A stretch of 64,000 nucleotides of DNA from a virus. This document shows, one piece after another, positions 1 through 64,000 of this stretch (positions within the stretch are counted from its first letter, which is position 1; each line of letters begins with the position of its first letter). Where the stretch lies: positions 42,153-106,152 of the IMG/VR virus record IMGVR_UViG_3300043777_000086. One strand, written 5' to 3'. A program made the translations under genes and the position numbers. Below the pieces are notes generated by a model. The model saw only the letters and a program-made list of their open reading frames with translations, was not told the DNA's origin and did no database searches.

Positions 1-76
1 CAGGCGGGTTCCCAGCCTTTTTTTGCGACAGATAGCGATCAAACGCAGACCCGAAGTCACCCTGCTGGTCCGCCAC
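1..76 (-). CDS. Partial hypothetical gene, cut by left edge
   Basis: Only the first 25 codons are present; the rest lies beyond the window. A GTG start sits one base after the TGA of the upstream gene, with AAGAGG a few bases before it, matching the tight spacing of this gene cluster. The peptide begins VADQQGDFGSAFDRYL. No family can be recognised from so little sequence. Confidence 0.45.
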   Translation of the reverse strand, partial: MADQQGDFGSAFDRYLSQKKAGNPP

Positions 77-77
77 T

Positions 78-1754
78 TCACGGCCTCTTCTTCAGCCACG
101 GTAGCGTTGAGTCGATCTCGTCTTCTGGAATAGGGGCGTCTGCGTGATCGGCATCGTCCTTAATTGAGTCAGACTCATCCTTATTCAGGAAGGCAAGCCC
201 AGCGGTACCGAACGCCGCCCCAATCGCATTGATCCTTCCCCTGGCATCCTGCTTAATGAGATTCGCGCGCTCCTCGATCTCGCGCTGGATCTGATTCTGC
301 CGGTTATTGAATTCTTCCGAGGTGAGTTGGCGCTTAACTGGGGGATTCTTCGTGGTGTCAAGGATCGTTGGATCTTTTCGCAGTGCATCGATTTTGGACT
401 CGCGCTCCTTGTATAGCGCTTCAAGCCGACGCGAGGTGTCCGCTTGCTCAGCTATCGCGGCCTTGCGTGCGTAGTTGAAGTTTGCCTGGAAAGTGTTGGT
501 CTGATCCTTCCACTGACGGAGTGGCTTGCCATTATCGTCTTTGGCTACCCGCCACTTACCCTCAGGACTTCGTTCCTCGATAACGTTCTTTCCGGGGCTA
601 TCCGGGTCCTGAACCACGCGCGTGGCATAGGGGGCCTTGTCTGGTTTGCGGTAAACCGAAGGCTGCTCGCTCGGCGGTAGGAACTGCCCGGTCTGCGCGT
701 CTACAAACCCCGCCGGGATCCCCGGTCCTCCCATTGAGTACTGAAGCTGCCTGGGCTTACCATCGACCATCATCTCCTTGGGCTCAGTGACTAAGTTATT
801 GGTGTTTAGCCAGTCGCGCTCCTCATCAGCCAGCCGCTGTGTACGGACCGCTGGCAGCGCAGGCTCCTTAGTCGGCGGCGGCGCCGCAGAGCCGGCCTCC
901 ACGGGAAGCGGAGGGGCGCCCTGCGCAGCCGTAGGGGCGGATTGATCTGAACGCACAGGAGGAGGAGCGCCTCCCGCAGTACGGTTATGAAATTCCGCAA
1001 GCCTCTTATCCGCGTCGATCTTCTTCTGCTCGGCCTCGGTTGGCTGCCGCGGCTTGGGCTTCGTGTCATACGGAGATAGGATCTGAGAGATCGATTCCTT
1101 ACCGCCGCCGAAGCGATCGAAGGCGGGGATGAACGGCTGCACCGCCTTGGCGGCATCCTCCTTTGTGAATGGCTGCCCAGCCTGCTTGGCTGCGTCCTCG
1201 GCATCCGCCACGGCCTTCTGGGCCTGTCCTACCAGTTGCGTGCGCTGACCTTGAATTGTATTCTGCGGAAGCGATAGCTTCGCACCCCAGTCCGCCATGA
1301 CTTTCTGCATTGCCCCGATGTCGGACTTGGATTTAGAGACCTCACCGCCAGCTAGGCCGCTGAATACCTTATTGAGCGTTCCGAGGATCGGATTCTGTTT
1401 GGCTCCGTCCTTAGTGGCGTCCTGAGCCTCAGAGATCATCGCTTTGGCGGCATCGCGCTCAAGCTGCGACTTGAGTTCCGGAGGCACCTCTGGGTTCGAC
1501 ATCTGCGCGTTCACCCAGTTAGAGAAACCCTGAGTGAATTGGTACTTCTGCATCTCAGTCGCCATGGCCTTTTGTGCGCGGCCCTTGCCGACGCCTTCTA
1601 GGAATTTAGATAGGATGCCGAGCGTTGCACCCCCCTTACCTTGATAGCCACTGAATGGTGTGGTGCTCTCATGGGGCGACTGAACGATTTGGGGTTGGAT
1701 CGCCTGAGCGAATGGTCCGGTAAATTGCTGAGGTCCGTAGGGATTATCAGGCAT
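78..1754 (-). CDS. Hypothetical virion-region protein, Pro/Gln-rich, 558 aa
   Basis: I do not recognise a family. The ATG at 1754 is preceded by GGAGGT with a 5-base spacer, so I prefer it over the upstream in-frame codons. The N-terminal part is rich in Gln, Ala and Lys and probably helical. A Pro/Ala-rich linker follows near the middle, then a charged helical segment (KERESKIDALRKDP) and an acidic tail ending in WLKKRP. The gene follows other virion-region genes on the same strand; an HNH gene on the opposite strand separates it from the 272-residue virion-type protein. An internal or ejected virion protein would fit the size, position and composition, but this is inference from context. 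Confidence 0.75.
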   Translation of the reverse strand: MPDNPYGPQQFTGPFAQAIQPQIVQSPHESTTPFSGYQGKGGATLGILSKFLEGVGKGRAQKAMATEMQKYQFTQGFSNWVNAQMSNPEVPPELKSQLERDAAKAMISEAQDATKDGAKQNPILGTLNKVFSGLAGGEVSKSKSDIGAMQKVMADWGAKLSLPQNTIQGQRTQLVGQAQKAVADAEDAAKQAGQPFTKEDAAKAVQPFIPAFDRFGGGKESISQILSPYDTKPKPRQPTEAEQKKIDADKRLAEFHNRTAGGAPPPVRSDQSAPTAAQGAPPLPVEAGSAAPPPTKEPALPAVRTQRLADEERDWLNTNNLVTEPKEMMVDGKPRQLQYSMGGPGIPAGFVDAQTGQFLPPSEQPSVYRKPDKAPYATRVVQDPDSPGKNVIEERSPEGKWRVAKDDNGKPLRQWKDQTNTFQANFNYARKAAIAEQADTSRRLEALYKERESKIDALRKDPTILDTTKNPPVKRQLTSEEFNNRQNQIQREIEERANLIKQDARGRINAIGAAFGTAGLAFLNKDESDSIKDDADHADAPIPEDEIDSTLPWLKKRP

Positions 1755-1848
1755 ACGCCACCTCCGCGGTGGTAATCTTAGTATCGAGCTGCCGTAGCGG
1801 GCTAACGCCACGGCAACTCTCACCAGAGCGATCTACAGGGAGACCGTC

Positions 1849-2436
1849 GTGGCTAAACGTAAGTTTATACCGATGCCGACCATAAGCCCCGAAGAGGAAA
1901 GACTCTTCTGGAGTTTGGTCAGGAAATACGAAGATCCAAGGAAGTGTTGGGAGTGGCTGGGGAACCTGCATAGCGACGACAGAGGCAGGATCTGCCTCAG
2001 GAGTCAACACTATATAGCTCCGCGCATGTCCTTCCACCTCACCTACGGAGGTGATCCGGAGTGGCTCTTTGTGTGTCATACATGCGACAACCCGATCTGC
2101 GTAAATCCCGATCACTTCTTCCTCGGTACGCACGGGGACAATAACAGAGACTCTATCGCCAAGGGTCGCAGGTGCGGCGTGTATGAAAAATGGAGGAATG
2201 ATAATCCACAGGCAGCGCACGCCGCCGCCCAGCGCGTAGTTCAATGGAGACAGCAGCACCCAGAAAGTAATCGCGGTGAAAACGCAAACGGAGTAAAGCT
2301 TACAACGGAGTATGTTCTCGCTATACGGGCGAGAGCAACTAAAGGAGAAACTCATACTTCTCTCGCTAGGGAATATGGAGTTGCACCGCAAACCGTGGAT
2401 GGCATAGTCAGCAGAAAACACTGGAAGCATATTTGA
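1849..2436 (+). CDS. HNH homing endonuclease with C-terminal HTH
   Basis: Free-standing phage HNH endonuclease. The core is at residues 76-98, with CHTC, a third Cys at 84, and the NPDHFFLGTHGDN segment typical of phage HNH enzymes. Residues about 147-195 (TSLAREYGVAPQTVDGIVS) look like a helix-turn-helix or NUMOD-type DNA-binding tail. The GTG start has GGGAG six bases upstream. It sits alone on the plus strand between two minus-strand virion genes, as expected for an intruding homing gene. A long minus-strand frame overlaps it, but only this strand carries a recognisable domain. Such enzymes nick or cut DNA near their insertion site and spread by repair. Confidence 0.9.
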   Translation: MAKRKFIPMPTISPEEERLFWSLVRKYEDPRKCWEWLGNLHSDDRGRICLRSQHYIAPRMSFHLTYGGDPEWLFVCHTCDNPICVNPDHFFLGTHGDNNRDSIAKGRRCGVYEKWRNDNPQAAHAAAQRVVQWRQQHPESNRGENANGVKLTTEYVLAIRARATKGETHTSLAREYGVAPQTVDGIVSRKHWKHI

Positions 2437-2440
2437 AATT

Positions 2441-3259
2441 TCAGCATTTTGCATGCAGCGCTGTGTTCTCCGTTACCTGAGTGGAAATCGCGGTTCGTAA
2501 GGCGAAATCAAACACTGGCCTAAGCGCCCAACGCATGACTACGCTGTGCTTTGCCTTAGCGGCAACCGACTTACCAACCCGGCAGTACAGCCACATAACT
2601 ATTCCACCAAACACCGTCCGCCTGAACGGGCCGTTAAGGAATTCGCGCACGATAAATGTACGCGGATCATGGGTTCCATAAATCACTTCCGCAATCCAAC
2701 ATCCGACACCCGGAGCAAATACGCTACCAAGAGCACCACCGGCGCTTCCTGCCAACTCTCCGAGGAAAGATAGAGTTGACGCCTTACCTTGACTCTGCGC
2801 CTGCATCGTAGCTGCATTGGAACTCGACGCCCCTCCGGCCGCTGAGATCGCAGCGCCCACGTCGCTTAGGCCGAAGGACTCAATACCCTGCCCCAGTTGC
2901 GCAAGCTGCGCCGGAGCGCCTTGAGTTAAAGCATTCCTAGTCTGCGCGATCTGCGTCTGCGTTCCGGTGTCCACGTTCGCCAGAGCCACCTGCTGTGCGG
3001 CCCCTGGTCCAATATCCTCCATAATCTGACCCTTAGCTTGCGAGGCCCCCTGCGTAATGTTTGTGAGGTACGGAGCGAGGGCTGTAGAGATCGCAGTGGG
3101 GTTATTTGAAGAGAGGGCCGTAAGTTGACTAATAAGCGGCTGCATCAACTGGGAACCCTGCGCCTGGTTGTCCTGAGCCAACTGATTTTGCTGGCTTTCA
3201 ATTGCCAACTGCTGGGCTGTGATTTGCTGCTGGGTTCCTGTGCTACTTGGTGACGACAC
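2441..3259 (-). CDS. Virion-type protein with CFI-box-like C-terminal domain
   Basis: The 272-residue protein begins with a Gln/Ala/Ser-rich, probably helical region (residues 1-160). A small Gly/Ala segment follows, then a distinct C-terminal domain starting CWIAEVIYGTHDPRT, followed by VREFLNGPFRRTVFGG and VMWLYCRVG. This resembles the C-terminal CFIA-type box seen in some phage and bacterial proteins (established family, recalled from motif only). The start is GTG with GGAGGTGAT eight bases upstream, overlapping the preceding HNH gene by 17 bases. Its location suggests a virion or tail-associated protein. The function of the box is unknown to me. Confidence 0.7.
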   Translation of the reverse strand: MSSPSSTGTQQQITAQQLAIESQQNQLAQDNQAQGSQLMQPLISQLTALSSNNPTAISTALAPYLTNITQGASQAKGQIMEDIGPGAAQQVALANVDTGTQTQIAQTRNALTQGAPAQLAQLGQGIESFGLSDVGAAISAAGGASSSNAATMQAQSQGKASTLSFLGELAGSAGGALGSVFAPGVGCWIAEVIYGTHDPRTFIVREFLNGPFRRTVFGGIVMWLYCRVGKSVAAKAKHSVVMRWALRPVFDFALRTAISTQVTENTALHAKC

Positions 3260-4175
3260 GTCGCATCACCTCCTCTGCTTTTGCCTGATCCTCTGGATGA
3301 TGCTCTAGCCAATGTCTTAGGCGGTGACAGACAACGCACAGCATGTCACATTTAACGACTTCTGCCTGGTAATCTTCACGTGTCAAACACTGAGATAAAC
3401 ACCTAACCTTGTCTTGCGGATCCCGATGGTCAAAGTCGAACACCGCCGGAATCGTTGAATGTAGGCCACAGGACTGGCAACGGTCATGCCTGGACTCCAT
3501 AGCCGCTCGCTTCCACTGCTCTCTTTGTATTTGATTGGCGGTCTTCTTGCGTGGGGCTATATTCCGTTTACGTTGCTCGCGTAACTCATTTCTAACCTGC
3601 TGTTTAGATCTGAGGCGACATTTCATACATACTGAATTGCAAGTCTTCACTCGATCACACCGAGAGCACAAATGACATTTACGCTGTCTCAGCTTGTCGA
3701 ATTCACCTCTACACGATTCGCATAAGCGAGCGCGGTATTCCTCAGGGGTGGTGTATACCACAACGCGGCAGAGTGAGCACAATGGCGGAAGTCTGTATTT
3801 AAATTTATGGAGATCAGCGAAGCAATCGGAGCAAAACCTTCTTCGGTACTGTACGCCCTTGAATGTAGCTACCGGAAATTGATCGATGGGTTTTACTGTA
3901 GCGCACTTTATGCATTGCCCTTCTGTAGCTCCGGTATCCCAGCGCCTTCGGCGTGGAGCGGCAGGTTTTTCTCCTACGCTAATTCTGTACCTCTCATGCT
4001 TATATTTACTTTCGCAGGAGCGACACATTCTTCTACGATTGCCAGATCTACTGGCCAATGCAAAGTTTTCAATTGGTTGGCGTTGGCCGCATTTTAAGCA
4101 GGAAAACTCCAGCAATCCGGTATCCCAACGACTTCCACGGCGCTTAGAGTAATCGTGTTGGGCGGTAGCTTGCAT
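3243..4175 (-). CDS. HNH endonuclease with duplicated zinc modules
   Basis: 310 residues with at least eight CxxC knuckles. Two tandem modules near residues 15-65 and 77-120 share the order RWDTG, CxKC, PI..F, RRR.CxxC, so the N-terminus arose by duplication. The C-terminal HNH core is CQSCGLHSTIPAVFDFDHRD followed by CDMLCVVCHRLRHW. The ATG directly follows the TAG of the acetyltransferase gene and uses its final GGAGGT as ribosome site. It is co-oriented with virion genes. It is probably a selfish homing nuclease, one of three in this late region. Confidence 0.85.
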   Translation of the reverse strand: MQATAQHDYSKRRGSRWDTGLLEFSCLKCGQRQPIENFALASRSGNRRRMCRSCESKYKHERYRISVGEKPAAPRRRRWDTGATEGQCIKCATVKPIDQFPVATFKGVQYRRRFCSDCFADLHKFKYRLPPLCSLCRVVVYTTPEEYRARLCESCRGEFDKLRQRKCHLCSRCDRVKTCNSVCMKCRLRSKQQVRNELREQRKRNIAPRKKTANQIQREQWKRAAMESRHDRCQSCGLHSTIPAVFDFDHRDPQDKVRCLSQCLTREDYQAEVVKCDMLCVVCHRLRHWLEHHPEDQAKAEEVMRRVVTK

Positions 4176-4847
4176 CTAAACCTCCACGAGATCCTCTGCG
4201 TGAATCATGTTCTTTGCGAGCCCCCACTGCTCCCTTGTCATCACGGCAGATTGGTAGTCGCAGGGCTCGATAGTGCCGTCCTCCTTCATCCAGGGTCCGT
4301 ACACCGGCAACACTCCGACCACCTGGAATCCCACGCGCTCCGCAAACCGGCAGGCCATTTTATTGGGCTTCGGTGTGGTGCCGTACAGGACTTGTAGGTT
4401 CAGGGTCCTGAATCCCCAGTCGATCATCATCTCGGCGAACTGGTACGGCAGCATCGTGCGATGAGCGAAAGGTAGGAACGCAAATCCAACTTCAGCTTTG
4501 AATCGCGGCTGCTCCTTGATGTTCCCGAGGAATGTGATCGTGGCGATCGTCCCGAACCCAGCGATATCCAACTTCTCTCCGTTCTGGATCAGGCACCCGA
4601 TTACCACATTCCTTGGGCTGCCGTCAGCGTTCGCATCCGTGGCCCAGTCAAGTAGCCAGCGCAACGTCGGGACGTGGCCGGGCCACACGATATGCAAGAG
4701 CTTGGCGGTGCTCAGGGCGATCCAGATCCGCGCCATCATGATCTCGGAAACGGCGCTCTTATCCATTCTCAGGATGTGCAGGATCGTCCCGTCTTCGAGC
4801 TTCTTAGAATCCGTCCAGTTCCAACCGTTTGCGTCAGCCATTGGCAT
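4176..4847 (-). CDS. GNAT-family N-acetyltransferase
   Basis: A GNAT fold is suggested by the C-terminal half: GFAFLPFAHRTMLPYQFAEM and WGFRTLNLQVLYGTTPKPNKMACRFAERVGF match the acetyl-CoA-binding strand/helix and the terminal RxxxxxGF element of the RimJ/RimL type. The usual Q/RxxGxG loop is poorly conserved, so catalysis is not certain. The ATG at 4847 has AAGGGG seven bases upstream. The gene leads directly into the HNH gene. The substrate is unknown; phage GNATs may modify host proteins or virion amines. Confidence 0.72.
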   Translation of the reverse strand: MPMADANGWNWTDSKKLEDGTILHILRMDKSAVSEIMMARIWIALSTAKLLHIVWPGHVPTLRWLLDWATDANADGSPRNVVIGCLIQNGEKLDIAGFGTIATITFLGNIKEQPRFKAEVGFAFLPFAHRTMLPYQFAEMMIDWGFRTLNLQVLYGTTPKPNKMACRFAERVGFQVVGVLPVYGPWMKEDGTIEPCDYQSAVMTREQWGLAKNMIHAEDLVEV

Positions 4848-4858
4848 TATGATACCCC

Positions 4859-4887
4859 TTGACGATGACGGTATACTCGTCCACAAT
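4859..4887 (+). promoter_or_regulatory. Sigma70-like promoter, probably leaderless mRNA
   Basis: TTGACG (4859-4864), 17-base spacer, CACAAT (4882-4887). The ATG of the next gene begins only 8 bases after the -10 box and has no Shine-Dalgarno sequence, so transcription probably starts at or just before the start codon. Confidence 0.5.
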
Positions 4888-4895
4888 TATTAGAT

Positions 4896-5555
4896 ATGAC
4901 CCCCATCCGTCGCGCCCTCGCTGCTATCTCCCGCTTTGTCCGAGTTCGGATCTTTAGGCGTCCGGAACCTCCGATCGTAGAGCGGCCACCTGACGGCGCG
5001 ATCGTATTCCCAGAGCTTCCCTCAAGTAGAGCGCTTGAAGAGTATGGATCCGGAACTCAGGCGGTGGCTATCAGCACACTTCCTCGGCCGCCGATATCTG
5101 ACCTCATTCCGCTTAGGCCGGCGTCCTGTCTCTATGAGGTCACCTTCCAGCCACGGCCGTACTGGCTATTCGACTCGATCCACCTAACGGCTATCTGCGG
5201 GTCCGCGCTGCGGGTGATCGCGTTCCATGAGGACGTTTCGCACTGCATCTTCCAGGTGACCGTCACTCCGATCCCGATGCAGCTCGACCACGCGATGCTA
5301 TTGGGGTTGCATCGCGCGCGGGCAGAGGCGCCAGTCACGCTACGGATTGAGAGCCGGGTTACGTTTGAGGTCTACGAACTCCGCGCCACCTACCTGCGAC
5401 CGGACTTCCGGCGCGAGCAGGCTTCGGACGGGACGATGATGCTGGTGTTCAACGACCCGTTCTACAAACCGATAGCCGAATCCGAATTCGGATTACTTCC
5501 CTCAGCGCCGCACCACCGCAAGATCTACGGACCCGGCGCGGACGTGGGGTACTAG
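4896..5555 (+). CDS. Hypothetical protein on a plus-strand island, 219 aa
   Basis: No recognised family. It begins with a basic segment (RRALAAISRFVRVRIFRRPE); residues FVRVRI are encoded by the dispersed palindrome at 4939-4950. A Pro-rich linker and a beta-rich body follow (YLRPDFRREQASDGTMMLVF). It has its own promoter, stands against the transcription of its neighbours, and its stop overlaps the stop of the convergent gene. This looks like an autonomously expressed accessory gene (moron). A second palindrome variant (5481-5492) lies near its end. Confidence 0.75.
   Translation: MTPIRRALAAISRFVRVRIFRRPEPPIVERPPDGAIVFPELPSSRALEEYGSGTQAVAISTLPRPPISDLIPLRPASCLYEVTFQPRPYWLFDSIHLTAICGSALRVIAFHEDVSHCIFQVTVTPIPMQLDHAMLLGLHRARAEAPVTLRIESRVTFEVYELRATYLRPDFRREQASDGTMMLVFNDPFYKPIAESEFGLLPSAPHHRKIYGPGADVGY
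4939..4950. repeat. Dispersed palindrome TCCGAGTTCGGA, copy 1
   Basis: Exact copy of the 12-base near-palindrome, preceded by TTTG. It lies 43 bases downstream of a start codon and just below a promoter, in frame to encode FVRVRI. See the finding on the dispersed palindrome. Confidence 0.7.
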
Positions 5556-5869
5556 GGCTTAGTGACAGCCGGCGGGACTGTAGGGCAATTCCAGGTCTTG
5601 TCTTTGTTGACATGACATCCGGGACCGGCCCCATATTCCTTTATGAGCGTATTCTCGTAATCGACCCAGATCTTTTCTTCTTTTTGAGCCTCTTCGCGAG
5701 CCGCCACAAGGCGCAACTGGGCCTGCTGAAGCTCTAACTCCGCGCTCTGTACCGCCAGCATCTTCCTGGAGATTTCCTCATAGCGCTTCTCTGGGATAGG
5801 CGTAGGGGTGGTCGTAGGGGCAGCCTTATCATCCAGAAACATACAGATCGCCGCAACGAATAAAATCAC
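5552..5869 (-). CDS. Small membrane-anchored coiled-coil protein (spanin-like?)
   Basis: 105 residues: an N-terminal hydrophobic segment (ILFVAAICMFL), a Pro/Thr linker, then a charged coiled coil (residues about 28-75, SAELELQQAQLRLVAAREEAQ) and a short Cys-containing tail. This plan resembles inner-membrane spanins or other virion/lysis coiled-coil proteins, but no family motif proves it. The GTG start has GAGGTGA four bases upstream. It follows the fibre gene closely, and its stop codon overlaps the convergent stop of the plus-strand gene. Confidence 0.6.
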   Translation of the reverse strand: MILFVAAICMFLDDKAAPTTTPTPIPEKRYEEISRKMLAVQSAELELQQAQLRLVAAREEAQKEEKIWVDYENTLIKEYGAGPGCHVNKDKTWNCPTVPPAVTKP

Positions 5870-5879
5870 TAGGTCACCT

Positions 5880-7265
5880 CTAGCAATGCGTTATGATTCC
5901 GTCAGAGCTTGCGAACAAGGAGGTCGGGGTTCCTGTACAGGTAACTCCCGCTACTCCGCCGATTGTCATCCCCGTGGGCGTGAAGTTCCAGATTAGGGAC
6001 CCAAACCCAGAGGTGTAAACCTGTAAGGCAATTGTGGATTGCGTACCATTAGGCCCCATGTCCGCGATAGCAGCGCCGGAACCATTGAATATTTCCACCG
6101 CCCCTCCCGACCCTGAGAAACTTATCTCTACCTGGTTGGTGCCCGCATTCTGCATGAAAATTCCGGTGGAGTTCGCAACCACCATATTCTGACCGGATGA
6201 GTTATTCAGGATCAACTGTCCCGCGCCCGCTCCACTAGGGGTAATAGAAGCTAGTTCGATACTAAATCCTGAATTCCACAACTCTAGGTCGGTGCTGGAT
6301 TGAACTCCGGTAGAGGCACCCATAGATGACTTAGCCGCCCCAGTGTTGTCGAAAACTATTAATCGACCTCCCACGCCGGCTGTGAATGTGCCTTCGATCT
6401 GATTTACGCTGGTGTTTTGAACAAAGAATCCAGAGGAGTTAGCTATAAACGTATTACTTGCTACGTCTAAATCCACAGCTACATCGAGCTGATGAGCCGG
6501 GTTAGTGGTTCCAATTCCCACGAGACCTCCGGAGGTGATCCTCATCTTCTCGATGTTATTACCACCACTCAGGGCAGTAGCGAAGATAAGAGTTCCAGAA
6601 TAGTCTCCCGCTATAGAGTTCTCCTTATACCCCCAAATTTCGGCGGAATCCGCAAACGACCCGGTGCCTACGTAATCAAACCCGAGAGAGATATGCCCAC
6701 CAATTCCAGTCGCATGAGTTGAGGAACTATCCCGGATGACTGCCTGGCCGATGTTGGCAGAGCTTATACCCTGTACAGTTAGAACACCTATGGGGGCTAC
6801 TCCGATTCCCACCTTACCGCCGAAGAAGTCGAAATTAAAGGCATTGGTATTGAATGTCATATCGCCGGCGTTTGAATCATCTATAGACCACACAGTACCG
6901 CCAGTGGGATTCTCTAGGCGAATTCCATTCGACGCATTCAGAACATTATCCTGTAAGACCAACCCAGGTTCCGTGGGACCCGGAGAAAGAACAATGACCG
7001 AAGACAGGTGAGCGCCGCTTACATTTCCAGGACTCAGTACGATCGATCCATTACTGGACGAACGACCGGTGATTACTGAGGCGTTATTGCCGGATATCCC
7101 AAGGTCCATATAGGTTGCGCAGGAAGGGGTCTCATCACAGATCCGCAATTCTCCAGGGGCTGGCCCAGTCGGAACGGCTAGGATTTTTACCGGAGAGGAT
7201 AGGCTTATCTGTGCGTGAGCGCACGAAGCCAGCGCTAGAATGGAAAGAACTAATGCGTATATCAT
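5880..7265 (-). CDS. Tail-fibre-like protein with Sec signal peptide
   Basis: 461 residues. Residues 1-19 form a clear Sec signal (MIYALVLSILALASCAHAQ). The body is a low-complexity, Gly/Ser/Asn/Thr-rich beta protein with motifs of trimeric phage fibres: FFGGKVGIGVAPIGVLTVQG and EKMRITSGGLVGIGTTNPAH, as found ahead of S74-type chaperone domains, although no C-terminal chaperone is evident. The ATG has AGGGG four bases upstream. A cleavable export signal is odd for a cytoplasmically assembled fibre, and the same feature recurs in several other genes here. Confidence 0.75.
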   Translation of the reverse strand: MIYALVLSILALASCAHAQISLSSPVKILAVPTGPAPGELRICDETPSCATYMDLGISGNNASVITGRSSSNGSIVLSPGNVSGAHLSSVIVLSPGPTEPGLVLQDNVLNASNGIRLENPTGGTVWSIDDSNAGDMTFNTNAFNFDFFGGKVGIGVAPIGVLTVQGISSANIGQAVIRDSSSTHATGIGGHISLGFDYVGTGSFADSAEIWGYKENSIAGDYSGTLIFATALSGGNNIEKMRITSGGLVGIGTTNPAHQLDVAVDLDVASNTFIANSSGFFVQNTSVNQIEGTFTAGVGGRLIVFDNTGAAKSSMGASTGVQSSTDLELWNSGFSIELASITPSGAGAGQLILNNSSGQNMVVANSTGIFMQNAGTNQVEISFSGSGGAVEIFNGSGAAIADMGPNGTQSTIALQVYTSGFGSLIWNFTPTGMTIGGVAGVTCTGTPTSLFASSDGIITHC

Positions 7266-7272
7266 AAAACCC

Positions 7273-7875
7273 CTACACTCCTAATTGAGTTGCAAACTTC
7301 CACCAGTTTCCATCTGACCGTCCGACGAACAAGTAAAAGTTCTTTTGGTTTGCGGCATTCCCTATGTCATTAACTGACGTGTTTTTTAGATGTGAATCCC
7401 AGGTAATCTGATCCCCGTCAGTTCCGTCACAGGTTAGCACAATGAGAAGTAGGGCGGCGACCGTTGGGGAGATAGACGCTACGATGTTCGTGGTCGAGCT
7501 ATGAGATAGTGCAATCTCCTGGAGGGTAAGACTGCCGCTACCGCCACCTCCTCCGCCGCCACTGCCGCCACTGGGAAAAGGCACTGGATTCTGGCTGAGC
7601 GCTGTATTTACCAACTGATTACTCGATCCGAACAGCTTCTGTGCGGCGATAAGCGTCAGTAGCGCAAGCGGGTTGGTCGGGACCGAATCGTCCTCGGAGA
7701 AGAAATCCGGAGCCGTCACGGTATTCCCAAGGGTGATCGGGCCTGTACCGCCCTGTACCGATGCGATCTGCTGCGCCAGGAAGTTCAGAACGTAGTTTAA
7801 CTGGAATAGTTCAGGATCTTGAAGGTCTTGCGGCGTGATCCGTATATTGACGCCCTGCTGCTCTACGGTGGGCAT
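7273..7875 (-). CDS. Hypothetical virion-region protein with poly-Gly linker
   Basis: 200 residues. It starts at ATG 7875, with AGGTG eight bases upstream, 2 bases past the preceding stop. The N-terminal half is helical (DPELFQLNYVLNFLAQQIAS). A Gly/Ser run near the middle joins it to a beta-rich C-terminal domain ending NNFYLFVGRS-like (residues NFYLFVGRSDGNWWKFATQ). The two-domain layout, helical anchor plus Gly hinge plus beta domain, fits a virion attachment or fibre-base protein. It lies between the 1556-residue protein and the fibre. No family recognised. Confidence 0.72.
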   Translation of the reverse strand: MPTVEQQGVNIRITPQDLQDPELFQLNYVLNFLAQQIASVQGGTGPITLGNTVTAPDFFSEDDSVPTNPLALLTLIAAQKLFGSSNQLVNTALSQNPVPFPSGGSGGGGGGGSGSLTLQEIALSHSSTTNIVASISPTVAALLLIVLTCDGTDGDQITWDSHLKNTSVNDIGNAANQKNFYLFVGRSDGNWWKFATQLGV

Positions 7876-7877
7876 CT

Positions 7878-10800
7878 TCAATTCACCTGCGGCTGCGTCA
7901 ACTCAGACCACTTGAATTCCGCATACGATGCACGCTGCTGCCCTGAGAGCGGCAAGGACTCGACTCGGCTACTATCGGCGTAGATCTTAAACGGCGTGAC
8001 CCCGTCGATCGAGGTCACCACGATCCGGTATACCTTGCTCTTGTTGTACTGACCGTTCGCTTGATCCGGAAGGAAGAACCGTTCAATGTCCCGGTCGGCG
8101 TGCGCCGGTAGCTCCACCTGATAGAAAAGCGCATCGCCAGCCACGTACACAGAAACCACGATTGCCGCCGCGCATAGATACTCCACCCACATCTGCCGGA
8201 TCACCTTGAAGCCGACGTAGCCAAGGGTGTTCTCGTAAAGGTCTAGGATCGTGCGGTAGCACGGCTCATTCCAGACGTCGTAGGTGACCTTGAAGATCTG
8301 AGCTTTCCCTCCGGAGCCTGGAGTTGGTATCATCCGTGCGAGGCGCCCGATCAGGTTTGAGTTGCAGGTCAGAATCCTAACTCGATCCACGTCGGTGGTT
8401 GTGATTGTCCAGGTCTGGACAATTGACCCATCCAGTTCTAGTTGGAGCTGGCAGGCTACCCCGCCCGTATCGATATCCACTTCGATCCCGCGCCAAACCT
8501 TCTCGCACTTCCATCCATTATCGGACCACTCGGTTGCCGGTACGATGTCGGGCGGATAGTCGATCTTGGTAAAGGTGTACTTCCATACGCGCAGTGAAAC
8601 GGTGGTCGATTGCGGGTAGATCCGAACCATCTTTACGATCGTGTCGATTGTGATCGAGAACGACTGCTTGCAGCGCCCGGTTCCAGATAACACGAAGGAT
8701 TGTACGGCCGTATTCAATGTGCTGCCCTGCACTCCGGTGACGGTATCCATTAGCATAGTGGTCGTGGTGCCCCCGGTATCGTACTCAAACGAGACTGTTA
8801 TGAGGCGCTTGTCGAACGGACTCCCGAGATCGTCGTAATCAAACGAGTGGTCGACCGCGGCCTTATCGGCAGGCATCGTCACGAAACTCGCCCCCCACAA
8901 CTGGAACATGCCGTTCGTGGGGACCGTGCCCAGTAGAATCCGCGCCTTGCGCCCCATGATATCCGGATTGAGGGTGATCGTCACGTCGCGGGTATTTAGG
9001 GTTGCGGTGACGGTAACGGTTTGTACGATTGTGCCGTCGACCTCGATCTTGACGGGAATTGCGATGCCATTGGTATTCACATCCAAAACGAGCTGTTGGA
9101 AGTATTTCTCGAACGGAGATTTGCTATCGTCGTACTCCGTGAAGTTTACGATGTCCGGTGGGTAGTTCTCGGCCTTGATCTGATAACCGAAGATCTCGAA
9201 GTTTGTGGTGGTTGTCTGGGCGCGCAAGCGCAACTTCTTGGCGATGATCCCGTCTATGATCGCAAACTCTTGCTGTGACCGATCCGCGCCGGAGATCTGG
9301 AGCGTTTGGACTGCGAGTGTCTGTGTGTTCCCTCCAACGCCTCCGATTATGTCCAAGAACAAGTCGATCGCCTGCCCGTACGTATTGTAGTCTAGGGTGA
9401 TCGCGTAGATTCTCTTATCCCAAGGGTGTCCGTTGTCCTGCCAATCCGTGATCCGGCCTCGCTGAAGTTCAGCGAGGGGGATGTAGGTCATCTGAACAGA
9501 AAAGATCTGGACTATTCCGATTGAGCTGCCAGTGAACTGAATAGCAAAAACTCGGGCCTCTTTACCAAATACAGTTCCGCCCGACACGCCAAGCTGCAAC
9601 GGTACGAAGCGTCGGTTAGTAGTCGCAGTCAGGGTGAATTGATCTACCGGATCGAGAGTCCCGGAGTAATCGTAAAATAAGCCAACCGTGACCGTGTCAT
9701 GGGGGTTGCTTAATTCAACCAGCAGCTCCACGTATTGCTTATTGAGGGCTCGTCCCTCCGGGGCCATAATCCCAGTTGTGCCGCTCCATACGATCGGATT
9801 TCCGCTATTCGGGGCACCCGTGTAATGATCCGAGGTTCCCATCTCAAGCAGATGAAGCTCGGAGGTTCCGGGACCGTTTAGGAAGATTGCTCCAACGAGG
9901 CGCCCGGTGTCCTTCTCAACCATCATGGATGTTAACGCACCCTGCGCGGCCACGCTTGTGTAGACCACCGGCTCCCAGCGTTTGTAGATCAGGCTGTAGC
10001 GGAGTTGATTGATCAGATTCGACGTGTCCCGGTAGCTTAGGTACACGTAGTTATCGAATGATTGAATGAATATCTGATCCAGTTGAGTGAAGTCGATCGG
10101 ATTGAGCCCCTCCGCCCCTATGCCTACGAAAATAAGGTCAAGATCCTCAGTGACCTTAACGCACCCGCCGCCGGCCCAGGCGTAGATGCCGTCGTAGGAA
10201 ACGAACCAGATCTGATTGTTGACCTTGCACCACAGGTGCTTTCCGATCATCCCGCGGTCTGCTGGCGTCTCGGTGATGTTCAGGAACTGACCGAGCCAGA
10301 TCTGGAAGATGAAGATTGATTTCAGATTGAGCGAGACGTATCCGCCGCCGTAGTCCAACAGACCCATGATCGGGTTGTCGGGGCTACCGATGATCTGCTG
10401 GTGGGAATTCCCGGTCTCCAGATTTATGATCGGCCACTCTCCGGGATATCCGGCCTTGGACCGGTAGCAGATATGCGGGTTGTTGACGTCACCGGCGAGT
10501 AGTAGGCTGTTTCCTGCCTGGCACACAATATCGCAAGGCTGCCCGATTCTTACGCCGCAGGTGAGGGTCTCGCCCACGAAGTGTTGATTCTGGAGCCACA
10601 CCTGCACGAACCCAAGTCCGACCGAGAATACATTGGCGATCTCCTGATTGGATCCGGATCCGATCGTAAGCTGGGATCCGACCGTGAAATATAGGTGTGC
10701 GGATCCACCGATGTCTACCGAGTAAAGATTCGGATACGGATTGGATCCTCCGACAGGAGTCGGGGCTATCCCTAGCGTGGTGTTTAATGGCGTCGGCAGA

Positions 10801-12548
10801 GAACTCGCTACGGGTGGGTAATTGTCCACCTCAAGCTCGTCGTTACCGGCAATTAGCAGATCCGGGAAATTATCCACAAAGGTGGCGGTGAGCGGGAACC
10901 CATTGGAGTCCACACCCGGATTAGTGGAATACCCCAGGAACCTGAAGAGTCCGTCTGCGAACGTGCCTCCAGCGCGATACACAGCGATCGACCCGAATCC
11001 CGTTAGCGCAGGATTCCCGGTGGCACTATTATCGAAACCGTAGACTGTTACCTGTACAGCCCTGAGCTGCACGGTCACCATGTTCTGGGTGGCCATGTAT
11101 GGGCAGGGGTTACCCATCTCGCCGGTCACTGGATTGCGGAGGATGTACACGTATTGATACGGCAATGCCGCCGCATCGGTGACATTGTCAGGCCCCTGCG
11201 CGCCATGTGCGTAGATCGCTCCGACTTCTACTGAGAACGCCGGCGAACCCGTCACGGTCGCCGAGAGCGCCCACACCTGCACCCCGGTAACCTGCTTCCA
11301 GGAAAACGGACCATTCCCGGCGTTGCCCACCGGCAGGAAGTCGCTCTTGGCGATGTCGAACTCCATCCATACCGGGGCGGCCTGCGGGGCGATCTGGATA
11401 GGCTCCAACTGAGATCCGAACTCGGACGGGAAGATAACGTTTCCGATTGATCCGGCGGTGATCGCCGCCGCCACGGCCGCCTGGATCTGGGCTGCCAGGG
11501 TGGCGTTGTTGACGTAGGTCTGCACCGAGGAGGGCGCCACAGCCTTCAGGTAGTAGTCTGTATGCGAGCCGTTCACCAAAACCTGGATGTTGAGCTGCGT
11601 GATGTATGCCGGGTTTGAAACCCAAAGTCCGATATGCACCAGGTCGTCGCTCGAGTAACCGTCGTCGGGGCTCCCGGTAAACGACCAATCGACGCTGTTG
11701 TCCCACTCTCCGTAGTAGTTACTTCCGTTGGCGGTGAGCGTCGGAGCGGATCCGCCGGTCGAGGTCAGGTTTACAAGTTGGTAATACGAAACGATGGATC
11801 CGGTTGGAATGACTGTAGAGTACACATTAAAGGTGGTGGCGGTGATCGTGTCAACGAGCCCAAGCACCCCGTTCATGTACAGGTACATGCCGCTCAGGAT
11901 TCCGTTCATGGACGACGGCGTAACCTGAAAGTAGTCCTGGCTGATCTGTGTCGCGCTTGTGACGGTCGGAGATCCGCTGAGCCGGTTAGACCCTCCGATC
12001 TGCGTCGTGAGGATCACGTATCCGGGATTCCCTGGCAGGGCTGGGTTTGTTGGCGTAGCCGTCGCCGGGAATAGCGCGGCCGTGATTCCCCATGGATAGA
12101 GTTGGGTGAATGTTCCGTTATCCCACCGCATAGCAGTGGCCTGAGCAAAGAAGATGTACGGGGTGCCTGATGTCCCTGAGTTAAACGTAGCCGACTCCCA
12201 ACGCGAGGTCGGTAGTGATGAAGGAGCTAGGAAGGTGGTGGCGTATGTGTTCACGGTTGTGAACGTCGTGTACGGCCCCGTGCAGCGCCTCATCAAGGAG
12301 CCATCCCCGCAGTAGCGTGGATCAGTGGCGTCGTTGCCAAGGGAGAGCTTGGCAAGCGAGTGGATCACACCCAGAGGCGTATTGGCCGTGAACATCTGGG
12401 ATCCCCGGCGCGGCCCGATAGCCCCCTCTTGTAAGCTAGTCAGGTTTATGGTCGAGGAAAAAGCGCCCTCGGGCAGCAGGGCCGGCTCTTGCTTGAGGTT
12501 GACCCCTTTGAAGATTAAGGGGAAAGCCTTGTTTTTGGTCTCGGCCAT
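7878..12548 (-). CDS. Giant virion protein, possible tail nozzle/hub, 1556 aa
   Basis: The largest gene in the window. The N-terminus (FPLIFKGVNLKQEPALLPEGAF and GPRRGSQ) resembles the opening of short-tail stabilisation, needle or tubular proteins that form propeller or nozzle structures (family level, inferred). The C-terminal third contains four tandem modules of about 101 residues beginning near residues 1034, 1136, 1237 and 1339, each with a D..D.G.P[WF][DE]K-type opening followed by beta strands. No signal peptide. The ATG lies 5 bases beyond a CACTAT -10 box, so the message may be leaderless. It is likely a major part of the tail or host-binding machine. Confidence 0.7.
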   Translation of the reverse strand: MAETKNKAFPLIFKGVNLKQEPALLPEGAFSSTINLTSLQEGAIGPRRGSQMFTANTPLGVIHSLAKLSLGNDATDPRYCGDGSLMRRCTGPYTTFTTVNTYATTFLAPSSLPTSRWESATFNSGTSGTPYIFFAQATAMRWDNGTFTQLYPWGITAALFPATATPTNPALPGNPGYVILTTQIGGSNRLSGSPTVTSATQISQDYFQVTPSSMNGILSGMYLYMNGVLGLVDTITATTFNVYSTVIPTGSIVSYYQLVNLTSTGGSAPTLTANGSNYYGEWDNSVDWSFTGSPDDGYSSDDLVHIGLWVSNPAYITQLNIQVLVNGSHTDYYLKAVAPSSVQTYVNNATLAAQIQAAVAAAITAGSIGNVIFPSEFGSQLEPIQIAPQAAPVWMEFDIAKSDFLPVGNAGNGPFSWKQVTGVQVWALSATVTGSPAFSVEVGAIYAHGAQGPDNVTDAAALPYQYVYILRNPVTGEMGNPCPYMATQNMVTVQLRAVQVTVYGFDNSATGNPALTGFGSIAVYRAGGTFADGLFRFLGYSTNPGVDSNGFPLTATFVDNFPDLLIAGNDELEVDNYPPVASSLPTPLNTTLGIAPTPVGGSNPYPNLYSVDIGGSAHLYFTVGSQLTIGSGSNQEIANVFSVGLGFVQVWLQNQHFVGETLTCGVRIGQPCDIVCQAGNSLLLAGDVNNPHICYRSKAGYPGEWPIINLETGNSHQQIIGSPDNPIMGLLDYGGGYVSLNLKSIFIFQIWLGQFLNITETPADRGMIGKHLWCKVNNQIWFVSYDGIYAWAGGGCVKVTEDLDLIFVGIGAEGLNPIDFTQLDQIFIQSFDNYVYLSYRDTSNLINQLRYSLIYKRWEPVVYTSVAAQGALTSMMVEKDTGRLVGAIFLNGPGTSELHLLEMGTSDHYTGAPNSGNPIVWSGTTGIMAPEGRALNKQYVELLVELSNPHDTVTVGLFYDYSGTLDPVDQFTLTATTNRRFVPLQLGVSGGTVFGKEARVFAIQFTGSSIGIVQIFSVQMTYIPLAELQRGRITDWQDNGHPWDKRIYAITLDYNTYGQAIDLFLDIIGGVGGNTQTLAVQTLQISGADRSQQEFAIIDGIIAKKLRLRAQTTTTNFEIFGYQIKAENYPPDIVNFTEYDDSKSPFEKYFQQLVLDVNTNGIAIPVKIEVDGTIVQTVTVTATLNTRDVTITLNPDIMGRKARILLGTVPTNGMFQLWGASFVTMPADKAAVDHSFDYDDLGSPFDKRLITVSFEYDTGGTTTTMLMDTVTGVQGSTLNTAVQSFVLSGTGRCKQSFSITIDTIVKMVRIYPQSTTVSLRVWKYTFTKIDYPPDIVPATEWSDNGWKCEKVWRGIEVDIDTGGVACQLQLELDGSIVQTWTITTTDVDRVRILTCNSNLIGRLARMIPTPGSGGKAQIFKVTYDVWNEPCYRTILDLYENTLGYVGFKVIRQMWVEYLCAAAIVVSVYVAGDALFYQVELPAHADRDIERFFLPDQANGQYNKSKVYRIVVTSIDGVTPFKIYADSSRVESLPLSGQQRASYAEFKWSELTQPQVN
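11415..11426. repeat. Dispersed palindrome, exact copy 2 (inside giant gene)
   Basis: TCCGAACTCGGA on the plus strand, the reverse complement of TCCGAGTTCGGA. It lies deep within the 1556-residue gene, far from any promoter, and encodes part of FPSEFGS there. Confidence 0.6.
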
Positions 12549-12553
12549 TCCTT

Positions 12554-12581
12554 ATAGTGTACCCCTCGGAATAAGGGACAA
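12554..12581 (-). promoter_or_regulatory. Possible promoter of the giant virion gene
   Basis: TTGTCC (12576-12581), 16-base spacer, CACTAT (12554-12559) on the minus strand, with ATG 5 bases further on. The -35 is imperfect. The position is supported by the divergent gene arrangement. Confidence 0.35.
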
Positions 12582-12589
12582 TAATCCTA

Positions 12590-13294
12590 ATGTTTCCAGC
12601 CGCGCTAGCCTTTCTTGACGTCCACCACCCTACCCCCATAAAATACACGTGGCTGGCGCTAATCGTAGCTGCGGCTGTATTGAAACTCCTGATTATAGGC
12701 ATGCTCACGCTTCGCTCCACGAGATTCCCTGCCTTCAGGATTTTTCTGCTCATATCAGCCTGGGGCGGGCTAATACAGACGAGCAGACTGTGGAATCTTG
12801 AATGGGAGATCGCCCTGGCTGGAGCACTAGGACTCTTCGTACTCGAGATTCTGTTCGTATCGGGATGGAGTGTGCGCGGACAATTCGTGCGCCGCTACGA
12901 CAGGAACGTGTCGGCGTTCGCCGGTCTGATCCTATTCGCCGTGATGCTCATCGCGGCGCCGGCTCCGTATCCGGGGTATCCCCCGCCTCTATATTACACG
13001 CGACTCTATACCGCGATCATTGCGGAGGGGATGGTGATTGCGGCGGCGATCTACTATTGGTTCGATCGGATCGGAAGGGAGGCGTGGGTCAAATGGCATA
13101 ATGCCTGCGCCATTTTCTACATCGCCATCCCGCTGGCGGCAGCCGGATACCGCGGGTCGCATCGCTGGGAGGCGCGAATTGTCATCACCTCCCTGAATCT
13201 CGCCTGCCTTTCGGTGTGGCTGTGGCTCAGTCTTGCCCGCGAAGATCGCGTATGTCCCGATGTAGGTCCTGTATGTTCTGCCTCCATTCAATAA
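12590..13294 (+). CDS. Polytopic membrane protein, 234 aa
   Basis: Six or seven hydrophobic segments fill most of the protein (about residues 20-40, 48-62, 72-92, 107-125, 137-155, 166-184 and 195-212). I recognise no transporter or holin signature. It is a single plus-strand gene between minus-strand blocks; its last 68 bases overlap the convergent coiled-coil gene. GACAAT seven bases before the ATG could be a -10 box, giving a leaderless message, but no good -35 is present. Possible roles include superinfection exclusion or flipping of a glycan carrier lipid for the nearby glycosyltransferase; both are speculation. Confidence 0.72.
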   Translation: MFPAALAFLDVHHPTPIKYTWLALIVAAAVLKLLIIGMLTLRSTRFPAFRIFLLISAWGGLIQTSRLWNLEWEIALAGALGLFVLEILFVSGWSVRGQFVRRYDRNVSAFAGLILFAVMLIAAPAPYPGYPPPLYYTRLYTAIIAEGMVIAAAIYYWFDRIGREAWVKWHNACAIFYIAIPLAAAGYRGSHRWEARIVITSLNLACLSVWLWLSLAREDRVCPDVGPVCSASIQ

Positions 13295-13559
13295 CCAGGA
13301 GGGCATCCTTGGACTCTTTGTCGCGTCTCTCGCGATCCATATCATCCAGTCTTTGCAACACCGGCCTAAGTTCGCTGGCGATAGTCGCCCTGATCACAGC
13401 GTCCACTGTAACAGGCTTACCGTTACCGTTAGACTTGGCAAGTTTGGACTTCATGCGTGCCAATAAACCACCCAGCACGCTGATGACCAATAGCAATGCG
13501 CCGATGACCCGCTCAAGTAAATTATTGGTATCGGCGCTGTTCTGGTTGGAGTCAAGCAT
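13227..13559 (-). CDS. Single-TM coiled-coil protein, lysis group
   Basis: 110 residues: an N-terminal transmembrane segment (residues about 15-35, LERVIGALLLVISVLGGLLA), then a charged helical domain (LQRLDDMDRERRDKESKD) probably in the cytoplasm or periplasm. It could be a holin-like or inner-membrane spanin-like protein. Translation is coupled to the upstream gene through a TGAGATG junction. It belongs to a run of five small genes, four of them membrane proteins, which is typical of a lysis cassette. Confidence 0.65.
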   Translation of the reverse strand: MLDSNQNSADTNNLLERVIGALLLVISVLGGLLARMKSKLAKSNGNGKPVTVDAVIRATIASELRPVLQRLDDMDRERRDKESKDALLVIEWRQNIQDLHRDIRDLRGQD

Positions 13560-13560
13560 C

Positions 13561-13824
13561 TCAAGGCCATGGGGGTCCGGGCGGGTCGTACAGCACGTGC
13601 GCGGTGGCGACCTCGTACACCCATTCTCCCACGAGCACGTCCCCTTCTATAACTTTTACTGCCTTGACGTTAAAAAATTTCCTGTCAGGGCTGTGCTCGA
13701 GCACGGCAATGATGATGGCCGTCCAAAGATTACCCTGATCGTCTTGATAGGGCGCGAACTGATCCGGTTTAGGCGGTTCGCCCGTAACAGCAAGAGGTGG
13801 ATTGGCAATGTAGTTTTGTGACAT
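13561..13824 (-). CDS. Small hypothetical protein, 87 aa
   Basis: No recognised family and no membrane segment. The sequence is beta-prone with a central NLWTAIIIAVLEHSPDRKFF segment and a Pro-rich end (DPPGPPWP). The ATG has GGGA eight bases upstream. It lies inside the candidate holin/lysis run, between two coiled-coil membrane proteins, so a regulatory or structural role in lysis is possible but unproven. Confidence 0.6.
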   Translation of the reverse strand: MSQNYIANPPLAVTGEPPKPDQFAPYQDDQGNLWTAIIIAVLEHSPDRKFFNVKAVKVIEGDVLVGEWVYEVATAHVLYDPPGPPWP

Positions 13825-13826
13825 TT

Positions 13827-14168
13827 CTATTGTCCCTTTCTCAAGAAATACAAAATTAACGCGCCTATCAGCATCTGAATAATAACCCCAGCCCCCAGTC
13901 CGATGTAGATGAACTTCCAGACGTTTTCCATTTGCTCGACAACGCGTTGATGTCGGCTATTGTATTCGTCCTTCGAGACCATTTCTTTCTGCATCTCGCG
14001 GTTCTCCGAACGCAGATTGTTCATGTCCCGAAGGCGTTCGTCCATGAGCTTTTGCAGCAGCGCCGTTTGTCCGTCGCGTAATTCAAAGACCTCCCTTAGG
14101 TGTTCAAAACGAAGCCTGATGATCTCGGTTAATTGCTCAACGTCATGACTCCTTGTTCCCGAAGGCAT
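13827..14168 (-). CDS. Coiled coil with C-terminal TM (XhlA-type layout)
   Basis: 113 residues. A long coiled coil (about 9-82, including EVFELRDGQTALLQKLMDER and KDEYNSRHQRVVEQMENVWK) leads into one C-terminal transmembrane helix (about 87-108, FIYIGLGAGVIIQMLIGALI) and a basic end. This matches the topology of haemolysin XhlA-like holin partners of phages; motif-level evidence only. Neighbours are two two-TM proteins, supporting membership of a lysis group. Confidence 0.68.
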   Translation of the reverse strand: MPSGTRSHDVEQLTEIIRLRFEHLREVFELRDGQTALLQKLMDERLRDMNNLRSENREMQKEMVSKDEYNSRHQRVVEQMENVWKFIYIGLGAGVIIQMLIGALILYFLRKGQ

Positions 14169-14174
14169 TGCTCT

Positions 14175-14618
14175 TCAGTGCTCAACGGAAACCACCAGAT
14201 GCTCATCGATCGGCTTGCCAGCGGCATCGTCCTTTTCGGCTGGCACGAGCGTTACTTCTTTCGGTTTCTTTACGACATTTTGAAACATCCACTCCTGGCC
14301 AGCCCGCTGCGCAGCGAAACGAATGAAGCCGTCGTAAAGCGCATGCAGGGATGGGGTCGATCCCGTGAAGTGCCATCCGGTTGACGCGTCTCCGCTGGTT
14401 ATGCTAATCGTGCCTTGTACGAACAGCGCCGTCCCGAGTGCGGCTCCGGTGGACACCCAACGCGTCACGCGATCGGAGTTCGCACTAAGCCACGGGAACC
14501 AGCGCGCACGCTTCAACCACTGAATCACGTAAACTGTGATCACTACCAAACCGGCTTGGTGCGCCATCGCGTCTAGCGCGCGCATCAGATCCGGGTTGGA
14601 GATATCTTCGGATTGCAT
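14175..14618 (-). CDS. Putative holin-like protein with two TM segments
   Basis: 147 residues with hydrophobic helices near residues 22-37 (AGLVVITVYVIQWL) and 53-72, a basic loop KRARW between them, and a soluble C-terminal half. Size and topology fit a class II holin or a phage membrane protein often found beside holins. Its ATG overlaps the TAA of the preceding holin candidate (TAATG), so the two are probably co-translated. Confidence 0.62.
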   Translation of the reverse strand: MQSEDISNPDLMRALDAMAHQAGLVVITVYVIQWLKRARWFPWLSANSDRVTRWVSTGAALGTALFVQGTISITSGDASTGWHFTGSTPSLHALYDGFIRFAAQRAGQEWMFQNVVKKPKEVTLVPAEKDDAAGKPIDEHLVVSVEH

Positions 14619-14899
14619 TACTTTACTGGCGGGATGGGGTCTACCTGTTCAACTTTTATGACCGGCTGCTGGGTGTTCGCTGCAATCACCTCCGGGCTCG
14701 ATGGTTGAGGGATCTTTCCGCCCGACACCTGCGAATCCTTGGCATTCACCCCGAAGCTCGCTAACCCACCCGCCATCGCGAACATAGCGATCGCCATAAT
14801 CCAATTCGGAAACGTGATGAAGTGGAGCTGCTGAGCGAATAGAACAAAAGACGCGGCAGCCGATATGGATGCCGCTACTGTGGTTCTCCAGCTCTTCAT
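14618..14899 (-). CDS. Putative holin, 93 aa
   Basis: I place the start at ATG 14899 because AAGGAGG lies five bases upstream. MKSWRTTVAASISAAASFVL begins a first hydrophobic helix, and FPNWIMAIAMFAMAGGLASF a second, followed by GVNAKD and a Pro-rich cytoplasmic tail. The KSWRTT...FG.NAKD pattern is typical of small phage holins. It is first in the run of small membrane genes, consistent with control of lysis timing. No recognisable endolysin accompanies it in the window. Confidence 0.7.
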   Translation of the reverse strand: MKSWRTTVAASISAAASFVLFAQQLHFITFPNWIMAIAMFAMAGGLASFGVNAKDSQVSGGKIPQPSSPEVIAANTQQPVIKVEQVDPIPPVK

Positions 14900-14973
14900 A
14901 GAACCCTCCTTGATCCTTACCAGGATCTGCATTTGGCTAACGATAACATAGCCCTACCGGGCTCGAATTAATG

Positions 14974-15003
14974 TGGACAAAAATATCCGAGGCGTGATAT
15001 CCT
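14974..15003 (+). promoter_or_regulatory. Candidate promoter of the sulfation operon
   Basis: TGGACA (14974-14979), 18-base spacer, TATCCT (14998-15003), 22 bases before the ATG at 15026. No clear ribosome site follows. The match is moderate, but the position in the divergent gap is right. Confidence 0.4.
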
Positions 15004-15025
15004 AGCCCCCAGAAACCGCACAGAC

Positions 15026-16615
15026 ATGCCGATAAATCCCACCATAATCTTCTGCACAACCTGCAAGGGACGCACGCAGCATTTAGCGCAGACGCTCCCT
15101 ATGAATCTTCGCGACAACGCCAACTACCCGAACTGTAAATTCGTTGTGCTGGATTACGGAGACCCTGGTGAGTTGAAGGAATACCTGAGGGCGGTTCATC
15201 CTCCTGACATTGCCAGCGGCCGCCTTAGCGTTTATCGTTTTGAGACAGAGGAGCCCTTTCATGTCTCGCACGCCAAGAACATCGCGGCCCGTTGCGGTAT
15301 TTTAGAGGGCGCTGACATCCTCGTCACGCTCGATGCCGACAACTTCACCGGGCCAGGCTTCGCGCAATACATTGCGGATCACTTTCAAGTTTTAGACTAC
15401 GCACCACCGGGGCAGTTTTTGGTCCCCAACCACCTCTACATCCAGAGCCTTCCGCACGGCCCCGGACGACCCTGCCGGGGTTTCGCCGGCCGCTTGGCGA
15501 TCCGCGCACAGGACTTCATCAAGATGGGCGGGTACGACGAGACTTACAACACCTGGCGCGGAGAGGACATCGACCTGATGTTTCGAATGATGCGTTCCGG
15601 CTACGCACTGCGGCATATCGACAACCGATTTCTGAATACGATCCCGCACAACGCCGCGGTCCGATTCAAGGAGTACCCCGAGGCTCGGCAGTACGAGAAT
15701 CCGGATGAGGTCAAGGTGATCCGCGCCCGTACGGAAACCGTCGTCAACTATGGCAAGTTTGGTATGGGAACGGTTTACCGCAACTTCAGCTCCAGACCCA
15801 TTGAACTTACTGCCGTTCCCACTAGGATCTTCGGAATCGGAATGCATAAAACCGGTACCACTAGCCTGAACGCGGCGTTTCAGATCCTCGGTTTAGATAG
15901 CCTCCATTGGGGAGCCGGTGAAGCGCCTCGGATCTGGCAGGAGATGAACTCTGGAGAATTTTCTAAGACGCTCGAGCAATGGTACGCGCTTTCCGACCTT
16001 CCAATCCCTCTGCTTTACAAGAAGCTCGATCGCGCTTACCCTGGATCGAAGTTCATCCTCACGGTGCGCAACGAGGAGAAGTGGCTCCGGAGTGTCGAAC
16101 GGCTATGGAGCCCGAGGTTCAACCCGACCAGGCACCTCTGGAACATCTGGCCGTTTAGCAACACCATCCATCGCGTGCTGTACGGACAGGATACGTTCGA
16201 CGCAGATATATTTCTTGAAAGATACCGGCGGCACAATCGAGAGGTGATAGAGTATTTCCGCCAGCGCCCGCAGGATCTACTCGTGCTAGATATGGACGCC
16301 GAGGCGAAGTGGGCGCCTCTTTGCATGTTCCTCGGATTGCGCTATCCGGCAGTCGAATTCCCTACGCAAAATCAGACTCAGGCGTTTGAGTCGCTAAAGG
16401 TATACTCTGCCCCCGAACCGTGCGATGACGTCGACAGCGATGAAGAGCTTCTCGCAAGAAGCCTTCGTGAGTACTGGAGGACCGCACCCCCAAGTGGACA
16501 GCCGACACCAACTCAGCCGATGACCACGCATCATAAAAGAAGAATGCGCCGGATCCGGCGTAGGAGAGAGGTGGAGGCTAATACCCCGATCAAGGGACCG
16601 GAGGAAATAGCGTGA
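15026..16615 (+). CDS. Glycosyltransferase-sulfotransferase fusion
   Basis: Two enzymes in one 529-residue chain. Residues 1-255 resemble a GT-A glycosyltransferase of the GT2/GT27 type: LVTLDADNFTGPGF contains the metal-binding DxD (103-105), and WRGEDIDLMFRM (177-188) matches the galactosyltransferase-type WGxED acceptor/catalytic motif. Residues 265-455 are a sulfotransferase domain: IGMHKTGTTSLNAAF (271-285) is the 5'-phosphosulfate loop, and RNEEKWLRSVERLW (349-362) carries the Arg and Ser that bind the 3'-phosphate of PAPS. A basic tail (HHKRRMRRIRRRR) follows. The next gene makes PAPS. The chain probably adds a sugar and sulfates it, or acts on two sites of one glycan; the acceptor is unknown. 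It has no signal peptide, so it acts in the cytoplasm. Confidence 0.88.
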   Translation: MPINPTIIFCTTCKGRTQHLAQTLPMNLRDNANYPNCKFVVLDYGDPGELKEYLRAVHPPDIASGRLSVYRFETEEPFHVSHAKNIAARCGILEGADILVTLDADNFTGPGFAQYIADHFQVLDYAPPGQFLVPNHLYIQSLPHGPGRPCRGFAGRLAIRAQDFIKMGGYDETYNTWRGEDIDLMFRMMRSGYALRHIDNRFLNTIPHNAAVRFKEYPEARQYENPDEVKVIRARTETVVNYGKFGMGTVYRNFSSRPIELTAVPTRIFGIGMHKTGTTSLNAAFQILGLDSLHWGAGEAPRIWQEMNSGEFSKTLEQWYALSDLPIPLLYKKLDRAYPGSKFILTVRNEEKWLRSVERLWSPRFNPTRHLWNIWPFSNTIHRVLYGQDTFDADIFLERYRRHNREVIEYFRQRPQDLLVLDMDAEAKWAPLCMFLGLRYPAVEFPTQNQTQAFESLKVYSAPEPCDDVDSDEELLARSLREYWRTAPPSGQPTPTQPMTTHHKRRMRRIRRRREVEANTPIKGPEEIA

Positions 16616-17127
16616 CGGTTTTGATGACAGGTCTACCGTGCTCTGGAAAGACGACGCTCTCCTTAGCGCTCTGTAATCTTCTACGCAACTCCGGACGCCG
16701 CGCCGAGATCCTCGACGGTGACGTGGTGCGCTTCGAGCTATGGAAGGAGCTTGGGTTCAGCCAGTCTGATCGCGAGGAAAACGTTCGCCGCCTTGGTTAT
16801 CTTGCGCGTATGCTCTCCCGGAACGGCGCTATTGCCATCATAGCGGCGGTGTCCCCCTACCGCGCCTCCCGCGACCATATCCGCAAAATATCCGACAACG
16901 GATTTATGGAGGTATACGTTAAGGCGCCTCTTTCTGTTTGCGAGACCCGCGACGTAAAGGGAATGTATGCCCAGGCGCGCGCCGGTAAGCGACCACACTT
17001 CACCGGCATCGACGACCCCTATGAGGCGCCGGTCAATCCCGAGGTAGAATGCCTAACAGATGAAGAGAGCGTCGCGGAGATCGTCGCCAAGATCGTGATC
17101 GAGCTTAAAAAGCAAGGAGCCCTCTAA
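16612..17127 (+). CDS. cysC: Adenylylsulfate (APS) kinase
   Basis: 171 residues, the usual length of single-domain CysC. The P-loop is GLPCSGKTT (7-15), followed by LDGDVVR (35-40), the APS-binding FSQSDREENVRRLGYLA (49-65), SPYRASRD (81-88) at the position of the phosphoryl-Ser loop, and the diagnostic lid and FTGIDDPYEAPVNPEV (130-145). It phosphorylates APS to PAPS, the donor for sulfotransferases. The GTG start overlaps the stop of the fusion gene (GTGA), so donor synthesis and use are translationally coupled. No ATP sulfurylase is visible, so APS must come from the host. Confidence 0.93.
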   Translation: MTVLMTGLPCSGKTTLSLALCNLLRNSGRRAEILDGDVVRFELWKELGFSQSDREENVRRLGYLARMLSRNGAIAIIAAVSPYRASRDHIRKISDNGFMEVYVKAPLSVCETRDVKGMYAQARAGKRPHFTGIDDPYEAPVNPEVECLTDEESVAEIVAKIVIELKKQGAL

Positions 17128-17954
17128 TGAACTACCGCCTCGGAAAGCGCCCGCCGGTTGTCGACGCGCGCACACTTAAATTCAGGAAGTACACTACTAC
17201 TTTACCGCCAGTTCCGCTATTAGTTGATTTCATGTCCAAGGTCCCGAGTTTCCCGATGTATCTCAATGATGTTGAGGGCGACTGTGTATGCGCCGCCGCG
17301 GGCCACATGATTCAGAACTGGACGCAGTATTCCGGCAAGTACTTCCAGCCAACCGACGCTGACATTCAGACGTTCTACGAGTTCAGCGGATTCGATCCCG
17401 GCAATCCGTCGACCGATCAGGGATGGGAACTCCTGCCTGCATTGAAGGTGTGGCGCAACAAAGGCATCGGCGGTCATAAGATCGTCGCCTTTGCGCAACT
17501 CACCACCGGAGACTTCGGGGAACTCCTGGATGCGATCCGGATCTTTGGAAATGCCTACCTGGGGTTCAGCCTTCCGGATTACGTAGTGCCCAACTCCGGA
17601 CCGGACTGGACAACCATCCGGTGGCTGTACGAAGAAGGCAACCCTCCCGATCCAAATAACGGCCACTGTGTGCCGGCTATGAAATTTTCCCTTAAAACCG
17701 CATACGGTCATCGCGTGTGGTTCGTTTCCTGGGCGGCAAGGATGGTGATGAACCCCCCGTTCTACCAAGCCTATAGCGATGAAGCCTGGGTGGCGATCAC
17801 GCAGGACTGGATAGATGCGGATGCTAAGTCTCCGAGCGGGTTCAATATGGCAGCGCTTACCGCCGACCTGGCATTAATTACCGGGAAACCGCAGGCGGCG
17901 ACCGCGATCCAACCCAAGAGTGCTGATAGAAAGAAATGGTGGAGCCGGCTATGA
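17127..17954 (+). CDS. Papain-like cysteine-peptidase-fold protein
   Basis: 275 residues. GDCVCAAAGHMIQNW (51-65) looks like the Cys-bearing helix of papain-fold enzymes; NNGHCVPAMKF (178-187) would supply His180, and WFVSWA (198-203) the strand after it. The N-terminal LGKRPP..DARTL and SKVPSFPMYLND segments recur in uncharacterised phage and soil-bacterial proteins with this layout. Activity is inferred from motif spacing only. Its ATG overlaps the TAA of the APS kinase gene, so it belongs to the sulfation operon. Possible roles: processing of a virion or host protein, peptidoglycan peptide cleavage, or an inactive binder. Confidence 0.7.
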   Translation: MNYRLGKRPPVVDARTLKFRKYTTTLPPVPLLVDFMSKVPSFPMYLNDVEGDCVCAAAGHMIQNWTQYSGKYFQPTDADIQTFYEFSGFDPGNPSTDQGWELLPALKVWRNKGIGGHKIVAFAQLTTGDFGELLDAIRIFGNAYLGFSLPDYVVPNSGPDWTTIRWLYEEGNPPDPNNGHCVPAMKFSLKTAYGHRVWFVSWAARMVMNPPFYQAYSDEAWVAITQDWIDADAKSPSGFNMAALTADLALITGKPQAATAIQPKSADRKKWWSRL

Positions 17955-18319
17955 CACCCTCTCAATTCAGAACCGATCGCAACAATAACCCCACGGCCAT
18001 GATCGTGCAGTTGGCCCAGGAAGGCGGGCTCGTTGAAGGTACCGACTACACCCAGGGGGACGCTTTCGAATCCGGAGGTAGGACCTACTACACCGCCAAG
18101 CTCCTTGGGGATCCGGTAGCCCTCACAATCAAAGTGATCGACGAAGTGGGATTCTACTCTGAACCGCCGCATGCCCGCTGGAACTACATCGCTATACCGC
18201 ACGCCCTGTGGATGAGCCTGAATACAATCCAGAAGTCTTACGTGATCGGCTGGATGTATTCACAGGAGGGTGGAGTGGCGATGAGGAATCTATTTCCGGT
18301 TGCGCCTTATAGCGCGTAA
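17951..18319 (+). CDS. Hypothetical protein, last gene of sulfation operon
   Basis: 122 residues from ATG 17951, which overlaps the preceding TGA (ATGA) and has GGAG seven bases upstream. No family recognised. The sequence is soluble and compact: an N-terminal segment FRTDRNNNPTAMIVQLAQEG, a beta region with TAKLLGDPVALTIKVID, and an aromatic C-terminal half. Tight coupling to the papain-like gene suggests the two proteins work together. It ends 21 bases before the convergent lipase gene. Confidence 0.7.
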   Translation: MTPSQFRTDRNNNPTAMIVQLAQEGGLVEGTDYTQGDAFESGGRTYYTAKLLGDPVALTIKVIDEVGFYSEPPHARWNYIAIPHALWMSLNTIQKSYVIGWMYSQEGGVAMRNLFPVAPYSA

Positions 18320-18340
18320 CGCGGATACGGCGGATTTGGA

Positions 18341-19015
18341 TCACGGAGCCACCGCGTTAATCGCCTGAGCGTACAGCGCAGAAGAATGCCAGGCGATCGG
18401 GTCGATGTCCTTCAGGTCCAAGAATCCGTCCGGTGCCTTAGTCACGTGCGTGAGCGGGATGTTCTTGTACGCGAATGCAGGCGGCAAAGGTAGGGGCAGC
18501 ATAGGGACTGGGTCGCCATAGAAGCCTGCCGCGTTCCTGTAATTGCGCCATTCCACTTTGGACAGGAAGTCGAGGAATGCTTGGAATCCCGGAGCTGGGC
18601 CTGCCATTCCGATTATGCGAAGCATCGAAGGATCGGGTTGGTACTGATCTAGGAAGATCGCGCCGGCTTCCGCCGCGCGTTGGCTTCCTAGGCTGTGTCC
18701 CGTTAAGGTGGTCTTCAATCCCAAGTTCAAGAGGGGGACGATCCGCGCCATCGTCTCGGGCATCCCACAGAATGATCCAGAGTGGACAGGTCCGAATCTG
18801 GCGTGCTGGTAAGGCTGTGGGTAGGCCATAAGATCCTGCAACCAATTCTGAAGCTCAGAGGGAAGCGTGCCGCGAAATACTACTACGTTCTCATCTGGGG
18901 TCAACAATACCGCACAGCATATGGAGAAGCCCTCCTCTGGGTAGTATTTGGTGAACCCCGCCGCGCCAGAGTAGATTGCGTGGCTAAGTTGCGCGGCCTG
19001 TGCGTCTGATATCAT
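18341..19015 (-). CDS. Class 3 lipase/esterase (alpha/beta hydrolase)
   Basis: 224 residues. VVVFRGT (45-50) supplies the oxyanion strand, LTGHSLGS (104-111) the nucleophile elbow with Ser108, GDPVPMLP (167-174) the acid Asp168, and IAWHSSALYAQAI (207-219) the likely catalytic His210. This is the Lipase_3 pattern. There is no signal peptide or membrane helix. The ATG at 19015 overlaps the stop of a 41-residue membrane peptide (ATGA). In a phage it could attack membrane lipids or envelope esters late in infection, so a lysis-associated role is plausible, but the substrate is unknown. Confidence 0.85.
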   Translation of the reverse strand: MISDAQAAQLSHAIYSGAAGFTKYYPEEGFSICCAVLLTPDENVVVFRGTLPSELQNWLQDLMAYPQPYQHARFGPVHSGSFCGMPETMARIVPLLNLGLKTTLTGHSLGSQRAAEAGAIFLDQYQPDPSMLRIIGMAGPAPGFQAFLDFLSKVEWRNYRNAAGFYGDPVPMLPLPLPPAFAYKNIPLTHVTKAPDGFLDLKDIDPIAWHSSALYAQAINAVAP

Positions 19016-19137
19016 GATCGCCACTGAATCGCCAGCCAACCAGCCGCCCCAAGAAGTGCCAGCAATGCAAATACAATCCAGCATGCCAGCCAGAAGCGCT
19101 GTACGTCGTTAGGGGTGTGCGGGGATTGGTGGGTCAT
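19012..19137 (-). CDS. 41-residue single-TM peptide
   Basis: Short gene with one strong transmembrane helix (WLACWIVFALLALLGAAGW), a polar N-terminus and a QWRS end. Both boundaries are overlapping start/stop junctions: TAATG with the upstream gene and ATGA with the lipase. These make it convincing despite its size. Being co-translated with a lipase, it may be a lysis or membrane-targeting partner. Confidence 0.72.
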   Translation of the reverse strand: MTHQSPHTPNDVQRFWLACWIVFALLALLGAAGWLAIQWRS

Positions 19138-19541
19138 TAGGCCACGCTTTCGTTCAATAGGTTATCGGACGCCCATTCACGCATCCGCAACCAACGGTGC
19201 TCTGGTGTCTCAGGGCCGCCCTCATCATTCTGATAAGCGATCTCCATCGCGAGCTGTCGCGCGATATCGAATACCGCAGCAACCTGCTCGGGTTCCTCTG
19301 GGTCGATCTCCTGCATTTTTATGCCACGCATCCGACCGACAGCACCGAGAGCGCAAACTTGACCGTCTGGGGTTTCCAATTCCGAAGATACGAGAGCCTT
19401 TTCGGGCATTAGATCGAGCGCAGCAACCATATCAGCGAGTAGTTTTTGGCCGCGCTTGCCACGAATAGCGCTCGCAACTTGGCCGCGCCATTTAATAAGA
19501 TCCCATTGGTCAAGATCTTCAGAATATCCCGATCTGCTCAT
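19137..19541 (-). CDS. Conserved phage/bacterial hypothetical protein, 134 aa
   Basis: Start at ATG 19541 with TAGGAG seven bases upstream. The opening MSRSGYSEDLDQWDLIKWRG, then VASAIRGKRGQKLLADM and QVCALGAVGRMRG, belongs to a conserved family of uncharacterised proteins in phages and proteobacteria (recalled from sequence pattern). It is soluble and helical. Its start overlaps the downstream stop of the reading frame that continues past the UGA of the TrpF-like gene, which matters for judging that gene. Function unknown. Confidence 0.82.
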   Translation of the reverse strand: MSRSGYSEDLDQWDLIKWRGQVASAIRGKRGQKLLADMVAALDLMPEKALVSSELETPDGQVCALGAVGRMRGIKMQEIDPEEPEQVAAVFDIARQLAMEIAYQNDEGGPETPEHRWLRMREWASDNLLNESVA

Positions 19542-19636
19542 GGACACACTCCTATTTCATAGCAGAACCATCTCACGGGCACGTCCCAGTCTTCTGCCAC
19601 GTCACGGTAAGTGCAGGCAGAGCAATCGTCATTGAA

Positions 19637-20374
19637 TCAGTCATTGCAGACCACCTGCTGATCGCACAGCAGAGCGCTAGTCGATTCTAATACAGATCGT
19701 ACGGCCTTCATGTCCAGCGCTCGGTCGTCTTCGGTACGCACCCGTCGCTCCATGTCGATCCAGTATGGTCGCGAGAACCCCTCCTCGAATAGCGCCTCAA
19801 TTTTCTGCACCTGATTTACTACATTCTGTGGACCTAACCCACCAGCATAGCCGCACCAGAAGGGCACGTTCCGTGAAGAAGGCCACTTATCAGGAAGAAT
19901 CCCCGCGCCTCCCGACGTGTCGAATAGTGCCGCCACATCAAGGCCGTGTGCGTGGACGCCGAGCGATAGGTGGTTGTTGACGCCGTCCCACTGAAAAATA
20001 AACTGCTTGCCTGAAAGCGAGCGCAGGCAATCGATCAATCCCATCGTCGAAACGTGCTCCTCGGCGTGCGTGTTGATTTGAATGCGTTGCGAAATATGCA
20101 CGCACTCGGGCAAATCCGGCCAGTTCAATTTCCCGACGAACATGTCCCGAACCCAACGCCCGCACACATGCGTCGAAACTTTGAGTTTTTTCGCAAACGC
20201 AACGGTAGAAAATCGATCGATCCAGTCACGGCCCGGAAAGCGCGGAGAACCCTCCAGTCGCTGCGACACCAGAATGCCCCACTCCACAAATGGAAACTGA
20301 TGAGCCAAATCAACCAGCTCGATTATGCTCGTGCTGTCATCGGCTCCAGTAATCGTAACCGCCTTCAGGTTCAT
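19637..20374 (-). CDS. TrpF-like TIM-barrel protein, probably interrupted by UGA
   Basis: 245 residues to the first UGA. MNLKAVTITGADDSTSIIEL, EWGILVSQRL and FWCGYAGGLGPQNVV give the beta-1, beta-2 and phosphate-binding GG.GP.NV elements of a phosphoribosylanthranilate-isomerase-like barrel; YWIDMERRVR follows. No tryptophan genes are nearby, so another sugar-phosphate or modification role is likely. After the UGA the same frame stays open for 32 Cys-rich codons (DCSACTYRDV, then DVPVRWFCYEIGVCP) and ends at 19538 in an ATGA overlap with the next gene. A near-duplication of CAATGAC at the UGA suggests a recent disruption or a small separate gene with a one-base shift. AAAGG precedes the start. 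Confidence 0.75.
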   Translation of the reverse strand: MNLKAVTITGADDSTSIIELVDLAHQFPFVEWGILVSQRLEGSPRFPGRDWIDRFSTVAFAKKLKVSTHVCGRWVRDMFVGKLNWPDLPECVHISQRIQINTHAEEHVSTMGLIDCLRSLSGKQFIFQWDGVNNHLSLGVHAHGLDVAALFDTSGGAGILPDKWPSSRNVPFWCGYAGGLGPQNVVNQVQKIEALFEEGFSRPYWIDMERRVRTEDDRALDMKAVRSVLESTSALLCDQQVVCND

Positions 20375-20392
20375 GTTATTCTACCTTTCTCG

Positions 20393-22543
20393 TTATGGGC
20401 ACTTCACCGCTTGCCACGATGGCGTGGTCACAATCGTAAGCACCAGTGGTTTCCCGTTCGGACCAGCAGGGAAGGTCTGCGTCGTAGTCACGGCCTTGCC
20501 GGGGCAGGTCTGGTAGGTGGTTGTTGCCGGCGTAAGCGTAACCGTCGCGCTCGCGGAGACACCCGACACCGTGGCCGTAATCAAGGCCGAAGATGCTGTC
20601 GGGATGCTCGCAGGGGCCGTGTACAGCCCCGAGCTTGAGATTGCGCCGATGTTGGCGCTCCACGTCGCGCCCGATGGCGTCGCCGTGAACTGCTGCGTTT
20701 GACTGGCGCTCAAGGTTGCCGTGGAGGGCGAGATCGTCACGGTAACGGGCGTAGGCGGCGTCAGGCTGATCGTGGCCGTCGCGCTCACACCAGACGCTAT
20801 CGCCGTGATCGTCGCGGTGCTGGCGCTGGTGATCGACGCGGGCGCGGTATACAGTCCGGTCGCGGAGATTGTCCCTGTAGACGCGCTCCAAGTCACGGCG
20901 GTGCCACTCGGCGTCACTGTGGCCGTGAACTGCTGAGTCCCACCCTGCCCAAGCGTGGCGCTCGTCGGCGAGATTGTAATGCTCACAGTCGGCGGCGGGG
21001 TTGCTCCTCCGAGGTTCGCGCCGATGCCCGCAAGCGCGGTATTGCCCACAGGAAATGTCGTCAGGTTGCCGAACGTCGGGTTCAGGTTTGTGCTGCCCGT
21101 CAGGTTCTTGACTGCGGTCGGAACTCCCGCGCCGAAGAAATTGTTCGCGGCCCCGCTTACTGTACTACTGGTGGTCGTGATATCCGAGCCCGATCCGCTG
21201 CTCAAGATCTGCATGTACGGCGTCGTGCCATCCAGAATGTTCGATCCGAAATTGACCGTCCCTACGCCGCTTTCCGGGTAGTAAAGGAACTCGGGCGCTC
21301 CCCCCAAGGCTCCGTTATTGTAGAGCGTGTTGTTTTTGAATGTCGCCGCCCCGTTGCCGGTCACGGACCACGTCTGCAAATACACGCCCGCGAATGCCCC
21401 GCCATCAGGAGGTTGAGGACCTTGGCCGGTGTTATAGACCACGTTATTGTATATCTGCACTCCGGTCCCCCTGGACGCGTCCATATTCACGTAGACAATG
21501 CCGTCGCAGGCCGTGTCGTGGATGATGTTGTTCGCGATGATGACCGAATACGAGGTATCCCCGCTTACCGATGAATTTTGCTGAAAACCTCGACATCCGT
21601 TAACGTACGCAATTGTGTTCCACTCGAAGTCAAACGAAAAACTTTCGTCACCCAGGTAAAAGCCTTGCTGAAGAGCCGTAACGCTGCCTGCCGCGAGGTT
21701 CGTGCTGACGTTGTGGAGATTATTGCCATACCAGGTCGTGTTTGTCGCATTGAAGTTGCTTGCTCCTCCCTGCTCTCCGTTGGCGTAGGTCGCGGAGATG
21801 TTATTGCCAATGATCCGAATCCGCTGCGCTCCGTTCGGCCCCCAGCCCTGAATCCCTATGGCTTCGCTGCCACCACCAAGTAGCGTCAGACCGCCAATGA
21901 CCCAGTCTGTAACCGGCGTCGAAGCGCTGCCGGAAATATTCATCAGGCTAAGCGCCCCATGCCCGCACGCTGGATTGGCAACGTCTGTTCCGATAGTCAC
22001 TGTCGCATTGGGATAAGCCAAGAGTGCTTTCGGCGCAGCCTGCGTGCCCGACAGGTTCTGATTTATCTGGACGCAGTTATCGTATCCTCCGATGGCGTTA
22101 GGGTCTGGCGTCGTCGCGGTGACGTTGTTCTCGGCATAGATAATGTCACCAGGCGAGATCGAGTTAGTGGCGTGAGGGATCGTCGCCCACGGCGCAGCTA
22201 GCGTCCCAGCATTTGCATCACTTCCGCTTGTCGCTACAAAACGAAGGTTCCCAGCGCGTACCGTGAATGGAATGACATTCTGCGTCCCGGCCTGAAGTCC
22301 AATCTGGATTGACGCTACGCCCATAGGTATACTCGCCGGAACCTGAAAGGTGACCTTCGTCGGCGTCCACGTCTGACTCGCGGCTGTGATGCCCGCGATG
22401 CTGACCGCGCCTGTCGTTGATCCGAATCCTGTTCCGTAGACGCTCACGTAGGCGAGCGCGGGTCCACTGGTTATGTCGGTAAATTGAATGGTTTGGGCGA
22501 GCGCGGCGGTCGCGAACAATCCGATAAGTAAAAACCGTCTCAT
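20393..22543 (-). CDS. Secreted beta-helix protein with IPT and Ig-like domains
   Basis: 716 residues. Signal peptide 1-17 (MRRFLLIGLFATAALAQ). An IPT/TIG-like domain follows (VSVYGTGFGSTTGAVSIAG), then a right-handed parallel beta-helix from FVATSGSDANAGTLAAPWAT through repeated N-N-I-x-x-T rungs (about 105-480), as in pectate-lyase-like enzymes and tailspikes. Two bacterial Ig-like (Big_2-type) repeats come next (SITISPTSATLGQGGTQQFT, TVTISPSTATLSASQTQQFT), then a short C-terminal domain. This could be an exported glycan depolymerase or adhesin. The repeat style is common in acidobacterial secreted proteins (inference). The start overlaps the acetyltransferase stop (ATGA). Confidence 0.8.
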   Translation of the reverse strand: MRRFLLIGLFATAALAQTIQFTDITSGPALAYVSVYGTGFGSTTGAVSIAGITAASQTWTPTKVTFQVPASIPMGVASIQIGLQAGTQNVIPFTVRAGNLRFVATSGSDANAGTLAAPWATIPHATNSISPGDIIYAENNVTATTPDPNAIGGYDNCVQINQNLSGTQAAPKALLAYPNATVTIGTDVANPACGHGALSLMNISGSASTPVTDWVIGGLTLLGGGSEAIGIQGWGPNGAQRIRIIGNNISATYANGEQGGASNFNATNTTWYGNNLHNVSTNLAAGSVTALQQGFYLGDESFSFDFEWNTIAYVNGCRGFQQNSSVSGDTSYSVIIANNIIHDTACDGIVYVNMDASRGTGVQIYNNVVYNTGQGPQPPDGGAFAGVYLQTWSVTGNGAATFKNNTLYNNGALGGAPEFLYYPESGVGTVNFGSNILDGTTPYMQILSSGSGSDITTTSSTVSGAANNFFGAGVPTAVKNLTGSTNLNPTFGNLTTFPVGNTALAGIGANLGGATPPPTVSITISPTSATLGQGGTQQFTATVTPSGTAVTWSASTGTISATGLYTAPASITSASTATITAIASGVSATATISLTPPTPVTVTISPSTATLSASQTQQFTATPSGATWSANIGAISSSGLYTAPASIPTASSALITATVSGVSASATVTLTPATTTYQTCPGKAVTTTQTFPAGPNGKPLVLTIVTTPSWQAVKCP

Positions 22544-23103
22544 GCAAGCACCTCCAGGCGCAGTTTCCGCTTAATCTCCTGCTGAATTTCCCAGTCTCTC
22601 CGCAGGCAGCCGAATAGCAGTTCGTCTATTACTTCTCCGTCAATGACAAATCTAGACTTGAGCGTCCCCTCAAGGGTCATCTCGTCCTGCATATGGACTG
22701 ATGCCGGGTTACTCGACAGCGCCGATGATTCGACCCGTCTAGCATCAAGTTCCTCGAAGCATTTACGCGTGAGCATCCGCGCGGCTACGGAGCCTAATCT
22801 CTGCCCTCGATACAATTCCAGAAGGGCAAGCTCAATGAAGCATACGTTATTCGCTAGATCCTCTTCTATAACAGCCACGCCGATTGACGCCGTCTGACCT
22901 AGGCGTATCACGAATTTATGCAGTCGGAACCCTGGCTGGTGACATAGATGGTCTCCGAACATTCGGAATCTGGTAATAGAGGATTCGATGTTACCGAAGC
23001 GCTTCTCATATCCAGGTTCGGATGTGAGTACCTTCCAAATGTCATTGTACCGACGACGGTATTCAAGCGCTGGAGCGAGCGTGACTAATTGAGTCCCGAT
23101 CAT
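22540..23103 (-). CDS. GNAT-family acetyltransferase, 187 aa
   Basis: Start at ATG 23103, which overlaps the stop of a small membrane-peptide gene (ATGA). The core is CFIELALLELYRGQRLGSVA: a beta-4 strand followed by the RGQRLG acetyl-CoA pyrophosphate loop. SSNPASVHMQDEM and TLKSRFVIDGEVIDELLF follow, as in RimJ/RimL-like enzymes. It may acetylate an amino sugar or a protein. It lies immediately upstream of the exported beta-helix gene and is translationally coupled to it. The substrate cannot be deduced. Confidence 0.82.
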   Translation of the reverse strand: MIGTQLVTLAPALEYRRRYNDIWKVLTSEPGYEKRFGNIESSITRFRMFGDHLCHQPGFRLHKFVIRLGQTASIGVAVIEEDLANNVCFIELALLELYRGQRLGSVAARMLTRKCFEELDARRVESSALSSNPASVHMQDEMTLEGTLKSRFVIDGEVIDELLFGCLRRDWEIQQEIKRKLRLEVLA

Positions 23104-23231
23104 CGTGGTGATGGCGTGATGACAAATAAAATCACAGCTAGCGCGGCGATGATTAGTAAGACCGGGACCACTAGAAATGGCCACACGCTGCCATCTCCGC
23201 CCCCGCCACCTCCCCTATGTCGGTGAGCCAC
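23100..23231 (-). CDS. 43-residue Gly-rich single-TM peptide
   Basis: GTG start (AGGA eight bases upstream) overlapping the preceding TAG by one base; its stop overlaps the acetyltransferase ATG. The N-terminus is MAHRHR plus a run of six Gly, then a strong transmembrane helix (PFLVVPVLLIIAALAVILFV) and a short TPSPR end. Both junctions follow the operon's overlap habit, so it is very likely real. Function unknown. Confidence 0.7.
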   Translation of the reverse strand: MAHRHRGGGGGGDGSVWPFLVVPVLLIIAALAVILFVITPSPR

Positions 23232-23656
23232 TATTTGATCCTCACACACGCCCCCAACTGCCCCGCAAGAGCAGCCGGTGGTTTGAAACCTTTTTCGTGA
23301 TGCGCCAGCAAAGCCTTTGCGGACGCGGGAGTCAGATTAGGCGCTGACGTAAACTCCGCAACACATCCCGCGCCTTTGTAGCCTGTTTTGGGATCTGCTC
23401 CGTGAAGGACAAGCCAATACCACTTGCTCCCCGTGTAGGCGTAACCCTCGACGCGAGTAGGTGGGATGGAGATCTGAGTAGACAGCGTATTGATCTCCAC
23501 GGGATCGCGGCCCAACGTGAACAGCACGACATTGTAACCGACGTTCGGAACTGTCGTTGTGACTCGGAGTGTGAACCCAGCAGGATTCGCGTTTGAGATC
23601 GTCAGGCTCTGCGCCGAAGCGAGCGCCGCGAAAAGAATGAATGCAAGCGTTTTCAT
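23231..23656 (-). CDS. Small secreted protein, 141 aa
   Basis: Signal peptide MKTLAFILFAALASAQ, followed by a beta-rich domain similar in style to a fibronectin or Ig-like fold (SLTISNANPAGFTLRVTTTV) and two late Cys residues that could pair outside the cytoplasm. No enzyme motif. The ATG overlaps the preceding TGA. It is one of several exported proteins in the operon and may coat or bind the cell envelope; no family recognised. Confidence 0.72.
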   Translation of the reverse strand: MKTLAFILFAALASAQSLTISNANPAGFTLRVTTTVPNVGYNVVLFTLGRDPVEINTLSTQISIPPTRVEGYAYTGSKWYWLVLHGADPKTGYKGAGCVAEFTSAPNLTPASAKALLAHHEKGFKPPAALAGQLGACVRIK

Positions 23657-23907
23657 GCTGCCTCCCGATGCCTACGTAGTTTATTGTCGGTCAGTCTGCG
23701 CTGCAAGTCCGCGATTAGCACTCGCGCCGAATGTAGTTCGATATCGACCTCGCCGAGTACCCGCCTCAACATAGCCTGATTTGCCAACAGGTCGTTCACG
23801 CGCAGGGCGGTGGCATCCATTTGCCCCTGGAGCATCTCCCTTGTTCGTGCGTACGCCTCACGGACAGTAAGGCTCTCTTCAATTTTTTTTCGCTTGGTCG
23901 TCTTCAT
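23653..23907 (-). CDS. Small coiled-coil protein, 84 aa
   Basis: ATG 23907 follows GGAGGA and overlaps the previous stop. A basic start (MKTTKRKKIEE) precedes a continuous amphipathic helix (VREAYARTREMLQGQMDATA through VLIADLQRRL). No membrane segment or known family. It is soluble and probably oligomeric. Confidence 0.68.
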   Translation of the reverse strand: MKTTKRKKIEESLTVREAYARTREMLQGQMDATALRVNDLLANQAMLRRVLGEVDIELHSARVLIADLQRRLTDNKLRRHREAA

Positions 23908-24083
23908 CGTCGTCCTCCCCAAATCCTCCGCGATCCCCAATACCACTCAACGATGGGCGGATCAAACTCCACCCCATCTTCAGCACACAATTCGCTTCTG
24001 TGTGGAAGGTAGCGCTCCACGATGAGTAAGTGGAAGGTTTCGCGCCAGCCGAGTTGTTGAACTGCTATGAGAAAGGTTTTCAT
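23904..24083 (-). CDS. Small hypothetical protein, 59 aa
   Basis: ATG 24083 overlaps the TGA of the upstream gene (ATGA), and its own stop overlaps the next ATG in the same way. The peptide MKTFLIAVQQLGWRETFHLL continues with an aromatic region (PIVEWYWGSRRIWGGRR). No recognised family; inclusion rests on the two junctions. Confidence 0.62.
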   Translation of the reverse strand: MKTFLIAVQQLGWRETFHLLIVERYLPHRSELCAEDGVEFDPPIVEWYWGSRRIWGGRR

Positions 24084-24433
24084 TTGAACATATCCTCTAT
24101 ATCCCACGCTGCCGCGACCGCTTCATCCTGCACTAGCGACAGACTATGCACGGCACCATTTCCATCCACCCGCTCAATCTTTGCGAACTGCCTACCATCA
24201 GGGCCGGAACCTTCTGGATAGGTGAACTGGCTGACATACACTCCCTCGGGGCGCGGGTCGGCTTTAGCAGGAGGTAGGTGCCGGAATTGATCCGCGACGA
24301 AGGCCACCTGCTCCGGGTCGAGCTTGATCTCTGCCGGCGCCGGTCCGTGCTTGATGACGAACACCATCGGCACGCCGTTTTCAACCTCGACGCCGACATC
24401 TATATCCGCGCCATTGATCTTTGCGTTAGGCAT
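24080..24433 (-). CDS. Hypothetical protein, 117 aa
   Basis: No recognised family. Soluble, acidic, beta/alpha sequence (MPNAKINGADIDVGVEVENG, then LDPEQVAFVADQFRHLPPA, then SLVQDEAVAAAWDIEDMFK). The ATG has GAGGG a few bases upstream and overlaps the preceding gene by 8 bases. Member of the 27-18 kb overlapping operon. Confidence 0.72.
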   Translation of the reverse strand: MPNAKINGADIDVGVEVENGVPMVFVIKHGPAPAEIKLDPEQVAFVADQFRHLPPAKADPRPEGVYVSQFTYPEGSGPDGRQFAKIERVDGNGAVHSLSLVQDEAVAAAWDIEDMFK

Positions 24434-24641
24434 TGGCCCTCACCCACAATTCCACTTCCTGCTTAGCCTCTTCCTGCGTCTGATGCAGTCCAAGCGTGGA
24501 ATCCTCCCAGTCCTCAAGCATCCCATACGCCCACCAGCCGCGACCGAAGGAGTCCTGGGCCACACTGCCGACGATGGCCCCGTCAAGCACCAGTAGATCA
24601 TGTCGCCAGTGGAGTTTGAATTGTGCTTCAGCTTTCGGCAT
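24426..24641 (-). CDS. Small hypothetical protein, 71 aa
   Basis: I prefer ATG 24641, with GGAG in front, to the earlier in-frame ATG at 24698, because a separate tiny frame occupies that space. The compact beta sequence (QFKLHWRHDLLVLDGAIVGS) then WWAYGMLEDWED and an acidic helix (QTQEEAKQEVELWVR) resembles small phage regulators of unknown function. No family recognised. Confidence 0.65.
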   Translation of the reverse strand: MPKAEAQFKLHWRHDLLVLDGAIVGSVAQDSFGRGWWAYGMLEDWEDSTLGLHQTQEEAKQEVELWVRANA

Positions 24642-24708
24642 CCCCGCACTCCCTCCTTCGCCAGTCCCAGTACTGCTCTTCGGTAAGGTCTTCGTCATCG
24701 GTGGTCAT
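24628..24708 (-). CDS. 26-residue acidic micro-gene
   Basis: Reads MTTDDEDLTEEQYWDWRRRE and ends CGDAES. The ATG overlaps the TGA of the PAPS-reductase-like gene (ATGA), the junction used throughout this operon, and the frame ends inside the next gene's start region. It may be a real micro-protein or only a translational bridge to the 71-residue gene. Confidence 0.45.
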   Translation of the reverse strand: MTTDDEDLTEEQYWDWRRRECGDAES

Positions 24709-25406
24709 AGGCTGCATACTCGGCATATCTCCCCCTGTTTACCATCTCCGCGAATCGGCCTGCCGCGCTCAAACTCTGCCGCGAGTTCCGCAAGCGACGA
24801 CGGCCATGTATCGCGACCGGGCGAGCGAAAGGTATGCCCCATCCTAGCTTCTTGCGCCACTGCGTCGGCGTAAATTTCTGGATAATCGCGCCACAGATCA
24901 CGCCATTCGCTTAGGCGCTGGTGGTAGCAACGCGCACAGTCCGTCCGCTTCGGGATTGTAATGCCGCGCTCCGCAAGATAAGACCTAACTTCCGTGATGC
25001 CCCATCCCCATTCGCGGAACGGGAATCGCGACTGAACCAATTCTCCATAAATACCTTCGCGCTCCTCTTCATCCGCCCGTAATCCGACGTGGTTTATAAC
25101 CGGGGCATTGCGAACACACCACGCGATAGTAGGCTCGATTTTAAGTTGCCGCGTACACCACCGTTGCCTGAAGTTTGGTAGGGCGCTGTGAATCTGAATC
25201 AGACCATTGAGAGTTTGAGCCGATACGCGTATAAACGACTTCCCGAGCAAGCGCTCCAGATTGGACCAGTGCTCCAGCATCGGCGGCAATTCATCCCCAG
25301 TCGGCGTGATGAGATATTCCCAGTCAGTTTCCGGCTCAACCTCGCGAAGTCGCAGTGCGAGCGCCACAGAATCTTTCCCGCCGCTGACGCCGACGATATG
25401 TCTCAC
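24705..25406 (-). CDS. PAPS-reductase-family (adenine nucleotide alpha hydrolase) protein
   Basis: 233 residues from GTG 25406, which has GGAGGT six bases upstream and overlaps the preceding TGA (GTGA). VSGGKDSVALAL (7-18) is the PP-loop that binds ATP or a related nucleotide; ITPTGDELPPM and RWCTRQLKIEP (83-92) are family features. Two Cys pairs, C157/C160 and C228/C231, could hold an Fe-S cluster or zinc, as in DndC-like and related phage proteins. True PAPS reduction is not established. No dnd or ssp partners are visible. Alternatives include sulfur insertion into nucleic acid. It is notable because an APS kinase lies 8 kb away. Confidence 0.82.
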   Translation of the reverse strand: MRHIVGVSGGKDSVALALRLREVEPETDWEYLITPTGDELPPMLEHWSNLERLLGKSFIRVSAQTLNGLIQIHSALPNFRQRWCTRQLKIEPTIAWCVRNAPVINHVGLRADEEEREGIYGELVQSRFPFREWGWGITEVRSYLAERGITIPKRTDCARCYHQRLSEWRDLWRDYPEIYADAVAQEARMGHTFRSPGRDTWPSSLAELAAEFERGRPIRGDGKQGEICRVCSL

Positions 25407-26056
25407 GGCCTCACCTCCCACTGATTTGCCGGTGGAGTAATCCACGCTTCCCAGTCCTGCTTAGGCACAACAGGTAACGTTGCAGGCTGATTCACAAGCG
25501 GATCTATCCGTCGCATTGGAATTGACGCAGGCGCTTTCCCGAACGCCGCGAGTGCCGTGTAGTCCGCGCACTGTCCAGCCCCGAGAGCAATGATGGCCGG
25601 TGGGGGATTGTCGATCGCGTACTTGGGAATGTTTTTTGAGAACAGCGCTTGCGCGGCAGGGATCAGCAAGCCGCCTGCCGTGATGATCGGCCCCAGTTCG
25701 CTGGGGCTCTTGTGTAGCGTGTTTTCGATCGTCACACCTAGGCCGATCGCCGCGCCGCCGTATCCGAGTACCTGAGTCGCGCGATACGCAAAGGAATGAT
25801 CGACTCGCGCGTTTAAGATTGCCGTTGACTGCGAGAATGTGTAGAAATTCACCTCAGGAAAGTTCGATTCCACCAAGGCCCACGGGATCGGTATGGGAGT
25901 TGGGCCGATGGCGCAGACCCTCAGATTCCAAGCGTAGGCTGACAGGCCCTTGCCGAGCAGCGGAGCGGTACCCGCTGAACTCATGAGGTTCATGCTTACG
26001 GTGATCTGCGCCGTGAGCGGCAGGCAGAGGATTCCAAGATGGAGCGCTAGTTTCAT
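25403..26056 (-). CDS. Secreted hypothetical protein, 217 aa
   Basis: A signal peptide (MKLALHLGILCLPLTAQ) is followed by an unusual mixture of hydrophobic Gly/Ala stretches (TQVLGYGGAAIGLGVTIENT and GPIITAGGLLIPAAQALF) that might be membrane-active or structural. It ends with a Pro-rich, Trp-containing tail (DWEAWITPPANQWEVRP). No family recognised. The ATG overlaps the lipoprotein stop, and the end overlaps the PAPS-reductase-like start. Confidence 0.7.
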   Translation of the reverse strand: MKLALHLGILCLPLTAQITVSMNLMSSAGTAPLLGKGLSAYAWNLRVCAIGPTPIPIPWALVESNFPEVNFYTFSQSTAILNARVDHSFAYRATQVLGYGGAAIGLGVTIENTLHKSPSELGPIITAGGLLIPAAQALFSKNIPKYAIDNPPPAIIALGAGQCADYTALAAFGKAPASIPMRRIDPLVNQPATLPVVPKQDWEAWITPPANQWEVRP

Positions 26057-26568
26057 TTGGGCTTAGGCAGGCATCGCGCTAGTTCCAAGCGCCGCGCGTC
26101 CGCTTGTCTCCGTTCCTCTTCGCGGCGTGCCGCCTCCGTCTCCGCTTGATTGTGCCCCGCTGCTTTCTCTCTTGAGACCCGCTCTATGTCGTCGTACTCG
26201 CGGCGATACGTGTCCAGCCAGTGATTGTAAGCAGCCTGAACCTTGGCGTCCTTTATTGCTGCCGTGAAGTCCTCCATTTTATGCAGACGCTCACGGGCGT
26301 AACCGAGCTGCGCAGCATTTGGTGTGTAGCTCCCATCAAAGTAAGTCAGGTGAGGGAACAGCACGTCCAGCGCGGCGTTGCTGAGATCCTCATCCGAGAA
26401 CGGCTTATTGTCGCAGAGGATCGGCTCATCAGGCTTGGGTGTCATCGTCGCGACAACCTTGCTAGCAACCGAAGTCGTACCGCTAGACAAAGCGTGTGGG
26501 CCTTCCTGGTGCGTGGGCTTGCATCCGCAGAGCACCAGCGAGAGCGCGAGGATCAGAAGGCGGGTCAC
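26053..26568 (-). CDS. Putative lipoprotein, 171 aa
   Basis: The GTG at 26568 overlaps the preceding TGA and follows GGAGG. The start VTRLLILALSLVLCGCKPTH has a lipobox (LCGC), so the mature protein probably carries a lipid on Cys and sits in the envelope. The mature part is charged and helical with a long coiled coil at the end (EKAAGHNQAETEAARREEER). An outer-membrane-spanin-like or superinfection-exclusion role is possible; no family motif decides. Confidence 0.72.
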   Translation of the reverse strand: MTRLLILALSLVLCGCKPTHQEGPHALSSGTTSVASKVVATMTPKPDEPILCDNKPFSDEDLSNAALDVLFPHLTYFDGSYTPNAAQLGYARERLHKMEDFTAAIKDAKVQAAYNHWLDTYRREYDDIERVSREKAAGHNQAETEAARREEERRQADARRLELARCLPKPK

Positions 26569-27272
26569 TTTCCCTCCGGTAGAGGTCCTAACCAAAAATA
26601 CGACGGCGCTCCGAACAGCCCGGTCCCGTAATCAAGGAACGTGTAGGCTGGATTTCCAGGGCACGGCGTTCCATTCGGCAGCACCACGCCCTTCTCTACC
26701 GCGTACACACCCTGCACAGGTCCAGCGATCCCCATCTCGGTGGTGGTCGCTTCAAAGGCCCCGATGAGCTGCGGGGTCACTGGGGTCGGGGGAGCAACGG
26801 GCGCGAATGGCTTATAGCTCGAGTCCGCTACGCTCGATATGAAGGCGCCTACCGGAGGGTTCAAGGGAGGATAGGTGAGCATCCCTGGAACCGCGTCGCC
26901 TGGGGGCGCGTACGGATTTGGAGTCCCCGCGGGGAGTGTCCATTCGTATCCGTCCTGAATGCGAAAGAATTCTACCGCGGTCGGCGTCTGATCTCCGATC
27001 CCCACAATTTGTAGATCAACCGAGAACCCTTTAGCGGCTAGCGAAAGGGCGGCCTCCTCGCGTAACGTACCGGCAGGCATATCGAAGACCGCCCGAACTT
27101 TTGGCGATAGCCACTCCCTGTATGCCTTGTCGATATTCTGAACCGGATACGAAACTCCGAGGTTGTTCCCGTTCGAGTCTCGGCCGGCCCATTGCCCTTG
27201 AGCGTTCCAGGGCGATATGACGACGTTCGGCAGCGTGAGGGTGCCGGTGGTGATGGTACCTGTGGGTGACAT
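26565..27272 (-). CDS. Hypothetical protein, first gene of the 27-18 kb operon
   Basis: 235 residues from ATG 27272, with GGAG five bases upstream. No family recognised and no signal peptide. The N-terminal half has a mixed alpha/beta look (AYREWLSPKVRAVFDMPAG, then EEAALSLAAKGFSVDLQIVG); the C-terminal half is Pro/Gly-rich (PNPYAPPGDAVPGM, then LTYPPLNPPVGAF). It directly follows a strong promoter with the palindromic site in its spacer, so it may be made early and regulated. Confidence 0.72.
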   Translation of the reverse strand: MSPTGTITTGTLTLPNVVISPWNAQGQWAGRDSNGNNLGVSYPVQNIDKAYREWLSPKVRAVFDMPAGTLREEAALSLAAKGFSVDLQIVGIGDQTPTAVEFFRIQDGYEWTLPAGTPNPYAPPGDAVPGMLTYPPLNPPVGAFISSVADSSYKPFAPVAPPTPVTPQLIGAFEATTTEMGIAGPVQGVYAVEKGVVLPNGTPCPGNPAYTFLDYGTGLFGAPSYFWLGPLPEGK

Positions 27273-27288
27273 TGGATCTCCTGGGTGC

Positions 27289-27317
27289 AGTATAGCCTTG
27301 TCCGAGTTCGGACGCAA
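27289..27317 (-). promoter_or_regulatory. Promoter with palindromic operator in its spacer
   Basis: Minus strand: TTGCGT (27312-27317), 17-base spacer, TATACT (27289-27294). The spacer contains the exact palindrome TCCGAACTCGGA (27301-27312). It drives the long operon that begins at 27272. A protein bound there would block polymerase. Confidence 0.65.
27301..27312. repeat. Dispersed palindrome, exact copy 3 (promoter operator)
   Basis: TCCGAGTTCGGA, preceded by CTTG, in the divergent gap between the minus-strand operon and the plus-strand zinc-finger/DUF1003 pair. This is the only exact copy that is intergenic and inside a recognisable promoter. Confidence 0.75.
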
Positions 27318-27338
27318 GATATTTTGTGCAGATAAATC

Positions 27339-27367
27339 TTGCGCGCTCGCGGAACCTGTGCGACTAT
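27339..27367 (+). promoter_or_regulatory. Promoter of zinc-finger/DUF1003 pair, leaderless
   Basis: TTGCGC (27339-27344), 17 bases, GACTAT (27362-27367). The GTG start codon lies 6 bases beyond, with no ribosome site, so the message is probably leaderless. Confidence 0.5.
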
Positions 27368-27373
27368 TTCAAT

Positions 27374-27487
27374 GTGAAGACTAAACCACGCGGCAGGCCG
27401 GTACGCGTATCCTATTGTGTCCGCTGCGGAAAGAAGTGCCCGTCTGCTCGTGAAGCGCGGGAGCATTGCAGGAGAACACGGAAATGA
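27374..27487 (+). CDS. 37-residue basic zinc-finger peptide
   Basis: Reads MKTKPRGRPVRVSYCVRCGK and continues KCPSAREAREHCRRTRK. CxxC, a third Cys, and a final HC could bind zinc, with many Arg/Lys residues for nucleic-acid contact. GTG start directly after a -10 box. The stop overlaps the ATG of the DUF1003 gene (ATGA), which strongly supports it as a gene. Possibly a small regulator. Confidence 0.72.
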   Translation: MKTKPRGRPVRVSYCVRCGKKCPSAREAREHCRRTRK

Positions 27488-27801
27488 TGCCCGCTCCCAA
27501 GCTGAGCCGCTCTCAGCGTGCTGCCGACGTGGTGACGGAGTTCTGTGGGTCGTGGACGTTCATCATTGCGTTCTCGCTAATCACTTTCGGATGGATGGCG
27601 CTCAACACCGTAGTGGTGCTATTCCGCATCTTTGATCCCTATCCGTTTCTGCTGATGAATCTGTTTCTTACCGTCATCAGCACATTCCAAAGCCCGCTCA
27701 TCATGATGAGTCAGAATAGGCAAATGGAGAGGGATCGGGACGCCGTGCAGGGACTACACGAAAAGCTGGATGAGTTGAAGAAACAATTGGAGCGCGGATG
27801 A
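27484..27801 (+). CDS. DUF1003-family membrane protein, short form
   Basis: 105 residues. The sequence has the family hallmarks: RAADVVTEFCGSWTFIIAFS, WMALNTVVVLFRIFDPYPF, LNLFLTVISTFQSPLIMMSQ and NRQMERDR. Two transmembrane helices (about 24-42 and 56-72) are followed by a cytoplasmic coiled-coil tail (LHEKLDELKKQLERG). Typical bacterial members are longer. Function unknown. The ATG is coupled to the zinc-finger peptide and also has GGAG eight bases upstream. Forms a two-gene plus-strand island. Confidence 0.88.
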   Translation: MMPAPKLSRSQRAADVVTEFCGSWTFIIAFSLITFGWMALNTVVVLFRIFDPYPFLLMNLFLTVISTFQSPLIMMSQNRQMERDRDAVQGLHEKLDELKKQLERG

Positions 27802-27816
27802 TTCCAAGCCCTAGGC

Positions 27817-30800
27817 TTAGTAGATCGAGCGAATCGGCTGTGAGATTACGGTCGACCCGTTCTTCAAATCCTCGATGATCCACGCGATGAATCCGGGGAT
27901 CTTTGGCACGGAGATCGTACATCCGCTTGAGCACGTCACGTAGGATGTGGTGTTGTAAGTGGATTCCGTGGTCGGTCCGAACAAATACGGCGTCGCGCCC
28001 GTCCCGTCCGTAGCGCAGTTGTCCGTACGGTTCGTGCAGTAGAAATTAGATGGACTACTTCCGGTCCACGTTGTCCCGGCCGGCGCGAACTCAGAGTAGG
28101 CGAATCGGATCCTGCGCGTATCCCCCGATGCCCCGGCGCCGTACTTAATCTGGATCTGCTGGAAGTCCGGAGAGGTTGGGTAGTTCATTTGCGGAGTCGG
28201 TGGGAGCTTATAGGCCCAGATGTCGATCCGGCCGCCACCGCTGCACCAGTCGCACACGAACATCGCCCATTGTCCGGTTGGTTCGGGAATAAACGTCGAG
28301 AATGAATACTGACGCCCCGGCCCCATCAAACCCATGCCGATCGATCGAAGTGTCGAACCGGTATAGTCCGAAAAATCGATGCGCTGCTGGATCATCATGG
28401 CCCCAAATGGAACGAAGCTATATACGCACGGGTAGTTATCGTCGTACCAGTTGGAGACGCACGCAGTAGAGAGCCTAGCCGAAGGGACCGTCATATAGGA
28501 GTCGCCTGGGCTGGATCCGGCGACACACTCCCCAGAAAGGTAGGCTCGACAACCCTGCCAAGGGACGCTGCTGCTCAACACTGAAGATGGCCCGCTCACA
28601 TCCTTCAGTAAGTTCGGACCTGCCCAGAACACCGGAGGGCTCACTTTGTAATTCGCCGCGGTCGAAGACCCGCACGCGCTTCCGTTTGCGACCTTATAGA
28701 TTATTCCACTCACTAACGTCACTGTTATTGGGCACGTTCCGGTTGCTGTCTCGTTAGATAGCCCATCGGATGGATTCCAGTGATTGAAGTCAGTCATCCA
28801 GGTTCTGTCGTAAATCGGAGCCGTATACTGATGCACAGACGGATAACCCTGAAGAGACCCACCTATAGACACCCCAGAACCAACCCCATGAAACACTGGC
28901 TTGCCAATCGTCGTTGAGTACGGCTGACCAACCTGAGTTGTGAATGGAATATTATACCGCGCCTGTAGGCTTTGAACGTAATTCGTTGCTCCCGGCGTGG
29001 GTCCAGGGCTAAGATCGAAGTGCCCACTAAAGGCCATCGGATCGTTAAGAAATGTGAGTGTTGATTTTGTTACGTCAAACCAATTACCTACACCCGGAAG
29101 ACAGCACACAGCGCCGGGCGGAGTTGCATAACCCGTCCATCCGGTACTCGAATTCTTAGTCGAAGCATTGAATGAACCCCAGATCGGAAACTGCGCGCGC
29201 GCCCATGTCACCACGAGACACTGCACTCCGCAACCTACATCCGTTACCGGAGCTACCGTGAGTGCCTGTAGGGTCTCGTTAACAGCGTGCAGAGATAAGG
29301 CGTCACCAGGTGCCAAACCCTGAATCTGCGACCACGCTGAATTCTGCGGCGTCGGCCACTTCGCCAATTCCGCAGTGCTCGGACTATGGGACGCCACATC
29401 CGGCATGTGGACCGTCACACACAGATTCCCTGTAATGCCGAATGAATTAGTCGGGCACGTATCTAGTGGGGACGTCGTGGTCATCGACGTGTCCGTCGTG
29501 AACACACCGCCTTTGAGCATGCTGTAGGGCGTTGACTGCCACGGCCCGACACCGGTTACGCTTGGGGTCGCCACGAAGGAGTATGCTCCGCCGAGAAGAT
29601 TACAGATAACGGAATAATATCCCCCAGAGGCATCGGCGGAATGATTAGCGCACCAACGCTGCGGAAAATGAGAATAGATGTTATCCGTTGCTGTAATAAG
29701 GCCTGTGGAGACATTGAACACATTGATTAGCGTGATTGTCTCGCCACCGGTAGGCGGACCGTTGCTGACCACCGCGAAGCCATTCGTGAACCGGTCAACG
29801 ATAGCTGGGTGCGAGGACGTCCCCACATCTGCAAATACCGAGCTATCCCAGTATGGGTTGGTCGCGTGGATCTGGTTATTTATGTCCAATCCAGCGCTTG
29901 CCGGGGTCAGGTCGGTCCACGTGAGGTTTTGATCGGACCATTGTGGCCCCTGAAACCAATTCTGCGTTGTGTCCTGCCCAGGAGAACAGCCGCCACCACC
30001 CGTACAATTATCGGATGATGGGTAAAGGCTGTGGCCGTACGCTTTGAACTTACCGGCGGTGGGGTTGTACACAACCTTGAAAATAGAGGGCGTTAGAGCG
30101 CTCCCTGTCTTGGCCGGAAAATCGAATGTGTTCGGATCGAACTGATCCCATGAGTCGATGAGCGGGACGAACCCACTTACCTGATTTGCGGGCGGATCCG
30201 AGCCATTAAAGAAATATAGCGGTGTAAGGTGTCGGACCTCACCAGTGCCCGGAATGAACAGTGCTAGGTTTTGAGCCCCTCCGCCAGACCTATCAAAGGT
30301 ACATAGCTCGCCGGTTTGCGGTGGAACAAGCGACGTAGATCCGTCCGCCATCGTGGAAATTGTCTGAGAATTTACCGTGCAGTAGGCCGTATTTCCCTCG
30401 GCCGGCGCGATGAACACGTCGCTAAAGGCCCAATCGAAACTCACGCTGATGTTCGCGGTCCCGGCTGCGGATCCGCTCGCCACCCAGAGCAAAAGTCCGG
30501 GCATACTGGTACCCGTCGCACTCGAGACACCGGGCGTCTCTACGACGGTCATGCTTTGACTTGTTGCTGGCGCCGCAGCGAGAGTGCAGAGGTGGTTTGT
30601 GCAAGAGCTTGACGGAATCTGATACTTCATTCCCGCGGGCCACTGGACGTTGAAGTTTAACCCCGTGGTTGTAGAGCCATTCGTGACAGCGCTACCCGAA
30701 ATCGTTATGGTAGAAGCTGTGGGTGTTAGCTGCCACGCCGTTGGAAACGTCGTCAGGTTCCAATCGCAGAAATAACAGGCTTGGCCGATAACCGTTCCGG

Positions 30801-31686
30801 GCCAGTTCGCGTTCGAGGGGAAGCTACCTGCCGGATTTCCAAGGGTGGTCGGAAGCGTTACCAAAGCGCTTGCCGGGAAGGTGCAGCTTCCGATCGCCGG
30901 GACCTCCGTGAGGCATCCCTCGATCACCATGCCGGAAACCGAACCGTTGCCGAAGATATGGACGCGTATGTCGTCGAGCGTCGGACCCACCGCCCACCCG
31001 CCGATCTGACTTCCGGTGAAGCTGATGATCTGCGGAAAGGGGATGAAAATCGGCGCTCCGTTACCCGTGCCGCTGTAGGTGTAAGAAGCAAGGGTCGATG
31101 CCGATCCACTAATAACGTTTGCTGGGTTCGTCCAGGCACTCGCCACGTCGAGCCAGTTCGTAGCGAGTTTATTGTGCTGGCTTTGTCCCCACCAGCCGGG
31201 CTGGGTAATCGGTATCAACGGAGCGCCCGTCATCGGATCGGCAACCGGAACGCGCGCCGACGGATTGACGATCGGCCAGTCGTAGTTGAAGGTCTTAGCC
31301 GAATTAAACGGCGGACTCTGTGTGTAGGCGCTTGGCTCGAGCGTCTTTGTCGTGAACGTGATGCTTCCGGTGTCAGCGCCGCTATTACATGTGACCGTCG
31401 CCGTGGTGCGGGAGTTGTAGAACAGAGTCGCCTGGGAGGAACCGGTGCCGAAGATCGCGTGCGTTGTTCCGTCGCCGGGAAGGACGGTCGTCAAATTCGA
31501 CGCATCGATCGTAACTGGTCCATAGAAACTAGCACCGAACACATTTGCGCTTATAGAATATGTGCATGGTCCGACCGTGGGTGTATAAATGACTTCCGCC
31601 TGGCGCGCGGAAACGGAGCCCAACTTGAGTGGGATTGTGGCGGAAAATACCGGGAGCGCCAACAAAGGAATGAGAAGACACCGCAT
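27817..31686 (-). CDS. Giant secreted protein, 1289 aa
   Basis: Signal peptide MRCLLIPLLALPVFSA, then a very long Ser/Thr/Gly/Asn-rich, Cys-containing beta protein. Paired Cys residues recur (CYFCDW, CVSNWYDDNYPC, CDWC, CSSGC), consistent with disulfides formed outside the cytoplasm. The C-terminal part (about 1050-1260) is rich in Trp and Tyr (FDYTGS-type strands, WAMFVCDWCSGGGRIDIWAY) and could be a carbohydrate-binding or beta-sandwich domain. No catalytic motif recognised. It follows three other exported proteins at short spacing. Fibre, adhesin or secreted decoy are all possible. Confidence 0.75.
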   Translation of the reverse strand: MRCLLIPLLALPVFSATIPLKLGSVSARQAEVIYTPTVGPCTYSISANVFGASFYGPVTIDASNLTTVLPGDGTTHAIFGTGSSQATLFYNSRTTATVTCNSGADTGSITFTTKTLEPSAYTQSPPFNSAKTFNYDWPIVNPSARVPVADPMTGAPLIPITQPGWWGQSQHNKLATNWLDVASAWTNPANVISGSASTLASYTYSGTGNGAPIFIPFPQIISFTGSQIGGWAVGPTLDDIRVHIFGNGSVSGMVIEGCLTEVPAIGSCTFPASALVTLPTTLGNPAGSFPSNANWPGTVIGQACYFCDWNLTTFPTAWQLTPTASTITISGSAVTNGSTTTGLNFNVQWPAGMKYQIPSSSCTNHLCTLAAAPATSQSMTVVETPGVSSATGTSMPGLLLWVASGSAAGTANISVSFDWAFSDVFIAPAEGNTAYCTVNSQTISTMADGSTSLVPPQTGELCTFDRSGGGAQNLALFIPGTGEVRHLTPLYFFNGSDPPANQVSGFVPLIDSWDQFDPNTFDFPAKTGSALTPSIFKVVYNPTAGKFKAYGHSLYPSSDNCTGGGGCSPGQDTTQNWFQGPQWSDQNLTWTDLTPASAGLDINNQIHATNPYWDSSVFADVGTSSHPAIVDRFTNGFAVVSNGPPTGGETITLINVFNVSTGLITATDNIYSHFPQRWCANHSADASGGYYSVICNLLGGAYSFVATPSVTGVGPWQSTPYSMLKGGVFTTDTSMTTTSPLDTCPTNSFGITGNLCVTVHMPDVASHSPSTAELAKWPTPQNSAWSQIQGLAPGDALSLHAVNETLQALTVAPVTDVGCGVQCLVVTWARAQFPIWGSFNASTKNSSTGWTGYATPPGAVCCLPGVGNWFDVTKSTLTFLNDPMAFSGHFDLSPGPTPGATNYVQSLQARYNIPFTTQVGQPYSTTIGKPVFHGVGSGVSIGGSLQGYPSVHQYTAPIYDRTWMTDFNHWNPSDGLSNETATGTCPITVTLVSGIIYKVANGSACGSSTAANYKVSPPVFWAGPNLLKDVSGPSSVLSSSVPWQGCRAYLSGECVAGSSPGDSYMTVPSARLSTACVSNWYDDNYPCVYSFVPFGAMMIQQRIDFSDYTGSTLRSIGMGLMGPGRQYSFSTFIPEPTGQWAMFVCDWCSGGGRIDIWAYKLPPTPQMNYPTSPDFQQIQIKYGAGASGDTRRIRFAYSEFAPAGTTWTGSSPSNFYCTNRTDNCATDGTGATPYLFGPTTESTYNTTSYVTCSSGCTISVPKIPGFIAWIIEDLKNGSTVISQPIRSIY

Positions 31687-32559
31687 CTACTGGACCCCGG
31701 AAATTACCTGATAAAGCATCGTGACTACGATAGATGCTCCCGCTCCGCCGGTGCAGTTGGCGGTTGAACTGCCAATATACAATCCCTTATTGACGACCGT
31801 GGCTGTAGCGGCTGTGCCATTGGTAGCAAGAGGGAAGGCGCTCTGCGAGGCGGTAAATTCAATCACGGTATTCTCAGAATAAGAAGTTGCAAAGACCGGA
31901 GACATGTTATACGCACTATCAGCCATTGAGGAACTATAACCGAGTCCGAAATTATGCCCGCAAGTAAACAACGCTCCGGCGTACACGAAGTTAATAAATA
32001 TATCAACTGGCTCGATAACCGTACCGGTGCCTAACGCGGCGAGTATCGGCTGGGGGGTTGTGAAAAGATTGGTGACTTGGCTAGCGCTTAGAGTTATGGT
32101 CACCGACTGGACTGCCGAGGCCCCGGAGCTCGCTGCCACACCAAGGTTCAGCACCGTCCCTGTCGCGTTCGCTGCCGCTGTGGTCTGTGCTTGCCCGTAC
32201 CATCCGCTTGTCGGCAGAGTTGTTCCGACATCCGTACAGCGTCCTGTGGTCACTGTCAATTGAACATAGTGGCCCTTGGTATACCCTGTCGCATCAGCCT
32301 GACATGGGCCTTCACTTCCAGGTCCAGCCATAGCGACGCTACCCGAGGTTCCCGCGCCGCTGACTGGGAGATAAAGCTGCGCGGCTGTCGCGGCAGTTGT
32401 GGCCGTGATCGCATTCCCGGAGGAATTGATTAGCGCCAGATTCCCCGTCGCGGTTCCCGTTGAAGTATCGTTCGTGGCGGTGATCTGGCGCATCACCCCT
32501 GGGGTCTGGGCATGCACCAACGCCGCGATTAGACAGATGGGAATGATAAGCCTTTTCAT
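31687..32559 (-). CDS. Exported protein with phage decoration-type domain
   Basis: 290 residues: signal peptide MKRLIIPICLIAALVHAQ, a Thr/Ala-rich stalk, and a C-terminal beta domain from about 155 (ITLSASQVTNLFTTPQPILA, ALGTGTVIEPVDIFINFVYA, HNFGLGY). The same order of elements occurs in the 204-residue protein of the capsid locus at 40112-40726 (AVQVDAMSVTPLVLVPA, GAGTVIEVVSCLLELVY, GAIGLYYS), so the two are paralogues of a widespread phage trimer or decoration domain. AAGGA precedes the ATG. The signal peptide is unexpected for this domain. Confidence 0.75.
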   Translation of the reverse strand: MKRLIIPICLIAALVHAQTPGVMRQITATNDTSTGTATGNLALINSSGNAITATTAATAAQLYLPVSGAGTSGSVAMAGPGSEGPCQADATGYTKGHYVQLTVTTGRCTDVGTTLPTSGWYGQAQTTAAANATGTVLNLGVAASSGASAVQSVTITLSASQVTNLFTTPQPILAALGTGTVIEPVDIFINFVYAGALFTCGHNFGLGYSSSMADSAYNMSPVFATSYSENTVIEFTASQSAFPLATNGTAATATVVNKGLYIGSSTANCTGGAGASIVVTMLYQVISGVQ

Positions 32560-32568
32560 GTTTTCCTT

Positions 32569-33321
32569 TTAGTTGACGATCGCACCATAGGTCAATGCAC
32601 TTATAGTTGCAGTCGCTCCGGTGTAATTGCACGCACTAACGGTCACTGTATTCGCGGCCGATACGAACATCGCTGGCACCCAACTGGCCGGGAAGGCCGA
32701 GGGTATTTCTGGGCTGATCGCATTTCCGGTCTGCGCGCCAGTTAAGGTGAATGTCCCCGTCCCGCATCCGCCGTCATTAATTGAAGTGAATGTAATTGAT
32801 CCACTACCCTGGAACGTCCCCACCTGGATCAGTGCTCCGTATGTAGCCACCGCCGGAGTAAGTGGACCGCCGGAAGAATTAAAGATTCGTACGTCTATAG
32901 TATTGGCCGCAGAAACGAATACCGTTGGCGTCAATCCGCTCGCTAGCACCGGAAGAATGGGGCTCACCGCCGAACCGGTCGCCGTTCCAGTCAGAGTGAA
33001 GGTCTGATCAGCGCTCGTCCCATCGGGTATCGACGGGAATGTAAGCGAGGCCGTCCCGATCAAGCCGCCACCTCCGCCACTAGCCTGCGCCGTCCACGTA
33101 TTCGTAGCTGTGCATTTATAGAGAATCTGGCTCGTTGAATTGTAGTACCAGTCGAGGTTCGCCGTACACGTGGCTGGTGCTGTCGCCTGAACGGTGAATG
33201 GGCGCGTAGTGCCAGCCGTCGACCAGTCCATCACTGCGGAGGGGGCCGCGGTTTGACTGCCAGTGGGGGTCTGCGCCACCAATGAGAACGCGAGCAATGA
33301 TAACGTAATAATAATTTTCAT
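32569..33321 (-). CDS. Exported protein with two tandem beta repeats
   Basis: 250 residues. A signal peptide (MKIIITLSLLAFSLVAQ), a short region with TANLDWYYNSTSQILYKCTA typical of fibre necks, then a poly-Gly hinge and two homologous repeats of about 75 residues. Each opens with S[LI]TF.SI.DG, contains FTLTG..TG.A[IV]SP and VFVSAANT or MFVSAANT, and closes with TYGA[IL]. Internal duplication is clear. Located between two larger exported fibre-like proteins, so probably part of the same surface assembly. Confidence 0.75.
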   Translation of the reverse strand: MKIIITLSLLAFSLVAQTPTGSQTAAPSAVMDWSTAGTTRPFTVQATAPATCTANLDWYYNSTSQILYKCTATNTWTAQASGGGGGLIGTASLTFPSIPDGTSADQTFTLTGTATGSAVSPILPVLASGLTPTVFVSAANTIDVRIFNSSGGPLTPAVATYGALIQVGTFQGSGSITFTSINDGGCGTGTFTLTGAQTGNAISPEIPSAFPASWVPAMFVSAANTVTVSACNYTGATATISALTYGAIVN

Positions 33322-33322
33322 A

Positions 33323-35851
33323 TCAGTTCGTCACGTTATAGCTCAGGCAGGCGGGGTTCGATGAAGGCGAGCTTGCCACTGTGATAGTGAAGGATGTCCC
33401 CGGAGTCCTCGCTGAGATCCAAGAGTTGACGTAAGTTGTGTTGCACGTCACGCTGAGTTTAGTGCCTAGCGAAGAATCAAACGTTAGTTGGATCTGGCTA
33501 TTCGCGGTCACGGCGGTAGTTGCCACAACGACAGTGGTGGCTGATACCGCTACAGTAACCGACCCCGCCGCTGCCGAACCGCATGTCCCGCCAGCGCTAG
33601 AGCAATTCGTACTTGTCGATATTGTCGGGAAGATCCCAGTGCTTGAGATGGTGTTCACGCCCTTGGAATCTGGGGTTATGGAGATCCCCGCCCCTGGTAG
33701 TAGCGCGTCGGTAGAGAATGCCGCGAGATTATTATTTGTCGTGCTCCACTGACTCGCCGTGCCCCCGGCCGTGCCGCTCGCGAATGGCTTGTATCCTATC
33801 CCTGGCCATGCCGTGGCTGTGGTGGATCCGAGCGTGAGGTTTGTTAGAGTCAGACCCCCCGATACGATCACGTTTGAGACATCCAAACGGAAGCGCTGGT
33901 TCTCGAGATCGTAGGTAATCCACCAGTTTGCGGCGGATGGAACCCAGGAACCGGAACCAACAGCTTTGAGCGTCAGCGCTCCGAGATTAGACGGGATACC
34001 CCCCGTCTCGAAGTTGGTCCCACCGGACGGCGATGTACAGATGAGCGTGTCGTTCGTTGTCGAGGTCGTCGAGATCAAACAACTATAATCCGTCAACTGA
34101 TTTGCGGCCGCCGCTCCAGACCCACCTGCTCCGCAATTACCGTTTAGTAAAGGAGCGTTCGTCGTGGTGCTACATCCTGTGCCGGTCCAGAGGGCTGCGA
34201 TGTCGCTGAAGGTTGCTATCGTAAATGGTCCGGTGCCGTTGCCTTTGAGGGGTCCTGTGAGCGTCCCCGCTCCGGATCCTCCGCCAGGAACGGCCAGAAT
34301 CCCGGTGACTTGAAACTTTTCAATTTGCCCGCTCGAATTAGAGGGGACGACGGTCTGCCCGTTATTTGCCACGCCGGTCTCGAAGTTGATGCCGGTCTGG
34401 TCTGAATTGGAAACGCTATTGGTTTGTACGGCGGATACGATTCCAGGCGTTCCGGCAGTGCCAGGCGCACCGCCTCCAGCCGCGTAACATTTTCCCGTGA
34501 AGGCCGCATCGAACAGACATGTCGGGCTGGTCGTATTCTGCCCGGTGACGCGCTTAGGGTTTACGGAGTTGCCAGAGGAATCCTGAGCCGTGACAGCGGC
34601 TCCGATCACGGCGCCTGTTATCGTGCAGGACGTCGTCGCCACCAACGTACATGACGCTGGAGTTCCGGATCCTCCGCCTGTCCCGCTGCCACACTGGGTC
34701 TGCCAATTAGTTGCGTCCGAGGTAATATCACAGCCCTGTCCGGTCGTCAGCGTCAAAGATGAGGACCCACCGATCGTACCTGAGGCTGGAGTCAGTGTCG
34801 CCGTTCCCGCCCCGATATCCTTAGCTGAAAACTTGAATCCAGCCGGGAAGGATCCGCCGGCCGCCGGGACGGTTACCGCAACAGCCGAGGCGTTATTGAA
34901 CGTGACGAGCTTCTGGCAATCCGAAGCCAGGATCGTATAGGATGTACCGGTTTGCGGATTTACTAATTCCTGACCGGATATGGTCCCCGTTACAGTAATG
35001 GTTCCGCCGCTTAACCCGCAAGCAGCTACGATCGACGTGACTGTTCCTCCGGGAGCCCCATTCAGATTGGCGTACGGGTATCCGGTCGGGATATCCCCGA
35101 TCAAAAGCGGCCCTACCGTTGGTGCGGCGGCAGCGGATCCCGACCCCTGCTCGATTACAAATTCACGTGTGGCGGTAGTGTTCCCGGCCAAGCGAGTCGG
35201 CGTCCCGCTCGCTCCTCCGTAGAGGAGATCACCTAGCGTTGTTAGCGGATTATTTAGAATCGAGAACGTTCCCAGCCCAAGATTGGTCCTTGCTGTGGCG
35301 GTGCTAGTCAGATCGCTCAGGTTATTTGCCGTCTGAAGGAAAGATGCAGCGGGCTGCACCGCTGCGCTGCCGAGTCCAAGGTTGGTGCGCGCCGTCGCCG
35401 CGCTTGTAAGATCCGAAAGGTTATTAGCCCTTATGAGAAAGATTCCACCGCCGCCACCTCCACCCCCGCCGATCCATAGGTAGCGCGTGCCGGCGTAGGA
35501 AATAGAAACTGATCCTGTGATTGCGAAGCTTATAAAGTCGTGGTATCCGGTTCCGACGCCGGCGCACGATGCGGAGGTGTTGGTAACTAAAGATCCGGTA
35601 TCCGAAAATGACGTCCACGGGCCTGTATCCACACCGTCCTGGTATTGGATTTGGGCAGACCACGTACCGGTTCCTGTTGCACAGAATGTGTGGGTTGTTG
35701 AGGCGTAAAGCGCCTGCGATCTATTATCTATGATTGTGGCAGAGCTAGTGATTCCTGCGACCACATTCGATCGGATGACCTCCGGTGCCTGTTGAGCGGA
35801 AATCCGAACTCGGACAAATAGGAGCGCTAGGATCAATAGAATTTTTTTCAT
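33323..35851 (-). CDS. Tail-fibre protein with signal-peptide-like N-terminus
   Basis: 842 residues. Fibre repeats are unmistakable: NNLSDLTSAATARTNLGLGS and NNLSDLTSTATARTNLGLGT (about 145-195), then LGDLLYGGASGTPTRLAGNT, as in collar-type fibres and receptor-binding proteins. The rest is low-complexity Gly/Ser/Thr beta sequence. The N-terminus MKKILLILALLF looks like a signal core, but it is followed by VRVRIS, encoded by the dispersed palindrome, before AQQAPE. The ATG overlaps the previous TGA. It may be the main receptor-binding fibre. Confidence 0.82.
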   Translation of the reverse strand: MKKILLILALLFVRVRISAQQAPEVIRSNVVAGITSSATIIDNRSQALYASTTHTFCATGTGTWSAQIQYQDGVDTGPWTSFSDTGSLVTNTSASCAGVGTGYHDFISFAITGSVSISYAGTRYLWIGGGGGGGGGIFLIRANNLSDLTSAATARTNLGLGSAAVQPAASFLQTANNLSDLTSTATARTNLGLGTFSILNNPLTTLGDLLYGGASGTPTRLAGNTTATREFVIEQGSGSAAAAPTVGPLLIGDIPTGYPYANLNGAPGGTVTSIVAACGLSGGTITVTGTISGQELVNPQTGTSYTILASDCQKLVTFNNASAVAVTVPAAGGSFPAGFKFSAKDIGAGTATLTPASGTIGGSSSLTLTTGQGCDITSDATNWQTQCGSGTGGGSGTPASCTLVATTSCTITGAVIGAAVTAQDSSGNSVNPKRVTGQNTTSPTCLFDAAFTGKCYAAGGGAPGTAGTPGIVSAVQTNSVSNSDQTGINFETGVANNGQTVVPSNSSGQIEKFQVTGILAVPGGGSGAGTLTGPLKGNGTGPFTIATFSDIAALWTGTGCSTTTNAPLLNGNCGAGGSGAAAANQLTDYSCLISTTSTTNDTLICTSPSGGTNFETGGIPSNLGALTLKAVGSGSWVPSAANWWITYDLENQRFRLDVSNVIVSGGLTLTNLTLGSTTATAWPGIGYKPFASGTAGGTASQWSTTNNNLAAFSTDALLPGAGISITPDSKGVNTISSTGIFPTISTSTNCSSAGGTCGSAAAGSVTVAVSATTVVVATTAVTANSQIQLTFDSSLGTKLSVTCNTTYVNSWISARTPGTSFTITVASSPSSNPACLSYNVTN
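35803..35814. repeat. Dispersed palindrome, exact copy 4
   Basis: TCCGAACTCGGA followed by CAAA. It lies 37 bases inside the fibre gene, in the same reading frame (FVRVRI) as the copies at 4939 and 51216, and interrupts the signal-peptide region. Confidence 0.65.
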
Positions 35852-36654
35852 TCTTGGTCGATCTCCTCGCCCATGACGGCCGCCGCTAGCATTATGCCCT
35901 CTTCATACCGGGCGTGAGCGTAACGCGCTCGCTGCACGTCCTTGAGTTCGCTGTCGGAGAGCCAGATCTTCTCGAGTACTCCGTACTTCAAGAAGTACGT
36001 CCAGTCGTCTGTCAGGGCCTCGATCGGGGAGTTGAGTGAGATATTCTCGCTCAATAACCCCACTGGTCCGATGGCGCATACGTTTCCGCGGCTGAACTGA
36101 TTGATTGGGGTGCTCCCAAAGAACACCCCCGGAGAAGTAAACGCGGCCGTACCATTGGTCTGGATCATCGTGCCGATGAACGCCTGAATGGCGGTAAGGC
36201 TCTGCTCTGGAGCCCACGCGATTACCGCGCCATATTGACCCGGAGGGGGACTATTCGGAGATAGCGGGCTCACTACGGCTGGCGCTGGGAATAGGCTTAC
36301 CTGATTTGGATACTGCTTGTCCTGCCGCCATGATCTTGGGGGTCCGATCTTGCTCTGCCAGTTACGGTCGATCGAGGAGATGTCTCCCTCAAAATCCCTT
36401 CGTATGGCGACACCATCACTGAAAGCCGCGTCAGGTTGGCTGATCCAGTCGGGAAGCGTGACCTGAGGTTGCCCGTATTCCTGCGGCATCACGGCGATCG
36501 CCTTGACTAACCCCGTCCTGCCAAGGAAGTCGTCTAGTGTTCCCCGCAGATATTGTAGGAATTGGGGCTCCGTCAAGAGACCGAGCGACAAACCTGAGGG
36601 CTCGAGAAGGATATCGCAGACGTCGATATAAATATCATTCACGAGCGTACTCAT
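35848..36654 (-). CDS. Putative head-tail/tail assembly protein, 268 aa
   Basis: No firm family. The N-terminal part is helical (STLVNDIYIDVCDILLEPSG, then TEPQFLQYLRGTLDDFLGRT), followed by a beta region and a helical end (SDSELKDVQRARYAHARYEE). The same general plan is found in phage adaptor or stopper proteins that are placed, as here, between capsid and fibre genes. The ATG overlaps the stop of the upstream adaptor-like gene. Confidence 0.68.
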   Translation of the reverse strand: MSTLVNDIYIDVCDILLEPSGLSLGLLTEPQFLQYLRGTLDDFLGRTGLVKAIAVMPQEYGQPQVTLPDWISQPDAAFSDGVAIRRDFEGDISSIDRNWQSKIGPPRSWRQDKQYPNQVSLFPAPAVVSPLSPNSPPPGQYGAVIAWAPEQSLTAIQAFIGTMIQTNGTAAFTSPGVFFGSTPINQFSRGNVCAIGPVGLLSENISLNSPIEALTDDWTYFLKYGVLEKIWLSDSELKDVQRARYAHARYEEGIMLAAAVMGEEIDQE

Positions 36655-37301
36655 GCGGCAGGCACCTCGGTAGCGCTCTCGATCTCAACCATCCAGCTCG
36701 GATTGATTTTTTTCTCCCAACGCTGGAGAGCCCGCACACGCTTGAGCCAACCCTTGTAATTAGAGGAGGCATCGGCGAACGGCTTGCCACCTTCTTTGAG
36801 GACTAGATTGACGAAGGCATAATCCACGATAAGGTCGGCATACTCGTCGTCCAAATTTAAAGTGTCAGTTTCATTCACCAGTAGCGCCGGCGTCGTGACA
36901 CCCATCACACTCAGGGCCTTCCCCCCAGTCGGATCCACGTCCACAATCGCGAACATTGTAGTGCCCACCGGGATCCAGCTTCGGATCTGCTGGTTTGTGC
37001 TTCCTCTAAGCCAGCGTGGACTAACGTCGCTAGTGCTGGAAACCGAGGATTTATTGAGTTCCCGGTTTTCGCAATACACCTTCATAGGGAATACGATCGG
37101 AGCTGGCACGCGATACCACTGCCAGTTCGCGATTGTGAGGCCAGCTAAGACCGTAGCTTGAGAGAATCCGGTGAATAGATTCAGGCAGCGCGCACCTTCA
37201 TTAATCCGGCTATTGACGCTCGTCAGGGAATAGAGCTGCGTATTCCCGTCGAGGCGGGCGTAGACGCGGGCTTGTAGATCCTGCAACTCAACCTGCGGCA
37301 C
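36651..37301 (-). CDS. Head-tail adaptor-like protein, 216 aa
   Basis: GTG start with GGAG and AGG close upstream; it overlaps the preceding gene by 14 bases. The opening MPQVELQDLQARVYARLDGN and SRINEGARCLNLFTGF resemble uncharacterised phage adaptor proteins (DUF6682-like), with TLNLDDEYADLIVDYAFVNL and a basic end near YKGWLKRVRALQ. Position between capsid and tail genes fits a connector role. Assignment is moderate. Confidence 0.65.
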   Translation of the reverse strand: MPQVELQDLQARVYARLDGNTQLYSLTSVNSRINEGARCLNLFTGFSQATVLAGLTIANWQWYRVPAPIVFPMKVYCENRELNKSSVSSTSDVSPRWLRGSTNQQIRSWIPVGTTMFAIVDVDPTGGKALSVMGVTTPALLVNETDTLNLDDEYADLIVDYAFVNLVLKEGGKPFADASSNYKGWLKRVRALQRWEKKINPSWMVEIESATEVPAA

Positions 37302-37485
37302 CCTTGCTCCCTCCCGCCCTCATTGCGATCTCTAGCACCGGCATCCGTAGCAGATCCTTCACGGTCAGGCTCAGCGGAATCCGATCAATGTCGACCCCCG
37401 CCGCCTTGCACTCGTTAAGCTTGTCGAGGATCGCGCGCATGGACACCCTTCGTGGCTCGTGGATCTTGGACGCCCAGTGTCTCAT
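37288..37485 (-). CDS. Small hypothetical protein, 65 aa
   Basis: ATG 37485 overlaps the preceding TGA; a later ATG at residue 16 (MRAILDKLNECKAAG) has GAAGGG before it and is an alternative start. The short alpha protein with LSLTVKDLLRMPVLEIAMRA is not recognised. It lies in a small-gene run between adaptor genes and the HNH/AP2 gene. Confidence 0.6.
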   Translation of the reverse strand: MRHWASKIHEPRRVSMRAILDKLNECKAAGVDIDRIPLSLTVKDLLRMPVLEIAMRAGGSKGAAG

Positions 37486-37763
37486 TCTCGTCCGGGTTCG
37501 GATTTCCCCTTGCCGTGGCCGGCCGCGAAGACCGTTCCGCGCTCGTATGTCGACTTACCCTGGAGGGCGCCGTATTGCCGGTCGAACTCTTCGCGGTCGT
37601 GATAGTGCTGATACCAGTTCTCGTCGCCGATCATCGAGGGTACGTCACCACCTCCAATCCGATCGCCGCGGTGTTCGGCTTCGCATCGCTCCTGCTGCCG
37701 GAAGTGTTCGGTGACTCCGGCTGCGATCACTGTCTCGGGAACTTGCTCGGGTTTATTTGCCAT
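37482..37763 (-). CDS. Small charged hypothetical protein, 93 aa
   Basis: AAGGAG lies five bases before the ATG. A polar, His/Glu/Arg-rich peptide (VTEHFRQQERCEAEHRGDRI, DENWYQHYHDREEFDRQYGA) with a Gly-rich basic end. No family. Its last codons contain a one-mismatch copy of the dispersed palindrome (37491-37502, TCCGGGTTCGGA). Confidence 0.68.
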   Translation of the reverse strand: MANKPEQVPETVIAAGVTEHFRQQERCEAEHRGDRIGGGDVPSMIGDENWYQHYHDREEFDRQYGALQGKSTYERGTVFAAGHGKGKSEPGRE

Positions 37764-37773
37764 GGTATCTCCT

Positions 37774-37953
37774 TCAGTTAACGCTAGGCCTCTCGACTAG
37801 AATACTAGGGTAGTTCGGTAGAGCGACGAATACTTTACCGTTGACGACTTGAGCTGCCGGTAGCCCTTGGAACACCGGACAGAGGCTAAGGTGCGACGGC
37901 TCAGTTTCGGGCGTCAGGTCGTATTGCAAGTGGCACCAAGGACATTCTTTCAC
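37774..37953 (-). CDS. 59-residue zinc-knuckle protein
   Basis: GTG start with GGAGGT six bases upstream, overlapping the HNH/AP2 stop (GTGA). MKECPWCHLQYDL has a CxxC knuckle, and a later H..LC could complete a zinc site, followed by a beta segment (VVNGKVFVALPNYPSILVE). No family recognised. It may belong functionally to the neighbouring structural genes rather than to the endonuclease. Confidence 0.75.
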   Translation of the reverse strand: MKECPWCHLQYDLTPETEPSHLSLCPVFQGLPAAQVVNGKVFVALPNYPSILVERPSVN

Positions 37954-38816
37954 TGGACCACCTCCGGCACTAGTGCCACCTTCGCCTTCGCCGCGGCCTT
38001 GGCCGCCTCAAGTGACATCGGCGGCGTGTTGACATCAGGAAAATTCAGCCGGTGCGCCGGGCAGCCGTGGAAGCGCATGACGGCGTCAAAGAAGATCGCG
38101 GCTTCGGTTTCGGTGTCGAAGCGACCAATGTATTGGGATTCCTGATTCAGGTAGGTCATGGCCATCCATTTGTCGCCGGAGGGGTAGACGCCCTTATACT
38201 TAGAAGCGCGCGTCGCTCTGCGGGTCATCCCGCTTTCGCGCTGGAGCTGTTCGGGGGATGCTGGTATGGAATGCAATTCTGGATGATTTAGCCGAGCCTC
38301 TGGGCCGACCAAGTAGAGCATGGCCCGATCATGGGCTATAGCTGCTTCTAGCTCTGTGTCATAACTACCCAGAAAGTACTGCTTGTAGTCTTTGTGGGCG
38401 ACTGCGCGATAACGCTCCATCTTGGGTTTCTTTACGACTCCCATGAGCGGATCTCTGCCTTGATAGTGGACCTCACCCACGGCAATTGAGGCGACCCTCG
38501 GGGGGTGAGACTTACGCATGTTCTGCATATTCTGTTGATGAGTGACGACGCGCAGATTAGCTCTGCGATTATCGAGGCCGCCCCCATTCCAGTGGTCGAC
38601 CTCTTTACCTGACGGCGGATTCATTATCAGTGTGTGCATAAACAGTAAGCTCGAGTGGCCCTTATTCCCTTCCCTTGCGGGGATGAACGTTACCGCATAC
38701 ACATTGTTGCGATTGCGCTTGGCGCTCCAGTGATAGCTGAGTATCAAGTCTCGATCCTGGTGATCGAACAACACGGCCTCTCCGGTCTTTAGGATAAGCA
38801 TTTCCGTTGGTTTCAT
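37950..38816 (-). CDS. HNH endonuclease with two AP2 DNA-binding domains
   Basis: 288 residues. The HNH core LFMHTLIMNPPSGKEVDHWN and DNRRANLRVVTHQQN (about 58-96) is followed by two AP2-type domains: YRAVAHKDYKQYFLGSYDTE with EAAIAHDRAMLYL (about 138-172), and SKYKGVYPSGDKWMAMTYL with YIGRFDTETEAAIFFDAVM (about 205-247). This is the classic phage AP2/HNH homing endonuclease, with one AP2 more than the simplest forms. It has its own promoter, with the ATG 7 bases after the -10, so it is expressed independently of the capsid genes. Confidence 0.92.
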   Translation of the reverse strand: MKPTEMLILKTGEAVLFDHQDRDLILSYHWSAKRNRNNVYAVTFIPAREGNKGHSSLLFMHTLIMNPPSGKEVDHWNGGGLDNRRANLRVVTHQQNMQNMRKSHPPRVASIAVGEVHYQGRDPLMGVVKKPKMERYRAVAHKDYKQYFLGSYDTELEAAIAHDRAMLYLVGPEARLNHPELHSIPASPEQLQRESGMTRRATRASKYKGVYPSGDKWMAMTYLNQESQYIGRFDTETEAAIFFDAVMRFHGCPAHRLNFPDVNTPPMSLEAAKAAAKAKVALVPEVVQ

Positions 38817-38823
38817 GTGTTCG

Positions 38824-38852
38824 ATAATACATCAACTTAATCCTTAATGCAA
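38824..38852 (-). promoter_or_regulatory. Promoter of the HNH/AP2 gene, leaderless
   Basis: Minus strand: TTGCAT (38847-38852), 17 bases, TATTAT (38824-38829). The ATG follows after 7 bases with no ribosome site, giving a leaderless message. Confidence 0.6.
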
Positions 38853-38869
38853 TAACTAAGTTACTGAAA

Positions 38870-40045
38870 CTAAAAGCTCCAATCCAACTGCGACGGCTCG
38901 TGCCTCAGCCAGAAGGCGCTATTCTCTCCCGGCCCGCCGAGGAGCGACGCGTACTGATTCTTGTAATCCTGGATCGCCAGGGTCTCATCTGCGTTAATCG
39001 CCGCGATCAGATCCTCCTTAGCCCAGCGCTCATAATCCTTGGCTAGTCTCGGATCAAAGAACGGATCATCCTTAGAGGTCCTGGTGGACAGCGCCTTCGA
39101 TGCGGCCATATTCGTGAAGATCGTGGGCTCTAGGAACGGCGGCGGCAGGGAATCGTCGGTGATCATCTCAGGCCACTGTAATGAAGCCAGGAATGCGATC
39201 TGGCGCTGGCTGGTTGGGCCTGGGTAGATCTCCCACTGCATGAATCCAGCGGCACTGGGGCCGCGGGAGGCGAAGGCAATCGGATCTGAGTTGTCACTCC
39301 GCTGCGGATCCCGGATATCCAATTCCTCCTGGGTCATGTCGGTGTCGAGAGGGATCCCCTGTTGCTGATCTACGGCTGCGACGATCTTCCGGATGTTGGC
39401 ATTATTAGAGCTGGCTAGGATCGAATAATACATCCCCATGATGTAGTAGTTAACGCCTACCAGGGGGAGCCCTCCCCATGGGGAGTCGATCAGAAGCGTC
39501 GTCGGCGTGGGCACCGCCAGAATAGTGAACACAGGGTACTGGTAGCCGGTCCGGAGTTGCTGACCAACGAGTGAAGACTGAACGGCTGTCGCGCCAGCGT
39601 TGTGTGCGAATTGGAACAACCCAACAACCGAATTCCCTTTAATTAGGTTGATTGGGACTGCCTCGGCGCTTGGGGTGCCTCCGTCTATATACAGTACGCC
39701 GTCAGGCTGTAACCCCAGCACGCTCGTGAGTTGGACCTCAGAGAACCCTCCAGGCGCCGTGACCGGCTCAGCGAGTGTGGTATTCACGATGTCGTTAGTT
39801 GGCCACCCCGTGCCGACGCCGACCACCTGTTTTGACCCTGTGGCGATCGAGATCGTACCCGTGATGGTCTGGTTCGGTACCGATACAATCCCTGATTTCC
39901 TCAGGTCAACCCAATACGGCCGCTTATTGATCACCCAGCGAATCGCATCGTTGATGTACTGACGATAGCGCTCTCGTCCGAGGCTCGGCCTCACAGCCTG
40001 AACTCTTCCGATCATTGAGTAAAGATTTTCAGAAGTGAACGCCAT
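38870..40045 (-). CDS. Putative portal-proximal adaptor/tail protein, 391 aa
   Basis: The N-terminus SENLYSMIGRVQAVRPSLGR and RYRQYINDAIRWVINKRPYW look like the helical base of phage adaptor proteins. A central beta domain (about 50-200) and a helical C-terminus (RLAKDYERWAKEDLIAAINA) follow. Placed directly after the capsid accessory genes. There is no good ribosome site: the region before the ATG is the right arm of a terminator hairpin, so expression may depend on read-through and be low relative to capsid protein. Confidence 0.7.
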   Translation of the reverse strand: MAFTSENLYSMIGRVQAVRPSLGRERYRQYINDAIRWVINKRPYWVDLRKSGIVSVPNQTITGTISIATGSKQVVGVGTGWPTNDIVNTTLAEPVTAPGGFSEVQLTSVLGLQPDGVLYIDGGTPSAEAVPINLIKGNSVVGLFQFAHNAGATAVQSSLVGQQLRTGYQYPVFTILAVPTPTTLLIDSPWGGLPLVGVNYYIMGMYYSILASSNNANIRKIVAAVDQQQGIPLDTDMTQEELDIRDPQRSDNSDPIAFASRGPSAAGFMQWEIYPGPTSQRQIAFLASLQWPEMITDDSLPPPFLEPTIFTNMAASKALSTRTSKDDPFFDPRLAKDYERWAKEDLIAAINADETLAIQDYKNQYASLLGGPGENSAFWLRHEPSQLDWSF

Positions 40046-40050
40046 AAGTC

Positions 40051-40081
40051 AAAAACCCCGCCCCGGTCTCCCGAGGCGGGG
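40051..40081 (-). terminator. Intrinsic terminator after capsid genes
   Basis: On the minus strand CCCCGCCTCGG pairs with CCGGGGCGGGG around a GAGA loop (11 pairs including one G-U), followed by TTTTT. It lies between the 204-residue capsid-accessory gene and the adaptor gene and would end most transcripts from the capsid promoter. Confidence 0.85.
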
Positions 40082-40111
40082 CAGATCAATCGTAAGACGC
40101 GGACCTAACTT

Positions 40112-40726
40112 CTATGCTAACCCGGAATGCAGTCGATACTTCAACCGCACATTCAAGGTGCTTCCGGTGCCGGCCGTGAAGGGCGCCGTGGCGTTCGACA
40201 GGACCAGCGGTTCATTTTCCACGGTGGATGCAGCAGCCGAAGCCAGCGCATCCGTCATCAATGCCACCTGATTAACGGTTGGCGTTGTCAGGAATGTGGC
40301 AGCTACCGTTGTCGAAGCCAGAGGCCCTGTATTCGCGCTATAGTACAGTCCGATGGCCCCGCCTCCGGCAAATACCGCGCTCCCATAAACCAGCTCCAGC
40401 AAACAGGAGACCACCTCGATCACCGTACCGGCGCCTTGCGCTGGCACCAGGACAAGAGGTGTAACGCTCATCGCGTCTACCTGAACCGCCGTGAAGGTGA
40501 ACGCCACCCCCGCATTACCCTCGACCTCAATCCAGGTTCCCGGTGATCCAGCGGTTATACAGAACCACCCAAGTACACCACCCAATGAGGGATTGGTGTT
40601 CCAGATGAAATCCCCAACATTCAACTGAAGGCCGGCGGTATCGGAAGCCGAAGCAGGAGGCGCGGTGCCGTAAAACCTCCGATGGCCTTCACCGACCAGA
40701 TCGTACTGCGATTCCCATACGCTCAT
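40112..40726 (-). CDS. Capsid decoration/head-fibre-like protein, 204 aa
   Basis: The C-terminal beta domain (about 72-204: FTFTAVQVDAMSVTPLVLVP, GAGTVIEVVSCLLELVYGSA, GGAIGLYYSA) is a widespread phage trimer domain seen in decoration and head-fibre proteins. The N-terminal region (FIWNTNPSLGGVLGWFCITA) resembles the fibre-neck motif GD..WNTNP. GGAGATCGC precedes the ATG. Third of the genes downstream of the capsid protein and followed by a terminator, so probably abundant. Confidence 0.72.
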   Translation of the reverse strand: MSVWESQYDLVGEGHRRFYGTAPPASASDTAGLQLNVGDFIWNTNPSLGGVLGWFCITAGSPGTWIEVEGNAGVAFTFTAVQVDAMSVTPLVLVPAQGAGTVIEVVSCLLELVYGSAVFAGGGAIGLYYSANTGPLASTTVAATFLTTPTVNQVALMTDALASAAASTVENEPLVLSNATAPFTAGTGSTLNVRLKYRLHSGLA

Positions 40727-40735
40727 GCGATCTCC

Positions 40736-41251
40736 TTATCCCACCAGCGTTGGTGTCGAAACGTTTAGGTACGCGATCGTGATCGTCACCGACCCGGCTG
40801 TTGCTGTGCTCAGAGTGGAACTGCCGGGAGTGAAGGTCGCGAGCGGCGTGAACTGTGCCCGGCCGCCGGCCTTGAATAGCGCGGTCTCCTGGATGTTGGT
40901 GTCGCTCACTGTCTGCATGAGAGAAAACGCCGAAGTGAATAGCGTCAGGCTACCCAATCGACCGAGCGAAACGGTTAGCGAAGAGAACGTACCGGCGAAG
41001 GTGACCTGCTCCTTAACCTCGACGCCGATGATCTTCCCGCCCGCAGGGCTACTCACCACACTGGAAACTCCGGCCGCGCTCGGGATCATGAAGATCGTCG
41101 GTGCCCCGGCGCTACCGGTATTATCGGCATCGGTGAGGTTGATGCTCTGCGCCCCGGACCCCGAGATCGCCTGGAGATCCTTGTAGCTGATGATGAACTG
41201 GGTGTAGGAGAGCTTCCCGCCGGCCTGTAGAGCAATGTCTGATCGGTACAT
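40736..41251 (-). CDS. Capsid-accessory beta protein, 171 aa
   Basis: It directly follows the capsid gene with AAGGAG before its ATG. Predominantly beta strand (SINLTDADNTGSAGAPTIFM, EVKEQVTFAGTFSSLTVSLG, FSLMQTVSDTNIQE) with a C-terminal Ser/Thr strand series. The layout is analogous to the domain in the next gene and suggests a second decoration or capsid-cementing protein. No motif proves the family. Confidence 0.68.
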   Translation of the reverse strand: MYRSDIALQAGGKLSYTQFIISYKDLQAISGSGAQSINLTDADNTGSAGAPTIFMIPSAAGVSSVVSSPAGGKIIGVEVKEQVTFAGTFSSLTVSLGRLGSLTLFTSAFSLMQTVSDTNIQETALFKAGGRAQFTPLATFTPGSSTLSTATAGSVTITIAYLNVSTPTLVG

Positions 41252-41260
41252 AAATTCTCC

Positions 41261-42244
41261 TTAGAACAGGGTTCCCGCCGTGCAGGTGAGCTTTGCGCAA
41301 GAGCGCGGATTGGGAAGCAAGAACTGGGTACCGACCAGGTACTGGCCGGCATAGTCGATCGAGTTAGCAGCTTCCTTGAAGCCTGTGAATCCCCACTGGA
41401 ATAACGGCACCGTCGAGAAATACCACTCGACGTACTCGGTATTCAGAAGCCACATAGCGCCCGTCGTTCCGGTGGGCGCGTACCGGTCCATCACAACCTC
41501 AGCCGCGTTGAACCGGAATGCCTGGAAGCCCATCTTCCCGACGTCAGTGTTGGTCATGTCCGGATACCGCTGCAATGGTTGCAGTGAGTTCCAGAACAGG
41601 TTCCATCCGTTCGGGGTGGCAGTGATCAGATCCACGTGATCAGCACCCCAGGCGCTCTGCGTGTATCCATTCTGCACGGCCGCCAAATTGAAGCTGGTGA
41701 GATTCGCCACATACGAGTTGAGGCCGCCGACAGAGCCAACCGCCATCACATCCGAACGCGTGATCCCGCCGATGGTCGGGTACAGATTGCCGTCATCGAC
41801 CCAGGCGTTTAACCCTTCGAGGTTAAGGCTCCTGCCTGGATCCTGTGAGGAGAGAAATAGCGCCGTTCCCAGCAACTCAGCCATGCGCATTCCGGCGTTC
41901 TTGAACTTCAGCTCGATCTGGCTGAAGATTGCCGGGTCGCCGTTATTCAGCATGGCGTCGAAGCCGTAAAGGGTCATATTGACCGCGTAGAGCTTCATGT
42001 TGAGCTGGAGCGCAGTCTCGGTCACGACGTAGTCGATGTCGAAAGCCTGGCCGCGGCCGACCGCATCACCCCACAGCTTCCCAACGGTCAGGACGCGCTG
42101 GATCTGGTTGCCGCCCTCAAAACGCTCCATCCGGCGCGTGTGTAGGCGCGTGAAGGTGGGGCTGTTCTTGTAGACAACCTCGGTCGCCTTCGGCGCGATA
42201 TAGACCGTCGTGAAAGCGTTTACGTCGACGATTGGAAATGCCAT
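41261..42244 (-). CDS. Major capsid protein
   Basis: 327 residues, downstream of the scaffold. Features expected of an HK97-fold capsid: an N-arm region (TVYIAPKATEVVYKNSPTFT), an E-loop/P-domain region (GGNQIQRVLTVGKLWGDAVG), a long spine helix (QIELKFKNAGMRMAELLGTA), and a conserved A-domain region (VDLITATPNGWNLFWNSLQP then MGFQAFRFNAAEVVMDRYAP, MWLLNTEYVEWYFSTVPLFQ). No protease gene is adjacent. Gene order portal, small genes, scaffold, capsid, accessory proteins is canonical. Confidence 0.9.
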   Translation of the reverse strand: MAFPIVDVNAFTTVYIAPKATEVVYKNSPTFTRLHTRRMERFEGGNQIQRVLTVGKLWGDAVGRGQAFDIDYVVTETALQLNMKLYAVNMTLYGFDAMLNNGDPAIFSQIELKFKNAGMRMAELLGTALFLSSQDPGRSLNLEGLNAWVDDGNLYPTIGGITRSDVMAVGSVGGLNSYVANLTSFNLAAVQNGYTQSAWGADHVDLITATPNGWNLFWNSLQPLQRYPDMTNTDVGKMGFQAFRFNAAEVVMDRYAPTGTTGAMWLLNTEYVEWYFSTVPLFQWGFTGFKEAANSIDYAGQYLVGTQFLLPNPRSCAKLTCTAGTLF

Positions 42245-42258
42245 TTCTCAGATCTCCC

Positions 42259-43182
42259 TTAGTTGGCCTTGCCCGGAATTTTCAGCTCGCCGCGCCGATA
42301 CATCTCCATCATCCTGGCGCCTAGTACGCCGCTGCCTAGTGGCGCATCGCCGGCCAGATCCGGCGGCGCGTCTGTCGCGTCAAGGCCCTGGATTTTGCGC
42401 TGGAACGGAGGTACCGAAGCACCCCTGCCGTCATCGGTGGGGGACGCCGCGGAGGTCGTCTTCGCATTGACCGCCTCTTCGCGTGTCTTCAGCTCTGCTT
42501 CCTTGGCCGCCAATTCAGCAGCCTTTACCTCGGAACGCTTAGGGGCGACGAAGTCGTTATAAGCAGCAGTGAAATTTTTAACCGGAGTCTTGCCGGTCGG
42601 ATCGCTCGGATCAACCAAGTAGCGTACCCCGTTCGAGACAACGAACTTCATGAACCCATCCATGTCGAAGTCGTCCGATCCGAACTCCTTCATGTACTTG
42701 AGTGGGATCGACGCGGCGCGCGTGAAGAAGAATTCCTGATTGAGGCTCTGCTGATTCAACTTACCGTCGACCGTCGACACTACCTCATCCTTGGCGCTCT
42801 TGACCAGCCCGGTCACGTCGTCCTTTTTGAGGTAGCCCTTGGCGATCAGTTCTTTTTCAAGCTCTGCAAAATCCATAGGGTCTCCAGTTGGCACGTACGT
42901 GCCGGCTTCCATCGAAGCTACCTTACCACGCAGCGTGGCGACTTCCTGCTCCGCCTGCCACTGCTGCTTGGTCATGCCGTGCTCTTCGTCCCAGTCGCGC
43001 GTTCTGAAATCTTCCCACTTCTTAACGAAACTGTCGGCGTTTTCGAATGCCGCCTGCGCTCTGTCGAAGTCGGACTTGAGAGTGACCACATTCCCCAGTG
43101 GGTATTTGGCGGTCACAGCCAGGAACGTAGACCGGTCCTCTTCGGCCATGTTGAGTTGTTTTGCCAGAGCCTCAAAATCCAT
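42259..43182 (-). CDS. Capsid scaffolding protein
   Basis: 307 residues, acidic and mostly helical, immediately upstream of the capsid gene. Coiled-coil segments occur at about 40-95 (FDRAQAAFENADSFVKKWED) and 215-245 (EVKAAELAAKEAELKTREEA), and a basic/helical C-terminus (GARMMEMYRRGELKIPGK) likely contacts the capsid, as in P22- and phi29-type scaffolds (family knowledge). GAGGTGAACC precedes the ATG. Confidence 0.82.
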   Translation of the reverse strand: MDFEALAKQLNMAEEDRSTFLAVTAKYPLGNVVTLKSDFDRAQAAFENADSFVKKWEDFRTRDWDEEHGMTKQQWQAEQEVATLRGKVASMEAGTYVPTGDPMDFAELEKELIAKGYLKKDDVTGLVKSAKDEVVSTVDGKLNQQSLNQEFFFTRAASIPLKYMKEFGSDDFDMDGFMKFVVSNGVRYLVDPSDPTGKTPVKNFTAAYNDFVAPKRSEVKAAELAAKEAELKTREEAVNAKTTSAASPTDDGRGASVPPFQRKIQGLDATDAPPDLAGDAPLGSGVLGARMMEMYRRGELKIPGKAN

Positions 43183-43190
43183 GGTTCACC

Positions 43191-43553
43191 TCACGCCGCC
43201 GCCGGTGCTGGAGCATCAGTCGGCGAGGTTGCGGGCGGCTGCTCAGGGGCGGCCGACGAGCCTTGCTGCATCTGTTGCATCGACTGCATCACGGTTTGCT
43301 GCATCGACTTGCCGACCTCGATCATTTTCGCCACATCGCCCATCATTGATGGCAGGGTCTTGTCCGCCATCTGCGCTATTTTACTCGTTGACTCGGCGAT
43401 CTTTTTGACCTCGGCCATGATCTCCTGAGTGGCGCGAATGGTGGCGGATTGAGACTCGGTCTGCATTTGTCCGACTCTGGACATCAGCGACTGAGGCGGG
43501 GCGTCTGATTGTTGACTGCGTATTTCGGGGGGATTAGGGAGCGACGGGGTCAT
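43191..43553 (-). CDS. Small Gln/Met-rich helical protein, 120 aa
   Basis: A Pro-rich N-terminus, a long amphipathic helix (SQSATIRATQEIMAEVKKIA through MIEVGKSMQQTVMQSMQQM), and a Pro/Ala-rich tail. It sits between small basic proteins and the scaffold, and may be an assembly cofactor or internal head protein. No family recognised; the ribosome site is weak. Confidence 0.65.
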   Translation of the reverse strand: MTPSLPNPPEIRSQQSDAPPQSLMSRVGQMQTESQSATIRATQEIMAEVKKIAESTSKIAQMADKTLPSMMGDVAKMIEVGKSMQQTVMQSMQQMQQGSSAAPEQPPATSPTDAPAPAAA

Positions 43554-43558
43554 TGCTA

Positions 43559-43846
43559 CTAGTCGGCTCCGCTTTTGCTGACTACGCCCTTAGCTTGGTT
43601 GGCGAACGGCCAGGTGGCTCCGCCGCGCCGTAGTTCGACTTCATCCGCGCCGCCCATTTGGACCGGTCCTTTGTTGCCGGGGTCCGAATACGGAGGCTTG
43701 ATTTCCGATTCGTTGGTGTCGATGTAATCGGCGCCAGCGTATTGGAGTGGGCCACCAGACCGCTTCTGTGAATCCTCCGGTCGCAGGGGGCTGCTACCCA
43801 GATCGATTTCATCACTCGAGCTTTGAATGGTGCCTTTGTATGCCAT
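43559..43846 (-). CDS. Small hypothetical protein of the capsid operon
   Basis: About 95 residues from ATG 43846 (MAYKGTIQSSSDEIDLGSSP); an upstream in-frame GTG at 43933 is an alternative, but neither has a convincing ribosome site. The frame contains two similar phrases, GGPLQYAGADYIDT and KGPVQMGGADEVEL, suggesting a short internal duplication, and ends in QAKGVVSKSGAD. Function unknown; possibly a minor virion protein. Confidence 0.6.
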   Translation of the reverse strand: MAYKGTIQSSSDEIDLGSSPLRPEDSQKRSGGPLQYAGADYIDTNESEIKPPYSDPGNKGPVQMGGADEVELRRGGATWPFANQAKGVVSKSGAD

Positions 43847-43942
43847 GAGGGTTACAACCTGGAATGCGGCGGGGTTGGATACGCGCAGGGCTCGTCCGTC
43901 GCTGTCCGAGCCCTGGCGTGGTTGCGGGATCACCGCATCAGA

Positions 43943-43993
43943 CTACTTGCGGTGCTTTTTGCGCCGGTTGGCGATGGGGCCGAAACTGTTCAT
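43943..43993 (-). CDS. Micro-ORF 1: 16-residue basic peptide
   Basis: MNSFGPIANRRKKHRK. It is preceded by a GGAAGGGTGATACGCA leader. The second micro-ORF at 44064-44123 has nearly the same leader and the same SFGPxAxRRKK core, so the unit is a tandem duplication that kept its coding sequence. It would be a very basic RNA- or DNA-binding peptide in the capsid operon, or a leader peptide. Confidence 0.55.
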   Translation of the reverse strand: MNSFGPIANRRKKHRK

Positions 43994-44063
43994 TGCGTAT
44001 CACCCTTCCTTTCTCGCGACCGACAACGCCAGGCCGCGTAATTTCAACAAGATCGATGTGGCG

Positions 44064-44123
44064 CTACCGCATCTTCTTTTCGCGCTTTTTGCGCCGGTCG
44101 GCCGTTGGTCCGAAGGAAAACAT
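44064..44123 (-). CDS. Micro-ORF 2: 19-residue basic peptide (paralogue)
   Basis: MFSFGPTADRRKKREKKMR; an in-frame ATG four codons earlier (MDTQ) is an alternative start. It shares SFGPxAxRRKK and a GGATACGCAG-type leader with micro-ORF 1, 70 bases downstream. It begins about 47 bases after the predicted capsid-operon start site and is the first translated unit of that transcript. Confidence 0.55.
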   Translation of the reverse strand: MFSFGPTADRRKKREKKMR

Positions 44124-44176
44124 CTGCGTATCCATCCTTTCCTGGCCCGACTACGCCAGGGCCTTTATTTCACATA

Positions 44177-44206
44177 AGAGTAATACGGAATTTGACGTAG
44201 CGTCAA
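44177..44206 (-). promoter_or_regulatory. Promoter of the capsid operon
   Basis: Minus strand: TTGACG (44201-44206), 18 bases, TACTCT (44177-44182). The -35 is also one arm of a TTGACG/CGTCAA inverted repeat with a 3-base loop, which may be an operator. Transcription would pass through both micro-ORFs, scaffold and capsid to the terminator at 40051-40081. Confidence 0.55.
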
Positions 44207-44242
44207 GAAAATAAAATACTTGTGGACGATTAATGAGGAGGA

Positions 44243-46108
44243 TCAGGCGATTTGAGCGTTGCGTTGACCGCGGCTCATGCGCGGAGTACGGCCGGATTGA
44301 CCGCCCCCGATGATACCCGCCTGGCGTTCTTTAGTGATGCGCTGGATCTCCGCAGCCACGTCTCCGATGTCACACTTTTTGAGCAGAGTCTCCAGGCTTA
44401 AAGCCCCGGATCTGAATAAGTTAATCGCCTTGATCTGCTCTCGGTCCTTGTTTGCTCCGTGTAGTGATCCAGGGGATATCGTTACCGTGAAATTCTTCCA
44501 GAAGCTATCGCGCGCCTGGTCGGCGGGAACCATGTTAGCGGGATCCCAAACGTAGTCGTCCCAGGTAACTCCGTCGTTGCCAAGGATATAGTAGCGCTGC
44601 TTGCGCGGAAAGTACTGAAGGATATGACTGACGGCAATCTCCCCGGCATTGCGAAGCGAGACTTCTATATACCTTCCCTCTAATCGGATCGGGCCGCCTT
44701 GAGCGTCCCGGATCTGCTCCATCGTATCCCCGCCGGGAACCTGCTTCTTTCTAGAAATCGCCTGGACATCCATCGAGCCCGCGTGGCGGTCGAAAATAGA
44801 GAGTAGGTATTTGGCGTACTCAAACACGTAAGCCGGGAGGTTCGGCGGGTCTAGCGGCTTGACGTCTCCGATTTGAGCCGTCGCGTTCATGAGGAGTTTC
44901 TGGCCGGGGATCTCCGGGAAGAAGCGGTTCCAGTCGGCTTCATTTACCGATCCGCGCTTAGCGAGATAAGCCTGATTGATCGCTTTCTTGATCGTGTCGA
45001 ACACACCGGCTGAGATCTCGTTCATGCCCTGATTGAGAGGCATCAGGGTGCGGTACTTTGAGAGCCCACCCGGACCCCATACGATCGGATCGAGTACGAA
45101 CTTTACGAATGGGTAGGCGGTCGACCAATACGGAGAGGTGGTGTCGTAGAGATCCTCTCGGCCACCGAATACCAATAGGCGTTTACGGGGATAGAGCCGC
45201 TCGCCTCGCTTGACGGTGTACCAGTAATTATGCTGGTTGACGTCGTATCTCGGATCCTTAACGAGGACATCGTGCAGGGATTCATTGGTCTGCCCGTCCT
45301 CGAACCAGATCTCCTCGAGTTCCGCTACCGGGAAGGTGTCGGTGTCCCGGCTCATCCCGTATTGTGGCGCCCGGTCTTTCATCATGTGGCGCATTGATGG
45401 AGAAAGGCGGGACCATGAGTACTCCGACATCATCATGTTCGGGTGGTAATTCGATTCGTTTGGCTTGTATTGCTCCGACCCGCTACGCATCACCTTTTCA
45501 GCGACTGCGCGCCCCCACTTCTCGATAAAGTACTGAATGGGCTTGAATACCGTATAGCGAATCGCGCTCGATTCCTGGAGGTCCGAGGCGCAGTTGATTG
45601 GCATCACCGCGTCCATCCCGAGTGCGATTGCATTGAGACGGCCCAGCGACGCGTTGATCTTCCAGTACCCTACCGAGAGCATCGCGTGGTCGAGCACTTC
45701 CGCCAGCCGTAGATCGAGATCCGACTTGATCCACTCGTGGATAATCATCTTCGAGAGGATCTCGGCTGTCGTCGGCCAGGGTTCGGCCTTAACGGAAACA
45801 CTCGGGCGAACGTCGGTGTACTGCGCTAAGGTCTCTCGCCGCGCGCGGTTAAGGTGGTTGTCTACGAACTTGGATCTAAACTGGGGTCGCTTCGCCGGCC
45901 ACATCTCCCCCATCAGGGCTCGAATGTATTCGTTTAATTTAGCCCACTCCTTGTTTTGCTTCAGCTCCCTCGTGGCCTGTTCTCTAGTCCCCTCCCGGAA
46001 GGAGCGGAGCTTCGCTGAGTAACGATCCGTGAAGTCGGGAGATCCGCTCTTAGGTCGGTAGATAGGTCCGCGCGGAGCGTTATCAATGAGGGTGGAGCTG
46101 GGGGTCAT
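44243..46108 (-). CDS. Portal protein
   Basis: 621 residues, in the correct place between terminase and scaffold. An N-terminal helical wing (KLNEYIRALMGEMWPAKRPQ, VDNHLNRARRETLAQYTDVR) leads to a body with LDHAMLSVGYWKINASLGRL, a typical portal segment where incoming sub-modules bind. A stem/crown region follows (TLMPLNQGMNEISAGVFDTI, then GGDTMEQIRDAQGGPIRLEG, and AVSHILQYFPRKQRYYILGN), as in P22/T7-like portals. The portal is the ring through which DNA enters the head and to which the tail is attached. Confidence 0.9.
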   Translation of the reverse strand: MTPSSTLIDNAPRGPIYRPKSGSPDFTDRYSAKLRSFREGTREQATRELKQNKEWAKLNEYIRALMGEMWPAKRPQFRSKFVDNHLNRARRETLAQYTDVRPSVSVKAEPWPTTAEILSKMIIHEWIKSDLDLRLAEVLDHAMLSVGYWKINASLGRLNAIALGMDAVMPINCASDLQESSAIRYTVFKPIQYFIEKWGRAVAEKVMRSGSEQYKPNESNYHPNMMMSEYSWSRLSPSMRHMMKDRAPQYGMSRDTDTFPVAELEEIWFEDGQTNESLHDVLVKDPRYDVNQHNYWYTVKRGERLYPRKRLLVFGGREDLYDTTSPYWSTAYPFVKFVLDPIVWGPGGLSKYRTLMPLNQGMNEISAGVFDTIKKAINQAYLAKRGSVNEADWNRFFPEIPGQKLLMNATAQIGDVKPLDPPNLPAYVFEYAKYLLSIFDRHAGSMDVQAISRKKQVPGGDTMEQIRDAQGGPIRLEGRYIEVSLRNAGEIAVSHILQYFPRKQRYYILGNDGVTWDDYVWDPANMVPADQARDSFWKNFTVTISPGSLHGANKDREQIKAINLFRSGALSLETLLKKCDIGDVAAEIQRITKERQAGIIGGGQSGRTPRMSRGQRNAQIA

Positions 46109-46572
46109 ACGCTCTCCGCCGCCACTTTTTGAGCCTCGTGATTGGAGTGCTGCACGAACTCCTTAGCCTCTGAGTGAGATCCTGGCTTGAAAGTTTTTCC
46201 GTCCGATGAGATGAATCCGGACGACGTGTCACTCGGGAGCGCTAGTCCCTCGTTGTGGCAATAATCCCGCTGGGCCTGCCAGGTGTCTATGTAAACTGGT
46301 TCTGGTTTCCCGCTCACGGTATTGTTCTTCTTCCAGGCCCAGTGACCGCCGTCCTTCGCGTGGCCGCCCTCGAGGTTTTTGTCGAGATATCGGGATGTAA
46401 TGGCACCCGAGAATGGCGTAGAGAACCGGCTTACTTGACGCTCAGTAGGGGATCCGCATTTCGGGCATGGGGGATCCGCGGACTTATATGTACTCGCGAG
46501 CCACTCGAATGTGCGCCCCCACCAAGGGCAATCCAACGAGAGGCACGTATTTTCAAAGATGGGCGTACTCAG
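46105..46572 (-). CDS. FmdB-like zinc-ribbon protein, possible CTG start
   Basis: 155 residues if translation begins at CTG 46572. The extended N-terminus STPIFENTCLSLDC supplies two Cys residues that pair with PPCPKCGS at about 37-44 to make the four-Cys ribbon of FmdB-type proteins, and QVSRFSTPFSG follows as in that family. Starting instead at the in-frame TTG (46536) would lose one Cys. AGGAG lies just before, and CTG overlaps the preceding TGA (CTGA), imitating the ATGA overlaps elsewhere. The gene ends over the portal start. Its role may be DNA or protein binding in packaging. Confidence 0.6.
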   Translation of the reverse strand: MSTPIFENTCLSLDCPWWGRTFEWLASTYKSADPPCPKCGSPTERQVSRFSTPFSGAITSRYLDKNLEGGHAKDGGHWAWKKNNTVSGKPEPVYIDTWQAQRDYCHNEGLALPSDTSSGFISSDGKTFKPGSHSEAKEFVQHSNHEAQKVAAESV

Positions 46573-47237
46573 TCTCCTATGAACGCGAGGTCGTCTTCCT
46601 CTTCGGTAGCCGAGGGATTATCCGAACTCGGATTTATCGTGATGACTTCCGAATCCTTCGGGAAGAATGAATCGGCCGTGATCGGATGGGGTTCCAGTGT
46701 ACTCATCACCGGACCAGGTACTTCTATCTTTGGTCCAAGCCACCGCATCAGAACATCCGTACTGAACGGCTCCCCAGCCACCTCTGATAGTTGCGCGTAC
46801 TGTTCGCGGTTCAGGAAGAAGGTACTACACCGGGACTCGAGATCCCAAAACCAACCGAGCGCCATCGCCTGGTCCATCATCTCCTGGATCATCTGGTCGA
46901 CGGTCATCCCCTGTACGTCCGCGCGCTGGCGCATTTCCTCGTGTAGTGATGGATCGATCTTCCACCGACCAACCATCGCGCCTTCGCTCACCCCAAGTCC
47001 ACGCTCGACCGCTTCGATCAAGGCATCACTATCGGCCATCCTCTCGTCTATGTCGCACAGCCGCTCAGCGGTCGCGGGAGACAATAGCATCGCGCCCCTA
47101 GAGATTCCATCAAAGACTTCGTTAGCGAACATTGAGATCTTCTGGGCGTCTTCGCCTTCACCCTCTACCTGTTCGAGGATCCTTTTGTAGGCCGCTTCGC
47201 TCAGTTCGATCGTGAGCGGGATCTTAACCTGATTCAT
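46569..47237 (-). CDS. Hypothetical protein between terminase and portal, 222 aa
   Basis: No family recognised. A helical, acidic protein with an N-terminal beta strand resembling a small ribbon-helix element (KIPLTIELSEAAYKRILEQV), central helices (SLHEEMRQRADVQGMTVDQM) and an acidic end. The first 20 residues look like the opening of ribbon-helix-helix or regulatory phage proteins. One exact palindrome copy (46621-46632) falls near its 3' end. Confidence 0.72.
   Translation of the reverse strand: MNQVKIPLTIELSEAAYKRILEQVEGEGEDAQKISMFANEVFDGISRGAMLLSPATAERLCDIDERMADSDALIEAVERGLGVSEGAMVGRWKIDPSLHEEMRQRADVQGMTVDQMIQEMMDQAMALGWFWDLESRCSTFFLNREQYAQLSEVAGEPFSTDVLMRWLGPKIEVPGPVMSTLEPHPITADSFFPKDSEVITINPSSDNPSATEEEDDLAFIGD
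46621..46632. repeat. Dispersed palindrome, exact copy 5
   Basis: TCCGAACTCGGA followed by TTTATC, about 49 bases upstream of the probable CTG start of the zinc-ribbon gene. Encodes a part of INPSSD here, in a different frame from the FVRVR copies. Confidence 0.6.
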
Positions 47238-47253
47238 CGCCTCTCCTTATTTG

Positions 47254-49491
47254 CTACAGCATATCGTACTCTGGCGTCTGCGCGGAAACTTCACTCTTCT
47301 TTTCCAGTCCAGGCAGGTCCACTTTGGTAATGATCCCCTCCTTGACGCCGTTACGTTTAGCCTTTAGGAGGATTGAGCTGCACTGCTCGCACCGGATATT
47401 CGTCCCTCGCGGCAATTCATCATCGTCGAACTCGTAGCCGCAGCGAAGGCACGTGATATGGTATTCCTTCTGGGCGTCTTCGTTGGATGTACCGCGGATC
47501 TTGCTGTATCCTAGATTCTCGTCGTGGTCGGTTTCACGAGCGCAATAGAGAGCTATAAGCGTTGCAATCAGCTCATCGTCATGGCTGCCCTTAGCTGCCT
47601 CAGCCTTCTTGTCGCTTTCATCATCGTCCTTCTGGAAGCGCTTCATCTCCTCGACGAGGTTGTCGGATTTTGGAATAAATAGCCCGGCCCTTAGCCTTCG
47701 AACTCCATTGCCCCATAGTTTGGGCTTCGAGTTACCCTGGGTGATCCAGTGCCACTTAGAACTCATAATATTGCTAGAGTCGAGGTGCTTCCAGCGATGA
47801 AGACTGGGGTAGTTGTACCGAATACGAACTTCGTCTCCGCAGGTCTGATAGGTGTTGTACTCGATATTCGCCTGAGCTGTGTTGTACCAGTACCCCAAGT
47901 GGACGACCGGCAGCGCCAGGTCGTAGTGATTGATCGTATTCGATCTCCACGTTGCTACCTGAACATCGGAGTTTGCGCCCCTGCCGACGCGGATTACGAC
48001 GATCACGGAGTAGTCGTGCTTGCCCCCTAGGCCCTCGGCAACATCAACACCCAAGTGATACACGTGACCATCCTGAGGAAATTCCCATAGCCTCAATTGA
48101 TGATCGTCAAATCGATGATCGGCGTCACACCACTCCTGCCAGCATTGGGATTTATAAACCTGCCCACTTTCATTACGAACGAACTTTTTTACGCCGTGAA
48201 ATTTTCCGTTCTTATCGAGATGCCCAATGGCGATAGGATCTCTAACCTGCTTAACTGCGAAGTCTATAACATCCTCCGGGAAAACCGGATCTCCGGATAT
48301 CTGAAATGCCTCCAGATCCGTCATGCAGACTTCTTGGCGCAATTCCTTTACGGACTCAATCCCCTTGCGTTCTGCTGTCTCCCTGCGCCACTCCATAAAC
48401 CTTAACTGCTGGTCGTCAAGAACGTAAGGGCGTAGAGTTCCGGTCTTGCATTGCAGACATTTTTCATCTACAACCCGAACCCCTAGATGCACCGACTCGA
48501 ACCACCTCTGACAGTCTGGGTTTGAGCACCGAGTCCACTTGTCCTGTACTAACTCCCGTAGATTAGCCTCTGGCTTCTTTGGCTTCCATCCCAGAGATAC
48601 CGTCCTCCTTCGACCATGCTCCATGAATCCCGGAATGAAAATTGTCCGGTACTCGGCATCATCGCCGGCCTCCTTATTAGTGCGCCATAGGTCCTCGTAA
48701 TATGTACCCGCCCCCTTGGCGGTAGACTCGATAATCGCGAACGTCATCGGGGACTGGTCTGCTAGTGCGTTACCAAGATCTCCGTCGATCGCCTGACGCG
48801 CGGTCTTTTCCATAAAATCACTTAACTCAGATACGTGCGCACACGTGACACGGATACCCTGCCCGATACCGCTATACTGCTGCGCCATCTGAATTTCAAT
48901 TCGGGACTTAAGACCGGGATTGGTGCGGCGAAAATCCGGGTTAGGATTTTCAAAGAGCAGTCCGCCGTCGTACTTTCGATTGGCGCACATGGGCTTTAAC
49001 CACCACGGCATCTGGTCGTAGATGTGCAGCATGATCGAGAACAGGTATTCGGATCGATTTAGATCGGGACCAACCACGAGCGCGTTAACGTTCGGGAAGA
49101 ACATCGTACGCCAGGCCACAAGAGCCTCGCACAGCGTTGAGATTCCTTGCTGGCGAGCCTTCAATATCAGTAATTTCTGCGCCATGCCCTGATCCCTAAT
49201 CGACCACATGATTTCGAGGATCAACTCCTGCGATTCCCAGAGCGTGAAGAACTGGTCGCCGGTTTCCTTGTTGGTGATCTTGAAGTAATTCTTGCAGGCG
49301 TAAACGAAATCGTCCTGGCAGTGATCCAGCTCTTTATAGATCAGATCCCAGTCAGATCTTGATAGCGCGTCCGGATCTCCTTGCGGCCCACGGGGGGTGC
49401 TTATGACGAACTTAGGCTGGTCGAGGTACTCTACTAGTTCGTCTATTCCGACGTCGCGCTTCCAGCGGGAAGCTGTGGATTTGATGAGCAC
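47254..49491 (-). CDS. terL: Terminase large subunit (packaging ATPase/nuclease)
   Basis: 745 residues. ATPase: Walker A-like KARQQGIST (111-119), the Walker B/adjacent acidic strand VTCAHVSEL (215-223) and coupling-type TFAIIESTAKG. Nuclease: LGVDVAEGLGGKHDYSVIVV (480-499) with Asp483, and SHDDELIATL (636-645) with the final Asp pair, as in RNase H-fold TerL. Two extra four-Cys zinc ribbons are present: C322, C327, C345 and C348 inside the linker, and C681, C684, C701 and C704 near the C-terminus. These are unusual additions that may bind DNA or the portal. Confidence 0.95.
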   Translation of the reverse strand: MLIKSTASRWKRDVGIDELVEYLDQPKFVISTPRGPQGDPDALSRSDWDLIYKELDHCQDDFVYACKNYFKITNKETGDQFFTLWESQELILEIMWSIRDQGMAQKLLILKARQQGISTLCEALVAWRTMFFPNVNALVVGPDLNRSEYLFSIMLHIYDQMPWWLKPMCANRKYDGGLLFENPNPDFRRTNPGLKSRIEIQMAQQYSGIGQGIRVTCAHVSELSDFMEKTARQAIDGDLGNALADQSPMTFAIIESTAKGAGTYYEDLWRTNKEAGDDAEYRTIFIPGFMEHGRRRTVSLGWKPKKPEANLRELVQDKWTRCSNPDCQRWFESVHLGVRVVDEKCLQCKTGTLRPYVLDDQQLRFMEWRRETAERKGIESVKELRQEVCMTDLEAFQISGDPVFPEDVIDFAVKQVRDPIAIGHLDKNGKFHGVKKFVRNESGQVYKSQCWQEWCDADHRFDDHQLRLWEFPQDGHVYHLGVDVAEGLGGKHDYSVIVVIRVGRGANSDVQVATWRSNTINHYDLALPVVHLGYWYNTAQANIEYNTYQTCGDEVRIRYNYPSLHRWKHLDSSNIMSSKWHWITQGNSKPKLWGNGVRRLRAGLFIPKSDNLVEEMKRFQKDDDESDKKAEAAKGSHDDELIATLIALYCARETDHDENLGYSKIRGTSNEDAQKEYHITCLRCGYEFDDDELPRGTNIRCEQCSSILLKAKRNGVKEGIITKVDLPGLEKKSEVSAQTPEYDML

Positions 49492-49895
49492 TCTTCCGCC
49501 TCCTCTACGGCCGCCGCGATATCCACCACCATGCGCTTTTCGACCGCGCGGTCGCGGATATAGGCGTCGAAGGTCTTGTGGCCTCCCACGGCCTCAGCGG
49601 CCGCGGTATTCGAATTGTTCTGCGTAACGCTGATCCCGCTAACCGGCAGGATCTTGAAGCTCTTTAGTAGAATCTCGGCAGCCCTTGTATCTCCGATCGC
49701 TATGTTTTTCCGCAGAGAATCCAGGGTTTCCGGAAGCATGACCGGAGCGACGGCCGCAAGTAGCGATTCCACGTACTTCGGGAGTCGTTTGAATGTCACC
49801 CGCTTACGTGTGAGTGCTGGGTGTTCGATCGGTTCCAATTGCGGACGCGGCTTGGCTCTCTTCTTGAGGCGAGCCGGGTTACGAGCCGCGGCCAT
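49443..49895 (-). CDS. Terminase small subunit candidate, 150 aa
   Basis: Directly upstream of terL and overlapping it by 49 bases, the usual place for TerS. A basic N-terminus (AARNPARLKKRAKPRP), then a helical region (VESLLAAVAPVMLPETLDSL, NIAIGDTRAAEILLKSFKIL) compatible with the TerS DNA-binding and oligomerisation core, and an acidic tail. No helix-turn-helix motif is clear enough to prove it. The start overlaps the upstream TAA (TAATG). Confidence 0.6.
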   Translation of the reverse strand: MAAARNPARLKKRAKPRPQLEPIEHPALTRKRVTFKRLPKYVESLLAAVAPVMLPETLDSLRKNIAIGDTRAAEILLKSFKILPVSGISVTQNNSNTAAAEAVGGHKTFDAYIRDRAVEKRMVVDIAAAVEEAEECSSNPQLPAGSATSE

Positions 49896-50749
49896 TATCC
49901 CGGCCTCGACAAACTCATGTCGTCGTCGTCAATGAAGGTTATTGATGCCCCGCCGCCCTTAGGTTTGTTCTGGGTGTTGCTTCGAATCAGACGGTGCTGG
50001 TCCATTAATCCCGGACCCGCCGGCGCGCGACCCTCGATATACTTCGGCCTCTGCCGGTAAAGCTCTACCGCTTGGGCCTTGATCCGGCCGAGTAGTTCGG
50101 GAACATCCGGGAATCCATCCTGGAAATCGGCCACTCTAATCGGCACTCCCGCCTCCAGATCCGACCCCACACTAGGGTGTTTATACACGACCTTGATCGT
50201 GGACTCCTTTTCGTAATTGCGCCCATCCCCGGTCATCGGGAAGATCTTCACCTGAAGCTCTAGTTCGATCTCGTGATCCACGTCACGCGGTACGATACGG
50301 ATCGTGCGTGGAAAGGAATGGTTGGCCCACTTCGCAAGATCCTCCATCCCGACGCGCAGCTTACCTCCTACGTAGAGGCTTTTCACTCGTAGGCCGTTAG
50401 GTTGTTTCTTGGGTGCGTTGATCTCCCTGACTAGCGCCGCTTCGTCGGCGATCACTACGGACTTGGGGTCTGGAGAAAGGTCCGGGTCCCTTGCTGGAGG
50501 AGACAAAGTCGGATCCATTTGCGTAGACAGGGTATCGAGCACAGCTCTTGGGTTGGGTGGAAGCACCACCTCCTCGGGCTCCATCTCTACGACTTGCGTG
50601 GATTTTCCATTTACCTGCGGGGTGAGTGACCGCTCCAGTTCCATGGCCATTTCGATCGCATCCGCGATGCACGGAGCTGGAGGAAGGCTTCTAGCCTGCG
50701 CCCTCTTCAGCCCCATCGTGATGGCGCTCTCAAGCGTTGTGCGGTTCAT
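49895..50749 (-). CDS. Hypothetical protein upstream of terminase, 284 aa
   Basis: No recognised family. An N-terminal helical segment (LESAITMGLKRAQARSLPP), an acidic/Pro linker, a basic beta domain (RVKSLYVGGKLRVGMEDLAK, RIVPRDVDHEIELELQVKIF) and a Gly/Asp-rich tail (GGGASITFIDDDDMSLSRPG). TAATG overlaps join it to both neighbours. It may be a packaging accessory or a DNA-binding protein. Confidence 0.7.
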   Translation of the reverse strand: MNRTTLESAITMGLKRAQARSLPPAPCIADAIEMAMELERSLTPQVNGKSTQVVEMEPEEVVLPPNPRAVLDTLSTQMDPTLSPPARDPDLSPDPKSVVIADEAALVREINAPKKQPNGLRVKSLYVGGKLRVGMEDLAKWANHSFPRTIRIVPRDVDHEIELELQVKIFPMTGDGRNYEKESTIKVVYKHPSVGSDLEAGVPIRVADFQDGFPDVPELLGRIKAQAVELYRQRPKYIEGRAPAGPGLMDQHRLIRSNTQNKPKGGGASITFIDDDDMSLSRPG

Positions 50750-51372
50750 TAGTTGGCCTCGATGTTGAACCCGTCGTAGTTGTCGTGTGCCTTATCGGCC
50801 CTGCTCATCCGAATCTGGATCTCGGCGTCGCGCCGCGAGGACCCCTCGGACATCAGATGCCTGATCTCGGTTTCCTCCTCGATCGTAAGGTCGGAACCCG
50901 GCGGTCGTCCGTTGGCTCCGAAGGCATTCTGCGTGTAGGACCGAACGGTAGTTTCGAGTTCGATCAACGCAGAAGTCTGGGCCTTAGCGGCCTTGATTAG
51001 CCCCGACCCCATTGCCTTTAGGAACTCCCCGTGGGCCGACAACGCCTCAATAGATTTACCCTGTGCCGCGTGGCGGGCGCCATCGGAATCGAACTGTGCG
51101 GATAGCGCCCTGGATTGAGAATCCAGGCTTTGTTTGAGTGTCTCGATATGCGAGGAGAGGACTTTCGTGCAGTCGGATATGCTATCCAGACATTTGATCT
51201 GTTCGGAGTTAGAAGTCCGAACTCGGACAAAATCGCGATGAAGTTTAGATAACTGCCCGTAGAGGAGCAATCCTATAACAAGGACCGCCGCGATGAGCAG
51301 AAACAGGAGGACGCCTATGATGGTTGCTTCGATCAACGATCTATTGTTGTTGACATTTAATCCCAAAGTCAA
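50749..51372 (-). CDS. Single-TM coiled-coil protein, 207 aa
   Basis: N-terminal transmembrane helix (residues 14-37, IEATIIGVLLFLLIAAVLVIG, abbreviated) then a long coiled coil with FVRVRTSNSEQ encoded by the dispersed palindrome at the membrane-proximal base. The C-terminal part (EEETEIRHLMSEGSSRRDAE) is helical and acidic. The start is uncertain: the open frame begins at a TTG and no ribosome site is clear. A membrane-anchored protein just before the terminase block is unusual. Confidence 0.62.
   Translation of the reverse strand: MTLGLNVNNNRSLIEATIIGVLLFLLIAAVLVIGLLLYGQLSKLHRDFVRVRTSNSEQIKCLDSISDCTKVLSSHIETLKQSLDSQSRALSAQFDSDGARHAAQGKSIEALSAHGEFLKAMGSGLIKAAKAQTSALIELETTVRSYTQNAFGANGRPPGSDLTIEEETEIRHLMSEGSSRRDAEIQIRMSRADKAHDNYDGFNIEAN
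51216..51227. repeat. Dispersed palindrome, exact copy 6
   Basis: TCCGAACTCGGA followed by CAAAAT, in the membrane-proximal coding region of the coiled-coil gene, in the FVRVR frame. Confidence 0.65.
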
Positions 51373-51379
51373 GTAGCCT
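51350..51379 (+). promoter_or_regulatory. Promoter of small DNA-binding gene, leaderless
   Basis: TTGACA (51350-51355), 18 bases, TAGCCT (51374-51379), then 7 bases to the ATG. No ribosome site between, so a leaderless message is likely. It overlaps the start region of the divergent membrane gene. Confidence 0.5.
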
Positions 51380-51386
51380 GAACGAC

Positions 51387-51602
51387 ATGGATCAGATAGT
51401 CTCCGTGCCTGAAGTGCGGAAGCGTGGCCAGCCGAGGATCCCTGAAGAGAAAAAGAGGGTCCCTCTTCATGTGCGGGTCATGCCCTCAACGCGTGAGTTC
51501 CTTAAACGCGCGGGGGCTAAGAACAACGGGCGGGCGGTTGATATGGTGGTGTCGGCTTACCGGAGACTAGCGGCTAAGATGAAGGCGCTGGAGAAGAACT
51601 GA
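51387..51602 (+). CDS. Small basic DNA-binding protein, RHH-like, 71 aa
   Basis: KKRVPLHVRVMPSTREFLKR followed by RAVDMVVSAYRRLAAKMKAL has the strand-helix-helix spacing of ribbon-helix-helix regulators, with a conserved-looking RVMPSTREFL segment as in plasmid and phage repressors. Basic throughout. It stands alone against its neighbours in the minus-strand block and directly after its own promoter, consistent with a regulator. Confidence 0.62.
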   Translation: MDQIVSVPEVRKRGQPRIPEEKKRVPLHVRVMPSTREFLKRAGAKNNGRAVDMVVSAYRRLAAKMKALEKN

Positions 51603-51605
51603 ATA

Positions 51606-51707
51606 GTGCATACCCCAAGCGATGTACGGAAATTCAGAATCATAATATGGGTATTCCTCGGTGGAGTAGCTCTACTGCTGATATGGATATTCGGAAAGAC
51701 CTCCTAA
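51606..51707 (+). CDS. 33-residue single-TM peptide
   Basis: GTG start 3 bases after the DNA-binding gene, giving MHTPSDVRKFR and then a transmembrane helix (IIIWVFLGGVALLLIWIFG) and GKTS. The GGAG site is 13 bases away, long but usable. The hydrophobic run is too consistent to be chance. Probably expressed from the same promoter; role unknown. Confidence 0.5.
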   Translation: MHTPSDVRKFRIIIWVFLGGVALLLIWIFGKTS

Positions 51708-51710
51708 TTT

Positions 51711-52283
51711 TCACACCTTACTTAGCTCCCCCTCCGCCCCAATCTCCGCTCTTAACTTCTGCTCCGCGATCTTCTGCCGGCCGCGTTCGGTGAGCACAAA
51801 CCGTCCGTACTCCGCGAGTGTCTTGAACCCCTTCGATAACCTGAAGAATATCGCCGCCCGGTCCAACTCCATCGCGGTCCCGAATTCCCCCTGCTGCAAG
51901 TCCGAGTTCAGAAACCTGTCAGCGAGCTTCAGGTTTGCCATCCTCTGGTTCTCTCTCCCGGCCGTCAACTTCACCATGTTAGTGGGTATACCTAGATAGC
52001 GGTAGAGTCTGGCATCGACCAGCAGCTTCATCACGGACGGAGTGAAACGCTTCTCGTTGATGAGGTCCGGTATCTTGTGGCGCTTAACCTCCGGGCTCAC
52101 GTTGACCTTGGCGGTCGGATCTAGGCTCCTTGCGCAGTGCGGGCACTTCTTGGAATTCTTGTGCTTGCGCCATTCGTGACCGCAGTGCGGGCATATCGAG
52201 GGCTTCTTCAGTTTGCTGGCTGGGTTGCGTGTCTGCTTCAGGCGTCCCAATACAACAACTCCGGTATTTTTATGTTTGGCCAA
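51711..52283 (-). CDS. Zinc-ribbon protein with winged-helix-like end, 190 aa
   Basis: Residues 31-49 form a clear ribbon: CPHCGHEWRKHKNSKKCPHC. The body is basic and helical, with RLYRYLGIPTNMVKLTAGRE and a C-terminal ELDRAAIFFRLSKGFKTLAEYGRFVLTERG-type stretch (abbreviated) compatible with a winged helix. It lies directly after the ParB-like gene and may be a DNA-binding partner of it. No family name. Confidence 0.7.
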   Translation of the reverse strand: MAKHKNTGVVVLGRLKQTRNPASKLKKPSICPHCGHEWRKHKNSKKCPHCARSLDPTAKVNVSPEVKRHKIPDLINEKRFTPSVMKLLVDARLYRYLGIPTNMVKLTAGRENQRMANLKLADRFLNSDLQQGEFGTAMELDRAAIFFRLSKGFKTLAEYGRFVLTERGRQKIAEQKLRAEIGAEGELSKV

Positions 52284-52284
52284 G

Positions 52285-53055
52285 TTACTCCTCCTTGGCC
52301 TTGATCCGGATCTCTAGAATCCGTTCCTTGTCGGACTCGACCATATCGATCGAGATGTACTCGAAATCCTTGCCGACCTTCTTGCCGATCACGCGCACCT
52401 TGGCGTTCTTTCGCGGAAGCAGCATCGCCACATGCCTAGCGTTAGAGAATATCGCTGCGATCTCCGGCCAACTGATCTTCCCTGACTGAACCCATTCCTT
52501 GAGTGTGCGGACTCGCTCCCCGACCGGATCGCTATCCTCGACGACTTCCTCGTCCACTGACGGTGGGGACGGGGGTTTCCGTTTGTGCTTCTTGACCTCG
52601 ACATCTTTCTCCTCGCCCTTGCGGACCTCGGCCACAAGACCAGGGCTGACACCGCACAGCGTTGCCAGCGCGCGATCGCTGCGGCGCCGGAGGGTCTTGT
52701 CGGCTAGCGCTCTCTCTACTGCGTTGCGCTTATCGGCCGGGGTGAGCCTGAGTCCATGCTGGCAGTTTCGTTCTAGGCTCATCTCAAGAGCCTTCGTCAG
52801 GGCCTCTTCTGGCTCACACTCGTGGATCTCTCCCTCGATCGATTTAATGCTGCGCTGCTGCGCGGCGAGGAACCGGTGCGCCCCATCCGCCAAAATCAGC
52901 CGGTCGTCGCCATCACGGAAGAGGTCGATCGCAGAGAACTTGACGCCCTCCTTCATGGCCGCGGCGTATTCATCAATCACTTTCGATGAGATCTTCAGGC
53001 GAATCTGGATCTCCGGCAACATCACGATGTCTTTCAATGCGATCTGTTCGGGCAC
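52285..53055 (-). CDS. ParB/sulfiredoxin-fold protein, 256 aa
   Basis: The N-terminal half has a ParB-like core: SSKVIDEYAAAMKEGVKFS, FRDGDDRLILADGAHRFLA with the DGxHR motif (52-62), and SIEGEIHECEPEEALTKALE. A helix-turn-helix (ALATLCGVSPGLVAEVRKGE) follows, then an acidic linker and a C-terminal beta domain. Phage proteins of this fold include DNA-binding regulators and nucleases; which it is cannot be decided here. It lies between a zinc-ribbon gene and the HerA-like gene. Confidence 0.8.
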   Translation of the reverse strand: MPEQIALKDIVMLPEIQIRLKISSKVIDEYAAAMKEGVKFSAIDLFRDGDDRLILADGAHRFLAAQQRSIKSIEGEIHECEPEEALTKALEMSLERNCQHGLRLTPADKRNAVERALADKTLRRRSDRALATLCGVSPGLVAEVRKGEEKDVEVKKHKRKPPSPPSVDEEVVEDSDPVGERVRTLKEWVQSGKISWPEIAAIFSNARHVAMLLPRKNAKVRVIGKKVGKDFEYISIDMVESDKERILEIRIKAKEE

Positions 53056-53065
53056 TTAGTCTCCT

Positions 53066-54832
53066 TTACTTTTTAAGGAACAACAGCGCGGAAGCTCTAG
53101 CGGTAGAGGTATCGGGGTACTCTACAAACCCAAGCGTACGCAGACGGCCTATAGCGTTCTTGAACCCCTTGCTGAGCACGTTAGAATATCCCGCGAGTTC
53201 ACCCAGGCGCACGCGGTTGATCGAGTGCGGGTAGGCTGAGATCAATTCCCTGATGATCTTCTCGTGCGCCCCTCCGAGCATGCTCATGATCCGTTCTTGG
53301 TGTTCTCGTTCGGATCCGGGAACATCGGGATAGTGAGCCGCGGAGCGTCCGGACTCGGTTAGTGTGACCGTGTCCGAGTCCGGATAATCAATCAAACCAG
53401 CCGAGCGAAGGGATCCAGACGCATTCTTAAATCCCTTACTTAGTAGGTTTGTGTACCCGGCTCTGAACCCCACCTGCACACGAGGAGCGCGATCCACTCC
53501 CAGTACTTCGAGTTCAGCGATAGCGTCTAGGATGGACTGCTCCGTGGAGGATATTTTTTCGTTTCCGTTCCCGCTCGACAATGGGGTGCTTATCTTTTGG
53601 AATCCCCCTCCTCTGGATTCATACACGCCCTCTCTGGCGATATGGATCGCAGCGGGAGCGGAAGAAACCTCACGGACAATCTTATCTAGGTCGGGTATCG
53701 TAGGTAGCTCTATCTCGCAAAGCTCACGATGAAGAGACCCGCTCTTGGAGGACATCTCCCCTACGGTGACAATCACACGCTCCAGGATCTTGCGATAATC
53801 CACATGGAGCTTACCAACACTCTTTGCGAGTTCTTTCCTGATAGCTATGGCGCCGGCTTCGCGCGCCTTTTCGATTGCGGCCGGATCGGATTGTGGCTGG
53901 GCTTTATGGGCCTGCCTCAATTCCTGCTCCAGTCGCTGCACTTCCTTTTTTAGATCGGCTTCGGTTTGCGCCTTCTGCTCTACTTCCTGTGGTAGATCGG
54001 CCAGCTTGGCTAATATCGCCTTGACCTTTTCACGGGGTGGTGTCGGCGGAGCGCTTCGCTCTCCGGACTTGGGATGAGTCGTCTGAACTTCACCGACTTT
54101 GATCTTGATAACCGCATCGGAAATCGCTGGACCAAACGCGAAGAACTGTCCGTCCTTTAGTGTGCGTAGCTCGAACTCCCGCTCACGCGACCTGAACCCC
54201 AGCTCCCGGCAGGCTCTAGCATTGTCGATATCGAGCGCCGTCCTGCCGATCAATTTGTTATTGCAGTCGCATGCGCTCTTGTGGAGATGTGAGATTCTCT
54301 GGGCGGCAAGGACTCCGCAGAATCCCCGCTTACGTCCGCGCGTCATAATGTCGACCACAGCCGAAAGGCTCTCGGCTTCTCCGTACCCCTTCTCGGGTGC
54401 GAACATAGCGGCCTCATCGATCACCACTAGTACGGGATGCCAAAGGGACCGCGGAGCCGACATCATAGATTCAAGGAATAGCTTCACGAATCTAATCCGG
54501 TCATGAGCTTTTAATTCGTAGATTCCCACGATCGCGGAAGTTCCAAGCTCTAGGATCCTGCGGGCGAGCAATTCAGAACTACGAACATCCGCCGGGCAGT
54601 CTCCGCCCTGGCGTCCGGCAAGTACATAATCAAATTTTTCACGAAGGGTATAGAATTCATCTTCAGGGTCGATCACGATCTGTTGGACGTGCCCGTAAGT
54701 CTGTTCGAGGATCCTGCGGAGTGTGTAGCTCTTTCCGGCCCCGGAGTTGGCTTGCACCAGCAGACGGGTGGTTACTAGACGCTTCACGTCCATATTCACG
54801 TCGCGACCATGCTCGTCTAATCCAAGAATCAT
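53066..54832 (-). CDS. HerA/FtsK-type P-loop ATPase, 588 aa
   Basis: Walker A NSGAGKS (29-35) in LLVQANSGAGKSYTLRR, VVIDEAAMFAP (136-146) as Walker B, and MTRGRKRGFCGVLAAQRISH as the sensor/arginine-finger region. This is the DUF87/HerA pattern, a DNA-translocating or helicase-type hexamer. A coiled coil follows (QKAQTEADLKKEVQRLEQEL). Then come two homologous winged-helix repeats, each with AG[YV][TS]N[LV]LSKGFKNA[SI]G.LR and ending in [IV][DE]YPD, near residues 455-505 and 530-580. The gene overlaps the upstream stop (ATGA). No NurA nuclease is visible beside it. Confidence 0.85.
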   Translation of the reverse strand: MILGLDEHGRDVNMDVKRLVTTRLLVQANSGAGKSYTLRRILEQTYGHVQQIVIDPEDEFYTLREKFDYVLAGRQGGDCPADVRSSELLARRILELGTSAIVGIYELKAHDRIRFVKLFLESMMSAPRSLWHPVLVVIDEAAMFAPEKGYGEAESLSAVVDIMTRGRKRGFCGVLAAQRISHLHKSACDCNNKLIGRTALDIDNARACRELGFRSREREFELRTLKDGQFFAFGPAISDAVIKIKVGEVQTTHPKSGERSAPPTPPREKVKAILAKLADLPQEVEQKAQTEADLKKEVQRLEQELRQAHKAQPQSDPAAIEKAREAGAIAIRKELAKSVGKLHVDYRKILERVIVTVGEMSSKSGSLHRELCEIELPTIPDLDKIVREVSSAPAAIHIAREGVYESRGGGFQKISTPLSSGNGNEKISSTEQSILDAIAELEVLGVDRAPRVQVGFRAGYTNLLSKGFKNASGSLRSAGLIDYPDSDTVTLTESGRSAAHYPDVPGSEREHQERIMSMLGGAHEKIIRELISAYPHSINRVRLGELAGYSNVLSKGFKNAIGRLRTLGFVEYPDTSTARASALLFLKK

Positions 54833-55317
54833 TCCGCAATCGCCTTACGCACCAACGCATCCGAACCGGCAAGAGACCCGTGCGGTTTCGACAGGTAAAG
54901 CCTCAGGAGCTTCCCGCGCCGGTGCGATGTCCTCGGTCCGCACTTATCTTCGGTGGTGTGCTCCCACGGGAACTTGCCGCACGGGCACCGATTCGCTAGA
55001 GTTCCGTTTTCGAGCTTACGCCTGATCGAATCTAACTCCACTAAGATAGCCGCGTTCCTGTCTCCGACCCTGGCGGACGATCTAAGCGCCGCCTTGCGTG
55101 TCCGGTTGGCCTCTACAAACTGATCCCCGGTTTCGGGTTTTCCGAATACCAGCTTGACCTCCGCAACCGAATCCGGGTCGATCAGGGTCTTGTCGGCTTT
55201 GATGCAGACTAAGCAGGTAGCCTCCGACTCTACCTGCTCAGCCTCATCGCTGATCAGCCGTCCGCACGCGGTGATCAGTCCAGCTTCAATGTGGACCCTC
55301 GATCCAATCTTCAACAT
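54829..55317 (-). CDS. Zinc-binding hypothetical protein, 162 aa
   Basis: First gene after a near-perfect promoter and translationally coupled to the HerA-like gene. It contains CLVC (about 35-38) and CPCGKFPWEHTTEDKCG (about 110-126), a possible CCHC-type site, with an unstructured basic tail (RRGKLLRLYLSKPHG). It may load or regulate the ATPase. No known family. Confidence 0.72.
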   Translation of the reverse strand: MLKIGSRVHIEAGLITACGRLISDEAEQVESEATCLVCIKADKTLIDPDSVAEVKLVFGKPETGDQFVEANRTRKAALRSSARVGDRNAAILVELDSIRRKLENGTLANRCPCGKFPWEHTTEDKCGPRTSHRRGKLLRLYLSKPHGSLAGSDALVRKAIAE

Positions 55318-55331
55318 TTCTTGTCCACATC

Positions 55332-55360
55332 ATTATCGAGGGTGCGGGGAGGATTGTCAA
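55332..55360 (-). promoter_or_regulatory. Strong promoter of the HerA/ParB operon
   Basis: Minus strand: TTGACA (55355-55360), 17 bases, GATAAT (55332-55337). The ATG lies 14 bases after the -10. This is the best sigma70 match in the minus-strand block. Confidence 0.75.
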
Positions 55361-55366
55361 GTGATT

Positions 55367-55666
55367 TTAGAGGTACTCGAGCGCCTCTCTTCGCAGAGCC
55401 TCGATTCTCGGCTTCAGGAACTGCGCATCGGCCTTCGAGGTGATGTGCCCCCACTCCGGCCAATCGCACGCTTCACGAAAGAAGTGCTCAGCCACCGCCT
55501 GGGTTTGATTACTGAATAGAGCGAGCCCGGTGCGCTCGTGGCTTACCGTGAATTCTCCGGTTACCGGCCTGCCGTTCATGATCGCAGGATGCAGCATGAT
55601 CCCACCGTGGGCCTTTAGCGGTTCGATATGGACCCATTGGAATCCCTTGACGTGTACACGCGCCAA
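55367..55666 (-). CDS. Small hypothetical protein, 99 aa
   Basis: TTG start 2 bases after the preceding TAG, with GAGGG 7 bases upstream; the first ATG is far inside the frame. Soluble alpha/beta sequence (HPAIMNGRPVTGEFTVSHER, ALFSNQTQAVAEHFFREACD, PRIEALRREALEYL). Last gene of the small-gene operon before the HerA promoter. Unknown function. Confidence 0.65.
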   Translation of the reverse strand: MARVHVKGFQWVHIEPLKAHGGIMLHPAIMNGRPVTGEFTVSHERTGLALFSNQTQAVAEHFFREACDWPEWGHITSKADAQFLKPRIEALRREALEYL

Positions 55667-55668
55667 GC

Positions 55669-55923
55669 CTAGACCCTCGCCGGCAGGATGAACTCTTCGA
55701 GGACGACTGGCCCGATCTCCACGCGCTTAGTGTGCTGGGGGCACCCCTCGGTTCGGCACCAATATATCGGCCGGTAGACGGACTCCGCGGTGATCTTAGT
55801 GCGCAGTTTTTGGTTACCGTCCGTGTCTTCTCCCAAGACGTGTCCGCAGCACCCGCATCGGGGTGTGTTTGCCAGGTGAATCAGGAACTTAGGGGTGGTT
55901 TCGATCATCTTTTGTTTGTTCAT
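55669..55923 (-). CDS. Zinc-ribbon protein, 84 aa
   Basis: Two knuckles: CGCCGHVLGEDTDG (about 23-36) and CRTEGCPQH (about 56-64), enough for a four-Cys zinc ribbon. The segment between is beta-like (KLRTKITAESVYRPIYW). ATGA overlap with the upstream gene. It is like the small zinc ribbons that accompany phage DNA or RNA enzymes; exact role unknown. Confidence 0.72.
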   Translation of the reverse strand: MNKQKMIETTPKFLIHLANTPRCGCCGHVLGEDTDGNQKLRTKITAESVYRPIYWCRTEGCPQHTKRVEIGPVVLEEFILPARV

Positions 55924-56120
55924 TGCTTATCCTTATTAATACGATCCGGATCCGGAAGGGTATTGAATGTCCGGACCGCGGCGTGCCATCGCGCCCAGGC
56001 GGACTTGCGGATCATTCTTGCAGAGAACGAATCCGCCCCGCGGATCCTAGCTACGCTATCGGTAGCCGTTATAGATTCCCGCGCGGATCTGACCGCTAGG
56101 AGCGCCTCCTCGCGCGTCAT
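55920..56120 (-). CDS. Small basic helical protein, 66 aa
   Basis: ATG 56120 overlaps the upstream TGA (ATGA). MTREEALLAVRSARESITAT, then a basic helical stretch (SFSARMIRKSAWARWHAAVR). No recognised family. Inclusion depends on the junctions and coding-like composition. Confidence 0.62.
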   Translation of the reverse strand: MTREEALLAVRSARESITATDSVARIRGADSFSARMIRKSAWARWHAAVRTFNTLPDPDRINKDKQ

Positions 56121-56437
56121 TGTACCCACCCTTTTTCTAGCGCCGGATTCACGGTCACCTGTAAGTACGCTGAATCGGGATCGATCTTTCGCAATGTGAG
56201 AGTCACCAGCGGCACCCCGGACGCATGACGGATCGCCACGCAGGGCTTATTCAGATTGAGCACATCCACCAGCTTTCTTCCTTGAAGTTCCATCTCAAAC
56301 CGGGCTCCCTTCTCGAGGATCTCAATGAGCGTCAGGCTCGCGATCTGATCCCAGACTACCCGGCGCTCGGAGACTTTGAATCCCCAGAAGGTCTTGGGGT
56401 TAGGCGGAGGAACGTGGGCGATATCGATCGAGTTCAT
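56117..56437 (-). CDS. Small hypothetical protein, 106 aa
   Basis: ATG 56437 overlaps the preceding TGA. MNSIDIAHVPPPNPKTFWGF, then a helix (WDQIASLTLIEILEKGARFE) and a beta C-terminus with DSAYLQVTVNPALEKGWVQ. Soluble; no family. Part of the ATGA-linked operon. Confidence 0.65.
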   Translation of the reverse strand: MNSIDIAHVPPPNPKTFWGFKVSERRVVWDQIASLTLIEILEKGARFEMELQGRKLVDVLNLNKPCVAIRHASGVPLVTLTLRKIDPDSAYLQVTVNPALEKGWVQ

Positions 56438-56616
56438 CGCTTCACTGGGAGGTATCCCAACCTGGTCAGCATCACGATCTGGAGCGCTTTCGCAACCGCG
56501 TTGGCACCAGTCGCGTGAATCGGCTCGCGCGGATCTTCGAGCTTTGACTCGGCGAGCGCAGCCCACTCCCGGCTCATTTGCTCGCGGAGGCGCGACTCAA
56601 CACGTTCGATGGTCAT
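56434..56616 (-). CDS. Small hypothetical protein, 60 aa
   Basis: The start at ATG 56616 (MTIERVESRLREQMSREWAA) overlaps the upstream TGA. A helical peptide with LQIVMLTRLGYLPVKR at the end. The longer frame that begins upstream runs through the tandem duplication and lacks a comparable junction. No family. Confidence 0.6.
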   Translation of the reverse strand: MTIERVESRLREQMSREWAALAESKLEDPREPIHATGANAVAKALQIVMLTRLGYLPVKR

Positions 56617-56984
56617 CGGGGAATTCTCCCGTGGCTGGGAATTCTCCCGTGGCTCATCTCCCAGTATTTGATCGCGGCCGCTACCGTTGCTAGCCATCGG
56701 TCCTGATCTTGAGAACTAAGCTCGGACCATTTGCATGGAATTTGCACTCCGACCGAATCATGGTACGCCTTGTAGGCTTCCACGCAGGAGTCGTAGGGGA
56801 TCATTAGATTCGTGCGGGTGTCCTTCGGGAGGGAGGGGCTCGAGTGGTCGCAACTAAAGAACGATCGCGGCGCGGTCTTCCCTGTGTAATCTAATCCTGC
56901 GTGCATAGTGGTCGGTGTATAGATCGGAGCCCCGCAGGGACAGTAACCCACCACAGCCCAGCCTCCGATTTGGGTGTGTTTCAC
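56613..56984 (-). CDS. Hypothetical protein with Cys pair, 123 aa
   Basis: GTG 56984 overlaps the previous TGA, with GGAGG five bases upstream. Contains CPCG (about 15-18) and a later C with DHSS, with helical C-terminal half (WSELSSQDQDRWLATVAAAI). The last residues repeat SHGRIP twice because of an 18-base tandem duplication. Unknown function. Confidence 0.65.
   Translation of the reverse strand: MKHTQIGGWAVVGYCPCGAPIYTPTTMHAGLDYTGKTAPRSFFSCDHSSPSLPKDTRTNLMIPYDSCVEAYKAYHDSVGVQIPCKWSELSSQDQDRWLATVAAAIKYWEMSHGRIPSHGRIPR
56619..56654. repeat. 18-base tandem duplication
   Basis: GGGAATTCTCCCGTGGCT occurs twice in direct succession at the 3' end of the 123-residue gene. The period is a multiple of three, so the frame is kept (SHGRIP twice). 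Confidence 0.9.
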
Positions 56985-57142
56985 GCCGGCCTCCATGCGA
57001 TCGCAAGCAGAGCGAAGATAGCGGCGAGCCACAACACCCGATCGGCGCGTTCGGATGACACGCCGTCCTGGCTAGCCCAGAATGTGAGTACGATCGCCAA
57101 GGCTGAACACGCCACGCAGATCACAATCTTCGCGTCGTTCAT
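56981..57142 (-). CDS. Two-TM peptide, 53 aa
   Basis: ATG 57142 follows GAGGAGGT and overlaps the preceding stop. Two hydrophobic segments (IVICVACSALAIVLTFWAS and VLWLAAIFALLAIAW) with a polar turn between. Small membrane peptides of this kind are common in phage early operons. Function unknown. Confidence 0.65.
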   Translation of the reverse strand: MNDAKIVICVACSALAIVLTFWASQDGVSSERADRVLWLAAIFALLAIAWRPA

Positions 57143-57210
57143 CGGGACCTCCTCGCCATGCGGAGCATCAGGTGGGCGACCAGTAAGATCGCCAGGATTT
57201 TGGGGGTCAT
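57139..57210 (-). CDS. 23-residue hydrophobic micro-gene
   Basis: Reads MTPKILAILLVAHLMLRMAR plus RSR. ATG 57210 overlaps the upstream TGA and its own TGA overlaps the next ATG, so it continues the ATGA chain; the region before the next start also provides GAGGAGGT. It may be translated as a membrane peptide or serve as a bridge for coupling. Confidence 0.55.
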   Translation of the reverse strand: MTPKILAILLVAHLMLRMARRSR

Positions 57211-57428
57211 CTGGGTGCCTCGGTTTTAGACGCAAGCAACTCAAGGTTGTGTGCCTTGTGATTTCGCGCCCGCCGCGCGCATTCCCACTTCACTCGTATC
57301 CGATTATTTAAGATCGAGATTACCTCACCTACGCCCATATTTTCCCGGTAGCGCTTGTTGGCTTCGGATCCGATGTGCATAACGCGGTCACCGATTTTAA
57401 GTTGTGGGGTTAGTTGGTTGGGGGTCAT
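57207..57428 (-). CDS. Small basic beta protein (KOW/SH3-like?), 73 aa
   Basis: ATG 57428 overlaps the upstream TGA. KIGDRVMHIGSEANKRYREN and VGEVISILNNRIRVKWECAR resemble small SH3-barrel proteins with a conserved GxV..I...RI.VKW pattern. Similar to the 82-residue protein two genes upstream. May bind nucleic acid. No firm name. Confidence 0.65.
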   Translation of the reverse strand: MTPNQLTPQLKIGDRVMHIGSEANKRYRENMGVGEVISILNNRIRVKWECARRARNHKAHNLELLASKTEAPR

Positions 57429-57640
57429 AAGATTTCCCTCGTTGCGCGCTGCCTCAATTTCCGCCTGCACGTCGGGCACGTCACCTTTGTATTGATCAGG
57501 GTCATGGTCTTCGCTCGCGAATCGCACGCCGGCTTCAGCCCGCCATCAACCTCGGCCCGGCCTTGATCGTCAACCACCCGCCATACGGCAAAGTGAACCT
57601 TACGCCGCCTCCGCGGAAGAAGGCTACCGATTCTCCTCAT
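57425..57640 (-). CDS. Small basic protein, 71 aa
   Basis: The ATG overlaps the preceding stop. A basic N-terminus (RRIGSLLPRRRRKVHFAVWR), a middle with one Cys, and a CPTCRRKLRQR zinc knuckle near the end. Coding-like and inside the ATGA chain; no family recognised. Confidence 0.6.
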   Translation of the reverse strand: MRRIGSLLPRRRRKVHFAVWRVVDDQGRAEVDGGLKPACDSRAKTMTLINTKVTCPTCRRKLRQRATREIL

Positions 57641-57885
57641 CGTGACTCCTCCGTCACCAACTCAAAGTTCGTTCGGTGCGCCGAAGAAGCAGTCTTGTTT
57701 CCGTCCCACAGAACAAAGAGGCATGACCGCGCCCGGACACCCTCCACTGCATTACCACCCCAGCCGTAGCCGGTAACCGTGCCGCGCTTGGCGGCCGACT
57801 TCACGCTCGCCGGTTCCTTGATCTTGACGCGCGATCCTATAGGAAACTGCGCCTTGGTTTCGAGTTCTATTTCAACAGGGGTCAT
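57637..57885 (-). CDS. Small SH3-barrel-like protein, 82 aa
   Basis: The ATG overlaps the preceding TGA. FPIGSRVKIKEPASVKSAAK, then GTVTGYGWGGNAVEG and CLFVLWDGNKTASSAHRTNF follow the pattern of small beta-barrels (GxxV.I......GTV.GY....V.VLWDG). It is similar in plan to the 73-residue protein two genes on, suggesting a duplicated family. Role unknown. Confidence 0.68.
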   Translation of the reverse strand: MTPVEIELETKAQFPIGSRVKIKEPASVKSAAKRGTVTGYGWGGNAVEGVRARSCLFVLWDGNKTASSAHRTNFELVTEESR

Positions 57886-58397
57886 CTGGACTCCAGGGGT
57901 TTGTTCTCATCGAGCCAGCGGGCGCGCTTTTCAGTCGACCATAGAGCCCACCCTTTCGGCGGCTTGAATCCCCTACCGCCGATCAGATCATCAAACTCCT
58001 GCGCTGAACTTCCTGGGTCGACCTCGCCCATCCTACTCAGCCGCACCAACTCCGGTAGCCACGGCCGTGAGGACGTAGCCGGTATCGACAGATTCTCCAT
58101 TTTTGCTGGTTGCCCCGAGGCCGGGTGGCCACCAACCCCTGCCTGTAGGCCCGGTATTTTAGCCGCAAGTTCCGCCGCTCTACTGGTACGCTGCGCCAAC
58201 CCTTCCATTTCTCTCACTGTATGCGGCGCGTTCTCCATCCCGGTTCCGGGGTCGAGCTTTCTCCGCATTGCCTCCACGATCCAATCGTTCAGACTGAACT
58301 TTCGTTCCTCGCCCCGGCGCCGTTTCACATCCCTGTCTACCTTCCCGGCTAAAACTATCGGCACGCGTAGCGTGATTCTTTTTTCTTCCGTTTTCAT
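57882..58397 (-). CDS. Ribbon-helix-helix protein, likely autoregulator, 171 aa
   Basis: First gene of the small-gene operon. KRITLRVPIVLAGKVDRDVK then KFSLNDWIVEAMRRKLDP is a typical RHH (Arc/CopG-like) strand-helix-helix. The C-terminal half (about 60-171) is helical and Trp-containing (KPPKGWALWSTEKRARWLDE). Start at ATG 58397, without a strong ribosome site. Four GGTGTC half-sites immediately upstream form two inverted repeats around the promoter, so the protein probably represses its own operon. Confidence 0.78.
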   Translation of the reverse strand: MKTEEKRITLRVPIVLAGKVDRDVKRRRGEERKFSLNDWIVEAMRRKLDPGTGMENAPHTVREMEGLAQRTSRAAELAAKIPGLQAGVGGHPASGQPAKMENLSIPATSSRPWLPELVRLSRMGEVDPGSSAQEFDDLIGGRGFKPPKGWALWSTEKRARWLDENKPLESR

Positions 58398-58445
58398 GGT
58401 GTCTATCGCGACACCAGTGTGACACCATTGTGGTGGTGGTGTCAA
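58398..58445 (-). promoter_or_regulatory. Promoter and GGTGTC inverted-repeat operator
   Basis: Minus-strand TTGACA (58440-58445), 18-base spacer, CACACT (58416-58421). GGTGTC or its complement occurs at 58398-58403, 58410-58415, 58421-58426 and 58438-58443, making two inverted pairs that cover both boxes and the start codon. This looks like an RHH-type operator. Confidence 0.55.
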
Positions 58446-58786
58446 GACTTTTTTTGTTGTTTGTTTTCAGCGGGGCGGAGGGGCTCGTCACCCACCCGCA
58501 CCCCGCTCCGCGGACCCCCCCCACCCTTCGTGCCTCGCGCGCGCTCGCCTGGAGTCCCGCGGCCGGCGCGCGCGTCAAGCGTTCGCTCCTAACCCGTTGA
58601 TACACATGCGCTGCGCACGCGCACATAGCGCGCACGCGCGCGGTTGTTGCGCACAATCGGACGCAGCGGTGGAGCGCAACTAAATTCGGCCTGGAATCAA
58701 CGCGATAGGAAAAATCGCTTGACAGAATCGGGGAATCTGGCGCAAAATCGGAGTCGCCCGCAAACCGGGCCAAAGAAAGGGCAGCT
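58446..58786. other. Divergent non-coding control region
   Basis: 341 bases without a supportable gene. It separates the leftward RHH-led operon from the rightward operon. A T-rich segment, a C-run and a stretch of alternating purine/pyrimidine (about 58603-58652, repeated GCGC and ACGC units) precede the rightward promoter. Candidate origin or switch region, by composition and position only. Confidence 0.5.
58719..58748 (+). promoter_or_regulatory. Promoter of the rightward operon
   Basis: TTGACA (58719-58724), 18 bases, CAAAAT (58743-58748), with AAGGG and ATG 58787 downstream. The sequence after the -35 (GAATCGGGGAA) resembles that of the 60557 promoter (GATCGGCAAG). Confidence 0.6.
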
Positions 58787-59170
58787 ATGGTAATAAACAC
58801 TACAGTGGTAAACGCTACAGCGCGTAAGTTACAGAGGGGAATGGGGGCGAGTGCGGAGATGCACTCCCGTCTTTCCCGCTTCACGTCGAACCGGATAACC
58901 CTCCGTCAAGGCCTAGAGGAACGCTGGTACGCCGCAACATGGGCAGACGAATGCGGCTTAATGGCTGTAGGGTTCTACAGTTACGCGCAAGGGTTCGTGA
59001 CTGCGGATCTCGACGCGCTGCTCGCGGTCGTGTCGGATAAGGGCTATTGGCTTGAGACTATCGGTGCTCCTGATGGGGGTAAGACAAAGCCCCTTTCGGA
59101 ATCCGCTGGAATTTGCGACCACGCGACGCATGCGAACGGGCGCTGTTTGGAGTGCGATTCAGACTGCTGA
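58787..59170 (+). CDS. Small hypothetical early protein, 127 aa
   Basis: AAGGG precedes the ATG by six bases. A basic N-terminus, then RWYAATWADECGLMAVGFYS and ADLDALLAVVSDKGYWLETI, and a Cys-rich tail with CDHATHANGRCLECDSDC, a possible zinc site. First gene of the rightward transcript; probably early. No family recognised. Confidence 0.72.
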   Translation: MVINTTVVNATARKLQRGMGASAEMHSRLSRFTSNRITLRQGLEERWYAATWADECGLMAVGFYSYAQGFVTADLDALLAVVSDKGYWLETIGAPDGGKTKPLSESAGICDHATHANGRCLECDSDC

Positions 59171-59200
59171 AAGTAAAGCCTTTCGGCGTCCGGTCGCGTA

Positions 59201-59212
59201 TCCGACATCGGA
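59201..59212. repeat. Palindrome variant TCCGACATCGGA
   Basis: Same arms as the exact copies (TCCGA..TCGGA), different two-base centre, and again followed by CAAA. It lies 63 bases upstream of the next gene, in a gap of about 100 bases, with a further TCGGAC half-site immediately after. Confidence 0.5.
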
Positions 59213-59274
59213 CAAATCGGACGCCGTGGGGCTTAGACTCTAAGCCTACATTCAACACTCAGGAGACAAAGACA

Positions 59275-59823
59275 ATGGCAACACCTACGATGCGACTCAC
59301 GGAATCCGGCAGCGATCAAGCGAAAGCCGGAGTATCTATGGCGGATCAGCTTAAGGCTATGATGGCGGACATGTTAGCCGCGTCTATGGCCGAAATGAAA
59401 GCGAGTCTGATCCAGACTGGCACGGCCGCGATACCGGTATCCGCTCCGGCGGCCGTCCAAACGCGGGCAGCCAAGCTAACCAGCAAAGCCAAGAAACAGA
59501 ACGGAAAACACACCGCCGCGACCGCTCCGGAATCGACGGGAAAGTGGTACCTGGATGCGCTGAACCGGATCGACAAGAGCACCGGTAAGCCCTACTATTC
59601 CGTGGACTTCGAGTCCGTCATGGTCCACGGCGACATCGCCATCATGCGAAGCCACAAATGGGCGCCCGTGCTCATGCTCATCCGTGGACGCCGTAAACCC
59701 GTGTATCTGAAGGCGATCGCCCTCGGAGCGTTGCTCGAAGCCAACGGCACGCTGAACGCATTCGTCAAGACGAATAGCGAGTACCTCGCTGATTCGATTG
59801 GCGATGGATCGGAGGAGGAGTAA
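59275..59823 (+). CDS. Hypothetical early protein, 182 aa
   Basis: ATG 59275 with AGGAGA eight bases before it. A helical, Met/Ala-rich N-terminus (SMADQLKAMMADMLAASMAE), a basic Ala/Lys linker, and a C-terminal domain with GKWYLDALNRIDKSTGKPYY, VMVHGDIAIMRSHKWAPVLM and LIRGRRKPVYLKAIALGALL. The last domain might bind DNA, judged from its charge. No family. Confidence 0.75.
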   Translation: MATPTMRLTESGSDQAKAGVSMADQLKAMMADMLAASMAEMKASLIQTGTAAIPVSAPAAVQTRAAKLTSKAKKQNGKHTAATAPESTGKWYLDALNRIDKSTGKPYYSVDFESVMVHGDIAIMRSHKWAPVLMLIRGRRKPVYLKAIALGALLEANGTLNAFVKTNSEYLADSIGDGSEEE

Positions 59824-59824
59824 C

Positions 59825-59959
59825 ATGGAGCGTACCCTGCTAGTCGGCGCGATTCTAGCGCCCTGGATCCCGATGGTCATGCTGGCCATATGGCTCACGC
59901 GTAAGGCGCTAAAGGCGTTCCGCGCACGTCGCGCCATACGGAGAGTACTCGACGCGTAA
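59825..59959 (+). CDS. 44-residue single-TM basic peptide
   Basis: GGAGGAGG lies before the ATG. An N-terminal transmembrane segment (TLLVGAILAPWIPMVMLAIW) and a basic tail (KALKAFRARRAIRRVLDA). It is the last gene before an intrinsic terminator. Role unknown; the topology suggests a membrane-anchored peptide. Confidence 0.72.
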   Translation: MERTLLVGAILAPWIPMVMLAIWLTRKALKAFRARRAIRRVLDA

Positions 59960-59985
59960 ACACTCCCAACATCCCGATCCGCCTG

Positions 59986-60020
59986 GAACCTCCGGAGTAA
60001 TCCGGAGGTTCTTTGCGTTT
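59986..60020 (+). terminator. Intrinsic terminator of the first rightward operon
   Basis: GAACCTCCGGA (59986-59996) pairs perfectly with TCCGGAGGTTC (60001-60011) around a GTAA loop, followed by TTTGCGTTT. Confidence 0.85.
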
Positions 60021-60556
60021 GGCCGTCCGAGTTTGGACAGACAGCCTAGGAAAGCTCGCGCCAGATCGGACCAGCTACCATGCGTCTACCCTGCCAAAAC
60101 ACCCTACGCAACGCGCATACGCTAGCGCGATACCGCCTACACTCCACGCACGCGCGTAACAATTCCCTGCCGTTGAACGTCAGCATAGCTGACGATACGA
60201 ATCCTCTGCCCTGCCGATCCTAAGACCTTCCTTCCAGCCGAATCCCCTACACCCGCACACCTAACGCGTACGCTACAGCCACGTGTACGCGCGTCTAAAT
60301 CCTATACCATCATAGCCATACGCGCATCGCGCGCAAGCGCTAAATGCCCGCGATTCCACGTGAATCCAAGGCTCCGTGTGCGCTTGCGAGTCCGCCACGT
60401 GGGCGCGAGCCGCGCGGGCCTTATGCGTTAGGCGCGCTTCCGCAAAATACACACTCGCATACACTTGAGCGCACAACGAACCATAAAAAACGCCGAACGT
60501 CGCGGCCAAACAAAGCCAAAATAACTCCAATCGGCACAGCGGTTTGAAGAAATAAC
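60021..60556. other. Non-coding, repeat-rich region (possible origin)
   Basis: About 540 bases with no supportable gene. It begins with a palindrome variant (60026-60037, TCCGAGTTTGGA). It holds a perfect CGTCAGC/GCTGACG hairpin (60178-60194), three CACGTG palindromes (60280, 60357, 60396), a CGCAAGCGC/GCGCTTGCG inverted pair (60332-60340, 60380-60388), and many ACGCG/GCGC units. It lies between a terminator and a promoter. Origin, packaging-start or regulatory function is inferred from position only. Confidence 0.5.
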
Positions 60557-60585
60557 TTGACAGATCGGCAAGGCTGCCGTAAACT
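60557..60585 (+). promoter_or_regulatory. Promoter of the second rightward operon
   Basis: TTGACA (60557-60562), 17 bases, TAAACT (60580-60585). A ribosome site and ATG follow at about 60615-60632. The best-spaced promoter on the plus strand. Confidence 0.72.
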
Positions 60586-60631
60586 TCGAACCGCATCGAT
60601 CCGATGCTACTTTCACTCCAGGAGACTTCCC

Positions 60632-60799
60632 ATGCACCAGACACTCACTGCTTTCGGACTTGCGTTCGCACGCCTAGGAATCCGCGCGTCGCGTCCGCGG
60701 CCTAAGAGCTGGCCGCGCAACAAAGGCCCGGTCGGCACGCGTATTGACACTCGAACCGGCTTCGCCGTAGACTTCGTGCGGAGGCCCGACCATGCCTAA
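60632..60799 (+). CDS. Small basic peptide, 55 aa
   Basis: AGGAGA lies six bases before the ATG. MHQTLTAFGLAFARLGIRAS then an Arg/Pro-rich tail (RPRPKSWPRNKGPVGTRIDT). First gene of the operon; overlaps the next start by 8 bases. No family; could bind nucleic acid. Confidence 0.62.
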   Translation: MHQTLTAFGLAFARLGIRASRPRPKSWPRNKGPVGTRIDTRTGFAVDFVRRPDHA

Positions 60800-61097
60800 T
60801 GCACCCACGCTTAAACGAGCCGCTCAGTTGGCCCTGGAATGCCAGGACGCCTGTAATCTCTCGGGCGTGCTCGCGACGTTCAAAGAGATCGTTCACGAAA
60901 CATTGTGGCCGGAAGCGCGGCGCCTGGGTAAGGGAACCGATTGGATCAATCAACACCCTATCTGCGCGTTGTTTCTCGACAAACTGACGGACCTAAATCG
61001 GCGGCAGGATTTCTCTACCGCCTACGATGCCGTCTCGGAGATCGCCGGCGCGCGTGAAGAAAATCCGACTTCGGATACGGAGGAATCACATGCCTAA
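60792..61097 (+). CDS. Small hypothetical protein, 101 aa
   Basis: Helical, with AAQLALECQDACNLSGVLAT, FKEIVHETLWPEARRLGKGT and ICALFLDKLTDLNRRQDFST. The arrangement suggests a compact four-helix protein. Genes overlap at both ends. No recognised family; a similar protein type is common in large phage early operons. Confidence 0.72.
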   Translation: MPNAPTLKRAAQLALECQDACNLSGVLATFKEIVHETLWPEARRLGKGTDWINQHPICALFLDKLTDLNRRQDFSTAYDAVSEIAGAREENPTSDTEESHA

Positions 61098-61425
61098 GCG
61101 CGATAAATTCACTGAGGCCGTGACTGCCGTGGAAGGCTATCTACTTCGCCACGCGCCGAAGGGGATGACGCCGAAAATATACACCTATCGCGAGCTTGAC
61201 GCACGCCAGCGACCATTCGCTGGTTGCATTGTGGCGGAAGTTGCTTTCGATAACGATCGCGGCGGGTGTTCGTTCATGCAGGTTGATGTTCCGTGGGGCA
61301 TCGCCGTTTGCGGTCAGACGGAGCGCTGTATACTCGCGTTTGTCGAGGATTGGCCGAAGGATGAACTCGACGAGGAGCTACAGCGCCTAAGTTATTGCTT
61401 CACGAGCGCGGAGGTAAAATCATGA
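61090..61425 (+). CDS. Small hypothetical protein, 111 aa
   Basis: ATG 61090 has GGAGG six bases upstream and overlaps the preceding stop. An alpha/beta domain (EAVTAVEGYLLRHAPKGMTP, IVAEVAFDNDRGGCSFMQVD, ILAFVEDWPKDELDEELQRL). Translation is coupled to the following Cys-rich gene. Function unknown. Confidence 0.72.
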   Translation: MPKRDKFTEAVTAVEGYLLRHAPKGMTPKIYTYRELDARQRPFAGCIVAEVAFDNDRGGCSFMQVDVPWGIAVCGQTERCILAFVEDWPKDELDEELQRLSYCFTSAEVKS

Positions 61426-62792
61426 ACCGCACCCAAGTCAGAATCAGGACGTACGATAAATGCGAGCTAGTGGACGCGATCGCGTCCTACCGTGTCGCCG
61501 GATTCACGTTCTTGATCCATCCGCAAGAAAACGGATTCACCGCCACTTACGCGCCGGTAGGGCAAGGTGTTGGAGTTTACGGTACTATCCAGGCGGTTTT
61601 TGCGAAGCTCAAACGCGAAGCGGGAGAGATGCGCAGGGTGATTCAGCACGCGCTCGACCGTATGGCTGAAGATCACATGCCGCTGCTATCGGGAGAGGAA
61701 GGCATTCAGACGTATGACTGGCAGTGGCGCGAAGAAACCAGGCTGAAAAGCGGGGAATACCGGGCCGTCCCGAACATCGCCGGTATCGAGTATCCGCGAG
61801 AGCACTGGGTTCACATGTCCACGGTAAAGACCGAAACCGATTGGGTCAGCTACACCCCTTCAGAGGCGTATGGACTCGCCGACCGGCAGGTCAGGATCAA
61901 GTACGGCAAGTACCTCCGGAAAACGTTCGAGAACATGACGGACGCCGAAGTTCAGGCGGCCGTAAGGAATTTTCGAGCGAAACTCGCGCTAGAGGATTCT
62001 CCCGCTACGCTGCTGTTCACCACGGACCGCGCAACGATCAACGACATTTTCGAGACGGCCATGTATCCGGCTGATTCCGACTCGACAAGCTGCATGCACG
62101 GTAAGTTCGACGGTGATGGAATTCGGCCGTATCACGTCTATGCGGACTCGCCTGACGTGGCGGTCGCCTACGTGATGGAGGCCGGGAAGATTATTTCCCG
62201 GTCGGTGGTCAGCACGAAAAACAAGCGCTGGGTCAGGTGCTATTCGATTGAGGCGAATGAATCAACGCAATGCGAGGTTCTTAAAGATCTCCTGCGTGCC
62301 GCCGGCTACACGTCGGGAGATTTGACCGGGAACCGGCTTACTAAACTCAGGACGCATCGCGTCATGCTCCCGTATATCGACCACGGCGGCATGGATGTCG
62401 ACGACGACGGCAACGGGTTCTGGCGCGTTGTCGATAGCGGGCAGTATACGGCGGACCAGACGGACGGCACGGCGACAGAAAACAGGCCGAAATGCAGCCG
62501 TTGCCATCACGACGAAGATGAGTGCGTGTGCGTGTATTGCGAGTGTTGCGAGGAATCTTTCTACGACGGTTGCGACAACTGTTCGATGTGCCCTGAGTGC
62601 GACAAGCGCCGGGAGCACCACGCCTGCGAATGCGACCGGCGCACTGATTGCGGCGAGCTGGTCGATCCATCCAGCCGGTATGTCACGCGCTGCGACTGCG
62701 ATCGCTGCGGGGAGTGCGGCAACCTGACCGATGATTGCTCGTGCGAGCCGGAAGAGACGGAAACGGAAGACACCACGGAGGTGACAGCTTGA
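61422..62792 (+). CDS. Cysteine-rich hypothetical protein, 456 aa
   Basis: GGAGG precedes the ATG, which overlaps the previous stop (ATGA). Residues 1-330 are an unfamiliar soluble domain with FLIHPQENGFTATYAPVGQG and RAGSHW-like basic patches. Residues 355-445 contain more than 25 Cys in CxxC, CxCxxC and CC patterns (CSRCHHDEDECVC, CECCEESFYDGCDNCSMC, CDCDRCGECG). These could hold several zinc ions or metal clusters. An acidic tail follows. The next gene is a metallopeptidase translated by a TTGA overlap, so the pair may act together. No family known. Confidence 0.75.
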   Translation: MNRTQVRIRTYDKCELVDAIASYRVAGFTFLIHPQENGFTATYAPVGQGVGVYGTIQAVFAKLKREAGEMRRVIQHALDRMAEDHMPLLSGEEGIQTYDWQWREETRLKSGEYRAVPNIAGIEYPREHWVHMSTVKTETDWVSYTPSEAYGLADRQVRIKYGKYLRKTFENMTDAEVQAAVRNFRAKLALEDSPATLLFTTDRATINDIFETAMYPADSDSTSCMHGKFDGDGIRPYHVYADSPDVAVAYVMEAGKIISRSVVSTKNKRWVRCYSIEANESTQCEVLKDLLRAAGYTSGDLTGNRLTKLRTHRVMLPYIDHGGMDVDDDGNGFWRVVDSGQYTADQTDGTATENRPKCSRCHHDEDECVCVYCECCEESFYDGCDNCSMCPECDKRREHHACECDRRTDCGELVDPSSRYVTRCDCDRCGECGNLTDDCSCEPEETETEDTTEVTA

Positions 62793-63610
62793 ATCAGGCG
62801 GATTTGTTGGCGATGTTGTCCTACCGGCGCCCGGCGTGGTCGAGGTCGGAAGAGGAGTTTATCCGGCGCTATATTGATCCATTGCCGGGGATCTATTCGG
62901 ATGAGTTCGGAAACCGGATCTTGCCTCGCGAAGGCGCGCGTGTGATGATTGCCTGCCACACCGACACGGTGCATAGAGTGGGCGGTAAGCAGCGCGTTAC
63001 GGTGCAGGGCGGAGTCGCGCAACTGGCGGCCTTGAGTACTTCAAATTGCCTAGGCGCGGATGACACCGCGGGGGTTTATGCGGCGCTTCGGATGATCGAA
63101 GCCGACGTCAAGGCAACGTTTGTTTTCCATCGCGCCGAAGAGATAGGCGGGCATGGAAGCGAATGGCTCGCGAGGTGGTATCCGCAATGGATCGAGAAAT
63201 TCGATATCTGCCTCTCGCTCGACAGACGCGGTACGGAGGATATCATCACAAGCCAATTCGGGGGATTCACGGCGTCTGATGAGTTCGCCTGGTCCCTCTC
63301 GGACGCGCTCGATATGGGGCATCGGCCTACTGCCGGTGTCTTCACGGATTCGGCGAGCTACGCGAATCTGATACCGGAGTGCTCGAATTTGAGCATCGGA
63401 TACGCGGGAGAGCACACGGCGAAGGAAGCGCTCGATCTCGGGTATCTGGAGCGGGTGATCGAGCGCCTGATAGAGGTCGATTGGGAAAGTCTGGAGGTGG
63501 CGCGCGATCCAGATGAAGACCAATACGGAGATCCGTTTGACTGGTTTACGAAATACGAGATGGAGTTGCTACAGCAGGCGCGTAACTCTCAGGGCCTAGA
63601 AACGCAGTGA
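62789..63610 (+). CDS. M28/M20-type zinc peptidase, 273 aa
   Basis: Begins at TTG 62789, overlapping the Cys-rich gene stop (TTGA), with GGAGGTGA four bases before. The metal ligands are visible in order: MIACHTDTVHRV (first His and Asp), CLGADDTAGVYAALRMI (bridging Asp), FVFHRAEEIGGHGS (Glu-Glu, catalytic and metal), LSLDRRGTEDII (Asp), and SIGYAGEHTAKE (final His). This is the M28/M20 dizinc exopeptidase pattern, close to short phage members. Substrate unknown; it might trim peptides or deacylate an amino-acid derivative. Confidence 0.85.
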   Translation: MNQADLLAMLSYRRPAWSRSEEEFIRRYIDPLPGIYSDEFGNRILPREGARVMIACHTDTVHRVGGKQRVTVQGGVAQLAALSTSNCLGADDTAGVYAALRMIEADVKATFVFHRAEEIGGHGSEWLARWYPQWIEKFDICLSLDRRGTEDIITSQFGGFTASDEFAWSLSDALDMGHRPTAGVFTDSASYANLIPECSNLSIGYAGEHTAKEALDLGYLERVIERLIEVDWESLEVARDPDEDQYGDPFDWFTKYEMELLQQARNSQGLETQ

Positions 63611-63693
63611 TGCGCTTCCATTCCCGCAAACAGGCGCAGCGGTACACGCTGCTGCGTCGCAACCGCTCGCGCCGGGCGCGCTCTATGGCTTGA
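63610..63693 (+). CDS. 27-residue Arg-rich micro-gene
   Basis: The ATG overlaps the peptidase TGA (TGATG). MRFHSRKQAQRYTLLRRNRS plus RRARSMA: nine Arg among 27 residues. It ends inside the promoter that follows. It may be a nucleic-acid-binding micro-protein or a coupling remnant. Confidence 0.5.
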   Translation: MRFHSRKQAQRYTLLRRNRSRRARSMA

Positions 63694-63718
63694 CCGATGG
63701 CCGCACTTAGTTTACAAT
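63690..63718 (+). promoter_or_regulatory. Promoter of the repeat-protein gene
   Basis: TTGACC (63690-63695), 17 bases, TACAAT (63713-63718). The palindrome variant at 63727-63738 begins about at the start site, where a bound protein would block initiation. AAGGGAG and the ATG follow. Confidence 0.7.
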
Positions 63719-63726
63719 TCAACCCG

Positions 63727-63738
63727 TCCGAAATCGGA
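63727..63738. repeat. Palindrome variant TCCGAAATCGGA at a promoter
   Basis: Arms TCCGA and TCGGA with centre AA, followed by CAAA as in other copies. It overlaps the expected start site of the adjacent promoter. Confidence 0.55.
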
Positions 63739-63753
63739 CAAACAAGGGAGATC

Positions 63754-64000
63754 GATGAAGACTATCGTTGTGAAATCGCAAGCTGAATTCGACGCGCTAC
63801 CCGCGTCTTTTGATGAATACACAGTGATCGAGATTCGCTCGCCAGAATTTGACTGGATCACGGTGAGATCCATTCCATCATCTAGCAGCGTCGTGGCGCG
63901 GGAATCTAGCAGCGTCGTGGCGCGGGAATCTAGCAGCGTCGAGGCGCGGGAATCTAGCAGCGTCGTGGCGCGGGAATCTAGCCGCGTCGTGGCGCGGGAA
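63754..64000 (+). CDS. Octapeptide-repeat (beta-solenoid-like) protein, partial
   Basis: 82 codons are visible; the gene runs off the right edge. GGGAG lies five bases before the ATG. A short globular start (VVKSQAEFDALPASFDEYTV) is followed by perfect or near-perfect 8-residue units, SSSVVARE, with one Val to Glu and one Ser to Arg change. Proteins with SSSV.A..-type octapeptides occur in phages and soil bacteria and probably form a beta-solenoid; this is recalled knowledge without a known function. Confidence 0.78.
63881..64000 (+). repeat. 24-base tandem repeat, five units
   Basis: TCTAGCAGCGTCGTGGCGCG plus GGAA, repeated five times with two substitutions (unit 3, GTG to GAG; unit 5, AGC to CGC). 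The array continues past the window edge. Confidence 0.95.

Follow-up and report, generated by a model that had tools for sequence, protein, structure and literature searches.

What would a phage do with a protein that joins a glycosyltransferase (GT) to a sulfotransferase, encoded directly before an APS kinase? The question is raised by a locus at positions 15026-17127 of the window, i.e. the whole 64,000-nucleotide stretch analysed here (positions 42153-106152 of the 106,152-base IMG/VR virus record IMGVR_UViG_3300043777_000086). The locus lies about 57 kb into the record, away from its end, and belongs to a run of four genes arranged head to tail on the + strand (15026-18319). The fusion ORF (15026-16615, + strand, ATG start, 529 aa) is followed by (i) a CysC-like APS kinase ORF (16612-17127, + strand, GTG start, 171 aa), recognized by Pfam and by a solved-chain match, (ii) a phrog_19005 protein with a papain-like fold (17127-17954, + strand), recognized by its PHROG match, predicted structure and conserved Cys and His residues, and (iii) a 127-aa protein of no assigned family (17936-18319, + strand), which was taken from the ORF list, has no Pfam match and is the probable final gene of the run. 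The fusion stop and the APS kinase start overlap by 4 nt (GTGA, 16612-16615), the kinase stop TAA and the next ATG have one base in common (TAATG, 17125-17129), and the fourth gene overlaps the 3' end of the third by 19 nt.

Portal, terminase and tail matches are present on the same record, as are those to a major head protein, RecT and a helicase (9 proteins searched, 6/9 without a match). A join artefact or contamination with host DNA near 15 kb, a danger named in the first-pass annotation of this DNA, was ruled out, because phage-gene matches (portal, terminase, head, recombination) flank the locus or stand elsewhere on the record, and the locus thus lies inside a virus record.

Two enzyme folds in one reading frame

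The annotation had read the 529-aa protein as a GT joined in one frame to a PAPS-type sulfotransferase, and this is confirmed by the agreement of Pfam, an AlphaFold2 model and fold matches: by fold and motif residues, the protein consists of a GT-A half (residues ~1-258) and a PAPS-type sulfotransferase half (residues ~265-455), followed by a C-terminal tail (residues ~456-529) whose prediction is mostly of low confidence. Sulfotransfer_4 (PF17784) matches residues 267-454 with an E value of 1.7e-36 (126.5 bits vs a curated cut-off of 22.8), and was above the cut-off in 27/30 records, the remaining three being cut or truncated copies. The match of Glyco_transf_7C in the window protein is modest (residues 153-208, E 1.1e-8, score 35 vs a cut-off of 23); in the fusion of L046, a contig from a metagenome-assembled genome (MAG), it scored 17.1, under the same cut-off. 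No second GT or lectin domain was found in the fusion with Pfam.

All of the motifs named in the annotation were located, namely D103-A-D105 (DxD) and W177-RGED-181 in the GT half, and the 5' loop G272-MHKTGTTS-280 and 3' site R348-NEEKWLRSVE-358 in the sulfotransferase half. Over 53 related fusions (identity to the window protein 43-64%), D103, D105, D181, H208, T276, T278, S280 and D324 are invariant and K275, R348 and S356 are retained in at least 90%, and the motifs are therefore not chance. This alignment covers 53 of the 57 loci described below; L078 and L103 (protein identical to that of L083), L089 (the same phage as L045) and the frameshifted L101 were omitted. E180 is replaced by D in many of 27 aligned fusions.

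In the AlphaFold2 model, built with the 53 relatives, both halves are folded (mean pLDDT 87.9, pTM 0.83). Comparison with VIA-align placed the sulfotransferase half closest to Cpz8 with PAP (9kf2; Z 19.9, rmsd 2.9, 190 residues) and SgdX2 (8y9p; Z 19.7, rmsd 2.9, 179 residues), so that a sulfotransferase fold is present in the model together with the PAPS-binding motif residues, which are present in the alignment as well. With these Sulfotransfer_4 relatives (Cpz8 also as 9kf1) and a schistosome sulfotransferase (4mua) the fusion has in common the fold, the 5' loop and the 3' site, and its D324 and P326 have an Asp and a Pro as their counterparts in the alignment with 9kf1. The solved relatives are, however, single-domain proteins of about 200-260 residues, whereas in the fusion the domain sits behind a GT. 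The GT half was matched to Pasteurella heparosan synthase 2 (8viw; Z 18.4, rmsd 3.2, 218 residues), K4 chondroitin polymerase (2z86; Z 17.4, rmsd 3.5, 201 residues) and polypeptide GalNAc-transferases (Z ~16). With these GT-A enzymes, and with beta-1,4-galactosyltransferase, it has in common the fold, the DxD, an acidic pair and a later His, at a low identity of about 11-18%. Such matches of models give the fold of each half and not its substrate.

The domain families are known ones, and the fused, coupled arrangement was not found described in open PubMed Central text: in that material, mostly titles and abstracts, there was no description of the fusion, or of an APS kinase together with a sulfotransferase in phages. 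Sulfotransferases have been reported as auxiliary genes of OM43 phages, where their function in phage genomes remains unclear (PMC10580990), and among the genes of glacier phages (PMC8290583). As far as the available portions of these two papers go, the enzymes are of the Sulfotransfer_3 type or unspecified, and neither a GT fusion nor an APS kinase is mentioned.

Distribution and surroundings of the fusion

The fusion was found on 57 contigs, i.e. 55 IMG/VR contigs (window included) and two MAG contigs (L045 and L046); it thus recurs in many environmental phages, beyond a single genome. Successive IMG/VR scans returned one relative with the window protein as query, 33 loci with an alignment of the pair and 70 loci with 27 sequences; L040 and repeat fetches of one contig were dropped ahead of the counts. 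The 57 include the frameshifted L101, three contigs with one shared protein (L078, L083 and L103) and two which represent one phage (L045 and L089). The tree of the family is deep (median end branch, 0.62 changes per column). Because the viral and genome scans relied on patterns located in the GT half, phage proteins of the sulfotransferase type alone lay outside their reach; two such single-domain relatives of the sulfotransferase half, in L171 and L184, came to light in APS-kinase loci.

A pattern scan of genome contigs gave 12 loci, two of them with both halves (L045 and L046). The former is a phage contig, with terminase and portal matches and 99.4% identity to the viral contig L089 over 9,529 bases. 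L046 carries genes of bacterial type to one side and, to the other, large proteins with no Pfam match over the cut-off; it may represent the edge of a prophage or a copy in a chromosome. That the fusion is a common bacterial protein was ruled out: in the genomes of the two bacterial groups (297 + 289; E <= 1e-25, up to five candidates per genome), both halves were found together in none besides the two centre genomes. Four sulfotransferase-only matches in these genomes sit in frames of 428-492 aa and were scored on that half alone. Among phage records searched with tblastn the GT half was matched once, and nothing else; no plasmid site reached 80% query coverage, and the 20 matches listed out of 22 are single halves.

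Neighbouring genes at the 57 loci were clustered from all ORFs of 60 aa or longer up to 9 kb away; antisense shadow frames, and gene sets that come from sibling phages, are not counted below. There is little shared synteny. Two families recur close by, relatives of phrog_19005 (14/57, all within 1.5 kb) and APS kinases (5/57); other families are common to 3-5 loci and lie mostly farther off. Among 96 nearby proteins (top 25 families) there are terminases, replication proteins, a polymerase, nucleotide metabolism proteins and others, each seen once or twice, and this diversity therefore gives no clue to the acceptor. Since synteny is nearly absent, the fusion has the look of mobile phage cargo that is not tied to any set module. 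The suggestion of the first-pass annotation that the product sits on the virion, its fibres or the host surface, with a role in superinfection or defence, gained no support from this survey, in which relatives of the fusion kept no constant position next to genes for tails or fibres. Neither a flippase nor a membrane GT is a recurrent neighbour at the 57 loci. Sugar-tailoring genes are seen near the fusion as single cases: a GDP-mannose dehydratase in L018, a DegT aminotransferase in L093 and a TylF/Methyltransf_24 methyltransferase in L059.

The commonest neighbour is thus the family of the third gene of the run; L045 and L089, which are one phage, are both among its 14 loci. The product of 17127-17954 has a predicted papain-like fold (pLDDT 81.0, pTM 0.82), with Xylellain (3ois) as the nearest structure to the model (TM 0.62, E 4.2e-8), and C53 and H180 are kept in 11/11 aligned relatives. 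Because neither the window protein nor its copies in L012, L021 and L002 matched any Pfam profile, a peptidase one included, we call it papain-like on the strength of the model, and not a formal member of a peptidase family. In L099, a Pfam Peptidase_C1 gene stands directly after the fusion. Phage MW202816 encodes a relative that is annotated as a cysteine protease; it adjoins an amidase gene and has no fusion beside it, so the link between the two proteins is not exclusive. The papain-like protein could process an acceptor protein.

APS kinase and a proposed supply of PAPS

The product of 16612-17127 is an APS kinase by profile, as had been claimed: APS_kinase (PF01583) matches with an E value of 3e-56 (190.1 bits vs a cut-off of 21.1; profile positions 3-150 of 152), and the nearest solved chain is 5cb6 (E 1.9e-54). 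This near full-length match, the P-loop and LDGD are common to the window protein, CysC and the kinase domain of PAPS synthetase. It differs from these two in that it is phage-encoded, overlaps a sulfotransferase gene and stands on a record without a PAPS_reduct match. The P-loop, LDGD and FTG are invariant in four APS kinase copies adjoining the fusion.

The same gene pair was present in further phage contigs, and in the fetched stretches an APS kinase adjoins the fusion in 5/57 contigs (the window, L059, L060, L012 and L008). The whole record was searched for 30 of the records and the fetched stretch alone for the remaining loci; a match in the L002 record was dropped, as the protein was read as a polynucleotide kinase-phosphatase. 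The L008 kinase is APS-kinase-like in its N-terminal part only, after which comes a cytidylyltransferase-like domain with a HIGH-type motif, and its likely start, counted on the translation, also overlaps the fusion stop by 4 nt. L059 and L060 are close siblings on the fusion tree, and carriers of the kinase occur in both of its main branches. Carriers of the kinase are no more clustered on the tree than under shuffling of the labels: there are four changes among 14 labelled rows, two of them forced by the starred branches, and 285/500 shuffles were as low as the observed four. With so few carriers, the APS kinase is optional, and a PAPS supply of the phage's own is an add-on and not a constant part of the cassette; phage-made PAPS is not generally needed, since 52/57 contigs have no APS kinase by the fusion in the fetched stretch. 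The coupling of donor synthesis to donor use put forward in the annotation is thus seen in the tight gene overlap here, but does not extend to the family as a whole.

To test the link of the kinase to sulfation, viral APS-kinase loci were gathered without requiring the fusion. A scan with the window protein alone as query gave no match. A first set then comprised 10 loci: the fusion is present by construction in L125, L127 and L128, and other sulfotransferase-like genes are found in L126, L129, L131, L133 and L134 (that of L131 judged by its likeness to L129, that of L134 under the Pfam cut-off), L130 and L132 being cut by contig ends. A second scan found at least 371 viral contigs with APS-kinase relatives, of which the best 80 were kept. 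A sulfotransferase-like ORF lies within 6 kb in 41 of these best 80 loci (of at least 371), vs 0/66 control loci (Fisher p 3.5e-14), and therefore phage cysC often looks like a sulfation supply. The controls consisted of 54 fusion loci (out of 57) from which the fusion ORF had been taken out, including five that carry an APS kinase and two on MAG contigs, plus 12 phage loci that have a GT alone; an earlier version of the test gave 41/80 vs 0/21 control loci. The proportion is 37/71 when near-identical loci are grouped into non-redundant clusters, and 37/76 when four fusion or seed contigs, all within the 41, are removed (L154, L157, L210 and L213).

The sulfotransferase profiles used here (five seeds and the fusion's own) were grown on the test loci, which favours those loci. 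Pfam profiles, which were not grown on them, matched at E <= 0.001 as follows on 48 of the 57 sulfotransferase-like ORFs, with overlapping counts: Sulfotransfer_3, 22; Sulfotransfer_2, 18; Sulfotransfer_1, 17; Sulfotransfer_4, 3; and Stf0, 1. The nine ORFs left out were repeats of another locus, the fusion, a seed and two fragments in L171. In 17/30 loci with both genes, identified by a motif rule and the profiles, kinase and sulfotransferase are at most 200 bases apart. No sulfotransferase-like ORF was found within 6 kb in 39/80 viral APS-kinase loci, and none was seen by eye near the APS kinase of the huge phage LR756500. Two matches labelled as phage (H3 and H5) were set aside since they look bacterial, H3 by its title and H5 by its genes, as judged by eye.

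Proposed role of the fusion and alternative explanations

We think it rather probable that the fusion is a bifunctional enzyme whose product is a sulfated glycan cap, the phage APS kinase adding to the PAPS pool. In the infected cell, the GT-A domain would take a sugar from a nucleotide sugar and attach it to an acceptor, and the C-terminal domain would then transfer sulfate from PAPS to the added sugar or to the same acceptor, giving the cap; this chemistry, read from sequence and models, is likely, and we infer that both halves serve one product. The fusion is probably soluble; it is probably also cytoplasmic, since it is not repeatedly accompanied by a flippase or a membrane GT. The APS kinase would phosphorylate APS made by the host to PAPS, so that the donor supply would not be limiting. 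Bacteria that reduce APS directly may hold little PAPS, and such hosts would account for the presence of an APS kinase in some phages and its absence from others. Given the gene order, the kinase would supply PAPS to a sulfotransferase which is itself fused to a GT; this offers a concrete chemistry for phage genes currently interpreted as helpers of metabolism, and suggests that sulfated glycans are involved in conflicts of phages with hosts or with one another. The many phages with related versions suggest that phages make sulfated sugars. As a one-chain tool enzyme, the fusion may be of practical use too.

The acceptor is the least certain part of this proposal. Our first guess would be a glycan or glycoprotein destined for the outside of the cell (a virion protein or a host surface polysaccharide), with a change in adsorption as the effect. 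Virion or exported proteins and host surface glycans are both candidates, DNA or a small molecule being less likely ones, and the data do not discriminate among the four. It is possible, rather than probable, that the fusion edits a host surface glycan (lipopolysaccharide, capsule or a teichoic acid precursor) and so blocks adsorption of a second phage, as O-antigen-modifying prophage genes do. A cargo-like gene in phages with almost no common synteny is what would be expected of such a host-directed trait, and the GT half resembles polysaccharide polymerase domains. O-antigen modification systems, however, usually have a flippase or a membrane GT, neither of which recurs here, and the papain-like neighbour would be left unexplained. 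That neighbour finds a place if the fusion decorates a phage protein, virion or exported, which the papain-like protein then matures or displays. This explanation, likewise tentative, accords with the closeness of the papain-like family to the fusion in 14/57 loci, its conserved Cys and His, the Peptidase_C1 gene of L099 and the likeness of the GT half to polypeptide GalNAc-transferases as well; yet in the stretch searched the papain-like protein is absent from 43/57 loci, no acceptor protein recurs beside the fusion, and the MW202816 relative does without it.

That the substrate of the sulfotransferase half is a small compound, for instance an antibiotic or a defence signal, which the GT half would glycosylate as well, is very improbable: the sulfotransferase half does have natural-product enzymes (Cpz8 and SgdX2) as its best fold matches, but the GT half resembles polysaccharide and protein GT-A enzymes and not the GT-B enzymes that are usual for small molecules. 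Phage glycosyltransferases are known to act on modified bases, and a C5 cytosine methylase adjoins the fusion in L006. Hypermodification of phage DNA with a sulfated sugar, as a means to evade restriction, is nevertheless very improbable, as no base-modification gene recurs near the fusion; the Tet_JBP profile matched in 0/49 records, its control being silent as well. We give the least credence of all to the possibility that the APS kinase is an ordinary auxiliary gene of sulfate assimilation, serving host cysteine and placed beside the fusion incidentally. Viral cysC has been classified in this way, as part of assimilatory sulfate reduction, in two studies (PMC9611531, PMC10127799), and on the record of L059, an APS kinase carrier, a PAPS_reduct match lies some 4 kb away from the fusion. 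Such matches are found, however, in just 3/49 records, two of them over the cut-off, and not in that of the window (the 49 are those of the 57 without L009, L010, L019, L045, L046, L078, L089 and L103); moreover, the overlap with the sulfotransferase gene and the general association of kinase and sulfotransferase genes also speak against it.

A broader form of the sulfated-cap proposal would make sulfation a general phage trait, in which a HIGH-motif nucleotidyltransferase stands in as a minimal ATP-sulfurylase and the phage makes PAPS unaided, from ATP and sulfate, for sulfated surface glycans. We consider this unlikely. The phage kinase and the nucleotidyltransferase would then act in the same way as the two-domain PAPS synthetase of animals, taking ATP and sulfate to PAPS. 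Small HIGH-motif nucleotidyltransferases, identified by a motif rule of our own, lie within 6 kb in 18/80 APS-kinase loci vs 0/21 control loci, and are found either near the kinase or, in L008, fused to it.

HIGH-motif nucleotidyltransferases near phage APS kinases

A HIGH-motif nucleotidyltransferase, recognized by our own motif rule, was located within 6 kb of the phage APS kinase in 18 of 80 loci (the best 80 of at least 371 viral contigs), versus none of the 21 control loci. The motif of these proteins is GRWQPFHNGH-like (HIGH type), and in several loci the nucleotidyltransferase immediately adjoins the APS kinase or is fused with it. Examples among the fetched loci are L008:11239-12108, L151:5998-6846, L156:3480-4448, L172:5635-6603, L180:5926-6975 and L129:5864-6262. 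Such enzymes could possibly act as ATP-sulfurylase substitutes.

Individual related loci

The sulfotransferase half of the fusion relative L002:9998-11509 contains a Cys- and His-rich insertion, approximately 46 residues long, which was found in none of the 26 other compared sequences. The record of L059 carries a PAPS_reduct-family gene (G030:C1:16242-16757, minus strand) about 4 kb from its fusion and APS kinase pair. In L137 (OQ572406.1, entitled Pseudomonas phage Y4), a sulfotransferase-like ORF adjoins the APS kinase, and glycosyltransferase-like ORFs and genes of bacterial type are also present (all judged by eye); this DNA looks chromosomal.

Opposite-strand genes in the window

The cassette of the window is adjoined, on the minus strand, by a class 3 lipase-like gene (18341-19084; Lipase_3, E 3.7e-9). 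The same strand encodes a protein of 716 aa (20393-22543) that looks exported and carries a Big_2 Ig-like domain, and a GNAT acetyltransferase-like protein (22540-23184). The style of the former, which we take to resemble that of Acidobacteriota proteins, is a possible hint at the host.

Follow-up and report, generated by a model that had tools for sequence, protein, structure and literature searches.

Short, strongly basic peptide genes and neighboring RNA structures in the portal-to-head gap of a tailed phage and its relatives

The window analyzed here (the whole stretch of 64,000 nucleotides) is part of a 106,152-base viral contig, and it raises the question of whether two very short, basic reading frames upstream of the capsid genes are genuine genes and what their peptides might do. 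On the minus strand, the genes between 35.8 and 50.7 kb encode a terminase, a portal protein and, following a gap, a small repeat protein and a 120-aa protein (the two small head-operon genes just downstream of the gap), a scaffold-like protein and the major capsid protein. The gap spans 396 bases between the stop codon of the portal gene (44243) and the likely start of the gene that follows (ATG 43846), as given in the preliminary description, and its placement of the frames upstream of the capsid genes is borne out, since both lie on the minus strand within this portal-to-head gap. Micro-ORF A (44064..44123, minus strand) encodes MFSFGPTADRRKKREKKMR, 19 aa plus stop, and micro-ORF B (43943..43993, minus strand) encodes MNSFGPIANRRKKHRK, 16 aa plus stop, with a near-identical peptide in the related loci L020 and L100. 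The small repeat protein that follows (43559..43846, minus strand, likely start ATG 43846) has a counterpart after the micro-ORFs in relatives; its short repeats are KGTFQAGGADSVELG-like in the window group and VGDxxxL-like in others.

The two frames had been described as tandem duplicates. The duplication is real and larger than was claimed, comprising a unit of ~100 bases made up of a hairpin, a Shine-Dalgarno sequence and an ORF; the two copies of the unit align with a score of 76, whereas none of 1000 shuffles exceeded 35. Both ORFs carry AG-rich Shine-Dalgarno sequences (GAAAGGATGG and GAAAGGAAGGG), with the Shine-Dalgarno-like AAAGGA of A at 44135..44140 and the Shine-Dalgarno-like AAGGAAGGG of B at 44003..44011, both on the minus strand. 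The hairpin loop reads TGGCGTaGTC or TGGCGTtGTC in the two unit copies.

A promoter-like sequence, consisting of TTGACG and an A/T-rich -10 region, is located at 44177..44206 (minus strand). The -35-like TTGACG is found 83 bases upstream of A, and the earlier assertion that the micro-ORFs lie directly below the capsid promoter is plausible on this basis. Among 20 loci, 12 have a TTGAC in the 150 bases that precede the first micro-ORF, compared to 2.7 expected, a pattern that would fit a promoter upstream of the first micro-ORF. If promoters are located at the TTGAC sites, the micropeptides would be the first genes of the head transcript.

Related contigs contain one to three short ORFs of 12–36 aa, with K+R of ~50%, in the corresponding portal-to-head gap. 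Two close contigs were recovered by capsid and portal searches: L003/L020 encodes MLSFGPIANRRKKHRK with MTTFNETANRGKKMSRKAMKMEARKGKRK upstream of it, and L002/L033 encodes MLSFGKVANRKRHKKARG. Beyond these two, a search of the viral collection with the pattern MxSFGxxANR returned chance matches only; the MKSFGLVANRR matches in L008/L009 run antisense to a helicase-like gene and were rejected as chance. Further loci were gathered with portal and capsid profiles, and nearly all of these contain, in the portal-capsid interval, one to three short ORFs in which lysine, arginine, glycine and alanine make up most of the residues (among them METANRRKKGGRKKSARTHVR in L021; MARRRRRGKKAR, MARRGRRRGRKHR and MANPRQLARKGKKRMSKRCY in L025; MARHKKGRKKSRK plus MAKRKGKGRGKKTRVSGPSYTRM in L036; MARRGKKGRKHGRK in L063; and MARHKAARKAARKAARKAARKAAR in L052). 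The further, distant lineage L100 encodes MNSFGPIAERRKKGRGRHRK, in which MNSFGPIA[N/E]RRKK recurs, and this peptide joins those of the window to the wider set. Three peptide types were distinguished within one head operon: mu1, mu2 ending in YRR, and mu3 with HxxLKRDxRR. The third basic type, with an HxxLKRDxRR-like end, was observed immediately before the scaffold gene at L072:3808-3918, L107:34-135 and L047:758-859. In L052 (1242-1316), compared to L050 and L051, the micropeptide is lengthened by repeated AARK units with near-identical codons, an apparent sign of recent repeat expansion with charge kept.

An isolated phage of Acidobacteriota, Tunturiibacter phage Tunturi_1, likewise has an unannotated 22-aa basic ORF (MAKESKKEMKKEELKKKKSGKK) and an annotated 43-aa one in the corresponding gap; it is the nearest cultured phage found, but only distant kin (terminase 25%, no capsid match) and its peptides are alike in charge alone. 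As a separate observation, HNH-type endonuclease-like ORFs are present between the portal and micropeptide genes at L002:3624-4067 and L036:9553-10332, and the corresponding spot in Tunturi_1 holds an annotated HNH gene.

Frames this short may arise by chance, and A and B could be fortuitous reading frames within a leader, without any translated function. Their very small size and the lack of any family match speak for such an origin: Pfam returned 0 matches for 10 related longer peptides even with an E cutoff of 10 (at 16 and 19 aa, the peptides of the window are too short to scan), and in PHROGs the best hit, for 1 of 10 related peptides, had an E of 0.49, which is chance level. Occurrence was therefore counted using a search rule of an ATG, a ribosome-binding site, 8–45 aa and a net positive charge of at least one third of residues; this rule was set after the peptides had been seen, and the controls carry the argument. 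In the portal-to-capsid gaps of 23 loci, among which L050–L052 are near copies, the coding strand gave 26 matches and the other strand none, compared to 3 in 219 kb outside the gaps; once shuffled, the gaps gave 0.03 per locus. At least three of the 26 gap matches are spurious (that in L028 and the second in L053 lie inside other genes, and that in L017 is in a different frame from the likely gene), and the strict rule missed real cases (A in the window, L039 and Tunturi). The contrast between the gaps and elsewhere is independent of the spurious and missed matches. When the rule was relaxed slightly, the window yielded just one further basic micro-ORF, an Arg-rich frame that lies within a different gene (40515-40477). 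Scans covering almost the whole of the window's phage and of three 95–101 kb relatives found Lys-rich micro-ORFs only in the portal-to-head gap. A few Arg-rich frames occur elsewhere in the three 95–101 kb contigs, and the Arg-rich MEKSRGIRGLPERAGGKRGRKRGRSRRY (G002 88007-88093) is perhaps real.

Codon changes were compared between the two copies and between relatives, and they are mainly synonymous. Window B and L020 B differ at 8 bases, resulting in five synonymous codons and one amino-acid change, where 5.4 amino-acid changes are expected at random and 0 of 4000 simulations were as low. L100 and window B differ by eight synonymous and one changed codon (6.5 changes expected), window A and B over 13 codons by three synonymous and three changed (6.6 expected, P 0.005), and the second peptide type in L063 and L056 by nine synonymous and three changed (9.6 expected). 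The simulation was a simple one without codon bias, and the effect is large. The preliminary description named lack of conservation of the frames in related phages as evidence against it; frames, charge and position were instead found to be kept in relatives. Its proposal of real, very basic peptides is thus strongly supported by this conservation together with the synonymous bias. Enrichment in the gap, conservation of position and synonymous bias contradict a chance origin, which is hardly tenable, and indicate that A and B are almost certainly real, peptide-constrained genes.

With regard to function, the composition of the peptides is informative. K+R account for 50% of residues and D+E for 2.7%, hydrophobic residues are almost absent, and charge is retained as the sequence drifts (MARRGKKGRKHGRK, MARKKARHAKRK, MARHKAARKAARKAARKAARKAAR). 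The near-absence of hydrophobics argues against action on membranes, and a membrane-active or antimicrobial peptide was ruled out on this ground. Half lysine or arginine, rare acidic and near-absent hydrophobic residues, and a charge that outlasts the sequence form a signature of non-specific nucleic-acid binding; combined with the position in the head operon, this makes DNA handling during head assembly the best guess, and we hold DNA binding in head assembly as the main role with middling confidence. In the proposed scheme, A and B would be the first genes, or close to the first, on the transcript of a tailed phage's head genes, both would be translated from Shine-Dalgarno sites of their own, and the peptides would be made in large amount alongside the scaffold and capsid proteins. 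They would most likely bind nucleic acid through charge, and may coat or condense phage DNA, or neutralize DNA at the inner head surface, during head assembly and filling, a role that would resemble those of microvirus J protein (PMC13386984) and adenovirus Mu (PMC7998265). High expression, DNA binding, presence in the head and autoregulation are what we infer for these peptides. In peptides of the window type, the conserved SFGPIA start points to a specific contact in addition, perhaps one made with the capsid or scaffold protein.

Conserved RNA structure adjoins these genes. In a sister clade, an H-type pseudoknot begins 5 nt after the stop of the first micropeptide and is followed by a second conserved micropeptide, MA[RK][RK]KGRKK...YRR, which mostly has no ribosome-binding site. 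A free fold search returned a pseudoknot of near-equal geometry in 7 of 8 lineages, with loop 1 of 6–9 nt, loop 2 of 4–6 nt and loop 3 of 15–17 nt; L050 also has these stems, but a single C-A mismatch let a different fold score higher. In the comparison of all eight lineages, both sides change in 10 of 14 pairs and standard pairs are formed in 110 of 112 cells, the stems having been segmented by hand and their order checked by script. The covarying pseudoknot was located at L063:2898-2960 and L056:2236-2297 and in L054, L053, L048, L050, L101, L100 and L121. An RNA-pattern search of the whole viral collection returned 16 stretches, all 16 with a second micropeptide gene after the pseudoknot (a different basic one in L115), and the first micropeptide precedes the pseudoknot in every stretch whose contig extends that far; in the L056 type (L109, L113, L123) this first peptide is MAHRKSRNKKTRK. 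Within the viral collection, the pseudoknot was found only beside these micropeptide genes, and Rfam returned no match for the pseudoknot or the leader. The conserved pseudoknot shows what is predicted to be RNA-level control of the micropeptide locus in the sister clade. Readthrough or frameshifting at the pseudoknot was considered and rejected, as the post-stop frame is unconserved between L063, L056 and L053 (compared by eye).

The window has no match to the class-I pseudoknot pattern; other folds flank its micro-ORFs. A GGCCC/GGGCC hairpin precedes A (44126..44163, minus strand), and its loop GCGTA may pair with TACGC just before the ATG (p 0.13 alone), a possible pseudoknot that is suggestive only. 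The homologous hairpin before B (43991..44038, minus strand) has a possible loop pairing with the start-codon region (p 0.17 alone), again suggestive only. Changes in L020 match the loop pairings (GCGTA/TACGC, GCGT/ACGC, GTGT/ACAC), each alone not significant. After B, a GC-rich hairpin (CAGGGCTCG/CGAGCCCTG; 43886..43915, minus strand) is the counterpart of the L020 pseudoknot: L020 and L043 have significant pseudoknots of near-equal geometry after the last micro-ORF, and in the window the first stem is kept and the second forms 6 of 7 pairs by eye. Plain terminators were rejected as an explanation for the hairpins, few of which have a T run after them, and most single flanks fold about like shuffles. 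Taken as they stand, the RNA structures suggest tuned or coupled translation. Under the proposed scheme, those beside the micro-ORFs would probably set the output of each peptide and of the following head gene, and an attractive option is that this control would operate via peptide binding to its own mRNA, by analogy with T4 gp32.

The same structures lend weight to two other readings. The peptides could be arginine-rich RNA-binding regulators that bind hairpins or pseudoknots in their own leader or in late transcripts and control translation or transcription termination in the head operon, in the manner of lambda N with boxB or of T4 gp32 with its own pseudoknot; short arginine/lysine-rich peptides do adjoin conserved RNA structure, a covarying pseudoknot lies between two micropeptide genes in the sister clade, RNA folds lie beside the window copies, and gp32 provides a precedent (PMC535899). 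However, the sequence of the basic part drifts while its charge stays, unlike a specific RNA-recognition motif, up to three copies of three types are present, and the RNA structures of the window are non-significant alone, and we regard this regulator as somewhat unlikely. Alternatively, translation of the micro-ORF to its stop could open or shift the RNA and so set expression of the next gene, the peptide itself otherwise having no job. The sister-clade pseudoknot beginning 5 nt past a micro-ORF stop, before a gene mostly without a Shine-Dalgarno sequence, and the apparent position of the micro-ORFs as first ORFs of the transcript are consistent with such a switch. Against it, selection acts on the amino acids and their charge (though charge itself may cause stalling), the other two micropeptides share the basic character and are encoded elsewhere in the operon, and the C-terminal ends are unconserved, unlike a stalling motif; such a switch appears distinctly improbable. 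The retention of charge with sequence drift, the several copies and the three peptide types favor a working peptide over a pure leader.

A peptide acting on the host, by binding ribosomes, RNA polymerase or the nucleoid to aid late takeover, would suit the small size, charge and predicted strong translation, but the genes sit at the head genes and not among early takeover genes, and we give this reading very little credence.

The J protein of phiX174 is a small, highly basic protein whose gene immediately precedes capsid gene F. The peptides described here are similarly very basic and encoded close upstream of a capsid gene, although with three larger genes between. The arginine-rich motif system N/boxB of phage lambda likewise combines a short, basic stretch of peptide with neighboring GC-rich hairpins inside an operon, but the N motif is the beginning of a larger protein. 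Microvirus J protein (phiX174 J; VP8 of gokushoviruses) binds DNA as a protein of the head (PMC13386984, PMC11945456); microviruses have ssDNA and a capsid of unrelated type, whereas the present case is a tailed phage with one to three predicted peptides of 12–36 aa. Adenovirus core protein Mu (pX) was compared for its DNA-handling role (PMC7998265); Mu is cleaved from a 79-aa precursor in an animal virus, and homology is not claimed. T4 gp32 is a phage nucleic-acid-binding protein with a pseudoknot in its own mRNA (PMC535899), but gp32 is a large ssDNA-binding protein, whereas here the pseudoknot follows an ORF of 12–20 aa and peptide binding is hypothetical.

The distribution of the genes among relatives is uneven. 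No micropeptide ORF was detected in L066–L071, L106 or L028, though homologous head genes are present (for L066–L071, L068 and L070 were examined closely and the others by scan). L068, L070 and L106, all without micropeptide ORFs, group together as a single clade with support in the tree of capsid proteins; the existence of such sister phages implies that the micropeptides are not essential to the head type in general. Among bacterial genomes, a first capsid query gave no match and a second gave one short contig, from a Candidatus Sulfotelmatobacter MAG, containing a third-type micropeptide adjoining the scaffold gene. This contig and Tunturi_1 hint, weakly, at Acidobacteriota as hosts. Independently of the micropeptides, group I introns were observed just upstream of the capsid coding match at L063:5476-5702 and 5765-5972 and at L056:4842-5068, where they probably interrupt the capsid gene close to its 5' end, and the capsid gene of L023 (9697-11390) is interrupted by a LAGLIDADG homing endonuclease-like ORF (MTLSLEYIAGFADADGSIG), probably also an intron.

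No description of such genes was found in the open-access literature. Gene finders usually skip ORFs so short, and whole families of phage peptides can in this way stay unseen. In tailed phages, dsDNA is normally driven into the head by a terminase motor with no such peptides involved, which speaks against the proposed role in the head. We tentatively propose, with rather less than even confidence, a clade of tailed phages, probably of Acidobacteriota, with its own protamine-like peptides of 12–36 residues in two or three types, which would be co-packaged with the genome or act on it, under the control of an undescribed family of pseudoknots between the micropeptide genes. The conserved RNA structures could instead be a regulatory layer that is the main point of the locus. 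The covarying pseudoknot without an Rfam match would offer a compact system in which models of translation control can be tested, in phages from a soil phylum that has received little study. If the peptides do bind DNA inside the head, the use of small basic peptides on the genome would extend from microviruses and adenoviruses to tailed phages, which would bear on how the charge and pressure of packaged DNA are managed.
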